Part shown: positions 1 through 38,458 of the stretch, piece after piece
How positions within the stretch are numbered: position 1 is the first letter of the stretch
Layout: the number at the start of each line of letters is the position of its first letter
DNA from: Salinivirgaceae bacterium
Lineage (GTDB): Bacteria > Bacteroidota > Bacteroidia > Bacteroidales > Salinivirgaceae
Direction of reading: 5' to 3'
DNA: 38,458 nt
Assembly (NCBI GenBank): GCA_027858775.1
Contig: JAQICA010000288.1
Coordinates: forward strand, 1 to 38,458
Made by a program: the position numbers and the translations under genes
Notes under the pieces: model-generated
The model's input: the letters and a program-made list of their open reading frames with translations, nothing else
What the model was told of the DNA's origin: nothing
Databases searched by the model: none

Positions 1-96
1 TTTTATGGCCGGGAAGTCGACTCTGAAACCTACACCGAAAACTTTGTAAAGAAAAACAGGGTATTTACGTTTTCTGTTGCTTATCTTTTTAATTAA
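1..96 (+). CDS. C-terminal tail of an outer-membrane beta-barrel protein (partial)
   Basis: An open frame runs from the window edge to a TAA at 94-96 and gives 31 residues ending in RVFTFSVAYLFN. Alternating hydrophobic residues and an aromatic close to the C-terminus are typical of the last beta-strand of Bacteroidota outer-membrane barrels, such as TonB-dependent receptors, where it is read by the BAM complex. Only this tail is visible, so the family cannot be fixed. The frame is in the same strand as the lipoprotein that follows 43 bases later, so the two may be co-transcribed. Confidence 0.5.
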   Translation, partial: FYGREVDSETYTENFVKKNRVFTFSVAYLFN

Positions 97-139
97 ACCG
101 CTATACAGGTTCAAAACACTCCATTAAAATACAACCACC

Positions 140-526
140 ATGAAAAAAATCACCTTCCTTCTGCCGGTCCTTTTAATCGCATTCATTGGCTGCAAGGATG
201 ATGACGATAACACCAACCCTCCCGATACCATTCAAGGCGAATATGCCGGAACTTTTGAACGAGACGGAAACACTTCCAATGTAGAGTTGACTTTCTCCAA
301 CGGCAAATTCGAGGGAGAAAGCAATCTGGAAAAATTTCCGGCTCTTTGCAAAGGAACTTACACCATTTCGGGCGACACGATTACATTTATCGATCTGTGC
401 TCCTGGACAACAGAGTTTGATATGACATTGATACTAACCGGTGATTGGCATTATACTTTTAACAGTAATATGTTAGTATTATCGAAGTTCAACGGTGATA
501 CATACAAATTGACAAATAAGAATTAA
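140..526 (+). CDS. small secreted lipoprotein, lipocalin-like
   Basis: A 128-residue protein of unknown function. It begins with a lipoprotein signal peptide (MKKITFLLPVLLIAFIGC); the lipobox Cys is residue 18 and is followed by KDDDD, an acidic stretch of the kind linked to surface export of lipoproteins in Bacteroidota. The remaining ~100 residues are beta-strand rich with short polar turns (GEYAGTF, GKFEGES, GTYTISGDTITF), resembling the small lipocalin-like folds common in this phylum. Two Cys in the mature part could form a disulfide. It lies between the tail of an outer-membrane barrel and a tetR gene; a role in the cell envelope is inference from the signal alone. Confidence 0.7.
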   Translation: MKKITFLLPVLLIAFIGCKDDDDNTNPPDTIQGEYAGTFERDGNTSNVELTFSNGKFEGESNLEKFPALCKGTYTISGDTITFIDLCSWTTEFDMTLILTGDWHYTFNSNMLVLSKFNGDTYKLTNKN

Positions 527-545
527 TCTGACAATCTGTTTTTAT

Positions 546-563
546 AATGAATATTTATTCATT
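546..563. promoter_or_regulatory. palindromic operator upstream of tetR
   Basis: The sequence AATGAATA-TT-TATTCATT has perfect 8-base arms around a 2-base centre. Nearly the same site recurs at 1166-1183 in front of the next gene. TetR-family repressors usually bind such short palindromes at their own promoter, so this is the likely binding site of the protein encoded at 575. It overlaps the predicted promoter by one base. Confidence 0.7.
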
Positions 564-570
564 ATATTTG
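563..570 (+). promoter_or_regulatory. Bacteroidota -7 box TATATTTG of tetR
   Basis: TATATTTG matches the Bacteroidota -7 consensus TAnnTTTG exactly. It ends four bases before the ATG at 575, so transcription would start at or within a base or two of the start codon, giving a leaderless mRNA. The -33 region lies next to or under the palindrome at 546-563, so a bound repressor would block polymerase. No clear TTG -33 element is visible. Confidence 0.6.
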
Positions 571-574
571 TGCC

Positions 575-1150
575 ATGCGCGTAAAAGATTCCAATAAAAG
601 AGCGTTGATATTCGATGCCAGCCTTGTTCTTATGTACCGGGAGGGCATTGCGGGGTTAACCATGTCGAAGCTGGCCAAAAAAGCCGGCATAGCTACCGGT
701 ACATTATACATCTATTTTAAAAATAAAGAAGAACTTTTGCACGAACTCTATGTGGAATTGCGCCATAAGTCGCAGCAGCGGTTCATGAAAAATTACGATT
801 CGAACGAACCGCTCAAAATTGGACTAAAAAAAGTGTGGGTAAACTACTTGAAACACAGGATTGAACACCACAAAGAGAGTGTATTTTTGGAGCAATATTA
901 CCGTTCGCCTTACATAACACCGGAACATCACAAGCTGGCAGAGCAAATGAAATCGCCGGTGCACGAGCTCATCAGAAGGGGGAAACGCGAAATGATCATA
1001 AAAAACCACGTAGACGACGAGATGCTTTTCCTGGCCATGATTGGGTTTATACGCGAATTGGCCGACGAAACCATGTCTAATGTATATGAATTGAACCAAC
1101 AGCGTATTGAACAAGCGTTTCAATTGAGTTGGGATATGATAAAGATGTAA
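575..1150 (+). CDS. TetR/AcrR family transcriptional regulator
   Basis: A 191-residue protein of normal TetR length. The N-terminal ~50 residues form the TetR DNA-binding domain, with the helix-turn-helix around LTMSKLAKKAGIATGTLYIY and the conserved YFKNKEELL that follows. The C-terminal ~130 residues are the helical ligand-binding and dimer domain, which gives no ligand prediction. It sits just upstream of two membrane-protein genes. A palindrome at 546-563 covers its own promoter and a near copy at 1166-1183 covers that of the neighbour, so it probably represses both itself and them. The start at 575 gives the standard N-terminus; the promoter position implies a leaderless message. Confidence 0.9.
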   Translation: MRVKDSNKRALIFDASLVLMYREGIAGLTMSKLAKKAGIATGTLYIYFKNKEELLHELYVELRHKSQQRFMKNYDSNEPLKIGLKKVWVNYLKHRIEHHKESVFLEQYYRSPYITPEHHKLAEQMKSPVHELIRRGKREMIIKNHVDDEMLFLAMIGFIRELADETMSNVYELNQQRIEQAFQLSWDMIKM

Positions 1151-1165
1151 ATTTTTTATATTTAA

Positions 1166-1183
1166 AATGAATATTTATTCACT
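1166..1183. promoter_or_regulatory. second TetR-type palindrome, upstream of the membrane-protein operon
   Basis: AATGAATATTTATTCACT differs from the 546-563 site at a single base in the right arm. It lies 14 bases before the ATG at 1198 and directly after a near-consensus -7 box, TATATTTA, at 1157-1164. A repressor bound here would cover the transcription start. The pairing of two matching sites is good evidence that the tetR gene controls the 1198 and 2025 genes. Confidence 0.7.
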
Positions 1184-1197
1184 TAAAAAATGGATTT

Positions 1198-2028
1198 ATG
1201 GACATACCAATTTGGCAGTACCTCGTTTCAATGCCTTTGTACATAGGCATTCTGATGATTCTTGTGGAGCTGATGCGCAAATTTAGCCGCGCTTCTGCTA
1301 TCTTCTGGATTTTAGCACTTTTCACCTTTCCCTTGTGGGACGCTCAGTTAGATGGCTGGTTCCGCTGGGTAAAAACCTTTTCTGTGCTCCTACCCACCGC
1401 ACTCATTTTAGGTTTGGGGCGTATAGCTCATTACGAAAATCGTGGCGGCTGGTGGTCGTTTTTTCGCAAAGATTGGGTTTTATGGTCGCTCTACGGCGTT
1501 TTGGGACTAAATATTTTGGAAGCGTCACTAAAAGACATTGCGCTGGGCAATTATTTTAACGCCATTTCCGGATTTATTCTCATTGTTACCATACCGCTGT
1601 TCAAATCGAAAGGAATGAAAAATGGCTGGGCCTTTTCAAAGAAAAAACCCGGCGATATGCTTGCGTATACCGACCCGATGTGGAACTTTTTATACACCAC
1701 ATGGAACATTGCTTTCGTTTATGCAGAAAATCCCGGATTTGCAGCTAGTTCGTTATGTATCTTGCTCGCAGCTGAAATTTATCCACACCTGAAAAACCGT
1801 CCTGAACTTTACGTCCAGGCGCGTGCTTACACCCTTGCCGTCCACATTCTGATTCGTGCCACCTACGATATTTTCACTCCCATCATGGATTCATCGGCAT
1901 TTGCCAATGAAACCGCAGTATACTATTGGGGAATGATCAATTTTGTGCTACATGTGCCATACCTGTTCTGGTATTTTATAAAGCGAAGGAAAAATTTCAA
2001 GGAAAACGAAAATCTGGCTAAAGCATGA
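1198..2028 (+). CDS. multi-pass membrane protein (possibly DUF5692 family), TetR-controlled
   Basis: A 276-residue integral membrane protein with about seven or eight hydrophobic segments, rich in Trp, and no signal peptide or catalytic motif that I recognise. It is clearly paralogous to the C-terminal two thirds of the next gene. Shared blocks, in order, are EL.RK, WF.WVK..SV, N..EA...D, WN..YVY or WNIAFVY, and QARA(Y/F)TLA. The family assignment to DUF5692 is from memory and tentative. It overlaps the following gene by four bases (ATGA), so the two are translationally coupled. The TetR-type operator just upstream suggests induction by a small molecule, which would fit transport, efflux or membrane-stress roles, but that is inference. 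Confidence 0.75.
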   Translation: MDIPIWQYLVSMPLYIGILMILVELMRKFSRASAIFWILALFTFPLWDAQLDGWFRWVKTFSVLLPTALILGLGRIAHYENRGGWWSFFRKDWVLWSLYGVLGLNILEASLKDIALGNYFNAISGFILIVTIPLFKSKGMKNGWAFSKKKPGDMLAYTDPMWNFLYTTWNIAFVYAENPGFAASSLCILLAAEIYPHLKNRPELYVQARAYTLAVHILIRATYDIFTPIMDSSAFANETAVYYWGMINFVLHVPYLFWYFIKRRKNFKENENLAKA

Positions 2029-3173
2029 AAAATTTAAAAATCTTAGTATTGATTGTCCTGGCATTTTTTGCAGGGACAAACGTATCGCCGGCGCAGCAGT
2101 TTAAGCAAGGGAAGTGGCAAACCATTATTGATGGGCAATCGGGCGAAGGCGCATTTTTTTATCGGCTTCATTTTATGTCAGACAATGTTGTGGAAATAAC
2201 ACAGCAAAAAGGCGGTCTGAACACCATCACCGAACAAAAGAGATGGGATAGAGAAGGAAATAAAATTGTAATAACCGATAATGACTCATCTGCCATTGCA
2301 GCATTTGACGGCTCCACGCTTACCATTACCGATGAAAACACACTGATTTACAATAATCCACCTTATGAAGGCAAGGTAAAACCATACCAACATGGACTGG
2401 CCATTTTACACTGGGTGTTGATTCTTGTTGTACTTATTATTCTAAATGAATTATTTAGAAAAAGCAAGTGGGCATCTATCATTTTCTTTCTCGTGTTGCC
2501 TGTAGTATTATCTATTTTTGTGTGGCCCAACCAGGGTGTCACCTATTGGTTTAAGTGGGTGAAAGTGTATTCTGTAGTATTTGCTTCTATTTGGTTTATT
2601 TTCATTCGTTATTCCAAACATTTCGGAAAACATAACTGGGTGAAACTAATTGCCGCCATGTTCCTGGCAGTGAATATTATGGAAGCTGTTTCGCAGGATT
2701 TTTCCATGGGGCATTTGCCCAACGTGCTGAATGGTATTGCCGGAGTGCTTAGTACAATAACTTTGTTTTATGGCTGGAAAAAAATTGGACCCGACAATTC
2801 TAAAGAAAAAGATATGGTGTGGCCCGGAATGCCCATACTCTGGATCATTGCCTACGATGTGTGGAATATCGTGTATGTGTATCTGAATTTTCCAGGTTCT
2901 ACATCGGCACAGTTAATGGTTTTACTTTCGTGTACAATACCGGCACTGTTTATCAAGAAAGGAACATGGTTGCAGGCCCGTGCATTTACGCTGGCAGCCT
3001 GGTTTATGTATTACTTTACGTTTCCCAGGTTTACAGAGCAGCTGGAGCTGATGGTGCCGCGCAATAATACATTGATGCTGACTGTAGCCCTCTTGAGTAT
3101 TGTGTTGAACGTGGTCTACTTTGGTGTATTTATAAAAAAGATTGCCCACAAACGCTCCATGGCCAATCAATAG
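2025..3173 (+). CDS. membrane protein with extra N-terminal secreted beta domain, paralogue of upstream gene
   Basis: A 382-residue protein. Residues 1-24 are a signal peptide (ending SPAQQ). Residues ~25-120 are a beta-rich, lipocalin-like domain (GKWQTIIDGQSGEG, VVEITQQKGG, NKIVITDNDS) predicted outside the cytoplasmic membrane. Residues ~125-375 are a seven- to eight-segment membrane domain homologous to the whole upstream protein; both keep a WN.(A/V) motif followed by VY and an L/VQARA(F/Y)TLA block. The start ATG overlaps the stop of the 1198 gene. The tandem looks like a duplication in which one copy gained a periplasmic sensing or binding domain. Function unknown. Confidence 0.75.
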   Translation: MKNLKILVLIVLAFFAGTNVSPAQQFKQGKWQTIIDGQSGEGAFFYRLHFMSDNVVEITQQKGGLNTITEQKRWDREGNKIVITDNDSSAIAAFDGSTLTITDENTLIYNNPPYEGKVKPYQHGLAILHWVLILVVLIILNELFRKSKWASIIFFLVLPVVLSIFVWPNQGVTYWFKWVKVYSVVFASIWFIFIRYSKHFGKHNWVKLIAAMFLAVNIMEAVSQDFSMGHLPNVLNGIAGVLSTITLFYGWKKIGPDNSKEKDMVWPGMPILWIIAYDVWNIVYVYLNFPGSTSAQLMVLLSCTIPALFIKKGTWLQARAFTLAAWFMYYFTFPRFTEQLELMVPRNNTLMLTVALLSIVLNVVYFGVFIKKIAHKRSMANQ

Positions 3174-3469
3174 TATTTCTACTTTTCTGTAAATACTGCA
3201 TAATCCTACGATTCCGGTGTTGGTTCAGTTGAACCCGCGCCGGAATTTCTTCGTTTCAGGGCTTATTTGACCAGTAAATGCTAAAAACACCCAAAAGCAA
3301 AAACTGTTTGTAATCGTATCATCCAAAAAAACGTTGATTGAAATAGACGAATCAAAAATTGAGGTTTATCGCAACGAAAGAACAGGTTTCATATTTGTTC
3401 TGATTCTTGGTTTTAACATTGGGAAATAATCCGTAACTTGCATAATGTAAACATAGAAATCTACTGCCG

Positions 3470-4084
3470 ATGAAACCGCTCTTTTTAATTATCTTCGTCA
3501 CTGCAATGCTCCAATCAGCATTTAGCCAATTGAACCCTATCCAAAACCTTGATTGGTATCATACTTACCCGAACCAGGTAAACACCTATTCGTTAACTTG
3601 GGAAACGCCAGAAACATCATCCGACAATCTTGTTGGCTACAATGTGTATCGAAACGATGAGGTGTACCGCTTTCAAACTGACACAGCGATCTATTATGGT
3701 ATTGATTCGTCAAATGCTCCACAAGATTTTTTAATGTTTGATTTTGGGTCGTTTTATATTCATGTAACGGCAGTGTATAACGATTCAACAGATGAGTCGG
3801 GATACATCGACTCTGTGCATTGTGGTGGAGTGATAATTGGACTGGGTGATATTTTAAAGAATGAATTTGCCATTTATCCGAATCCTGCAAAAGACTATGT
3901 GCAAATTCAAACGGAGCAGGAGGTCAATTCAATCGAAATTATCAATATGGCGGGGCAAGTCATTCACAAAAACAAACAATCTAAGATGATTGATATCAAC
4001 AAAATACCACAAGGAACTTATGTGTTAAAAGCCTCAACAAATAAAGGAATTAAGACGGAAATTCTTATTAAGGAAGAGGAATAA
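3470..4084 (+). CDS. small secreted protein with T9SS type A sorting domain
   Basis: A 204-residue protein with a signal peptide (residues 1-19, ending AFSQ). The middle (~25-120) looks like a single fibronectin type III-like module (LTWETPE, GYNVYRNDEVY, IHVTAVYNDS). Residues ~132-201 form a type A C-terminal sorting domain: FAIYPNPAKDYVQI, then IEIINMAGQVI, then IPQGTYVLKAS and a final IKTEILIKEE strand. Such domains direct export through the type IX secretion system, with cleavage and anchoring at the surface. No enzymatic domain is visible. It is followed 17 bases later by a hydrolase gene and may share its transcript. Confidence 0.8.
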   Translation: MKPLFLIIFVTAMLQSAFSQLNPIQNLDWYHTYPNQVNTYSLTWETPETSSDNLVGYNVYRNDEVYRFQTDTAIYYGIDSSNAPQDFLMFDFGSFYIHVTAVYNDSTDESGYIDSVHCGGVIIGLGDILKNEFAIYPNPAKDYVQIQTEQEVNSIEIINMAGQVIHKNKQSKMIDINKIPQGTYVLKASTNKGIKTEILIKEEE

Positions 4085-4101
4085 CTAAAAAATACTGTAT
4101 T

Positions 4102-4854
4102 ATGATACAAAAACTATTAATACTTTCGTTGCTGCTTTTGGCACTGTTGAGTTGCAACCAATCGAAAACTCAACCAAATGATTTTGAATCAATTCAAATA
4201 TCTGGGGAAAATGACATCTCCATTAGGGGAGATCTTTACCAACTCGAGAAAACGAGCAAACCTTTTGTTTTGTTGTTTCACCAGGCTGGGTACAGCAGAG
4301 GAGAATACCGCGAAACTGCGCCATGGCTGAACAAAATGGGTTTTTCCTGTCTGGCTATTGATCAGCGTTCGGGCAATGCAGTAAACGGCGTAGAAAATGA
4401 AACATACAAACAGGCCAAATCCATGGGGTTAGATACCGACTATGTTTCGGCCCTCCCCGATTTACGATCGGCAATTGAATACGTGCAAAATGAGCTCGGA
4501 CAAAAAGAAATTATTTTGGTAGGAAGTTCCTATTCCGCTGCGCTGGTTTTTATTCTAGCCACAGAATATCCCGACAAAGTAAAAGGATTGGCAGCTTTCT
4601 CACCAGGTGAATATTTTAAATACAACGGTAAAAAAATGACTAGCTACGCTGCAAACGTGAGTTGTCCGGTATTTATAACCTCGGCGGCCAAAGAAAAAAA
4701 GCACTGGGAAGAGATTTACGATGCACTAAAATCTGAAAAGAATTATTTCCTCCCTGATTCAAATGGGTTTCATGGCTCACAAGCATTATGGAGCAAAAAT
4801 AAAGGATACAAAGCATACCGGAAGGTCTTCAAGGAATTTCTCGACCAATATTAG
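4102..4854 (+). CDS. lipoprotein alpha/beta hydrolase (dienelactone hydrolase-like)
   Basis: A 250-residue protein with a lipoprotein signal whose lipobox Cys is residue 18 (LALLSC). The mature part is an alpha/beta hydrolase: oxyanion loop LLFHQAGYSRGEY at ~57-69, nucleophile elbow VGSSYSA with Ser143 in a G-x-S-x-S rather than G-x-S-x-G context, and a likely catalytic His224 in NGFHGSQAL. The acid is less clear; E198 region is possible. It is expected to be membrane-anchored outside the cytoplasm and to cleave an ester or similar substrate, which I cannot specify. It lies 17 bases after the T9SS cargo gene. Confidence 0.8.
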   Translation: MIQKLLILSLLLLALLSCNQSKTQPNDFESIQISGENDISIRGDLYQLEKTSKPFVLLFHQAGYSRGEYRETAPWLNKMGFSCLAIDQRSGNAVNGVENETYKQAKSMGLDTDYVSALPDLRSAIEYVQNELGQKEIILVGSSYSAALVFILATEYPDKVKGLAAFSPGEYFKYNGKKMTSYAANVSCPVFITSAAKEKKHWEEIYDALKSEKNYFLPDSNGFHGSQALWSKNKGYKAYRKVFKEFLDQY

Positions 4855-4949
4855 TCTCAAGTCAATGCTGTTATTGTTCTAATTGTCATCAATTTTTTTT
4901 CTGGAAGAACTTATTTCTGTGCTTTATTGCGCATTTTGGGTGATCAGTT

Positions 4950-4970
4950 GAAAAAGTTGTGGACTTTTTC
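4950..4970 (+). terminator. possible hairpin terminator after the lipoprotein hydrolase
   Basis: GAAAAAGT and ACTTTTTC form an 8-bp stem around the loop TGTGG, with a T-run (4978-4984) a few bases downstream. It is 95 bases after the stop codon. The stem is AT-rich, so it is a weak candidate. Confidence 0.3.
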
Positions 4971-5039
4971 ACCAAACTTTTTTTCTTGAAAATAAAAGTT
5001 GCAAAAAATTCAATATCAAAAACGCTTCAACCCGCTCTA

Positions 5040-5104
5040 TTCAATAGATTTAATGACCTATAAAAGCTGAACAAGCCTCTTTTATGTCATTTATATCTAT
5101 TGAA
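5040..5104. repeat. inverted repeat with 18-19 base arms
   Basis: The left arm TTCAATAGATTTAATGAC (5040-5057) pairs with GTCATTTATATCTATTGAA (5086-5104), with one indel, around a 28-base loop. The left arm and loop have a diverged relative at 37412-37465 (shared CCTCTTTTA/CCTCCTTTTA end), so this is a dispersed element rather than a local accident. No adjacent transposase gene is present. Confidence 0.6.
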
Positions 5105-5261
5105 CCGAGCGATTAGCGAGCTACATCCATCCATTAAAATCAATTTTAAACTGGATGAATATTCACTCCTACGCTGGCTCGCCAATTTGATCAGGCCAGC
5201 CCGCACCAGGCAGATACTCAAATCACCAAAACGCCATCAAATTGGAGGGATTGACATAAGT

Positions 5262-5425
5262 ATTTTAAGCGGGCACCTTCCTTCTTGAAGCAAATGGCCG
5301 AAGGCAAATTGAAAACTGTTTGAGGTAATGCGTAGTAACCTTGTAAAGAATCGATTAACATGCCAGCATTATCGAGTTTTTTCAATTTAATTTGTAAAAG
5401 AATGGAAGGTCGCTTAAAATGCTAA
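5262..5425. repeat. long imperfect palindrome, member of the dispersed intergenic repeat family
   Basis: The outer arms TTTTAAGCGGGCACCTTCC (about 5264-5282) and its counterpart around 5400-5420 (GGAAGGTCGCTTAAAA) are inverted copies. Inner arms with CAAATTGAAAACT near 5305 and AGTTTTTTCAATTT near 5377 continue the pairing. The centre carries a GCG(T/A)-type core followed by AAACAGTT when read on the minus strand, as in the copies near 27.8 and 35.9 kb. Confidence 0.45.
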
Positions 5426-5600
5426 GTCTTGACTTTTTGCTTCGTTTTTGGTTAAGCAAAAATGAAGGTTAGAATTCATCAAAGGCTAATAAACAAAAAG
5501 AATATTATGATTATTATAAGCTTCTGTTTAATATTAAAATTTAAGCTTTTTATAGTCCACAATTTTATGAAGTGACCCCACAAAACAGAGCAAAACCAAA

Positions 5601-5632
5601 AAAAGCCGGAAGTAATGCTACTTCCGGCTTTT
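5601..5632 (-). terminator. intrinsic terminator of tnaA
   Basis: The perfect inverted repeat AAAAGCCGGAAGTA / TACTTCCGGCTTTT has 14-bp arms around a 4-base loop (ATGC). On the minus strand it is followed by a run of T. It lies 18 bases beyond the tryptophanase stop codon at 5650. Confidence 0.9.
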
Positions 5633-5649
5633 GAGTTATGTGTTTAGGC

Positions 5650-7029
5650 CTACTTTACTCTGTCTAGTTCTACAGTAAAGTGCCTCATGATAGGCGCTTC
5701 AGTAATGATTTTATACCCGCTGGTAATTTCGTTTCGGCGGTCGTATACATTCTTTGCAGCAGCAGCAACTACATCCATATGGTTGTTTGTATAAACGCGC
5801 CGGGGCACAGCCAAACGTAAAAGCTCCAGTTTGGGATACCGGTTTTCGCGCGTATCGGGGTCGCGATCGGCCAGCAAAGTACCAATTTCAACGCCGCGAA
5901 TACCAGCCTCCAAATATAACTCCACGCCTAACGTTTGTGCAATGTATTCCTCTTTAGGAACGTTGGGAAGAATTTTTGTAGCATCGAGGAAAATAGCGTG
6001 GCCACCTGCAGGGCGTTGGAATGGAACACCGTATTCTGCTAATTTTGAACCCAAATATTCTACTTGCTTAATGCGCGTTTCCAGGTAATCGAATTCAGTC
6101 CCTTCGTCTAAACCCACAGCCAGCGCATTCATGTCGCGGCCACTCATTCCACCGTAGGTAATGTATCCTTCAAACATAATATTGAAGGTCGATGCCTTTT
6201 TGAGCAATTCTTCATCGCGGAAGCAAACAAAACCACCCATATTTACAATAGCATCTTTTTTAGACGACATCGTGGCTAAATCGGCATGCTGGAACATTTC
6301 CAATACAATTTCTTTAATGGTTTTATTGGCATATCCCTCCTCGCGAATTTTAATAAAGTAAGCATTTTCTGCAAACCGTGCGGAATCGAACAACAATTTT
6401 ACATCGTACTTTTTTGCCAGTGCCGAAACGCCTCTAATATTTTCCATTGAAACAGGCTGGCCACCGGCTGTATTGTTTGTAATGGTTAGAACGATAAACG
6501 GAATTTGTTCTTTCGGGTTTTCTTTCAGTACTTTTTCCAACTTGTTCAGGTCTACATTTCCTTTAAAAGGATGCTCAAGTTGTGGATCAAATGCCTCATC
6601 GATAGTACAATCGACTGCATGCGCTTTACGAAACTCGATGTGTCCTTTGGTGGTATCGAAATGGCTGTTTCCGGGAACAATATTGCCTTCTTTAACCAAT
6701 ACCGAAAACAGTACGTTTTCAGCCGCACGACCTTGGTGCGTTGGCAAAAAATAGTCGAAACCGAGAATGTTTTTCAAAGCATTCTTCATGTTGTAATACG
6801 AACGTGCTCCGGCATACGATTCATCGCCCAGCATAAGAGCCGACCATTGTTGCTCGCTCATTGCACCAGTACCCGAATCGGTCAGCAAATCGATATAAAC
6901 ATAATCGCTTTTGAGGTTAAACAAATTGTAACGAGCATCTTTAATCCATTGTAAACGCTCTTCTTTAGTGCTTTTCCGAATGGGTTCAACCATTTTAATC
7001 TTATACGATTCTGCAAATGGAATATTCAT
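5650..7029 (-). CDS. tnaA: tryptophanase
   Basis: A 459-residue PLP-dependent beta-eliminating lyase that splits L-tryptophan into indole, pyruvate and ammonia in the cytoplasm. The fold is shared with tyrosine phenol-lyase (TPL), so the substrate must be decided by key residues. The PLP lysine is K258 in TMSSKKDA. The position matching TPL Thr124 is Asp (HFDTTKGH, as in tryptophanase), that matching TPL Arg381 is Ile382 (GVEIG), and that matching TPL Phe448 is His450 (MRHFT). All three favour tryptophanase. Other conserved blocks are YIDLLTDSGTGAM, PTHQGRAAEN and DSARFAENAYFI. It is monocistronic with a strong terminator; I see no Trp-containing leader peptide of the E. coli TnaC type and no adjacent permease. 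Confidence 0.93.
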   Translation of the reverse strand: MNIPFAESYKIKMVEPIRKSTKEERLQWIKDARYNLFNLKSDYVYIDLLTDSGTGAMSEQQWSALMLGDESYAGARSYYNMKNALKNILGFDYFLPTHQGRAAENVLFSVLVKEGNIVPGNSHFDTTKGHIEFRKAHAVDCTIDEAFDPQLEHPFKGNVDLNKLEKVLKENPKEQIPFIVLTITNNTAGGQPVSMENIRGVSALAKKYDVKLLFDSARFAENAYFIKIREEGYANKTIKEIVLEMFQHADLATMSSKKDAIVNMGGFVCFRDEELLKKASTFNIMFEGYITYGGMSGRDMNALAVGLDEGTEFDYLETRIKQVEYLGSKLAEYGVPFQRPAGGHAIFLDATKILPNVPKEEYIAQTLGVELYLEAGIRGVEIGTLLADRDPDTRENRYPKLELLRLAVPRRVYTNNHMDVVAAAAKNVYDRRNEITSGYKIITEAPIMRHFTVELDRVK

Positions 7030-7587
7030 AATATTTAATATTTAATTGGTTAGGTTTGTTTCCCGAAAGTAAATGCAGCAATATGGCGCACTCCAATAAA
7101 AAACAAAACCGAGAAAAAATAATTAACTGTAAATCAAAAGATAATTTCGAGTAAGCACATGCCCTGCTGCGCCAGAAATTTTTGATAGCGCAAATAATAA
7201 ATCAGTATGTAAAAAAAACGTAAAAAAAGGGCATGTAGCCAGAGTTGGCTAATAGTGGAATACGTCGCGCCGTTTGATATTGACATAACGAATTATTGCA
7301 AAAACAGAAATATTTTTAACATGCATCATGGGAGCAAATTTACAAATTCCATTAAAACAAAAAACAAACGCCTATCAATTTTTTTTCCACAAACACGATC
7401 GAACTTAATTGCCAATGCAAGAAGCCAAAACAACCAAAAGGCACCCTTGAATAATAGCTGAATGAATAAAACGGGTGACATTTACCGCTATAATATTCAA
7501 GCTATATCGAATTCTAAACAGATCTTTTCTTAATTTTGCCGATATTGCGACAGAAGAAACAGAGTGTAAACCAAAAAGAGCAATCAA
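7030..7587. other. 558-bp divergent intergenic region
   Basis: This separates the start codons of tnaA (minus strand) and the DUF3078 gene (plus strand). It is AT-rich with no convincing gene; short frames of 60-68 codons on both strands have no recognisable product. A -7 box for the plus-strand gene is at 7531-7538. A small AGCCA/TGGCT hairpin near 7237-7251 is the only other structure I see. A clear tnaA promoter could not be identified. Confidence 0.5.
7531..7538 (+). promoter_or_regulatory. -7 box TAATTTTG of the DUF3078 gene
   Basis: Exact match to TAnnTTTG, placing the transcript start near 7544 and giving a leader of roughly 43 bases before the ATG at 7588. A -33 TTG at the right distance is not evident. 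Confidence 0.5.
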
Positions 7588-8496
7588 ATGAGATTATTAG
7601 TAACGGTATGTTTATTTATACTAAGTGCCTCGCTGACTTTAGCACAAGAAACTGGGGAAAACAATGAATTACTAAAAGATACTGTATGGAGATTTGAAGG
7701 CCAGTCTAGTTTTAATTTTACCCAGGGGTTCCTGGAAAACTGGACACAAGGGGGCGAAAATTTCTTAAGTGGAATAATTTTGAACGACTACACGTTATCG
7801 TACGACAAGGAAAAGTCTTCGTGGGAAAATAATATGAGCTATAAACTTGGAGCGACTCAGCAAGGCGAGGAACGGTTACGAAAAAACGAAGATCTTTTCG
7901 ATTTTAGCAGTAAATATGGTTACGATCTATCGAATAAAAACATATTTTTCACCAATATCATTTCATTTAAAACACAAATGTTTAAAGGTTTTGATTATGC
8001 AAATGATAACGACAGCATAGCTATAAGCCGATTTTTAAATCCCGGACACATCGTAATTGCAACAGGATTTGAATATAAATACAAAAAAATACTGAGTGCC
8101 ATGGCATCTCCGTTATCGGGAAAAGTCACCCTAATGACCGATACAGCCCACTACGATCCTGTAGCTTTTGGTATTGATGAAGGCGAGAACTTTAGAGCGG
8201 AGATGGGTGCTTATGTTAAAATTAAATTTAAAAAAGAAGTGGTGAAAAATGTAAATTTAAGCACGACACTAGAATTGTTTAACAACTACTTCAGCAACCC
8301 CGAAAACATTGATATTGACTGGCAAACGACTATTACGTTTAATGTAAACAAATACATAAAAACCACGATATTTGCTCACGTAATTTATGACGACGATGTA
8401 CCTATCCCATTAACAGGAGGAAGAACAACTCGTAATTTTCAGATAAAGGAGACGCTGGGAATCGGTCTGGCCTATAGTATCAACAAGTACAAGTAA
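7588..8496 (+). CDS. DUF3078 outer-membrane protein
   Basis: A 302-residue protein with a signal peptide (residues 1-19, ending TLAQ). The N-terminal signature FLENWTQGGENFLSG is the hallmark of the Bacteroidota DUF3078 family. The rest is amphipathic beta-strand (NMSYKLGATQQGEERLRKNED, KNIFFTNIISFKTQMF, ending GIGLAYSINKYK), consistent with an outer-membrane beta-barrel. The family has no established function. It converges on the UbiA-family gene with only 14 bases between the two stop codons. Confidence 0.85.
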   Translation: MRLLVTVCLFILSASLTLAQETGENNELLKDTVWRFEGQSSFNFTQGFLENWTQGGENFLSGIILNDYTLSYDKEKSSWENNMSYKLGATQQGEERLRKNEDLFDFSSKYGYDLSNKNIFFTNIISFKTQMFKGFDYANDNDSIAISRFLNPGHIVIATGFEYKYKKILSAMASPLSGKVTLMTDTAHYDPVAFGIDEGENFRAEMGAYVKIKFKKEVVKNVNLSTTLELFNNYFSNPENIDIDWQTTITFNVNKYIKTTIFAHVIYDDDVPIPLTGGRTTRNFQIKETLGIGLAYSINKYK

Positions 8497-8510
8497 CCAA
8501 TACGTGCGTT

Positions 8511-9371
8511 TCATATAAAAATTGAGATGGTAAAAAATGTTGCGTAAACAATACTGGCCACGCCATTTGTAGTAAAAAATGCAACATTAATACGCGATAA
8601 ATCGTGTGGTTTGACAATGGTATGTTGGTAAAGCAGCATACCTCCAAACACCGCATTCCCCACAAAATAGACGAAGTTAAGCTCCAGCATAAAACCAACA
8701 ATTACCACCAAAGCAAACGAAAAAAGATGCGAAATACGGGCTGTGAGCATGGCTCTTTTCGTTCCCAAATATGCGGGCAACGAAAATAGATGATGCTCCT
8801 TATCAAAATCCTCATCCTGCAAAGCATAAATAATATCGAAACCGGCTACCCACAGCAAAACTGCCACTGAAAGCAACACCGGCGGCAATCGAAATTCGCC
8901 TGAAACCGACAAAAATGCACCAATTGGCGCCAAAGCCAGCCCAACACCTAAAATAAAATGGCAAAGCCAGGTAAACCGCTTGGTTAAACTATAACCCAGG
9001 ACAACAATCATGGCTACAAACGACAAATAAAAGCACAACGAATTGATAAACCATGTGGTTGCTATAAATGCTGCAACATTGAAACCGACAAACACCCGTG
9101 CCGCAGTTACAGAAACCTTACCAGCCGGAATTTCCCGGTTGGCGGTACGATGGTTATCGGCATCAATTTCGCTATCAATCAACCGATTAAAACCCATGGC
9201 TGCATTTCGGGCAAAAACCATGGCTAATAAAACTTTTAACAAATCGATCCACTGAAAACCGTAGTCATAAACGGTAGTTGCCATAAAAAAACCAACCAAT
9301 GCAAAAGGAAGTGCAAAAATAGTGTGGGCAAACTTAACGAGTGACAGATATTTTTGTATTTTACCAAACAA
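8511..9371 (-). CDS. UbiA-family polyprenyltransferase (4-hydroxybenzoate type / MqnP-like)
   Basis: A 286-residue membrane protein with about eight to nine transmembrane segments. It carries both Asp-rich motifs of the UbiA family: NRLIDSEIDADNHRT (N-x3-D-x3-D) around residues 102-116 and DIIYALQDEDFDKEH in the second half. These bind Mg2+ and the prenyl diphosphate. The family joins a polyprenyl chain to an aromatic ring in quinone or related lipid synthesis. Sequence style matches the UbiA-like group that includes MqnP of the futalosine menaquinone pathway, but no other menaquinone gene is nearby, so the exact acceptor is not settled. Confidence 0.88.
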   Translation of the reverse strand: MFGKIQKYLSLVKFAHTIFALPFALVGFFMATTVYDYGFQWIDLLKVLLAMVFARNAAMGFNRLIDSEIDADNHRTANREIPAGKVSVTAARVFVGFNVAAFIATTWFINSLCFYLSFVAMIVVLGYSLTKRFTWLCHFILGVGLALAPIGAFLSVSGEFRLPPVLLSVAVLLWVAGFDIIYALQDEDFDKEHHLFSLPAYLGTKRAMLTARISHLFSFALVVIVGFMLELNFVYFVGNAVFGGMLLYQHTIVKPHDLSRINVAFFTTNGVASIVYATFFTISIFI

Positions 9372-9433
9372 AACGATACAATTTTAATGATTAAGCTCAT
9401 TACTGAATTCTTTCTAAAACTCAGTAAAGGCTA

Positions 9434-9441
9434 CAAATATA
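9434..9441 (-). promoter_or_regulatory. -7 box TATATTTG of the UbiA-family gene
   Basis: Reading on the minus strand gives TATATTTG, an exact TAnnTTTG match, about 62 bases before the start codon at 9371. It lies in the 94-base divergent gap with the exosortase gene, whose own promoter I cannot place. Confidence 0.5.
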
Positions 9442-9465
9442 GCCCAAATCATTGATTTAAAAAAA

Positions 9466-10044
9466 ATGGTGAACGACTCCAAACATACAACCTTTATTAA
9501 GCATCTGTTCTTCTCAGGTCGTAATATCAATATGGCTCTGGCTTTCGTACTTGGCTTAATCATAACGACTTTGATAATGGATTTTCCCCAATTTTCAAAA
9601 CCGGTTGCCCAGAGTAGTTTCACCATAGCATTTAGTCATTTTCTAGCTTACTTAACAGCTCAACTGATTGAATTGGCGGGCTACACAGTATCGCTGACCA
9701 AGAGTTCAATCATGTTTAATCAAACAAATGGAGTGTATTTCGATTTTGGCTGTCTGGGCTATCGGCAAGTTATTTGGTTTATTGTTTTTATGATAATAAT
9801 CAGGGGTCCCGCCTTACACAAATTGTGGTACATTCCCATGGGTGCTATCGTTATCCAAATAAGCAATGTACTGCGCGCTGCCATCATAGCCATTGTAAAC
9901 TTCCACTCGCCACAATCATTTGAATTAATTCACACACAAGGCTCTATTTGGATAATTTACGGAACAGTACTGACATTATGGCTTATTTGGTTAAGCATGT
10001 ATGAGGATATTAATAAACAAAACAAACAGAATTTATTGAACTGA
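9466..10044 (+). CDS. exosortase/archaeosortase family protein
   Basis: A 192-residue polytopic membrane protein with five to six membrane segments. It has the three catalytic positions of the exosortase/archaeosortase superfamily in order: Cys96 in FDFGCLGYRQ, Arg137 in ISNVLRAAIIA and His156 in FELIHTQGSIWIIYG. These transpeptidase-like enzymes cleave C-terminal sorting tails (PEP-CTERM and analogues) at the membrane and pass the protein on for anchoring or modification. Which exosortase subtype this is I cannot say. None of the proteins in the window has an evident C-terminal motif plus membrane helix plus Arg cluster, so its substrate is elsewhere. Confidence 0.85.
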   Translation: MVNDSKHTTFIKHLFFSGRNINMALAFVLGLIITTLIMDFPQFSKPVAQSSFTIAFSHFLAYLTAQLIELAGYTVSLTKSSIMFNQTNGVYFDFGCLGYRQVIWFIVFMIIIRGPALHKLWYIPMGAIVIQISNVLRAAIIAIVNFHSPQSFELIHTQGSIWIIYGTVLTLWLIWLSMYEDINKQNKQNLLN

Positions 10045-10129
10045 TTAATAATTTATTAACAAAAAAGCAACAACCATTTTGAACAGAACTGGAATAGCAT
10101 TTGTTAAACTGATAGTAAAAACGACAGCT

Positions 10130-10717
10130 ATGATTTCAAATCTCGATCCATATAAATTTACAGAAGATCCGAAACGAATAAAGCCCGGTGCAGTGCTGGT
10201 TTCGGAACCCTTTACCCGCGATGCATACTTTAGCAAGTCGGTTGTGTTGGTTACAGAACACAACAAAGATGGAACCGTTGGTTTTATTCTGAATAAGCCC
10301 GTGACCACATCACTGCAAGATTTGATCAAAAACTTCCCCGATATTTCGGCCAATGTGTCGATAGGGGGTCCTGTGGATACTAATACAGTGCATTTTATAC
10401 ACACATTGGGTGCACAAATTGATGGAACAAAAGCCATAAAGCCAGGCCTATTTTGGAGTGGCGATTTTAAGAAATTAACTCAATTAGCATCTCTGAATTT
10501 AGTAGATGAACGCCACATCAAGTTTTTTATCGGCTATGCCGGCTGGGAAGTAGGCCAATTAGAAACCGAGATTAAAAAGAATTACTGGAAAATATCGAAT
10601 TTACCGCTAAGCAACATACTCGACAACGACCCTCGCTTATGGTACACTGCCGTAGAGGAGCTTGGCGAACCATTTAGACCATGGCTTAACGTTCCGGAAA
10701 ATCCATCGTGGAATTAG
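10130..10717 (+). CDS. YqgE/AlgH family protein
   Basis: A 195-residue cytoplasmic protein of the UPF0301 (YqgE/AlgH) family, whose biochemical role is not settled. Family signatures are KPGAVLVSEPF near the N-terminus, a VGFILNKP block, the GGPV loop in SIGGPVDTNTVHF, FWSGDF, and FFIGYAGWEVGQLE. I take the ATG at 10130; an upstream TTG at 10079 would add 17 residues that do not resemble the family. It starts 85 bases after the exosortase gene. The last codons and stop lie inside a 25-bp tandem duplication. Confidence 0.88.
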   Translation: MISNLDPYKFTEDPKRIKPGAVLVSEPFTRDAYFSKSVVLVTEHNKDGTVGFILNKPVTTSLQDLIKNFPDISANVSIGGPVDTNTVHFIHTLGAQIDGTKAIKPGLFWSGDFKKLTQLASLNLVDERHIKFFIGYAGWEVGQLETEIKKNYWKISNLPLSNILDNDPRLWYTAVEELGEPFRPWLNVPENPSWN

Positions 10718-10755
10718 GGAATTGAGTTGATCGTGGAATTAGGGAATTGAGTTGA
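10706..10755. repeat. 25-bp tandem duplication across the yqgE stop codon
   Basis: ATCGTGGAATTAGGGAATTG plus AGTTG occurs twice in direct succession (10706-10730, 10731-10755), followed by a degenerate third half copy (TTTAGGAATTAAGGGAAT). The first copy contains the final Ser-Trp-Asn codons and TAG stop of the YqgE-family gene, so the protein is unaffected. Confidence 0.85.
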
Positions 10756-11104
10756 TTTAGGAATTAAGGGAATGGATAGTTCGCAGGTAGAAGCGCAATT
10801 CATTGCGGCTGATGGTAAGTAGGAATAATCCCGGAGGAATTACATGTCTACAGAAAAAAGTTTATTTCTTGCACAACAAGATCCATGGGCGAAAAGGCAC
10901 TGGTGGAAATGATACGGGCTTGAGCAACAACCAAATTGAGTGATTTCCGCTCAACAATTAAAGTGCAACGAATTAAACATATTCAGTACGCAAACAGAAC
11001 TTGAAAAACTCAGTCCTCGACTACATGCTACCTGTCGGTAATTTTGATAGAAAGAACCCATTTAAAGCCTGCTACAAACCCGAAACTTTCTTTATATTTG
11101 CCAT
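10718..11104. other. 387-bp intergenic region before surE
   Basis: Apart from the tandem duplication at its start, it holds a 22-codon frame at 10844-10912 preceded by a GGAGG seven bases upstream, unusual in this window, and the surE -7 box at 11093-11100. No larger gene is visible. Confidence 0.5.
11093..11100 (+). promoter_or_regulatory. -7 box TATATTTG of the surE operon
   Basis: Exact TAnnTTTG match. Transcription would begin near 11106, at the TTG codon at 11105 or about 23 bases before the alternative TTG at 11129. It probably drives surE and the genes behind it. Confidence 0.6.
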
Positions 11105-11917
11105 TTGAACAAAAAAACCGACAACACATTGGAAAATAAAAACCGACCACTCATATTTGTATCAAACGACGATGGTTACTATGCCTCAGGATTGGCAGTA
11201 CTCATTGATATTGTCTCCAAATATGGCGATGTAATTGCAGTAGCACCAGAGAGCGCGCGTTCAGGCATGTCGCACGCTATAACCATAAAAGAACCATTAC
11301 GGTTAACAAAAATCAGAGACGATGCAGGTGTAAAAATCTACAAATGCAATGGCACACCTGTAGATTGCGTTAAACTGGGTTTGAACCAAGCCGTTCCGAG
11401 GCTCCCCGACATTATGGTTAGTGGAATAAACCATGGATCGAATGCTTCAATTTCAGTAATTTACTCAGGCACCATGGGAGCTGCCATAGAAGCATGCCTC
11501 AATGGAGTGATATCCATTGGTTTTTCGTTGCTCGACCACTCTGCCGATGCCGATTTCTCAGCAGCCAAGGCTTATGTAGAGAATATTTTCAAGTTTGTAC
11601 TCGAAAATGGGCTGCCCGACTATACCACACTAAACGTAAATGTTCCGAAGCTCCCGGCAAGCGAGATTAAAGGTGTTCGGGTGTGCAGACAAACCCACGG
11701 TACATGGAAAGAAAAATTTGAGAAACGTACCGATCCACACAATCACGATTATTATTGGCTCACCGGCTCATTTAATAATTTTGAACCCGACGCAAAAGAT
11801 ACTGACGAATGGGCGCTGGCCAATAACTTTGTTGCTGTAGTTCCCATAAAAGCAGACTTTACGGCCTACCACGTGTTGGAGCACATTACCAAACTAAACC
11901 ACGATAACGATGACTAA
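11105..11917 (+). CDS. surE: 5'/3'-nucleotidase SurE
   Basis: A SurE-family nucleotidase (up to 270 residues) that removes phosphate from nucleoside 5'- and 3'-monophosphates and short polyphosphate. The metal-binding site is seen in IFVSNDDGYYASGL (usual form is NDDG-(I/Y)-x-A-x-G). Further family blocks are VAPESARSGMSHAIT, NGTPVDCVKLGL and MVSGINHGSNASISVIYSGTMGAA. The start is uncertain: no ATG fits. TTG at 11105 adds a short polar leader and would give an almost leaderless mRNA; TTG at 11129 gives MENKNRPLIFVSNDDG, closer to family length. It overlaps the next gene by eight bases, the head of a surE-lpxB cluster. Confidence 0.92.
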   Translation: MNKKTDNTLENKNRPLIFVSNDDGYYASGLAVLIDIVSKYGDVIAVAPESARSGMSHAITIKEPLRLTKIRDDAGVKIYKCNGTPVDCVKLGLNQAVPRLPDIMVSGINHGSNASISVIYSGTMGAAIEACLNGVISIGFSLLDHSADADFSAAKAYVENIFKFVLENGLPDYTTLNVNVPKLPASEIKGVRVCRQTHGTWKEKFEKRTDPHNHDYYWLTGSFNNFEPDAKDTDEWALANNFVAVVPIKADFTAYHVLEHITKLNHDNDD

Positions 11918-12203
11918 ACGATTTGATAATATATGGCTTGGGTTGGGACTGTCAATAATTCTTACTGCCATTGCCTTTTTTGGGTTTTATTATATAAATG
12001 AAGATCGGTTTCATACCCTGTCTACGTTTTTTAACTACATCACTTTTACCGGTATGTTTTCGTCGGTAATTAGCCTGAGCGCCCTACCCAACCTGATATT
12101 ATTTTTTCTGTTTATCTGGACACGTCGGTATCGATCGGCTCGCGGTGTTTTAACCGCCGTAATGCTAATTACCTTACTCGTGGCCTTTTTACGGTTAAGC
12201 TAA
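11910..12203 (+). CDS. small membrane protein between surE and lpxB
   Basis: A 97-residue hydrophobic protein with three predicted membrane helices (around 10-28, 38-70 with a break, and 80-95) and a basic TRRYRSARG loop between the second and third. No known domain is recognised. It overlaps surE by eight bases and is followed by lpxB after 20 bases, so it is translated from the same message; this placement suggests an envelope-related role but does not prove it. Confidence 0.7.
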   Translation: MTKRFDNIWLGLGLSIILTAIAFFGFYYINEDRFHTLSTFFNYITFTGMFSSVISLSALPNLILFFLFIWTRRYRSARGVLTAVMLITLLVAFLRLS

Positions 12204-12223
12204 CATAAAATCAAAAAATATAA

Positions 12224-13360
12224 ATGAAGTACTACATTATAGCAGGCGAAGCATCGGGCGACTTACACGGAGCAAATCTAATCAGAGGCATACAAAATAC
12301 CGATGATGAAGCCGTTATACGAGCATGGGGCGGAGACCTAATGGAACAAAACGGGGCAATGCTGGTTCGGCACTACAAGGAAACTGCTGTTATGGGGTAC
12401 ATGAGTGTAATTAAGAGCCTGGGTAAAATTCGCAAAAACCTATCGTACTGCAAAGCCGACATTCTGGATTTTAATCCCGATGTAGTAATATTCATTGACT
12501 ATCCCGGGTTCAATCTGCGTATTGCCAAATTTGCAAAAAAAGCCGGCTTTAAAACCTACTACTATATTGCACCAAAAATTTGGGCGTGGAAAACATATCG
12601 TATAAAATCCATTAAAAAATATGTCGATCGCCTCTACTCCATACTGCCATTTGAGGTTGATTTTTACAAAGACTACAATTACGAAATTGAATATGTGGGA
12701 AACCCGCTTCTCGACGCCATTGACACACAACTAAAGCGAAATGAACTTTTCGATGATTTTGTTAAGCGCCATAATGCGCTGCAAAAACCCATAATTGCAC
12801 TACTCCCCGGCAGTCGCCGACAAGAAATTAGCAACTTATTGCCCATGATGCTAAGAGCAAAATCAGCATTCCCAAACTATCAGTTTCTGATTTCTTCAGC
12901 GCCCGGCATTTCCGACGATTTTTACACGCAATTTATTGAAAATAAAGAAACTACTATTGTTCGAAACGACACCTACCAATTATTAAAACATGCCGATGGA
13001 GCCATTGTAGCATCGGGAACAGCAGTACTGGAAACGGCACTGATAGGCACGCCTCAGGTGGCTGTTTACAAAATAGGCGGCGGATATCTTGCACACTTTT
13101 TAGGTCAATTGGTACTCAGAATAAAATGGGCTACCTTGCCAAATTTAATTATGCAACGAGAAATAGTTAAAGAGCTTTTACAGAAAGACTTTACGTTATC
13201 GAAACTAACAAAAGAACTTACCGCCATATTGCCTGCAGGCAACAAACGAGAACAACAACTTAATAATTACAATGCTCTTTACACAAAAATGGGTAATACC
13301 GGAGCATCGGCAAGAGCCGCAGAATCGATAGTGAAACACTTAAAAGCCGACAAAAAATGA
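12224..13360 (+). CDS. lpxB: lipid-A-disaccharide synthase
   Basis: A 378-residue GT19 glycosyltransferase that condenses UDP-2,3-diacylglucosamine with lipid X to give the beta-1,6 disaccharide core of lipid A at the inner face of the cytoplasmic membrane. Signatures are the N-terminal IIAGEASGDLHGANL, FIDYPGFNLRIAK, YYIAPKIWAWK, LLPGSRRQEI and the late GTAVLETAL block in the UDP-binding half. Length is normal. It shares a four-base overlap with the next gene and lies in the surE operon. Confidence 0.95.
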   Translation: MKYYIIAGEASGDLHGANLIRGIQNTDDEAVIRAWGGDLMEQNGAMLVRHYKETAVMGYMSVIKSLGKIRKNLSYCKADILDFNPDVVIFIDYPGFNLRIAKFAKKAGFKTYYYIAPKIWAWKTYRIKSIKKYVDRLYSILPFEVDFYKDYNYEIEYVGNPLLDAIDTQLKRNELFDDFVKRHNALQKPIIALLPGSRRQEISNLLPMMLRAKSAFPNYQFLISSAPGISDDFYTQFIENKETTIVRNDTYQLLKHADGAIVASGTAVLETALIGTPQVAVYKIGGGYLAHFLGQLVLRIKWATLPNLIMQREIVKELLQKDFTLSKLTKELTAILPAGNKREQQLNNYNALYTKMGNTGASARAAESIVKHLKADKK

Positions 13361-14526
13361 TCAGGACAATCCTCATAATTGCCCTCATATTCAGTATACA
13401 CATTTCAAATGGTCAGAGTATAAACGTAGGACTATTTAATAAGTTCAACGTTAAAACTCTGGTATTTAAACCACTAAAAGGGACATTCTTCCTTGAAAAT
13501 GACAATGGGTACAAAGAAAAAATAAAAAGCAACGATGTTATTTACATCACCCTAGTTGGCGATAAAATCAGTGTTTGGGGTCTTGAAAAACATTTAGGAC
13601 TAAGCGAAAGCATAGCCATAACACCAAAAAAAGAGCAAGCGCTCTTTAGCCTCGAACCCGCCTTTCCGGCTTTGCCCAAAAGACGGTACGAGGGCAGTTT
13701 GCAAATTCTAATTCACCCCGACGATAAACTCACAATTGTAAATGCAATTGGATTCGAAAAATATGTAGCTTCGGTGGTGGAAGCAGAAAGTGGAGTGCGT
13801 GCAACACATGAATTTTACAAATCGCAAGCCACCATTAGCCGCACTTATGCTCTTAACCATATAGACCGGCATCAGAATGAAAATTTTAGTGTTTGCGACG
13901 ACGTGCACTGTCAGGTTTACAAAGGGATGCAAACACAGAACTCCAAAATTAAACAAGCCGTTGACGCTACACGCGGAGTCGTTATTACAGACAAAAACAA
14001 CCAATTAATTACCGCTGCATTCCACTCTAATAGCGGAGGCTACACCATTAGTTCTGAAGATGTGTGGAGTGCCGCAATGCCATATTTGCGCGGAAAACAA
14101 GATCCGTACTGGGATAATCAGCACAATTCGCACTGGACAGCTACCATTGAAATAGATGATTGGATTACATTTATCGAAGAAATGGGAATTAAACTTCCCG
14201 AAAAGTATAACCCTCAAGAGCTTTTCACATTTCATCATCCGAGCAGAACCCGAAACCTGGTAATTGCCGATCAGTTGGTTCCGCTAAAACAGGTAAGAAA
14301 CCATTTCCAGCTCCGATCTACATTCTTTTCCATAGAACCACAGGGTAATCAACTGCTTATTAAAGGACGTGGTTACGGCCATGGCGTAGGATTATCGCAG
14401 GAAGGAGCCATGAAAATGGCTCGCATGGGAAAAAACTTCGAAGATATTATCCACTTCTATTATTACGATGTTCAACTCATTAATATCGATTCCACAACCT
14501 ACCTACTCAGGCTGCTAAGTCAATAA
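13357..14526 (+). CDS. SpoIID/LytB domain protein (probable peptidoglycan lytic transglycosylase)
   Basis: A 389-residue secreted protein with a signal peptide (residues 1-19, ending SNGQ). The SpoIID domain spans most of the second half: VASVVEAESGVRATHEFYKSQATISRTYA, which includes the Glu regarded as catalytic in SpoIID, then HCQVYKGMQT, FHSNSGGYT and the closing GRGYGHGVGLSQEGAMKMA. In Bacillus, SpoIID cleaves denuded peptidoglycan glycan strands; in Bacteroidota, related proteins are probably general cell-wall remodelling enzymes. The start overlaps lpxB by four bases, placing lipid A and wall functions on one transcript. Confidence 0.88.
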   Translation: MIRTILIIALIFSIHISNGQSINVGLFNKFNVKTLVFKPLKGTFFLENDNGYKEKIKSNDVIYITLVGDKISVWGLEKHLGLSESIAITPKKEQALFSLEPAFPALPKRRYEGSLQILIHPDDKLTIVNAIGFEKYVASVVEAESGVRATHEFYKSQATISRTYALNHIDRHQNENFSVCDDVHCQVYKGMQTQNSKIKQAVDATRGVVITDKNNQLITAAFHSNSGGYTISSEDVWSAAMPYLRGKQDPYWDNQHNSHWTATIEIDDWITFIEEMGIKLPEKYNPQELFTFHHPSRTRNLVIADQLVPLKQVRNHFQLRSTFFSIEPQGNQLLIKGRGYGHGVGLSQEGAMKMARMGKNFEDIIHFYYYDVQLINIDSTTYLLRLLSQ

Positions 14527-14569
14527 TATTCAAATACTTAGAATACGAACATCATAATAATATATAAGC

Positions 14570-14600
14570 TTGCATCATAATAAATTTTCATGTACTTTAG
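14570..14600 (+). promoter_or_regulatory. promoter TTG-N20-TACTTTAG of the YD-like lipoprotein
   Basis: A -33 TTG at 14570-14572 is followed after exactly 20 bases by TACTTTAG at 14593-14600, one base off the TAnnTTTG consensus. It puts the transcript start near 14606 and the ATG at 14615, implying a leader of about nine bases. Confidence 0.5.
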
Positions 14601-14614
14601 CAAAAAAAAACATT

Positions 14615-15190
14615 ATGAAATGGAACGTCATTACTACACTCATCGTCATCTTAACAGGACTTACAGCCTGCAACACACCTATTAAAACCGATGATACGGA
14701 AACAAACCCGACCTCAGCAGAAAACAAATACAAAACCCTGGAAGTTAGCAATATAACACAATACGCGAAAGATTTGGCATTTTACTATTCTACAAATATT
14801 GGCCGCCGAATACAAACGACAAACTTTGACACCACCGGGCGAATGATAAAAATTACCCGATACGATAAAATCGGGGATATTTGCTACACAGAACACATCA
14901 CCCCTACTGACGAAAACCCGGACAAATCATATAAACAGCGCATTTCCAGCGATACACTAACCATAAAAAATTTCGATCCGGATGACGAACTTATTAATAG
15001 AGTAGCTTATACCTACAATGAAAATGGGAATAAAAAAAGCATGATTAAATGCAACGCCGAAGATAGCGTCACTGCCAAAACTACTTACAAATATTACCCA
15101 AACGGATTGCTGAAACAAGATATTTACTGGAACGTCGACATCAACAAACCGGAGCAAATCATTACCTACAAATACGAGTTTTGCAAATAA
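14615..15190 (+). CDS. lipoprotein with YD-type repeat-like strands
   Basis: A 191-residue protein from the ATG at 14615 (the frame is open upstream, but only this start gives a clean lipoprotein signal). Lipobox Cys is residue 19 (LTGLTAC). The rest has short repeated units such as FDTTGRMIKITRYDKIGD, AYTYNENGNKKS and YKYYPNGLLKQDIYW, which resemble the tyrosine-rich YD or MORN-like strand repeats found in many Bacteroidota lipoproteins. No enzyme motif. It has its own promoter and converges on the aminotransferase gene. Confidence 0.75.
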   Translation: MKWNVITTLIVILTGLTACNTPIKTDDTETNPTSAENKYKTLEVSNITQYAKDLAFYYSTNIGRRIQTTNFDTTGRMIKITRYDKIGDICYTEHITPTDENPDKSYKQRISSDTLTIKNFDPDDELINRVAYTYNENGNKKSMIKCNAEDSVTAKTTYKYYPNGLLKQDIYWNVDINKPEQIITYKYEFCK

Positions 15191-15213
15191 CAAAAAACAC
15201 AAGCTACCGCCAA

Positions 15214-16302
15214 CTACATGCAGCTGCGCATAGTCTCAAGTACCTTTCGGTTCTCCCTCTCTGTACCTACCGAAATACGAAGTAAATACCGATCGGCCAC
15301 ATGCGGAGAAACTGGTAATACATGAATATTATTCTCCAAAAGCTTTGCATAAATTTTTTCGCCTGCACCGATCGATGAAAAAACCAGCAAAACAAAATTT
15401 GCATGACTTGCCGGAATTTCAAAACCAAGTTCCCCGCCTATACGCTCCAATTCTGTCGACAGCACATCTCTATACAACACAACATCATCTACACGTTCCT
15501 GAATAAGTTGCAAATATTGGTTATTAGAAAGAATTACGGACAAAATCTGAGAAGCATAACCGTTAAGGCTAAAAGGAAGTATAAGCTTTCGCAGATGCCC
15601 AAGTAGTTTGGAACTTGCTATAAGGTACCCGGCGCGTAGTGCCGCAAGTCCAAAAGCCTTTGAAAATGAGCGTACAATAATAATATTATCATATTCGTCT
15701 ACTAAATCTTTAAACGTAGTTCCCGAAAATTCGAAATAGACTTCATCAATTACAAACAGACAAAACCGATACTTTTCAAGCAAGGTTTGCAGCAAAGCCG
15801 GCTCAATACACTGCCCTGTGGGGTTGTTTGGCGAATCAATAACAATCACAGCAGGCTCGCTTATGTTTGGAAATAATTCAAATGTGTACCGATAATTGTC
15901 ATCTAATTGCCAATGAATACATTTCAATTCGTTCATACGACAATGGTAGTCGAAGAGCGAAAAAGATGGTTCAGGAATTACGAAATACCGATCTGCGAAA
16001 GCATTAAAAATGGTAGTGATTGCCGCTCCTGCACCGGCAGTGGCCAAAATGTGGTCGGGCTGTACATCTGCATATTGGGCAATTAATCGCTCTAAATCAG
16101 CATTATGTGGCTTTGGATAGCGATTCAGTAAAACATCGCCTAAAGCAGCATGGATCTCATCTTTTAGAAGTTGGGGTAATTCAAATGGTAATTCGTTCCG
16201 ATCCAAAAGTACAGCCCCATCGGCCTGAAGATTAATTTTATGACGAGCCTCATTATGCAACACGGCATTGGTAAAAAAATTGGCAAGATTAAACGTTTTC
16301 AT
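15214..16302 (-). CDS. HisC-like class I/II aminotransferase
   Basis: A 362-residue fold-type I PLP aminotransferase. The cofactor lysine is K215 in SFSKAFGLAALRAGY; other family marks are SPNNPTG at 157-163, VIDEVY with Asp186 and Tyr189, and the C-terminal RISVGTERENR substrate-carboxylate Arg. The closest style is histidinol-phosphate aminotransferase and CobD-like enzymes, but no other histidine genes are near, and its partner is a GRAS-domain protein whose stop codon overlaps this start by four bases. I therefore infer a specialised role in making or modifying a small amine or amino acid together with that protein, not necessarily histidine synthesis. Confidence 0.85.
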   Translation of the reverse strand: MKTFNLANFFTNAVLHNEARHKINLQADGAVLLDRNELPFELPQLLKDEIHAALGDVLLNRYPKPHNADLERLIAQYADVQPDHILATAGAGAAITTIFNAFADRYFVIPEPSFSLFDYHCRMNELKCIHWQLDDNYRYTFELFPNISEPAVIVIDSPNNPTGQCIEPALLQTLLEKYRFCLFVIDEVYFEFSGTTFKDLVDEYDNIIIVRSFSKAFGLAALRAGYLIASSKLLGHLRKLILPFSLNGYASQILSVILSNNQYLQLIQERVDDVVLYRDVLSTELERIGGELGFEIPASHANFVLLVFSSIGAGEKIYAKLLENNIHVLPVSPHVADRYLLRISVGTERENRKVLETMRSCM

Positions 16303-17423
16303 TCCTCCATTTTTTTAAAATTATCGTGTGTTGTAGCATATATGAGAGCCAGCACAGTTTCGTCGTCATGGGTAAAACCAAAGTACCCCTCCTTGATCCA
16401 TCCGGTGCGAATGGCTTTAGTGTGGTTTAGAGCTTCGGGCAAAACAAACTGTTCTGAAAGAGCAAATCCCGCTTTGCGCAAACGCCATAGCCACATATCG
16501 GCTGGTTCGTGGCGCTCATACCGATCCTGAAACTGTTTGCCAATAATATCGTCTATTTCGCGACCAAAAAATAATTTCAATCCATTGCGCTCATCTTTAG
16601 CAATATCAAGTTGGTCGATTACTGCAAATACATGATAGAAATGCCGGTAGCAATTTTTAAAGCGTTGATGAAAATCAGGTTCAAAATGATCAATATTTGG
16701 TTCAGTCAATAAAAACTGTTGCGGATGCAACTGAGCAATTTTCAACATCAATTCGTCGCGCATATTTGAAGATTGAACATGATGCAATGTAAGCGATTCA
16801 TTGATAGTTAAAAACTCATTATCGTCAGAAATAAGTGCCTGCAAATCAGCAAAATCGACCTGTTCCACAAACGTATTTAAGGGAATAAAATGAATATCAA
16901 AAGGAGTAGATTTCTTCCGGTCATTGACCAGTTGTTCTGCAACGGCAAGCGCATCGGTAAAGGGTTCAACGCCAATAATGGTTAATACTTCCAATTTACT
17001 ATTCTGGTCGTTCTGCAACATATCGAGCATGGCCAGGGTTTGTATTCCACGTCCAATACCAAAATCAATAAGGGTAGCATTCCGTACATTACGAATTTCC
17101 GATACAATGGTAGAATTGACTACATCGTGCGCCAAACGTACAAATGGGAAATGCTTAATAATTAAATCGAAGAGTTTAATTTGCGGAAGGTCAAACTTTT
17201 TCAAATAAATATGCTCATCGGCACCCACCGGGCCAATATGTTTTTTCAATGCCTTAATAAGCAAGGTAGCCAACATTTTATCCGAATGATCCTCTAACCC
17301 TTCGAGACAATGATCAAGCAACACCTCAATTTCGGTGGACGTTTGAGAGGTAATATTATCAGGGTAATAACGCATTACAGTTTCCAGCGTTTCTTTTACC
17401 TCCGGAATAGGAAAGTTTAACAT
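16299..17423 (-). CDS. bacterial GRAS-domain protein (SAM-methyltransferase fold)
   Basis: A 374-residue protein that matches the plant GRAS domain (GAI/RGA/SCR) along its length. In order: a helical lead-in with HFPFVRLAHDVVNSTIV at ~91-107 (like the LHRI region), the VHIID-type motif LIDFGIGRGIQ at 118-128, LTIIGVEPFTDAL, NESLTLHHV at ~208-216, LLTEPNIDHF (PFYRE-region VEQ.AN..), KLFFGREIDDIIG at ~283-295, and RYERHEPADMWLWRLRKAGF at 301-320, matching the VERHE...W..R....GF segment, then a SAW-like end. Bacterial GRAS proteins were proposed by Zhang, Iyer and Aravind to be Rossmann-fold small-molecule methyltransferases. It is followed by an aminotransferase in the same operon. Confidence 0.82.
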   Translation of the reverse strand: MLNFPIPEVKETLETVMRYYPDNITSQTSTEIEVLLDHCLEGLEDHSDKMLATLLIKALKKHIGPVGADEHIYLKKFDLPQIKLFDLIIKHFPFVRLAHDVVNSTIVSEIRNVRNATLIDFGIGRGIQTLAMLDMLQNDQNSKLEVLTIIGVEPFTDALAVAEQLVNDRKKSTPFDIHFIPLNTFVEQVDFADLQALISDDNEFLTINESLTLHHVQSSNMRDELMLKIAQLHPQQFLLTEPNIDHFEPDFHQRFKNCYRHFYHVFAVIDQLDIAKDERNGLKLFFGREIDDIIGKQFQDRYERHEPADMWLWRLRKAGFALSEQFVLPEALNHTKAIRTGWIKEGYFGFTHDDETVLALIYATTHDNFKKMEE

Positions 17424-17609
17424 AAATAGCGTTTGTTTAATACTTTAGTTTGTCGAAAGTGCGTAAAAAATCAAACCACTAACAACTTTTCAAGTCTATG
17501 ATTGATTGTAAGGACTATTATTCAAAAAATGTTTTTGATTTTATTGCATTTATAAATGAGAACCGCTCTGCACTCGTGCAAACCGGAACTCATATGCTCA
17601 ATACACCAC

Positions 17610-17993
17610 CTACTGCTGGCCGAGCCACTGGTTGGCCTCATTCTTACTCATAAAGAACTTTACCAATGGATCTTCGGCACTTTTAGAAAACTTTTGTAGT
17701 GATAGCTTTGTAAATGCACTTTCAGGAACAACAAATGCCATCGCTTTCATACCATTCTGCTTTAATTGAGGCATAACAGAAGCTGCATATTGAGCATCTT
17801 CGGGCTTCACCACGTGTTGTTTCAATGCGTCAGATAGCACCGTTTTCACTTGATTGTGAATGACAAACTTCAACGTTTCCTCAATTCCTTGACGAAATGC
17901 TTCCGTGGTAGCAAAGCCACTCCAAGTTTGAGTAAGACGCATTGTGTTCCTGTCGTAGTCGATCGCTACATTGTTGTTTTCGAATACTTTCAT
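17610..17993 (-). CDS. SpoIIAA/STAS-like small protein
   Basis: A 127-residue soluble protein. Alternating strands and helices (NVAIDYDRNTMRLTQTW, VKTVLSDALKQHVV, MKAMAFVVPESAF, ending NEANQWLGQQ) resemble the SpoIIAA-like/STAS fold proteins widespread in Bacteroidota, whose closing helix carries an A..WL motif. No phosphorylatable Ser motif typical of anti-sigma antagonists can be assigned. It is likely monocistronic with its own promoter at 18033-18063. Function unknown. Confidence 0.65.
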   Translation of the reverse strand: MKVFENNNVAIDYDRNTMRLTQTWSGFATTEAFRQGIEETLKFVIHNQVKTVLSDALKQHVVKPEDAQYAASVMPQLKQNGMKAMAFVVPESAFTKLSLQKFSKSAEDPLVKFFMSKNEANQWLGQQ

Positions 17994-18032
17994 GTCCTTA
18001 AGATTTTATTAAAATAATTAACATTGCCGCTT

Positions 18033-18063
18033 TAAATATAAATGAAAGTATAATAATTCACAA
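18033..18063 (-). promoter_or_regulatory. promoter TTG-N20-TATATTTA of the SpoIIAA-like gene
   Basis: On the minus strand a TTG (18063-18061) is followed after 20 bases by TATATTTA (18040-18033), one base from TAnnTTTG. The start of transcription would be near 18027, giving a leader of about 34 bases. The surrounding gap 17994-18297 shows nothing else but AT-rich DNA. Confidence 0.6.
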
Positions 18064-18297
18064 GTGGTGAATCTTGTTCTTATTTAAGAATTTGTTAACA
18101 TAGAAGCAATTAGTTACTGATTATCAAGAATATAAAATCAATAAACGGGTATTTTTACCTGAAATATTTTTTTTTTCAATAATGGTAAGTAATCATATCA
18201 TAAACATCAACAATATGAGTTTTTTACATTAAATGTTAAATAATTTAACTTTGTTTTTAAAGAAAGGCAATATTAATGTGAAAACCGGAAAAATAGT

Positions 18298-19983
18298 CTA
18301 TTTCAGCCGGAAAACACATCCCGATATAGGCTCCAAATGGAATATTCCGCACAAATTACCGGTCTGCGATGGTAAAAGCTCAATTTTTGTGTTTGAACCA
18401 AAAATCGGGGAAAGCTCATACTTTTGATTTATCGGACGGTTTATTGCCTCAAAAACATGTGCGTTTAATATCAAATCGACCTCTCTCCCATTATGTTTAT
18501 CAAAATTTAGTATTACCAACACCACATCATCGGCAGAATAACGCAGAAATGAATAAATAGCCTTATTATCAACATGTTGGTTAATCCACATTAAATCGTA
18601 AAACCCACCAGAAAAAGCGGTTGCATGGGAAAGTCGCATCGTTAACAAATCAGAATACCAATTTTTCAACTCGAGTTCGGCTTGGTTGAGGTTTGCACTA
18701 TCGAACGCTCCGGTGTTTACCCATTTCTGATATTGCTCTACACGCCAGTAGTCAAAAATGGTAGTTCGTCCATCGTGTCCGCTAAAGCCTTCTGCATCGT
18801 CGCCACAAACACCAAGTTCCTGACCAAAATAGATCATCAGCGGGCCGGCATGCATCGTAGCGGCTAGCACCATAGCAGGTTTCGCAGTTTCTGAATCTCC
18901 CATAAAAAGTTCGGATGCAACCCGAACTTCATCATGGTTTTCCATAAAACGAAGCATATGTGTTCCAATTCCTTCCTGCTGCTGCCAAATCTGAGTTAAG
19001 CGGGAGGCTGGTTGCTTTTCTAAGGAAATATCGCGTACCACATTATAAAACTGCTCCTTATCATAAAGCCAGTCGAAATTACCTTCTTTAAGGTAGGTTC
19101 TGTACTCTTCAGGTTTGTAAACCTCAGCTGTAAAGGTCACTTCCGGAAATTGCTCTTTTACCGCAGAAATTACCCAATGCCAAAAAGCCACAGGCACCAT
19201 TTCTGCCATATCGACCCGAAAACCATCAACACCTATGTGCGCCCAAAATACTAGTATTTCATGCATGCGATGCCACGTGTTGGGTTTGGGATCGAAATGT
19301 TCTTTTCGGCCATTTGTGTAATCAATACCATAATTTAGTTTAATGGTTTCATACCAATCATCAATGCCGGGATTTGCCCGAAAAATATCATTTCCGGTGG
19401 CCTTGGCAGGTTGTTCATGATAATCGCAATTGGCTGCGCCTTCAATGCCTTCTGGAATAATGAAGCGTTCTCCCGGTATATAGTAAAAATTATTCATTGG
19501 GGAAAAATTCAATTGCCGGTCGTCTGTTTCTCCAAGGTCGGGAACGCCGTCGGGACGATTTGAACTTCGGTATTGTCTGCACACATGGTTAGGCACAAAA
19601 TCGATAATTACTTGCAAGTCATTATCGTGACAACGCTTCACGAGTTGCTTAAATTCGTTCATACGATTGGGTACATCACAAGCCAAATCGGGCGATACAT
19701 CGAAATAGTCTTTAATAGCGTAGGGGGATCCGGCTTTTCCCTTCACAATTTGCGGACAATCGGCGCCAATTCCGTATGCAGAATAATCAGTTGCTGTGGC
19801 ATGCCTGATAACTCCTGTAAGCCAAAGGTGCGTATATCTCATCTCTTTAATGGAACGGAGCGCAGCACCGTCAAAATCATTAAACTTGGAACATCCATTT
19901 TGTGCTATCGATCCGTTAAAAACATTCTGGCCATTATCGTTTCGAAACAGCCGCGTGAAAACCTGGTAAATATTTACAGTCAT
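18298..19983 (-). CDS. GH13 family alpha-amylase-like glycoside hydrolase
   Basis: A 561-residue protein with a (beta/alpha)8 GH13 catalytic domain. The four conserved regions are DFVPNHV (128-134), GFRVDMAEMVP (254-264, nucleophile Asp258), FTAEVY with acid/base Glu287, and FMENHDE (346-352, transition-state Asp351). The last ~90 residues form the usual beta domain C. There is no signal peptide, so it acts in the cytoplasm, probably on alpha-1,4-linked oligosaccharides or glycogen-derived chains; the exact specificity is not clear. It is transcribed away from an MFS transporter gene, with which it may form a sugar-use unit. Confidence 0.9.
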   Translation of the reverse strand: MTVNIYQVFTRLFRNDNGQNVFNGSIAQNGCSKFNDFDGAALRSIKEMRYTHLWLTGVIRHATATDYSAYGIGADCPQIVKGKAGSPYAIKDYFDVSPDLACDVPNRMNEFKQLVKRCHDNDLQVIIDFVPNHVCRQYRSSNRPDGVPDLGETDDRQLNFSPMNNFYYIPGERFIIPEGIEGAANCDYHEQPAKATGNDIFRANPGIDDWYETIKLNYGIDYTNGRKEHFDPKPNTWHRMHEILVFWAHIGVDGFRVDMAEMVPVAFWHWVISAVKEQFPEVTFTAEVYKPEEYRTYLKEGNFDWLYDKEQFYNVVRDISLEKQPASRLTQIWQQQEGIGTHMLRFMENHDEVRVASELFMGDSETAKPAMVLAATMHAGPLMIYFGQELGVCGDDAEGFSGHDGRTTIFDYWRVEQYQKWVNTGAFDSANLNQAELELKNWYSDLLTMRLSHATAFSGGFYDLMWINQHVDNKAIYSFLRYSADDVVLVILNFDKHNGREVDLILNAHVFEAINRPINQKYELSPIFGSNTKIELLPSQTGNLCGIFHLEPISGCVFRLK

Positions 19984-20562
19984 GGAGTTTAACTATTTGT
20001 GGTATGAAGAAAAAATTTGGTCAAACCTAGATTACATTTTTTGAAAAACTTAGCAAATATTAAGCATCCTGCATTCCTAATAATCGCCCTTTTTGTTCTA
20101 CGCAAGTTATAAAATATGAGGTACTCCACCAATTCCATTTAGGTTACTTACAAACTTTACTTCAAACAACGAAAACATAATCACCAGATAAGCATAAATA
20201 AAAAGGAATTTATTTGGATTTTAATCGAAACTTGTGCATATTCACATAGTTATATACAAAGCATTAATAGTTCATACATTACTAATTTACAGCTATTTAT
20301 TATTTTATAATGTATAAATGCAATCAGCGAAATTTTCGACAGAAACAGTTTGAACATAGGTTCATTATTTTTTCTTTTGTTTAAAAAAATTCTAACTGCG
20401 TACAATAATTGAAAATTTATGAAAATAACCATTCCTATAAATAGGTTGGCCTCATTTTTACATTGTTGGATAAAGTCGATATTTTCTTGAACATTTAGAT
20501 AGTGCAATATGTAATAAAGTAACACAAAAAGATAGTACGGATATTTAAGCACTCTGTATTCC
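19984..20562. other. 579-bp divergent intergenic region, AT-rich
   Basis: Between the GH13 gene and the MFS gene. Apart from the -7 box at 20022-20029 I see no gene, terminator or repeat. A long minus-strand frame (20250-20867) enters this region but is mostly antisense to the MFS gene and encodes nothing recognisable. Confidence 0.5.
20022..20029 (-). promoter_or_regulatory. -7 box TAGGTTTG of the GH13 gene
   Basis: On the minus strand TAGGTTTG matches TAnnTTTG exactly and lies 39 bases before the start codon at 19983. No TTG is found at the ideal -33 distance, so the call rests on the -7 box. Confidence 0.45.
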
Positions 20563-21801
20563 ATGATAAATAAACTACGAAGCCAACAATTAACTACTGC
20601 AATATCCCGAAATAACTTCAGGGCATTCATTTGGCACGCTTCATTTCTGGCCATCGCGAAAAACTTTATGGATGTCGACACAGTGATACCGTCAATGCTT
20701 ATAAAAGCTGGAGGTGAGCCGTGGCATATTGGTTTACTAATCACAATTATGGTTGGGTTTTCTAAATTTTCGCAATTGCTTTTTGCCCCTATGATTTCGG
20801 GATCGTCGGCAAAAAAAGGCCATCTTCTGGTGGGAATCAACCTGCGAATTTTTACATTATTTGGCATGGCGGCTTTATTTTACGCATACATGTTTATGGG
20901 CTCTGCAATGGCTATTCTCCTTATATTCACTCTTGTGAGCATCTTCTCAATAAGTGGAGCCTATGCCAACATTGCGTTTACCGACATACTGGGTAAATCG
21001 GTAAAAGAGGAACGGCGCAAACAGTTTTTCAGCCTCAAACAAGTTATTTCGAGCCTGGGAATGCTTGGATCCGCTTTGGCTGTAAGTTTTGTGCTAAAGC
21101 AAAACCAATGGCCGGACAACTATTTTTGGGTTTTTATGCTTGCAGGTGGGTTCTTGCTACTGGCATCGTTTGGATTCTGGCGCCTTAGCGAGGTAATTCC
21201 ACTACAAGAAAAAACGACGAAGTACCGATTTACACACCTGTGGACAGAATTAAAAAACGACCGCAAATTACTATTCTTTCTTCTAAGCATCAATGTGCTG
21301 GGTTTGGGACAAGGCCTTATGCCTTTTCTTCTGCTTTTTGCCGGTGAGCATAATCTTGTTGCCGACGGAATGGTTGGTAATTTACTCATTGCCAAAACAC
21401 TTGGCTTAATCATTTCAGGATTGGTATTGTATAAACGTGCCAACGTATTTTCTTACCGAAGCATGCTTTGGACGCTTTGGGGGTTAACCCTAATTTACCC
21501 CGCCGCAGCATGGATTTATCCATCTAACGTTTGGTTTTACTACATCTCATTTTTTATGGGTGGCATTTTTTTAACCCTTTATCAAATTGCCAATGGTGGA
21601 GTTTTACTGGAAATATCAACAATCGAAAACAGAGCCCTTTACACAGGTATTGCCGGTGCGGGAAATATTTTACCCGTATTATTTCCACTTCTGGGCGGCA
21701 GTTTTATTGCTATCATTGGTTTTGATGCATTTTTTATTATTTACACAAGCATAGCAGCATCGGGCATTTGGTTTCTCTATAAAATGAATTGTCAAAAATA
21801 A
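20563..21801 (+). CDS. MFS transporter
   Basis: A 412-residue integral membrane protein with twelve predicted helices in two halves separated by a central cytoplasmic loop (around residues 205-230, TTKYRFTHLWTELKNDRK). A GSSAKKGHLLVG segment after helix 2 is a variant of the MFS motif A loop. Length and layout fit the major facilitator superfamily. The substrate cannot be read from the sequence; a divergent GH13 enzyme next door suggests sugars or oligosaccharides, which is inference. The next gene follows after 11 bases, so the two are probably co-transcribed. Confidence 0.85.
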   Translation: MINKLRSQQLTTAISRNNFRAFIWHASFLAIAKNFMDVDTVIPSMLIKAGGEPWHIGLLITIMVGFSKFSQLLFAPMISGSSAKKGHLLVGINLRIFTLFGMAALFYAYMFMGSAMAILLIFTLVSIFSISGAYANIAFTDILGKSVKEERRKQFFSLKQVISSLGMLGSALAVSFVLKQNQWPDNYFWVFMLAGGFLLLASFGFWRLSEVIPLQEKTTKYRFTHLWTELKNDRKLLFFLLSINVLGLGQGLMPFLLLFAGEHNLVADGMVGNLLIAKTLGLIISGLVLYKRANVFSYRSMLWTLWGLTLIYPAAAWIYPSNVWFYYISFFMGGIFLTLYQIANGGVLLEISTIENRALYTGIAGAGNILPVLFPLLGGSFIAIIGFDAFFIIYTSIAASGIWFLYKMNCQK

Positions 21802-21812
21802 ATTTTTTAACT

Positions 21813-22223
21813 ATGAAGTTACTACTGATTTACGCCAATAAATTTGGATATACTCCAACTATCAAAACACTGGACGATGCGAAAGCGCATACAGAAAGTT
21901 GCGATTTTGAAAAAGTACAAACAGCTTTTATTCAGGTCGAAGCCAAAGATGAGGGATCTGAAAGCGACGTATTAAAAAAATTGGTGAAAAACTTAAAGTG
22001 GATAATGAAGAAAAATGATGCCCAAACCCTCATACTGCATTCTTTTGCTCATTTATCTGAAAGCAAAGCCGATCCGGAGCTAACCAAAACCATTTTTGAT
22101 AAAGCCGAGGAAAAAATGAAAAATGCCGGTTACACTGTGCATCAAACACCTTTTGGGTACTTCCTCGATTTACGCTTAGATGCACCTGGGCTTTCTTTGG
22201 CTCGTGTGTTTAAAGACTTGTAA
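21813..22223 (+). CDS. free-standing threonyl-tRNA synthetase editing-domain protein (archaeal type)
   Basis: A 136-residue protein from ATG 21813 (an upstream in-frame start at 21789 would overlap the MFS gene and add eight residues unlike the family). It matches the N-terminal editing domain of archaeal threonyl-tRNA synthetases (tRNA-Thr_ED, DTD-like fold): MKLLLIYANKFGY, LILHSFAHLS (archaeal: (V/L)LYPYAHLS), NAGYTVHQTPFGYF (archaeal: GYEV.RAPFGWYK) and a C-terminal LSLARVFKDL. That domain hydrolyses Ser mischarged on tRNA-Thr. Here the residues aligned with archaeal WYK are YFL, so the editing Lys seems absent; it may act on another aminoacyl-tRNA or a related substrate. Confidence 0.8.
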   Translation: MKLLLIYANKFGYTPTIKTLDDAKAHTESCDFEKVQTAFIQVEAKDEGSESDVLKKLVKNLKWIMKKNDAQTLILHSFAHLSESKADPELTKTIFDKAEEKMKNAGYTVHQTPFGYFLDLRLDAPGLSLARVFKDL

Positions 22224-22330
22224 ACAAAAACGTATTCAAAGCACATTATCGTTGCCAATCGTGTGAACAAAAAACGAATGTTATTGGTAGCTCCGCAAAA
22301 CAACGTGCTTTGTCCCCTACCACAGCACAA

Positions 22331-22365
22331 AAAAGGGAGGCCGAATATTCTACGACCTCCCTTTT
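22331..22365 (+). terminator. intrinsic terminator of the MFS-editing-domain operon
   Basis: AAAAGGGAGG and CCTCCCTTTT form a 10-bp perfect stem around a 15-base loop, and the right arm ends in TTTT. It is 107 bases after the editing-domain stop codon. Confidence 0.75.
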
Positions 22366-22373
22366 GTTCAATG

Positions 22374-22560
22374 TAAGAAAACTCCAATAACTGCGTTATA
22401 TTCCTTTTGAAACCAGTAATCCCGAGAATCGGAACGCATTGACTCTCAAAATGAGCAAGTTCGCGATTCTTGAAGACAGCCCTGCGTCGCCAAAGCTATG
22501 CACAGGCCAGGCTTGTTTTTGAATTTTTATTACTGGACACTCGAAAATTCCCAGTGTTTT
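22374..22560. repeat. dispersed intergenic repeat (GCGTTA family), copy near gcvP
   Basis: The segment begins AAAACTCCAATAACTGCGTTAT, with the first 20 bases closely like the start of copies near 36.66 and 37.02 kb, and carries GATTCTTGAAGACAGCC, shared with GATTCTCGAGGACAGCC in the 27.8-kb copy, then TTTTTATTACTGGACACTC, shared with CACTGGACACTCC near 37.9 kb. No gene lies in it; it fills most of the gap 22224-22589 between convergent genes. Confidence 0.55.
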
Positions 22561-22589
22561 CTTATGCACTACTTAAGTTCAATTACTTT

Positions 22590-25457
22590 TCACTGATATT
22601 CACTTATTGGCGCGCAAGTACAAATCAGATTTCTGTCGCCATAACCATCATCTACCCGAGCAACATACGGCCAAAACTTATTGGCACGAATCCACTCAAG
22701 CGGATATGCTGCCATCTTGCGTGTGTAGCTGTGCTTCCACTCGTCGGCGGCAACTTCTTCCGCTGTATGCGGTGCATTTTTAAGTAAATTATCTTCTTTA
22801 TCGGCCTCGCCATTTTTGATGCTTTCCATCTCTTTTTTAATCGCAATCATTACCTCCACAAAGCGATCGAGTTCTTCAACCGATTCACTCTCGGTAGGTT
22901 CAACCATCAAAGTATCGTGAACTGGAAACGACAATGTTGGTGCATGGAAACCATAATCAATTAAACGTTTGGCAATATCTGTAGCATCTACGCCGTACTC
23001 CTGACGGAAATTGCGGCATTCAAGAATCATTTCGTGCGCACACCTTCCGGTTTCCCCAGTATACAGCACTTCGTAATAGCCTTTAAGCGATGCAGCCATA
23101 TAGTTTGCGTTAAGAATGGCAATTTTCGTAGCTTTGGTCAACCCTTCGGCACCCAACATTTTCAGATATGCATGTGTAATAGGCAATACCGATGCACTTC
23201 CAAAAGGTGCTCCCGAAACAGCCTGCAAAGGCTTCTCTCCGCCCGTTTTCACAATGGGGTTCGATGGCAAATACGGTTCCAGTTTAGCGTTTACACAAAT
23301 GGGACCAACGCCGGGGCCGCCACCTCCGTGAGGAATAGCAAAAGTCTTATGTAAGTTCAGGTGACATACATCGGCGCCAATAATTCCGGGGCTTGTGAGT
23401 CCTACCTGAGCGTTCATATTCGCACCATCCATATAAACCAACCCTCCATTGTCATGAATAATTTGGTTCATTTCGCGTATGCGACTTTCAAAAACACCGT
23501 GGGTAGACGGATAAGTAATCATAAATGCTGCAAGGGCATCTTTATGTTTTTCAGCTTTTTCTTTTAAATCATTAAGATCGACATTTCCGTTATCATCACA
23601 ATCAACAACCACCACATCCATTCCGGCCATTACTCCACTGGCAGGGTTTGTACCGTGTGCCGAAGATGGAATAATAACCACATTACGATTTCCTTGTCCA
23701 TGATTTTTGTGGTATTCACGAATTACCATCAAACCGGTATATTCACCCGCTGCACCACTATTAGGCTGAAGCGTACAAGCTTTAAATCCCGTTATTTCCG
23801 ACAGATCGGCCTCCAGTTCTTCTATCAACTCGTGATATCCCGCTGCCTGATCGGCTGGAACAAATGGGTGCAGGTTTGCAAACTCCGGCCAGGTAATGCC
23901 AAACATAGAATTTGCCGGATTGAGTTTCATGGTACATGACCCCAACGAAATCATTGATTGATTCAGGGCAATATCGCGCCGTTCCAGTTTATGAATGTAG
24001 CGCATCATTTCTGTTTCGCTGTGGTAAGAGTTAAAAACCTTTTCTTGCAAATATTTAGAAGATCGTAGTAAGGCTGTATCGAACCTGTTTGTTTCAATGG
24101 CAACCATTTGAGGTTCAATATCTTTATTGGCAACCAGGGCAAAAACGTCTAAAATATCAATTAAATCCTGAACAGTTGTGGTTTCATTCAGCGACAGTTG
24201 TACATGTTTAGCATCTGTGTAGAAAAAATTCATCTCTTTACTCAATGCTTGAGCCTGCACATCGCAACCTTTAACGCCTTCAGGTAGTTCAATTCTTAAA
24301 GTATCGAAGAAATTTTGGTTAAGCTGTTTGAAACCCAACTTTTTCAACTCCTGCTCAAGTGTGGCAGCCATGCTGTGCACGTGGCGGGCAGTATCTTTGA
24401 TGCCTTGTGGCCCGTGGTATACGGCATACATTCCGGCCATAGTAGCCAACAATGCCTGAGCGGTGCAAATATTTGACGTGGCTCTTTCACGTTTAATATG
24501 CTGCTCGCGGGTTTGAAGTGCCATTCGTAATGCTACATTTCCGTGCCGATCTTTCGATACTCCAATGATACGTCCGGGCAAAGCACGTTTCAGTTTTTCA
24601 GTTGTGGCAAAATAGGCTGCATGTGGACCTCCGTAGCCCATGGGAACACCAAAACGCTGGGTATTTCCAAACGCAATGTCGGCATCCCACTCTCCGGGAG
24701 GAGTTAGCATAGCGAGCGATAAAATATCGGCTCCAACTGCAATCATACTTTCGTTATCGTGTAATTTCTTCACAAACTCGCGATAATCGTAAACTTCACC
24801 ACCGGCGGTTGGGAATTGTACAATGGCGCCAAAAATAGTGTCGTCTAGCTCAATATTGGCATAGTGGCCATATACAATCTCAATATTAAACGGTTCGGCC
24901 TTCGTTTCGAGAACCGCTTTTGTTTGCGGAAATACATCTTCATCTACAAAAATACGGTTTCCTGTTTTTTTAAACTTTCGAGCTCGTTTATTATACATCA
25001 GTAGCATAGCTTCAGAAGCAGCGGTAGCCTCATCGAGCAGTGATGCGTTGGCAACAGGCAATGCAGTAAGCTCACTAACAACTGTTTGAAAATTCAACAA
25101 GGCTTCTAATCTACCCTGCGATATTTCGGCCTGATAGGGTGTATACGATGTGTACCATCCTGGACTTTCAAGAATATTGCGTCTGATAACCGCTGGCAAA
25201 TGCGTTTCGTAGTAGCCCATACCAATAAATGAACGGTAAAGTTTATTTTTACTGGCAATTTTCGACAAATAATTACTGTACTGCTGTTCGCTCATTGCAG
25301 CAGATAAATTCAAAGGGTTTTCCGATCTTATGGAAGTAGGAACTGTCTGATCGATTAACTCATCGAGCGTTTTAACTCCAATTTTTGAAAGCATTAGGCC
25401 AATCTCCTCCGGACGTGGCCCAATGTGTCGCAAGTGAAACTTATCTATTAACTTCAT
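22590..25457 (-). CDS. gcvP: glycine dehydrogenase (decarboxylating), P-protein
   Basis: A 955-residue single-chain P-protein with both halves (P1-like and P2-like) fused, the normal length. It decarboxylates glycine and passes the aminomethyl group to lipoylated H-protein in the glycine cleavage system, feeding one-carbon units to folate. The N-terminus RHIGPRPEEIGLML and the block GMGYYETHLPAVI are typical; the PLP-binding lysine is in HLNLHKTFAIPHGGGGPGVGP around residue 702. Other family blocks are LPVANASLLDEATAA and GSCTMKLNPA. The other glycine-cleavage genes (gcvT, gcvH) are not adjacent, as is common in Bacteroidota. Confidence 0.97.
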   Translation of the reverse strand: MKLIDKFHLRHIGPRPEEIGLMLSKIGVKTLDELIDQTVPTSIRSENPLNLSAAMSEQQYSNYLSKIASKNKLYRSFIGMGYYETHLPAVIRRNILESPGWYTSYTPYQAEISQGRLEALLNFQTVVSELTALPVANASLLDEATAASEAMLLMYNKRARKFKKTGNRIFVDEDVFPQTKAVLETKAEPFNIEIVYGHYANIELDDTIFGAIVQFPTAGGEVYDYREFVKKLHDNESMIAVGADILSLAMLTPPGEWDADIAFGNTQRFGVPMGYGGPHAAYFATTEKLKRALPGRIIGVSKDRHGNVALRMALQTREQHIKRERATSNICTAQALLATMAGMYAVYHGPQGIKDTARHVHSMAATLEQELKKLGFKQLNQNFFDTLRIELPEGVKGCDVQAQALSKEMNFFYTDAKHVQLSLNETTTVQDLIDILDVFALVANKDIEPQMVAIETNRFDTALLRSSKYLQEKVFNSYHSETEMMRYIHKLERRDIALNQSMISLGSCTMKLNPANSMFGITWPEFANLHPFVPADQAAGYHELIEELEADLSEITGFKACTLQPNSGAAGEYTGLMVIREYHKNHGQGNRNVVIIPSSAHGTNPASGVMAGMDVVVVDCDDNGNVDLNDLKEKAEKHKDALAAFMITYPSTHGVFESRIREMNQIIHDNGGLVYMDGANMNAQVGLTSPGIIGADVCHLNLHKTFAIPHGGGGPGVGPICVNAKLEPYLPSNPIVKTGGEKPLQAVSGAPFGSASVLPITHAYLKMLGAEGLTKATKIAILNANYMAASLKGYYEVLYTGETGRCAHEMILECRNFRQEYGVDATDIAKRLIDYGFHAPTLSFPVHDTLMVEPTESESVEELDRFVEVMIAIKKEMESIKNGEADKEDNLLKNAPHTAEEVAADEWKHSYTRKMAAYPLEWIRANKFWPYVARVDDGYGDRNLICTCAPISEYQ

Positions 25458-25508
25458 TATGTGAATTTTTTGTTTTGATTATACCATACATTTACATGAT
25501 AAACAGCC

Positions 25509-25516
25509 CAAAGTTA
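25509..25516 (-). promoter_or_regulatory. -7 box TAACTTTG of gcvP
   Basis: On the minus strand TAACTTTG matches TAnnTTTG exactly, 52 bases before the gcvP start codon. An overlapping TTGACA-N17-TAATCT on the same strand, just upstream, also resembles a classical sigma-70 promoter but is probably coincidental in this phylum. I saw no glycine riboswitch. Confidence 0.5.
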
Positions 25517-25590
25517 GAAAGAAGATTAAGGTTATAAAGGAATTTTGTCAATTTTTTCTTATGTTTAACAGCCCAAATAATTAAATAATT

Positions 25591-26181
25591 ATGGTACATA
25601 AAAATATTATCCTGCTCGCTACACTCCTCATATTGAGTGTACTTAGTATTCAAGCACAGGTAAGCATTACCACCCTCAATGGTGATATTATTAAAGCATC
25701 ATCTTATAAAATCAGTGAAATTGATGATTTTCAAGAAGTTATGTACCAAAAGAATGGTAAAGAACGCAGTTTGGGTTTAGAAACTATTTTTTCCATAAAA
25801 GAACCGGACAAATCGGCCAGTATTTTTTATAAACCTGAATCGGATCAGGAATTGGCTGTTGAGAATATGAAATCAATGGTTGAAGGTCGCATTGCGGGAA
25901 ATGTGGGGGATGTTTTTCTTCCGTCATTTTTATTGACATTTTCGGCAACTGCTGCCACTGGGTTTATTGAGTCCGGACAATTTTTTGTAGCTCCGGTAGT
26001 TCCACTATGTACCACCATAACCATTGGCCTTTTCAGCCGAAAAGAAAAAATTACAGAGGGCGATGAGTTTTACCGGGAAGGTTTTGTGGAAAAACGCACA
26101 CGCCGTCGCATTAAAGCCTCCCTTTGGGGAGCAGCCGCAGGTTTAGTTGGCAGTCTTGCTATTCATAAAATAATGTATTAA
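25591..26181 (+). CDS. secreted/membrane protein of unknown function
   Basis: A 196-residue protein with a signal peptide (residues 1-23, ending SIQAQ). The first half of the mature part (VSITTLNGDIIKASSYKISEIDD, VMYQKNGKERSLGLETIFSI) looks like a small beta domain of the kind found in Bacteroidota proteins that begin with 'NG..I.....(K/R)'. The second half has two hydrophobic stretches (SFLLTFSATAATGF to APVVPLCTTITIGLF, and SLWGAAAGLVGSLAI) separated by a basic EKRTRRRIK segment. Family not recognised. It is divergent from gcvP and convergent with the MBL-fold gene. Confidence 0.6.
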   Translation: MVHKNIILLATLLILSVLSIQAQVSITTLNGDIIKASSYKISEIDDFQEVMYQKNGKERSLGLETIFSIKEPDKSASIFYKPESDQELAVENMKSMVEGRIAGNVGDVFLPSFLLTFSATAATGFIESGQFFVAPVVPLCTTITIGLFSRKEKITEGDEFYREGFVEKRTRRRIKASLWGAAAGLVGSLAIHKIMY

Positions 26182-26228
26182 ACCACTCCACAGCAGCGAA
26201 GCCATTTTTTCATGCAATTTATTCCCTT

Positions 26229-26265
26229 AAAAAAAAATACCGCCTACTTATAAAGTAGCGCGGTA
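26229..26265 (-). terminator. intrinsic terminator of the MBL-fold gene
   Basis: TACCGCCTACTT, loop ATA, AAGTAG-C-GCGGTA form a 12-bp stem with one bulged base. Read on the minus strand it is followed by nine T (the A-run at 26229-26237), and it lies about 50 bases beyond the stop codon at 26317. Confidence 0.85.
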
Positions 26266-26316
26266 GGAAATTCCATGTAGTATTGGCATCGTTCCAGAGA
26301 TATCACTCCTATGCAG

Positions 26317-26967
26317 CTAGCAAAGGTGCTTTAAAAAAGGATTATTGCCTTTTTCATGCCCGATGCTGGTTTGCGGACCGTGTCCCGGATATACTGTTAC
26401 ATCATCGGGCATTGCAAATAATTTTGATGTAATCCCATTGACCAGAGTGGTGTGATTGCCATAAATTAAGTCTGTACGTCCAATCGATTCAAAAAACAAT
26501 ACATCGCCACTTAGTAGGAACTTATTCTTTTCAGAATAAAAAACCACTGAACCGGGTGTATGTCCGGGTACATGTATCACTTTGAGAATAATATCTCCCA
26601 GTGTAATTTCCTGACCGTCCTCAATAAATTCATCAATGCTTGGTGGAGTATTGTCTAATTTAAACCCTATTTGTTCGGCATACGTTTCGGCATTTTCTAT
26701 TAAAAACTCATCGTTTTCATGGGCAAGTAATGGGGCATTATATCGTTGTTTTACACTATAATTACCCAAAATATGATCGATGTGTAAATGTGTATTCATA
26801 ATGTATTTAACCGTTAGCGACTCTTCCTCTAAAAATGCTGCAAGCTCCTCATTGTCATCTTCCGAAGTACTCCCCATATCAACTAATGCGCACTCGCCCG
26901 AATGATCATCGTAGATCACATAGCTATTTTCTTGCCACGGATTAAATGTAAATTTTTTTATATTCAT
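26317..26967 (-). CDS. MBL-fold metallo-hydrolase (glyoxalase II-like)
   Basis: A 216-residue protein from the ATG at 26967; the frame continues upstream to 27069 but that extension is basic and unlike the family. The metal-binding motif THLHIDH is at residues 59-65, followed by a HVPGHTPGSVVFY His, SGDVLFF Asp and YPGHGP His, the complete set for a dinuclear zinc or iron centre. The overall form fits the hydroxyacylglutathione hydrolase-like group, which cleaves thioesters such as S-lactoyl-thiols, but Bacteroidota largely lack glutathione, so the true substrate is uncertain. Monocistronic, with a strong terminator. Confidence 0.85.
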   Translation of the reverse strand: MNIKKFTFNPWQENSYVIYDDHSGECALVDMGSTSEDDNEELAAFLEEESLTVKYIMNTHLHIDHILGNYSVKQRYNAPLLAHENDEFLIENAETYAEQIGFKLDNTPPSIDEFIEDGQEITLGDIILKVIHVPGHTPGSVVFYSEKNKFLLSGDVLFFESIGRTDLIYGNHTTLVNGITSKLFAMPDDVTVYPGHGPQTSIGHEKGNNPFLKHLC

Positions 26968-27150
26968 AATAATAAAGTGTTTATAATAATTTAGTTGGTT
27001 TTCTATACAAACAGCTTTCGAGGCACAAAGTTTTCGCTTTTTTGGTTTCTGTCCCCAATAAAAAAACACAAAAATATAAACTCTTACTTACCAACAAGAT
27101 AAAAGTCGTTCACATTTTATAAAAATATCCTATTAACGAGACACAAAATA

Positions 27151-27672
27151 CTACTCATAAGGAAAATCCAAAACGTGTGTAGAATCTGTATTGCTTTGAT
27201 TAAAAGTGCGATCGTAAACAAAAAATCGTATGTATATAGTGTCTGAAGGAAGCTGTGATGGTGAAAATTGGATATCGATGGTAACCCGTGCAATAAGTGA
27301 TTTATTCTGCCCTTGCGGCACGAGATAAGGAATATTGAAATAATTTACAGCCTGCTGTGGCCAAGGTATAAAATGGCCATTTTGGAATTCAAATACATCA
27401 AAATAGAAGTTATGGCGAAACTCATCTACAAATGGCGGTAATGTATCACTTTCACTAAGTCCAACATTTCCATCGCCATCGAATAAATCAAAACTAAGTT
27501 CAACACATTTATTTTCATTTCCCAGTGCGTCGGTACAGTATACAGCAGATGCCTCCACAAATACGATTTCAGGAACCACATCGGGCTCCTCTGTTTGAAT
27601 GCAAGCAGTAAGGAGAACCATCAATAAAATGGCAACGAATATAAAGCCCCTATTACGAGTAAGTATTAACAT
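27151..27672 (-). CDS. lipoprotein of unknown function
   Basis: A 173-residue lipoprotein with lipobox Cys at residue 24 (VLLTAC). The mature part has the short Bacteroidota-typical segment DLFDGDGNVGLSESDTLPPF, which resembles a Ca-binding-like DGDGN loop, and then alternating strands (NKSLIARVTIDIQF, DTIYIRFFVYDR). Two Cys flank the GN-rich loop and could form a disulfide. It belongs to a common but uncharacterised group of surface lipoproteins; no function can be assigned. Confidence 0.7.
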   Translation of the reverse strand: MLILTRNRGFIFVAILLMVLLTACIQTEEPDVVPEIVFVEASAVYCTDALGNENKCVELSFDLFDGDGNVGLSESDTLPPFVDEFRHNFYFDVFEFQNGHFIPWPQQAVNYFNIPYLVPQGQNKSLIARVTIDIQFSPSQLPSDTIYIRFFVYDRTFNQSNTDSTHVLDFPYE

Positions 27673-27752
27673 ATGGTAAAATTATAGAATAATTCAGCAA
27701 CTATGCTGTTTAGAACAAAAATTCCTTTATCAATTAGCGATTTAATTATATG

Positions 27753-27926
27753 TAGTGCCTTTAAGAATGCTCCAATAGCGTGTTGTTACCACTTTGAAAA
27801 CAGTTACTTACCAAAAAACGCCTTGGTTTTGAAAGTCTACAAGCTCCCGATTCTCGAGGACAGCCTTACTCTTGAAGTTTTATTACTACGCACACCAAAA
27901 AGCAGGTAGTTTTCGTGCTGGCACTA
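27753..27926. repeat. MITE-like element with TAGTGCC/GGCACTA ends
   Basis: The 174-bp element starts TAGTGCC and ends GGCACTA, a perfect 7-base terminal inverted repeat. The last ~30 bases (AAAGCAGGTAGTTTTCGTGCTGGCACTA) closely match the end of the element at 35803-35959, and both carry GAAAACAGTTA(C/T)TTAC in the interior. It has no coding capacity. A non-autonomous mobile element or folded RNA/DNA repeat is likely. Confidence 0.6.
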
Positions 27927-28086
27927 GTTACAGTAGGCATGCATACTTCGGTGGATTAATAATGAATACACCTATCTGTAGTTTCGGGTATTATCTGCAT
28001 GTATATCATTTTCTTCATCATGAATACTTCAACTATTGTATAGTAGCCTTTTCGTAAAATAACTTTTCATTTTCCCTCGTTTTTAC

Positions 28087-28094
28087 TATATTTG
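28087..28094 (+). promoter_or_regulatory. -7 box TATATTTG of sixA
   Basis: Exact TAnnTTTG match. It would give a 5' leader of about 105 bases before the ATG at 28206, longer than for other genes here. No clear -33 TTG at the ideal spacing. Confidence 0.45.
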
Positions 28095-28205
28095 ATAAAA
28101 TCGATACTCAGAATAAACTTTGTTTATTAAAAAAGATGTTTTAATTTAAGTAAGTATCGGCAGTTAAGATTATTTTTAACATTTTGAAACAAAAAAATCG
28201 AAAAT

Positions 28206-28697
28206 ATGAAAAGGCTCATACTTGTAAGACATGGCAAAGCAGATCAGGAGAAAACCGAAGATGATTTTGCCCGAAACCTCATAAAATCGGGCAAACGGGA
28301 TGCAAAACTTATTGCAGGCGTATTAGTAAACAACAATATAAAACCGGAGATAATTGCTAGTTCGAGTGCCAATCGAGCATTGGAAACAGCTCAAATTATG
28401 GCGGAAGTTTTCGGCCTAACCAGTTCGAATGTTCAAAAAGAAAGTTTTTTATACGATGGCTACACCACAGGCCAATTGACTGATTTTCTGGCTCAATTTC
28501 CGGATAATATAGCAACGGTTATGGTCATAGGTCACAATCCATTTATTTCGCAAACAGGTATCCGCTTATCGAAAAACTTTCATCAAAGTTTCCCTACAAC
28601 GGGCTGTTTAGGATTAAAGTTCGAAACCGATAGCTGGAAGCTGGATCCGGGAGAAGGCGAAATAGACTTTTTTGAGTTTCCAAAAAAATACAGGTAA
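28206..28697 (+). CDS. sixA: SixA-like phosphohistidine phosphatase
   Basis: A 163-residue histidine-phosphatase-superfamily protein. The N-terminal LILVRHGKA holds the catalytic RHG at residues 8-10; the second conserved His lies in MVIGHNPF, and SSSANRALETAQIM provides the usual Arg. Size and the RHGKA start place it in the SixA branch, which removes phosphate from His residues of phosphorelay or PTS-type proteins. The target in this organism is unknown. It is followed by a strong terminator. Confidence 0.88.
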   Translation: MKRLILVRHGKADQEKTEDDFARNLIKSGKRDAKLIAGVLVNNNIKPEIIASSSANRALETAQIMAEVFGLTSSNVQKESFLYDGYTTGQLTDFLAQFPDNIATVMVIGHNPFISQTGIRLSKNFHQSFPTTGCLGLKFETDSWKLDPGEGEIDFFEFPKKYR

Positions 28698-28759
28698 TCA
28701 GAAACCAACTATCAGATTAGACATCGTTGGTTAATCCACATCAAATTATAAAATACAAA

Positions 28760-28802
28760 ACGGCGCTCAACTATCGATACATTGGGCGCCGTCTCTTTTT
28801 TT
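28760..28802 (+). terminator. intrinsic terminator of sixA
   Basis: ACGGCGC (28760-28766) pairs with GCGCCGT (28786-28792), and the run CTCTTTTTTT follows. It lies 63 bases after the sixA stop and just before the convergent M3 peptidase stop. Confidence 0.85.
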
Positions 28803-28811
28803 CACTTACAA

Positions 28812-30851
28812 TTATTTTTTTAACAAACCACTCCGCTCTAATAGTGCTTCAACAGAAGGTTCTTTTCCTCTAAACGCTTTGTAAAGCGTCATTGGGTGGT
28901 CGCTTCCTCCCTGCTTTAAAATTGTATCGGCAAATTTTTTGGCCACAGATTGATTAAAAATCCCTTTCTCCTTAAAAAGTTCGAACGCATCGGCATCGAG
29001 CACCTCTGCCCACTTGTACCCGTAGTAACCAGCGGCATAGCCACCAGCAAAAATATGTCCGAAAGCAGTGCAAAATGCAGTTCCTTCGACGGGTGGCAAG
29101 GGCTCTGCAGCGCTCATGGCCGATTTTTCAAAAGCTACAACATCACCTTCAAAAGGTTGGGTAAGTGTGTGCCAAGCCATATCGACCCATCCGAAACTAA
29201 TTTGCCGATCGTTTTGATAGCCACTATTAAAGTTGCGTGCATTACGTATTTTTTCGATCAGTTCATCAGGAATGGGCTCTTTGGTTTTATAATGGCACGC
29301 CCACTTTTGCAACCACTCTTTTTCCAACGCCCAATTTTCGTGCATTTGCGATGGAAGTTCTACAAAATCGCGATAAACATTAGTACACGACAAGCTTTCG
29401 TATACTACATCGCTGAGCATGGCGTGCAAAGCATGACCAAACTCGTGCAAAAACGTTGTTACTTCGTCGAAAGTAAGCAATGAAGGCGTTTTCGCACCAG
29501 GTTTTGTGAAATTGGTAACCAGCGATACTAAAGGACAAACAAATTCCCCATTAATATTGCTCTGCTCTCTGAAAGTGGTCATCCATGCCCCCTGTCCTTT
29601 GCCCTTTCGGGGATGAAAATCGAGGTAAAGCACGGCTTGCAAACGCTCATTTTCTCCTGCAAATACGTTAAACACCTGAACATCGGCGTGATAAACCGGA
29701 ACATCGCTTGCAGGTTTGAATGTGAGTCCGTAAAGCTGTTCTGCCAAATGAAAAACCGCATCGATAACATTACTAAGCTCAAAGTAGGGCTTCGTCATTT
29801 CATCTGTAATAGTATACTGTTTTTTACGTAGCTTTTCGCTGTAATAACCCCAATCCCAGCGTTCCAGGCGACCATCAAAACCAAGTTCCCGAGCCATCTC
29901 TTCCACTGCTTTTTTATCGTCGAGCGCAAATGAGTGGCCGGCATCGAATAGGTTTTGAAGCAAATCGTTTACATTTTGGGCATTTTGTGCCATTCGCTCC
30001 TCAAGCACAAAATCGGCGTAGGAATTATATCCAAACAAACGCGCTTTTTCTAATCGCAAGTTCACTATTTCCTTAATTGTCTCTTTATTGTCGTGCTCAT
30101 TATTGTTGTTTCCGCGTGTTGCAAATGCCTTATACATCGTTTCTCGCAATGACCGATTATCGGCATACTGCATAAATGGCACATAACTCGGGTGCTGAAG
30201 CGTAAAAACCCAGTCACTTTTCCCTAAAGCTTTCGCCTCTTCGTGCGCAGCGTCTACCACAAATTGTGGCAATCCTGCCAAATCGGCTTCATTTTCGATG
30301 TGCAATGTAAATGCATTGGTTTCTGCCAATACATTTTTATTAAAAAATAATGTCAATTTTGATAATTGACGTGAAATATCTTTAAATCGCTCCTTATCGG
30401 CTCCTTGCAAACCGGCACCACCACGCACAAATCCTTTGTATGTTTTTTCAAGCAATTGTGTTTGTTCTTTTGTCAACTTTTCTCCCGCCTGATAAACAAA
30501 CTGTACCTTCTCGAATAATTGCTTATTGAGGTTTACTTCATTAGCATAATCTGTTAGCATTGCTGAAAATTGTGGTGCGATATCCTGCATTTCGGCATTT
30601 GTCTCTGCCTCATTCAGATTAAAAAAAACTGATGCAACACGCTCTATTAGTTGACCGGTTTGTTCCAGAGCAACAATTGTATTTTTAAAATCGGGTGCAT
30701 TCTTTTGATCAACAATGGCATTCACTTCTTTTTTTGCCCTTTTTATGCCTTCATCAAGTGCAGGAATATAATGTTGGTTTTGTATAACATCAAACGGCGG
30801 AACACCGTTTTTCCAATAATCATCAACAATAAATGGATTATTATTTTTCAT
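28812..30851 (-). CDS. M3 family metallopeptidase (Dcp-like peptidyl-dipeptidase)
   Basis: A 679-residue M3-family zinc peptidase without signal peptide, so cytoplasmic. The zinc motif HEFGHALHAML is around residue 467, and a Glu zinc ligand follows in the CTNVYRDFVELPSQMHENW block. The ending YKAFRGKEPSVEALLERSGLL is typical of the Dcp/oligopeptidase A group. The TRGNNNNEHDN region and NVYRDFVELPSQ spacing are closer to peptidyl-dipeptidase Dcp than to oligopeptidase A. It would trim short peptides, releasing dipeptides from C-termini, for peptide recycling. Normal length, monocistronic. Confidence 0.9.
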   Translation of the reverse strand: MKNNNPFIVDDYWKNGVPPFDVIQNQHYIPALDEGIKRAKKEVNAIVDQKNAPDFKNTIVALEQTGQLIERVASVFFNLNEAETNAEMQDIAPQFSAMLTDYANEVNLNKQLFEKVQFVYQAGEKLTKEQTQLLEKTYKGFVRGGAGLQGADKERFKDISRQLSKLTLFFNKNVLAETNAFTLHIENEADLAGLPQFVVDAAHEEAKALGKSDWVFTLQHPSYVPFMQYADNRSLRETMYKAFATRGNNNNEHDNKETIKEIVNLRLEKARLFGYNSYADFVLEERMAQNAQNVNDLLQNLFDAGHSFALDDKKAVEEMARELGFDGRLERWDWGYYSEKLRKKQYTITDEMTKPYFELSNVIDAVFHLAEQLYGLTFKPASDVPVYHADVQVFNVFAGENERLQAVLYLDFHPRKGKGQGAWMTTFREQSNINGEFVCPLVSLVTNFTKPGAKTPSLLTFDEVTTFLHEFGHALHAMLSDVVYESLSCTNVYRDFVELPSQMHENWALEKEWLQKWACHYKTKEPIPDELIEKIRNARNFNSGYQNDRQISFGWVDMAWHTLTQPFEGDVVAFEKSAMSAAEPLPPVEGTAFCTAFGHIFAGGYAAGYYGYKWAEVLDADAFELFKEKGIFNQSVAKKFADTILKQGGSDHPMTLYKAFRGKEPSVEALLERSGLLKK

Positions 30852-31071
30852 AAAACTTAATATTTTTAATTTTCAGTAAGAGTACACCCTGCAAAATCAG
30901 TACAAAAAACGGCATTAAAGGTAAAAAAACACTAAAATTTATGTCCAAAATGAAAACATATTAATTTTTTCCCGTAGAAGTATTGTTGAAAATTAAAAAA
31001 CAGACCTTCAATACTATTTTCAAATTTCTAACCAATCCATTCGGAATAATAATCAATTTACACATAAAGCT

Positions 31072-33960
31072 ATGAGACGAACATTTTTAACACTTTTAAT
31101 GACTGCTATGGTTACCTTACTTAGCGCACAACCATGGAGAACCTACCTATCAGCCGAAAAAGCTGGTGAAGAACTTACAATCAATGATTTCCGTAAAGCC
31201 TTTGATCAATGGATTACCGATGAAGGTATAATAGATGGGAAAAAAATAGTTGACGGAGAATGGGTAAAAGTTCCCGGATACAAACAATTTAAGCGTTGGG
31301 AATACAACTGGGAAAGCAAAATAAACAACGAAACAGGTGCATTTCCCAAAACAACAGCTTACGCTGAATTTAAAAAATACATGGAACACCGTGCGCCAAA
31401 AATGAACCTGGGAAACTGGGTACATAAAGGGCCAAATAACACAACAGGTGGCTATGCCGGGCTCGGAAGGGTAAATTGCATCACGTTTCACCCATCGAAC
31501 AACAATACGTTTTGGATTGGAACGCCTGCCGGCGGAATGTGGGAAACAACCGACGGGGGCACTACGTGGAGTCCGTTAACCGATAATAATGGCGTATTGG
31601 GTGTAAGCGATATTGTATTGGCCAATGATTTCGAGACATCGAACACAATGTATATTGCCACAGGAGACCGTGCCGGTGGTAGTTTATGGTCGTTGGGTGG
31701 CGACAATGCCAATGACAATAATTCTATTGGGGTACTAAAAAGCACAGACGGCGGTCAAACTTGGACAGAAACCGGGCTAACTTTTTTACCACGGAACAGA
31801 TACACCATGGGTCGCCTGCTAATGGATCCAATCAATGGCGATGTGATGATTGCCGGCACAAGCTACGGAATTTATCGTACCGAAGATGGTGGCGAAAACT
31901 GGTCGCGCTCCATGGGTTCAGTCTATGCCATCGATATGGAATTTCATCCGACGAACTCCGATATTGTATATGCCTCAACAAGTGAGGGTAACCAAACACG
32001 CATATTAAAATCGACCGATAACGGGCAAAGCTTCGAAACCATTATTAGCCTGCCTGCCTCTGTACGCTCTGAAATTGCTGTAACGCCCGATGAACCGGAC
32101 TTCGTATACGCTGTAGTAGCCAACTCAGCCGGTGGCCTAAACGGAATTTATAAATCGACTGATGCCGGAGAAAACTTCAATGAGATTTTTGATGGAGATA
32201 GCAACAATGGCAATATGCTTGGCTATTATAGCAACGGATCGGGCGAGAATGAAGGCCAGGGAAGTTATGATTTAACCATAGCCGTATCGCCTACCAATAA
32301 AGATGATGTATTTATTGGTGGTATAAACACTTGGAAATCAACCGATGGCGGAAACACTTGGGAAATAAACAACATGTGGACTAGCAGCACCTACTACAAC
32401 ACAAGCGGTGCTCCGGAAGTTCATGCCGATAAACACGTTTTGCGCTACAGAGAAACAGACGGAACTCTTTTTGAGGGCAACGACGGTGGCATTTACAAAA
32501 CTACTAATGGCGGAAATACGTGGACAGACTTAAGCAACGGTCTTGGAATAACACAGATTTACCGCATTGGCGTATCGCAAACAAATCCCAATCTGATTAT
32601 TACAGGAAACCAGGACAATGGCTCAAAGCTCGTAAATGGCACATACTGGAACGATGTAACCGGTGGCGATGGAATGGAATGTATAATCGATTATACAAAT
32701 ACTGCAACACAATATGCGACTTATGTAAATGGCACGCTTTACAGAACACTTAACAGCTGGGGCTCACGAACTACAATTTCGAGCAATGTGCCCGGCGGAG
32801 CAAACGGAGCATGGGTTACACCATACATCATCGATCCGACAGATAACCAAACGCTTTATTTGGGGTACGACAAAATCTGGAAAACCACCAATCGAGGCAC
32901 TAGCTGGGTTCAACTGGGTTCTATAACCAGCCCGACAGACAAATTCAGATCGATGGCTATTTCTGAATCAGACAATAATATCATATTAGCAGCCGATCTG
33001 AAGACAGTCTACAAAACAACAGATGGTGGAAACTCATGGTCAGAGGTAACCTCGAACATAAGCACAAGCATGAATATTACCAATGTAGCCATACATGCTA
33101 CAAACCCCGATATTATGTGGGCAACCATGGGAGGCTACAATATTTATCGGGTATACGAAAGTACAAATGGCGGCGAAACCTGGAGAAATATAGCAGACGG
33201 ACTTCCACTAATACCCGTTTACACAATTGCACACAACAAGCTAAACACCGAATACCTTGAACTTTATGCTGGCACCGAACTAGGCGTTTACATAAAACGC
33301 GGCGAGGCTCCGTGGGCACCCTACATGGAGGGCTTACCGAATGTGGTAGTAACCGAGCTTGAAATTTATTATGGCGAAAATGCTGAAGCGAGTAAATTAG
33401 TTGCAGCAACCTTCGGGCGCGGACTTTGGGAAAGCGAACTGCATGTACCAACCCCCGATCCGCAATTTACGGCAAGCCCCACATCAGGCGATGCTCCATT
33501 GGAAGTAGTTTTCACAAACCTTTCAGTTGATGCAGATTCTTATTTGTGGAATTTTGGAGATGAAGTGAACAGCGAAGAAGAAAATCCAACACATACATAT
33601 GAAGAACCGGGTTTCTACTCTGTTTCGCTTACAGCTTTTGACGAGGTGCAAGAAAACACTGAAACTAAAGAAAACTTTATAGAAGTTGGCGAAAACAGTA
33701 TTCAGGTTATTGAGCAATCTTCCTTCACAATTTATCCAAATCCCGGAAATGGTATTTTTACTATTAAAGGGACCAACAATTATGCTGGAACTACAATACG
33801 TGTTGTCGTTCGTGATCAGAACGGTCGCGTCCTGAAAACATTAAATCACAATACTTCAACCAACACAAAAGTAAATTTGTCGCAACTTAAATCAGGAATT
33901 TACTATTTGGCATTTCACATTAACGGAGAAGTACATATGAATAAATTGGTAATTAAATAG
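31072..33960 (+). CDS. large secreted BNR/sortilin-like beta-propeller protein with PKD and T9SS domains
   Basis: A 962-residue secreted protein. Residues 1-20 are a signal peptide (ending LLSAQ). Residues ~100-790 hold many BNR/Asp-box and sortilin-like propeller repeats: TTDGGTTWSPL, STDGGQTWTE, TEDGGENWSR, STDNGQSFET, TTDGGNSWSE, STNGGETWRN. A PKD domain follows at ~797-870 (SPTSGDAPLEVVF, YLWNFGDE, PTHTYEEPGFYSVSLTA). Residues ~883-962 are a type A T9SS sorting domain (FTIYPNPGNGIFTIKG ... LKSGIYYLAFHING.. LVIK). Proteins of this build are exported to the cell surface; catalysis or glycan binding by the propeller is possible but not shown by the sequence. Confidence 0.92.
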   Translation: MRRTFLTLLMTAMVTLLSAQPWRTYLSAEKAGEELTINDFRKAFDQWITDEGIIDGKKIVDGEWVKVPGYKQFKRWEYNWESKINNETGAFPKTTAYAEFKKYMEHRAPKMNLGNWVHKGPNNTTGGYAGLGRVNCITFHPSNNNTFWIGTPAGGMWETTDGGTTWSPLTDNNGVLGVSDIVLANDFETSNTMYIATGDRAGGSLWSLGGDNANDNNSIGVLKSTDGGQTWTETGLTFLPRNRYTMGRLLMDPINGDVMIAGTSYGIYRTEDGGENWSRSMGSVYAIDMEFHPTNSDIVYASTSEGNQTRILKSTDNGQSFETIISLPASVRSEIAVTPDEPDFVYAVVANSAGGLNGIYKSTDAGENFNEIFDGDSNNGNMLGYYSNGSGENEGQGSYDLTIAVSPTNKDDVFIGGINTWKSTDGGNTWEINNMWTSSTYYNTSGAPEVHADKHVLRYRETDGTLFEGNDGGIYKTTNGGNTWTDLSNGLGITQIYRIGVSQTNPNLIITGNQDNGSKLVNGTYWNDVTGGDGMECIIDYTNTATQYATYVNGTLYRTLNSWGSRTTISSNVPGGANGAWVTPYIIDPTDNQTLYLGYDKIWKTTNRGTSWVQLGSITSPTDKFRSMAISESDNNIILAADLKTVYKTTDGGNSWSEVTSNISTSMNITNVAIHATNPDIMWATMGGYNIYRVYESTNGGETWRNIADGLPLIPVYTIAHNKLNTEYLELYAGTELGVYIKRGEAPWAPYMEGLPNVVVTELEIYYGENAEASKLVAATFGRGLWESELHVPTPDPQFTASPTSGDAPLEVVFTNLSVDADSYLWNFGDEVNSEEENPTHTYEEPGFYSVSLTAFDEVQENTETKENFIEVGENSIQVIEQSSFTIYPNPGNGIFTIKGTNNYAGTTIRVVVRDQNGRVLKTLNHNTSTNTKVNLSQLKSGIYYLAFHINGEVHMNKLVIK

Positions 33961-33979
33961 TACTACCAAAATAATCGCA

Positions 33980-34021
33980 AACAAGAACAAAGCCGCTCAT
34001 CTGAGCGGCTTTGTTCTTGTT
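33980..34021. terminator. bidirectional terminator between convergent genes
   Basis: AACAAGAACAAAGCCGCTCA and its exact complement TGAGCGGCTTTGTTCTTGTT meet with a two-base gap, a 20-bp near-continuous stem. The T-rich right arm and A-rich left arm let it end transcription from both the propeller gene (stop 33960) and the hydrolase gene (stop 34040). Confidence 0.9.
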
Positions 34022-34039
34022 TATACAATGATGAAATTA

Positions 34040-34783
34040 TTATTGAAGAAACTTACGTACTAATTTGCGGTATTTTCGTTTGTTCGAAAGCATAGCCGGA
34101 TGTTTCCCTTTATCAAAAATCTCCAGCGTGCTGTTGGGTAAAAAGTCATGTACAAGCTTCATCTTTTCCAGGGCGCGGGGAATCATATTATCGCTTGCCA
34201 GAACAGTTAATAAAACCGGAACATTTGTCTCCTCCAACGAATCGAACCATGCCATTTTATACTCAGCAAAATGTAATATATGACGGGAATCACTGGCCAA
34301 CACATCTGCCCAATCTTTGCCATGTAAATAATTAAAAAACATACGAAAAAAGTGCAGTCTGGTTGTGCGTTCGCGCTCCTTAATAAAACTACGAGCCCGG
34401 TCAGGTGTTATGGCAAGCCCCTCAAAACTATCAGCAATAACCGCCATCACATTCAAATCATCATCTTGAGCCAGGTGAATACCAATAATTGCACCGCCAT
34501 TTGTTCCCATTACATTTACATCGGTAATATTAATATTGACTAGCGCTTTCTTAATGAGAAAAGCACTGTACTGCCAAAAATCGCCTTCAAAGTCGTGAAT
34601 GCGATCACTTCTTCCGTGACCGGGGAGATCAAATGCCAACACTCTAAAATACTTGCTATAGTGTCTTATTTCGGCTTTCAACATTTTAGATGCTCCACCA
34701 TTGCTATGCAAAATTACTAATGGAACCCCCTTCCCTCTCTCATTATAAAAAAGCCTGATGTTTTTAACTGTTAAATACGGCAT
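34040..34783 (-). CDS. alpha/beta hydrolase-fold protein with Asn at the nucleophile position
   Basis: A 247-residue alpha/beta hydrolase-fold protein without signal peptide. The oxyanion loop is VILHSNGGASKM, AFDLPGHGRSD follows, and the likely acid and base are present (Asp198 in VLASDNM, His228 in GKHPAM). The nucleophile elbow reads VMGTNGGAIIG; aligned without gaps to the usual V(I/L)GWSDGGxIG, the catalytic Ser is replaced by Asn95 (codon AAT, one base from AGT Ser). Either the enzyme uses another mechanism (as in some oxygenase or lyase members of the fold), or it is a non-catalytic binding protein. Substrate unknown; it stands alone. Confidence 0.85.
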   Translation of the reverse strand: MPYLTVKNIRLFYNERGKGVPLVILHSNGGASKMLKAEIRHYSKYFRVLAFDLPGHGRSDRIHDFEGDFWQYSAFLIKKALVNINITDVNVMGTNGGAIIGIHLAQDDDLNVMAVIADSFEGLAITPDRARSFIKERERTTRLHFFRMFFNYLHGKDWADVLASDSRHILHFAEYKMAWFDSLEETNVPVLLTVLASDNMIPRALEKMKLVHDFLPNSTLEIFDKGKHPAMLSNKRKYRKLVRKFLQ

Positions 34784-35139
34784 TGTAGTTTAATTAGAGA
34801 TGTTTAGTGTCAAAACCTTGAGCAATTAAATCAACTTAACCCATGTAATATACGTCATTTTCACCAATTCCACAAAAAAAGAAAAAATGATTAATGCATC
34901 TCAGGCATTCCTAACAGACTTTCAGAAAATAATTGAGTATCGATTTTTATTTCTTTCATTTCTCAGCCTTGCCATAGAGCCAATAATAAATAATCAAATT
35001 ATGAATTAACGTTATAGACTGTATTTCAAATAAAAACACCTTATTATATATATTAGCATCTTTTTATATTAATATCTTAAACAATTATTTATTCGATGTG
35101 TTAGATGGATAGATTTAAACACACACAAAAAAAAATATT
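34784..35139. other. 356-bp intergenic region before the SOD genes
   Basis: AT-rich, no gene. TAGATTTA at 35110-35117, one base from TAnnTTTG and 23 bases before the first sod start codon, is the only promoter candidate I see. No repeat of the dispersed family and no terminator. Confidence 0.4.
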
Positions 35140-35739
35140 ATGAGTTTCAAATTACCAGATTTACCTTACGATTTTGGCGCATTAGAGCCACATATTGATG
35201 CAAAGACCATGGAAATTCATCACGACAAACACCATGGCGGCTATACCACCAAACTAAATGCAGCAGTTGAGACAGAAAATATAAGCAGTAGTAACATTGA
35301 GGAAATATTAGCTAACGTATCCAAATACAGTACTGATGTAAGAAACAACGGAGGAGGCTACTATAATCACAATTTATTTTGGGAAATTTTAAATCCCAAC
35401 GGTGGCGGAAATCCGACAGGAGACTTAGGCAAAGCCATCGAAAGCACATTTGGTTCTTACGAAAAATTTAAAGATGAGTTTTCGAAAGCCGCAGCCTCGC
35501 GCTTCGGTTCCGGCTGGGCATGGTTAGTAAATGAAAACGGAAAACTAAAAATTGGAAGCACAGCCAACCAAGACAGCCCGCTTATGGACATTTCCGATTT
35601 TAAAGGAAAACCAATCATCGGTTTGGATGTTTGGGAGCATGCGTACTACTTAAAATACCAAAACAGAAGACCCGAATATATTGAAGCATTCTTCAATATT
35701 ATTAATTGGGAAAAGGCAAACGAACTATTTAAGGCATAA
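35140..35739 (+). CDS. sodA: superoxide dismutase, Mn-type features
   Basis: A 199-residue Fe/Mn superoxide dismutase that converts superoxide to oxygen and hydrogen peroxide. Metal ligands are His27 (EIHHDKHH), His77 (YYNHNLFW), Asp163 and His167 ([10 protein letters not shown]). The metal-discriminating second shell is Mn-like: a Gly-rich GGGYYNH in place of the Fe-type Gln-containing segment, and Gln144 in STANQDSPL, the MnSOD position. No signal peptide. It is followed 332 bases later by a second SOD with Fe-type residues. Metal use (Mn, Fe or both) cannot be fixed from sequence alone. Confidence 0.9.
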
Positions 35740-35802
35740 ACATTATCACTTTTGTGAAATGAACAGACCTTAAATATTCTAAGGCCGCAAAAATTTCATA
35801 CA

Positions 35803-35959
35803 TAGTGCTTGCCCGAAAAGTCCAATTTCTGCGTTACGCCCTTTCTGAAAACAGTTATTTACGAAAGTAAACGCCTTAATTTTCAGAAAGGCCAAGCCTT
35901 GAACTTGAACTTTTCGAATCAAGCACTCAGAAAAGCAGAAAGTTTTTGTGCTGGCACTA
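35803..35959. repeat. MITE-like element between the two SOD genes
   Basis: A 157-bp element starting TAGTGCTTGCC and ending GTGCTGGCACTA, with TTTCTGCGTTACGCC and GAAAACAGTTATTTAC inside. Start and end match the 27753-27926 element, including the last ~28 bases. A related, inverted copy is at 36799-36963. Together with the terminator at 35998 it fills most of the gap between the SOD genes. Confidence 0.6.
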
Positions 35960-35997
35960 CATAGCAATACCCATATTTGGAACGATTCTTAATTACA

Positions 35998-36028
35998 GGC
36001 ATCATCAAACAAGATGGTGCCTTTTTTT
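35998..36028 (+). terminator. hairpin-T-run in the sodB leader (terminator or attenuator)
   Basis: GGCATCATC (35998-36006) pairs with GATGGTGCC (36013-36021) with one G-T pair around a six-base loop, followed by seven T. It lies only 44 bases before the sodB ATG. It could end sodA transcription, or act as an attenuator if the sodB promoter (candidate -7 CATATTTG at 35972-35979) is upstream. Confidence 0.75.
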
Positions 36029-36071
36029 GTATTAGTATGCGAAAGAACGAAAACATTAAAAAAGAATCATT

Positions 36072-36647
36072 ATGTCATTTGAATTACCAAAATTACCGTA
36101 TGCTAACGATGCCTTAGCGCCACACATTAGTGAAAACACAATAAACTTTCACTATGGAAAACATCATAAGACCTATGTAGACAAACTCAATGGTTTAGTT
36201 AAAGGCACCGAATTTGAAAATGCAGATTTAGAAACGATCATCAAAAAAGCAGATGGCGGAGTTTTTAATAATGGTGCACAAGTGTGGAACCACACATTTT
36301 ATTTCGAAGCTTTAAGTCCAAAGGCAAAAGCCAAACCTGAGGGAAAACTTTTAGAGGCCGTTGAAAAAACCTTTGGAAGCTTCGATCAATTTATTGAAGA
36401 TTTCTCAAATGCCGGAGCTACATTATTCGGTTCCGGATGGGTGTGGCTTGTAAAAAATAGTGACGGAGCACTTGAAATAATGCAGGGAGCCAACGCCGAA
36501 AATCCAATCAAAGACGGCTATACGCCCATTTTAACAATGGATGTTTGGGAACATGCCTACTATTTGGATACCCAAAATGCACGTCCGAAATATATCGAAA
36601 ACTTTTTTAAAGTGCTCGATTGGCGTATAATCGAAAACCGTTTCTAA
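36072..36647 (+). CDS. sodB: superoxide dismutase, Fe-type features
   Basis: A 191-residue Fe/Mn superoxide dismutase, about 45% like its neighbour by eye. Ligands are His27 (NFHYGKHH), His74 (VWNHTFYF), Asp157 and His161 (MDVWEHAYY). It has Gln70 in NNGAQVWNH, the FeSOD position, and Ala142 in GANAENP where Mn-types carry Gln, so the second shell is Fe-like (or cambialistic). No signal peptide. Having both a Mn-like and an Fe-like enzyme side by side suggests use under different metal or oxygen conditions. A hairpin with T-run sits in its leader. Confidence 0.92.
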   Translation: MSFELPKLPYANDALAPHISENTINFHYGKHHKTYVDKLNGLVKGTEFENADLETIIKKADGGVFNNGAQVWNHTFYFEALSPKAKAKPEGKLLEAVEKTFGSFDQFIEDFSNAGATLFGSGWVWLVKNSDGALEIMQGANAENPIKDGYTPILTMDVWEHAYYLDTQNARPKYIENFFKVLDWRIIENRF

Positions 36648-36653
36648 TTTGTA

Positions 36654-36792
36654 TCCGTCAATAAACTCCATTTCCTGCGTTACTCTTACTCAAACCCGTA
36701 TCATTTACACCAGTAAACTTAACGGTTTTGAGTTTCGAAAGCCTTGGAAATGGAGCTTATTCACTGGATACTCCGACTTTATAGACAGGCTC
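36654..36792. repeat. ~140-bp imperfect-palindrome repeat, copy 1
   Basis: It starts TCCGTCAATAAACTCCATTT and ends CTCCGACTTTATAGACAGGC. About 90% identical to 37768-37907. The ends fold back: AATAAACTCCATTTCC pairs with GGAAATGGAGCTTATT, and inner CTCAAACCCG pairs with CGGTTTTGAG. It begins directly after the sodB stop. It belongs by its CTCCAT...GCGTTA core to the dispersed family. Confidence 0.85.
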
Positions 36793-36798
36793 AAATTA

Positions 36799-36963
36799 GA
36801 GTGCCAGCAAGAAAACCCCTTGTTTTTGGATCTTTGATAAGAAAGCGTCAAAGACAAGGCATTCTAAGTTTTTTGAAAACAAGGAGTTTACAAATTATAA
36901 ATGACTGTTTCAAAAATGAGAATAACGCAGAAATAAGCGAAGCGATTCACGAATGCCACAAAT
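36799..36963 (-). repeat. MITE-like element, inverted copy
   Basis: Read on the minus strand it contains TTATTTCTGCGTTATTCTC, then TTTGAAACAGTCATTTATA, and ends TTGCTGGCACT, the same order as in the copy at 35803-35959 (TTTCTGCGTTACGCC, GAAAACAGTTATTTACG, TGTGCTGGCACTA). The identity is lower than for the plus-strand copies. Confidence 0.5.
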
Positions 36964-37129
36964 AAAGTGTTTATGAGTAATTTGGCGTTTTCTTGCAAAG
37001 ACTAAGTAAGTGCGCATAGAAAAACTCCAATAGCTGTTTTTTGGCAAAGCCACAAAATAGATTTTTTATTGTTTTTCTAATCTGGAAATCAGGTTATAAC
37101 ATCAAAAACAGTAATATTTAAGAATAATA

Positions 37130-37161
37130 TTTGGAGAAAGAATATTAATCGTTTATATTTG
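37130..37161 (+). promoter_or_regulatory. housekeeping promoter of small-RNA copy 1 (TTTG-N20-TATATTTG)
   Basis: TTTG at 37130-37133 and TATATTTG at 37154-37161 with exactly 20 bases between them match the Bacteroidota consensus at both boxes. The start of transcription would be at about 37166-37168, the exact base where the conserved RNA sequence begins. It has no -24/-12 element, unlike copies 2 and 3. Confidence 0.75.
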
Positions 37162-37165
37162 TCGT

Positions 37166-37268
37166 GCAACACCGTAGCCAACTTTCTACGGCAGCGGTCA
37201 ATTGCGAGGGGTAATATAAGCTGTTTTCATGACTTGTTTTTGGGGGTGGTCTTCGTGACCACCCTTTT
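37166..37268 (+). ncRNA. small RNA gene, copy 1 (~103 nt)
   Basis: The segment from GCAACACCGTAGCC to the T-run at 37265-37268 recurs at 38040-38143 with only two substitutions, and at 38406. Predicted structure: hairpin CCGTAG/CTACGG (37172-37177, 37186-37191), a CAGC...GCTG closing pair around an unpaired purine-rich GCGAGGGGTAATATAA segment, and a terminator GGGTGGTC-TTCGT-GACCACCC (37244-37264) then T4. There is no open frame shared by all copies with a start codon. Promoter start and terminator bound the conserved part exactly. I know of no named family for it; regulatory RNA is inference. Confidence 0.8.
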
Positions 37269-37411
37269 ACATTATAGAAAATCGACGCTGTGTTTCCATC
37301 TTGAAAAAGCCACAGCATACTCCTAATCTGGCACAAACGCCGCAGAATCTTTTTTCAACAAACGTTTTTTACTCGAAAAAGAATTACAAAAAAATAAAAT
37401 AACACTTCAAG

Positions 37412-37465
37412 CCCCTTTATTCATTAGATTAATTGACTAACAAAATCTGGACTAGCCTCCTTTTA
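37412..37465. repeat. diverged copy of the 5031-5084 block
   Basis: CCCCTTTATTCATTAGATTA and the following GACTAACAAAATCTGGACTA to CCTCCTTTTA follow the same order as the segment around 5031-5084 (CCGCTCTATTCAATAGATTT ... GAACAAGCCTCTTTTA), about 70-75% alike by eye. The flanking A-rich leads are also alike. Confidence 0.45.
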
Positions 37466-37767
37466 GGAGAAGTTCTATATTGAACAGAATAAACGATGCA
37501 ATTTAGATAACCTAACGGTTTTATCCGGAAGTAAATGATCCGGGGCAAGTTGTGAAAAAATGTACTTAAAGTGAATTTGTCAAGCATAGGGTTAAAACAC
37601 AATCAACCTTTCGCATTAAAAAGATCTTAACTATTCATGAGAAGCATTATCGTTCTTTCAATAATCTAAAGCTTTAAAAGACTTTCCATACTTCCATCCT
37701 ACAACTTCATGCTTACTTAATACGACATTTACCTACTGAAAAAACATAGGCACATTCAACCTAAATG

Positions 37768-37907
37768 TCCGTCAATAAACTCCATTTTCTACGTTACTCT
37801 TACTCAAACCCGCATCATTTACAATAGTAAAATCAACGGTTTTGAGTTTCGAAAGCCTTGAAAATGGAATTTATTCACTGGACACTCCGACTTTATGGAC
37901 AGGCTAA
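37768..37907. repeat. ~140-bp imperfect-palindrome repeat, copy 2
   Basis: Near copy of 36654-36792, from TCCGTCAATAAACTCCATTT to TTTATGGACAGGCTAAA. Arms ATAAACTCCATTTTC and GAAAATGGAATTTAT pair. It lies 270 bases before small-RNA copy 2, as copy 1 lies about 510 bases before small-RNA copy 1. Confidence 0.85.
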
Positions 37908-37997
37908 ATAAACATTACCCCAATACAAATAGTTTACGCAATATTAATATCAGAAAAAATAAATGATTGCACCAATTTCAGAATGCTAAATAACGAA

Positions 37998-38027
37998 AAA
38001 ACGATATCGTTTTGGCACAAGCTTTGC
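37998..38027 (+). promoter_or_regulatory. sigma-54 promoter and palindrome of small-RNA copy 2
   Basis: TTGGCAC-AAGCT-TTGC (38012-38027) is an almost perfect sigma-54 site: GG at 38014-38015 and GC at 38026-38027, 12 bases apart (consensus TGGCACg-N4-TTGC). The predicted start at about 38039-38040 is where the conserved RNA begins. A perfect 16-base palindrome AAAACGATATCGTTTT (37998-38013) abuts the -24 box and could bind a regulator. Confidence 0.88.
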
Positions 38028-38039
38028 TTTTATCTGGAT

Positions 38040-38143
38040 GCGACACCGCAGCCAACTTTCTACGGCAGCGGTCAATTGCGAGGGGTAATATAAGCTGTTT
38101 TCATGACTTGTTTTTGGGGGTGGTCTTCGTGACCACCCTTTTT
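38040..38143 (+). ncRNA. small RNA gene, copy 2 (~104 nt)
   Basis: GCGACACCGCAGCC to the T-run at 38139-38143. It differs from copy 1 at two bases only (A to G near the start, T to C in hairpin 1, which turns a T-A pair into a C-A mismatch). The terminator GGGTGGTC-TTCGT-GACCACCC at 38118-38138 is unchanged. Expression should depend on RpoN and an ATP-driven activator, as the promoter is of the -24/-12 kind. Confidence 0.82.
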
Positions 38144-38367
38144 CATTTAAAAAATCAGCACTCTATTTTACTACGGAAAAAACAGAAGCATACTCCCTCT
38201 TTCAAATCATTGCATACTAAACAATTATGATGTTAAACTCTTAAAAAAGATAGAGCCCTCGTGCCAAAAATATGCATTGAACTAATTCATAATAAATAGA
38301 TTACACGATATAAAAGTTAAATAATGACAAATTTTGCAAAAATTTCAGGATGATAAATAACTGAAGT

Positions 38368-38394
38368 ACGATATCGTTTTGGCACAAGCTTTGC
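38368..38394 (+). promoter_or_regulatory. sigma-54 promoter and palindrome of small-RNA copy 3
   Basis: TTGGCAC-AAGCT-TTGC again (38379-38394), identical to copy 2 through TTTTATCTGG. The palindrome upstream is shorter, ACGATATCGT at 38368-38377. A conserved block ATTTCAG(A/G)ATG.TAAATAAC lies farther upstream in both copies (about 37975-37994 and 38342-38361). Confidence 0.88.
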
Positions 38395-38405
38395 TTTTAT
38401 CTGGG

Positions 38406-38458
38406 TGCAACACCGCAGCCAACTTTCTACGGCAGCGGTCAATTGCGAGGGGTAATAT
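38406..38458 (+). ncRNA. small RNA gene, copy 3 (cut by the window end)
   Basis: GCAACACCGCAGCC through GGGGTAATAT: the first ~53 bases of the RNA, identical to the other copies apart from the two variable positions (A as in copy 1, C as in copy 2). The terminator half is outside the window. Its distance from copy 2 is 366 bases, against 874 between copies 1 and 2. Confidence 0.8.

Follow-up and report, generated by a model that had tools for sequence, protein, structure and literature searches.

The window, i.e., the whole stretch of 38,458 nucleotides analysed here, corresponds to contig C26 in the draft genome (G000, 4.25 Mb) of a Salinivirgaceae bacterium, and its last 1.8 kb, from the stop codon of the second of two superoxide dismutase (sod) genes (36647) to the window end, contains no open reading frame of at least 90 aa. 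Within this stretch, three copies of a predicted small RNA (sRNA) gene lie in tandem, the third being cut by the contig end (Table 1). An earlier note on this DNA had described near-identical units of about 103 nt in a gene-free stretch, differing at two positions, all of which was confirmed: repeat comparison of the window gave a unit size of about 104 nt, and copies 1 and 2 show two differences inside the transcript, at 37168 (A/G) and 37175 (T/C). Just upstream of the array, two adjacent genes encode Fe/Mn superoxide dismutase-like proteins (35140-35739 and 36072-36647).

Table 1. Predicted features of the sRNA array in the window.
Feature	Position	Strand	Basis or remark
sRNA gene copy 1	37165..37268	+	predicted transcript; repeat comparison; 124 bits with covariance model
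sRNA gene copy 2	38039..38143	+	repeat comparison, covariance model; terminator 38116-38143
sRNA gene copy 3	38406..38458	+	cut by contig end; covariance model
5' hairpin of copy 1	37166..37205	+	invariant closing helix GCAA/UUGC and covarying stem
48-nt block, invariant across the copies of three species	37198..37245	+	UCAAUUGC GAGGGGUAAUAUAAGCUGUUUUCAUGACUUGUUUUU GGGG
Mostly unpaired core, 36 nt	37206-37241	+	within 48-nt block
Intrinsic terminator of copy 1	37242..37268	+	sequence; fold
Sigma-A -7 box (Bacteroidota) of copy 1, TATATTTG (TAnnTTTG)	37154..37161	+	by eye; predicts start 37166
Sigma-54 -24/-12 promoter of copy 2, TGGCAC-N5-TTGCT	38013..38028	+	predicts start 38039
Sigma-54 -24/-12 promoter of copy 3	38380..38395	+	predicts start 38406

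The extension past position 38458, proposed in the earlier note as a way of counting copies, was found on contig C231 of the same genome, which starts inside a unit and shares an exact overlap of 36 nt with the end of C26. C231 carries the remainder of the cut copy at 1-92 and a further complete copy at 354-458, after which follows an amidohydrolase gene on the opposite strand. In the one-contig genome of a second member of the genus (G001), the gene order is sod, sod, a gene for a 1021-aa repeat protein, two units, amidohydrolase. Since the end of C26 (sod, sod, array) and C231 (array, amidohydrolase) fit this order, the array in G000 comprises at least three and probably four copies, and a collapsed repeat could hide more. 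The multiplied unit measures about 367-370 nt, each with its own predicted sigma-54 promoter; copies 2 and 4 are identical at 125 of 127 positions of sRNA plus promoter, and their spacers are 90% identical. The sod pair is adjacent in G001 as well (L103 16862-18226), and the protein encoded there between sod pair and array (L103:13359-16424, minus strand) is of secreted type and consists of near-identical long repeats; it is absent from this place in the genome of the window.

The copies had been said to start exactly at predicted promoters, which was borne out for copies 2 and 3 by perfect sigma-54 sites and was refined for copy 1, where a -7 box was recognised by eye. Before copies 2, 3 and 4 the sequence reads TTGGCAC-N5-TTGCTTT, and the T of a conserved TGC(A/G)AC follows exactly 12 nt after the C of TTGC. 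The core of this site occurs twice in the window as compared to 0.04 expected occurrences, and the 19-base site with zero mismatches is found three times in the whole genome, in every case preceding one of copies 2-4. Both units of G001 possess a degenerate version in the same register, TTTTGGTA...TTTG(C/T)TT (TTTTGG...TTG[CT]TT). In the aligned upstream sequences, a recognisable sigma-54 site is absent before copy 1 and before the single copy of the third genome of the genus (G002), the latter having TATTTTTG where copy 1 has the box TATATTTG, and a sigma-70 scanner detected no excess of sites in the array region. In a study of Flavobacterium psychrophilum, the TAnnTTTG box is placed at -12 to -5 (PMC9723704); with this spacing the start of copy 1 and the sigma-54 start are no more than one base apart, so that in these alignments promoters of two types seem to direct transcription from one and the same first base. 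A palindrome, ACGATATCGT, lies directly upstream of the -24 box of copies 2-4 (window ~38001-38010 and ~38368-38377; L123 ~310-330) and is possibly a regulator site; it was not seen in G001.

The machinery for sigma-54-dependent transcription is encoded in these bacteria: each of six genomes of the family has RpoN, and each of the three genomes of the genus has enhancer-binding proteins, five with the full domain in G000 and five in G001. No enhancer-binding protein gene adjoins the array. The RNA chaperone Hfq (PF17209) was detected in none of six genomes of the family and in each of five control genomes, in agreement with the earlier remark that the phylum mostly lacks it.

Copies 1 and 2 both end in a GGGTGGTC/GACCACCC stem followed by a T-run, as expected of the intrinsic terminators noticed earlier; that of copy 2 was flagged by a consensus scanner (38116-38140), and in copy 1 an identical stem is followed by a run of four T. 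Each of the RNAs folds better than its shuffled sequences (z -2.3 to -4.7). The sequence of the 5' stem differs among the units while its pairing is kept, with compensatory changes in six of eight pairs, as counted from five sequences spanning saturated divergence; pairing was found in 96.6% of cells as compared to 17-41% when the partner was slid by 1-3 columns. In copy 2 the closing helix is GCGA/UUGC, in which the G-U also preserves pairing. The degree of divergence was estimated from the neighbouring amidohydrolase, the proteins of which are 61-65% identical among the three genomes of the genus and the four-fold degenerate sites of which are 24-33% identical, a value that indicates saturation. 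Despite this, 48 contiguous nucleotides are invariant in all units, 36 of them mostly unpaired, in line with the invariant and mostly unpaired segment described before. An invariant block at saturation together with compensatory changes in the hairpin constitutes strong evidence that the locus encodes a functional RNA on the plus strand, the transcript being predicted. Moreover, the locus displays, as predicted from the sequence, the features of an independently transcribed, structured sRNA, namely its own promoter, its own terminator, no open reading frame and a conserved covarying structure.

Attenuators, too, have a hairpin ahead of a terminator, and the unit might accordingly be read as a cis-regulatory leader or attenuator that controls a gene downstream of it. 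However, several complete units stand in a row and each is followed by the next unit or by a convergent gene, so that there is no gene to control, and we regard this explanation as scarcely credible. The unit is also very unlikely to be a type I toxin-antitoxin pair or to code for a small peptide, whether MTCFWGWSS in the sense direction or MKTAYITPRN in the antisense direction. It is true that the invariant block contains a minus-strand frame of 10 codons in a start-like context (ATG AAA ACA GCT TAT ATT ACC CCT CGC AAT TGA), and type I toxin-antitoxin systems include tandem arrays. However, the peptide is not hydrophobic, one G is lost in one of the G001 copies, which alters the sense frame, and frames on both strands were rejected because all codon positions are fully identical and the identity extends beyond the frame, while promoter, terminator and covarying hairpin all lie on the plus strand.

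The unit is present in both other genomes of the genus, twice in G001 and once in G002, and adjoins the same amidohydrolase gene in all three. Outside the genus, BLAST searches of 57 other genomes of the order gave no genuine match, a covariance model gave no convincing match in 393 genomes of the order, and in the sister genus the RNA is absent from the place beside the amidohydrolase gene. Six weak matches of the model within the order (27-31 bits) were rejected as starts of protein genes, chance folds or terminators. An exact scan across GTDB with a 19-base degenerate core recovered one member of the genus only (the contig of G002 itself, titled Salinivirgaceae bacterium), the remainder being unrelated, i.e., a match in Halobacillus and two Bacteroidales small-protein starts (MKRTYITP...). 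No Rfam family scored above the gathering score in the window, and a relaxed threshold (E up to 5) yielded only chance matches, which upholds the statement that no named RNA family has this sequence. Judged by its sequence, this is thus a real and undescribed sRNA family absent from Rfam; on the strength of the null searches outside the genus it is confined, as far as tested, to one genus of Salinivirgaceae, and diverged relatives that share structure only could be missed.

An imperfectly palindromic repeat of about 134 nt adjoins the copies (36657-36790 and 37771-37904), which might suggest that the units belong to a mobile or repetitive element and are not RNA genes. This is hardly conceivable, since G001 and G002 both have the RNA and lack the repeat, which was rejected as carrier of the RNA on this ground; furthermore, the repeats are spaced 1114 nt apart as compared to 874 nt for the RNA copies, the RNA occupies one syntenic place only, and viral contigs, plasmids and phages gave no match to it. 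Homologues in transposon ends or in protein genes, the finding that would have spoken against an RNA gene, were looked for, and those recovered are neither. The repeat itself has more than 40 matches in G000 (47 matching pieces) with a partial relative near 35817. It was found neither in the other two species of the genus nor in G003; by its distribution it appears as a MITE-like or REP-like element special to the species of the window.

We consider it probable that the locus is a tandem array of trans-acting sRNA genes of about 104 nt which together form a sigma-54-induced, multicopy antisense regulator on the plan of the Qrr RNAs of Vibrio, without belonging to these. Following this, we propose that an enhancer-binding protein would respond to a signal and, jointly with RpoN, turn on several copies together to give a fast and high dose, that the housekeeping-type promoter of copy 1 would provide a basal level, and that the 5' hairpin, of which only the pairing is conserved, may shield the 5' end of the RNA. 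The regulatory role would be exerted by the core, the purine-rich part of which may be the target-binding segment; probably starting from the G-rich GCGAGGGGUAAU, it could base-pair close to the translation starts of several mRNAs and repress them without Hfq, perhaps helped by an RNA-binding protein of the RRM type as in Bacteroides. There, GibS and FopS act by base-pairing at translation starts together with an RRM protein (PMC11697453).

Read in reverse complement, the core includes AAAAACAAGTCATGAAAACAGC, a sequence that resembles a translation start. The core complement AAACAAGTCATGAAAACAGC likewise has the look of a translation start and gave no credible target in the three genomes of the genus; two matches at start codons in other families (G031, G046) were dismissed as chance. 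A second core segment, TTATATTACCCCTCGC, had no match at a start codon in the genomes searched. The array itself aside, complements of the two segments were about as frequent as the reversed control, and the near matches examined included no credible site at a start codon. Pairing of the core with 278 translation starts of G001, taken from a 400-kb sample of its sequence, was no better than that of shuffles (mean -13.3 as compared to -13.1 ± 0.45 kcal/mol). A short Bacteroidales gene, MKRTYITPQAESG..., has a start that is identical to the core complement at 26 of 30 positions (L037:6449-6474, L038:4801-4826), a likeness which probably reflects common codon usage at small-protein starts and is a hint at the kind of target.

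As no target stood above chance, some room is left for a multicopy decoy that binds a protein at the invariant core, like CsrB/RsmZ or the sigma-54-driven CrcZ of Pseudomonas. An invariant block of 48 nt would suit a protein site as well as pairing, and several gene copies would raise the dose. However, no short motif is repeated within one RNA, unlike in the decoys CsrB and CrcZ, size and plan match those of base-pairing sRNAs, and Hfq, which CrcZ sequesters, was not detected; taken together, a decoy seems unlikely. Should base-pairing by co-induced copies be correct, the array would be a case of convergence in which multicopy sRNAs under sigma-54 are used without Hfq, and the signal sensed via sigma-54 in such bacteria would become testable. 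To our knowledge, few sRNAs have been characterised in Bacteroidota and none is known under sigma-54; the present family is tractable, since its synteny is fixed, its sigma-54 sites are perfect, its invariant core can be mutated and one sister genome is assembled as a single contig.

The Qrr RNAs of Vibrio regulate quorum sensing, are driven by sigma-54 and phosphorylated LuxO, pair with luxR/hapR mRNA and need the chaperone Hfq. The resemblance to their layout that had been noted from the window holds and includes the sigma-54 promoters of copies 2-4 (degenerate in both G001 copies, and not found for copy 1 or in G002): several near-identical genes of about 100 nt, a 5' hairpin, an invariant core between hairpin and intrinsic terminator. 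By contrast, no match to Qrr was obtained from Rfam at E up to 5, the core sequence is unrelated, the sequence of the 5' hairpin is not conserved, the copies stand in tandem whereas qrr genes are scattered, no enhancer-binding protein gene lies next to the array, and without detectable Hfq in the family dependence on this chaperone is not indicated. Whether a Qrr-like circuit of co-induced sRNA copies, RpoN and an enhancer-binding protein arose independently in Bacteroidota and works without Hfq is, in our estimate, evenly balanced. GlmY and CrcZ are also sRNA genes under RpoN and an enhancer-binding protein; they are proteobacterial and act with Hfq or RapZ, and the comparison of sequence with them was through Rfam only. 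The core of Qrr comprises 32 nt and pairs with several mRNAs (PMC4211561).

Within the same order, FopS and GibS of Bacteroides share with the present family multiple paralogous copies, an unpaired conserved segment, a Rho-independent terminator and a lineage without Hfq (PMC11697453). They differ in that FopS is transcribed from sigma-ABfr promoters, leaves its 5' end single-stranded and reaches 12-15 copies per genome (PMC11697453), whereas the present genes have sigma-54 promoters and stand in tandem; the 5' end of the present RNA folds as a hairpin, where FopS and GibS carry the R1 seed in single-stranded form. Binding by the RRM-type protein RbpB is a further mark of FopS and GibS. FopS was deposited in Rfam (PMC11697453), and the lack of an Rfam match to FopS or GibS bears on FopS only if its model is in the Rfam copy used. 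Rfp18 of F. psychrophilum, likened here by description only, is likewise a conserved structured Bacteroidota sRNA with a regulatory phenotype; in excerpts from that study, sigma-54 (-24/-12) promoters were mapped and neither a multicopy array nor sigma-54 control is reported for Rfp18 (PMC9723704). The sRNA is a member of neither Qrr nor FopS; as read from the genomes compared, the array belongs to a new RNA family and has a Qrr-resembling layout that arose in a lineage of Bacteroidales in which Hfq was not detected.
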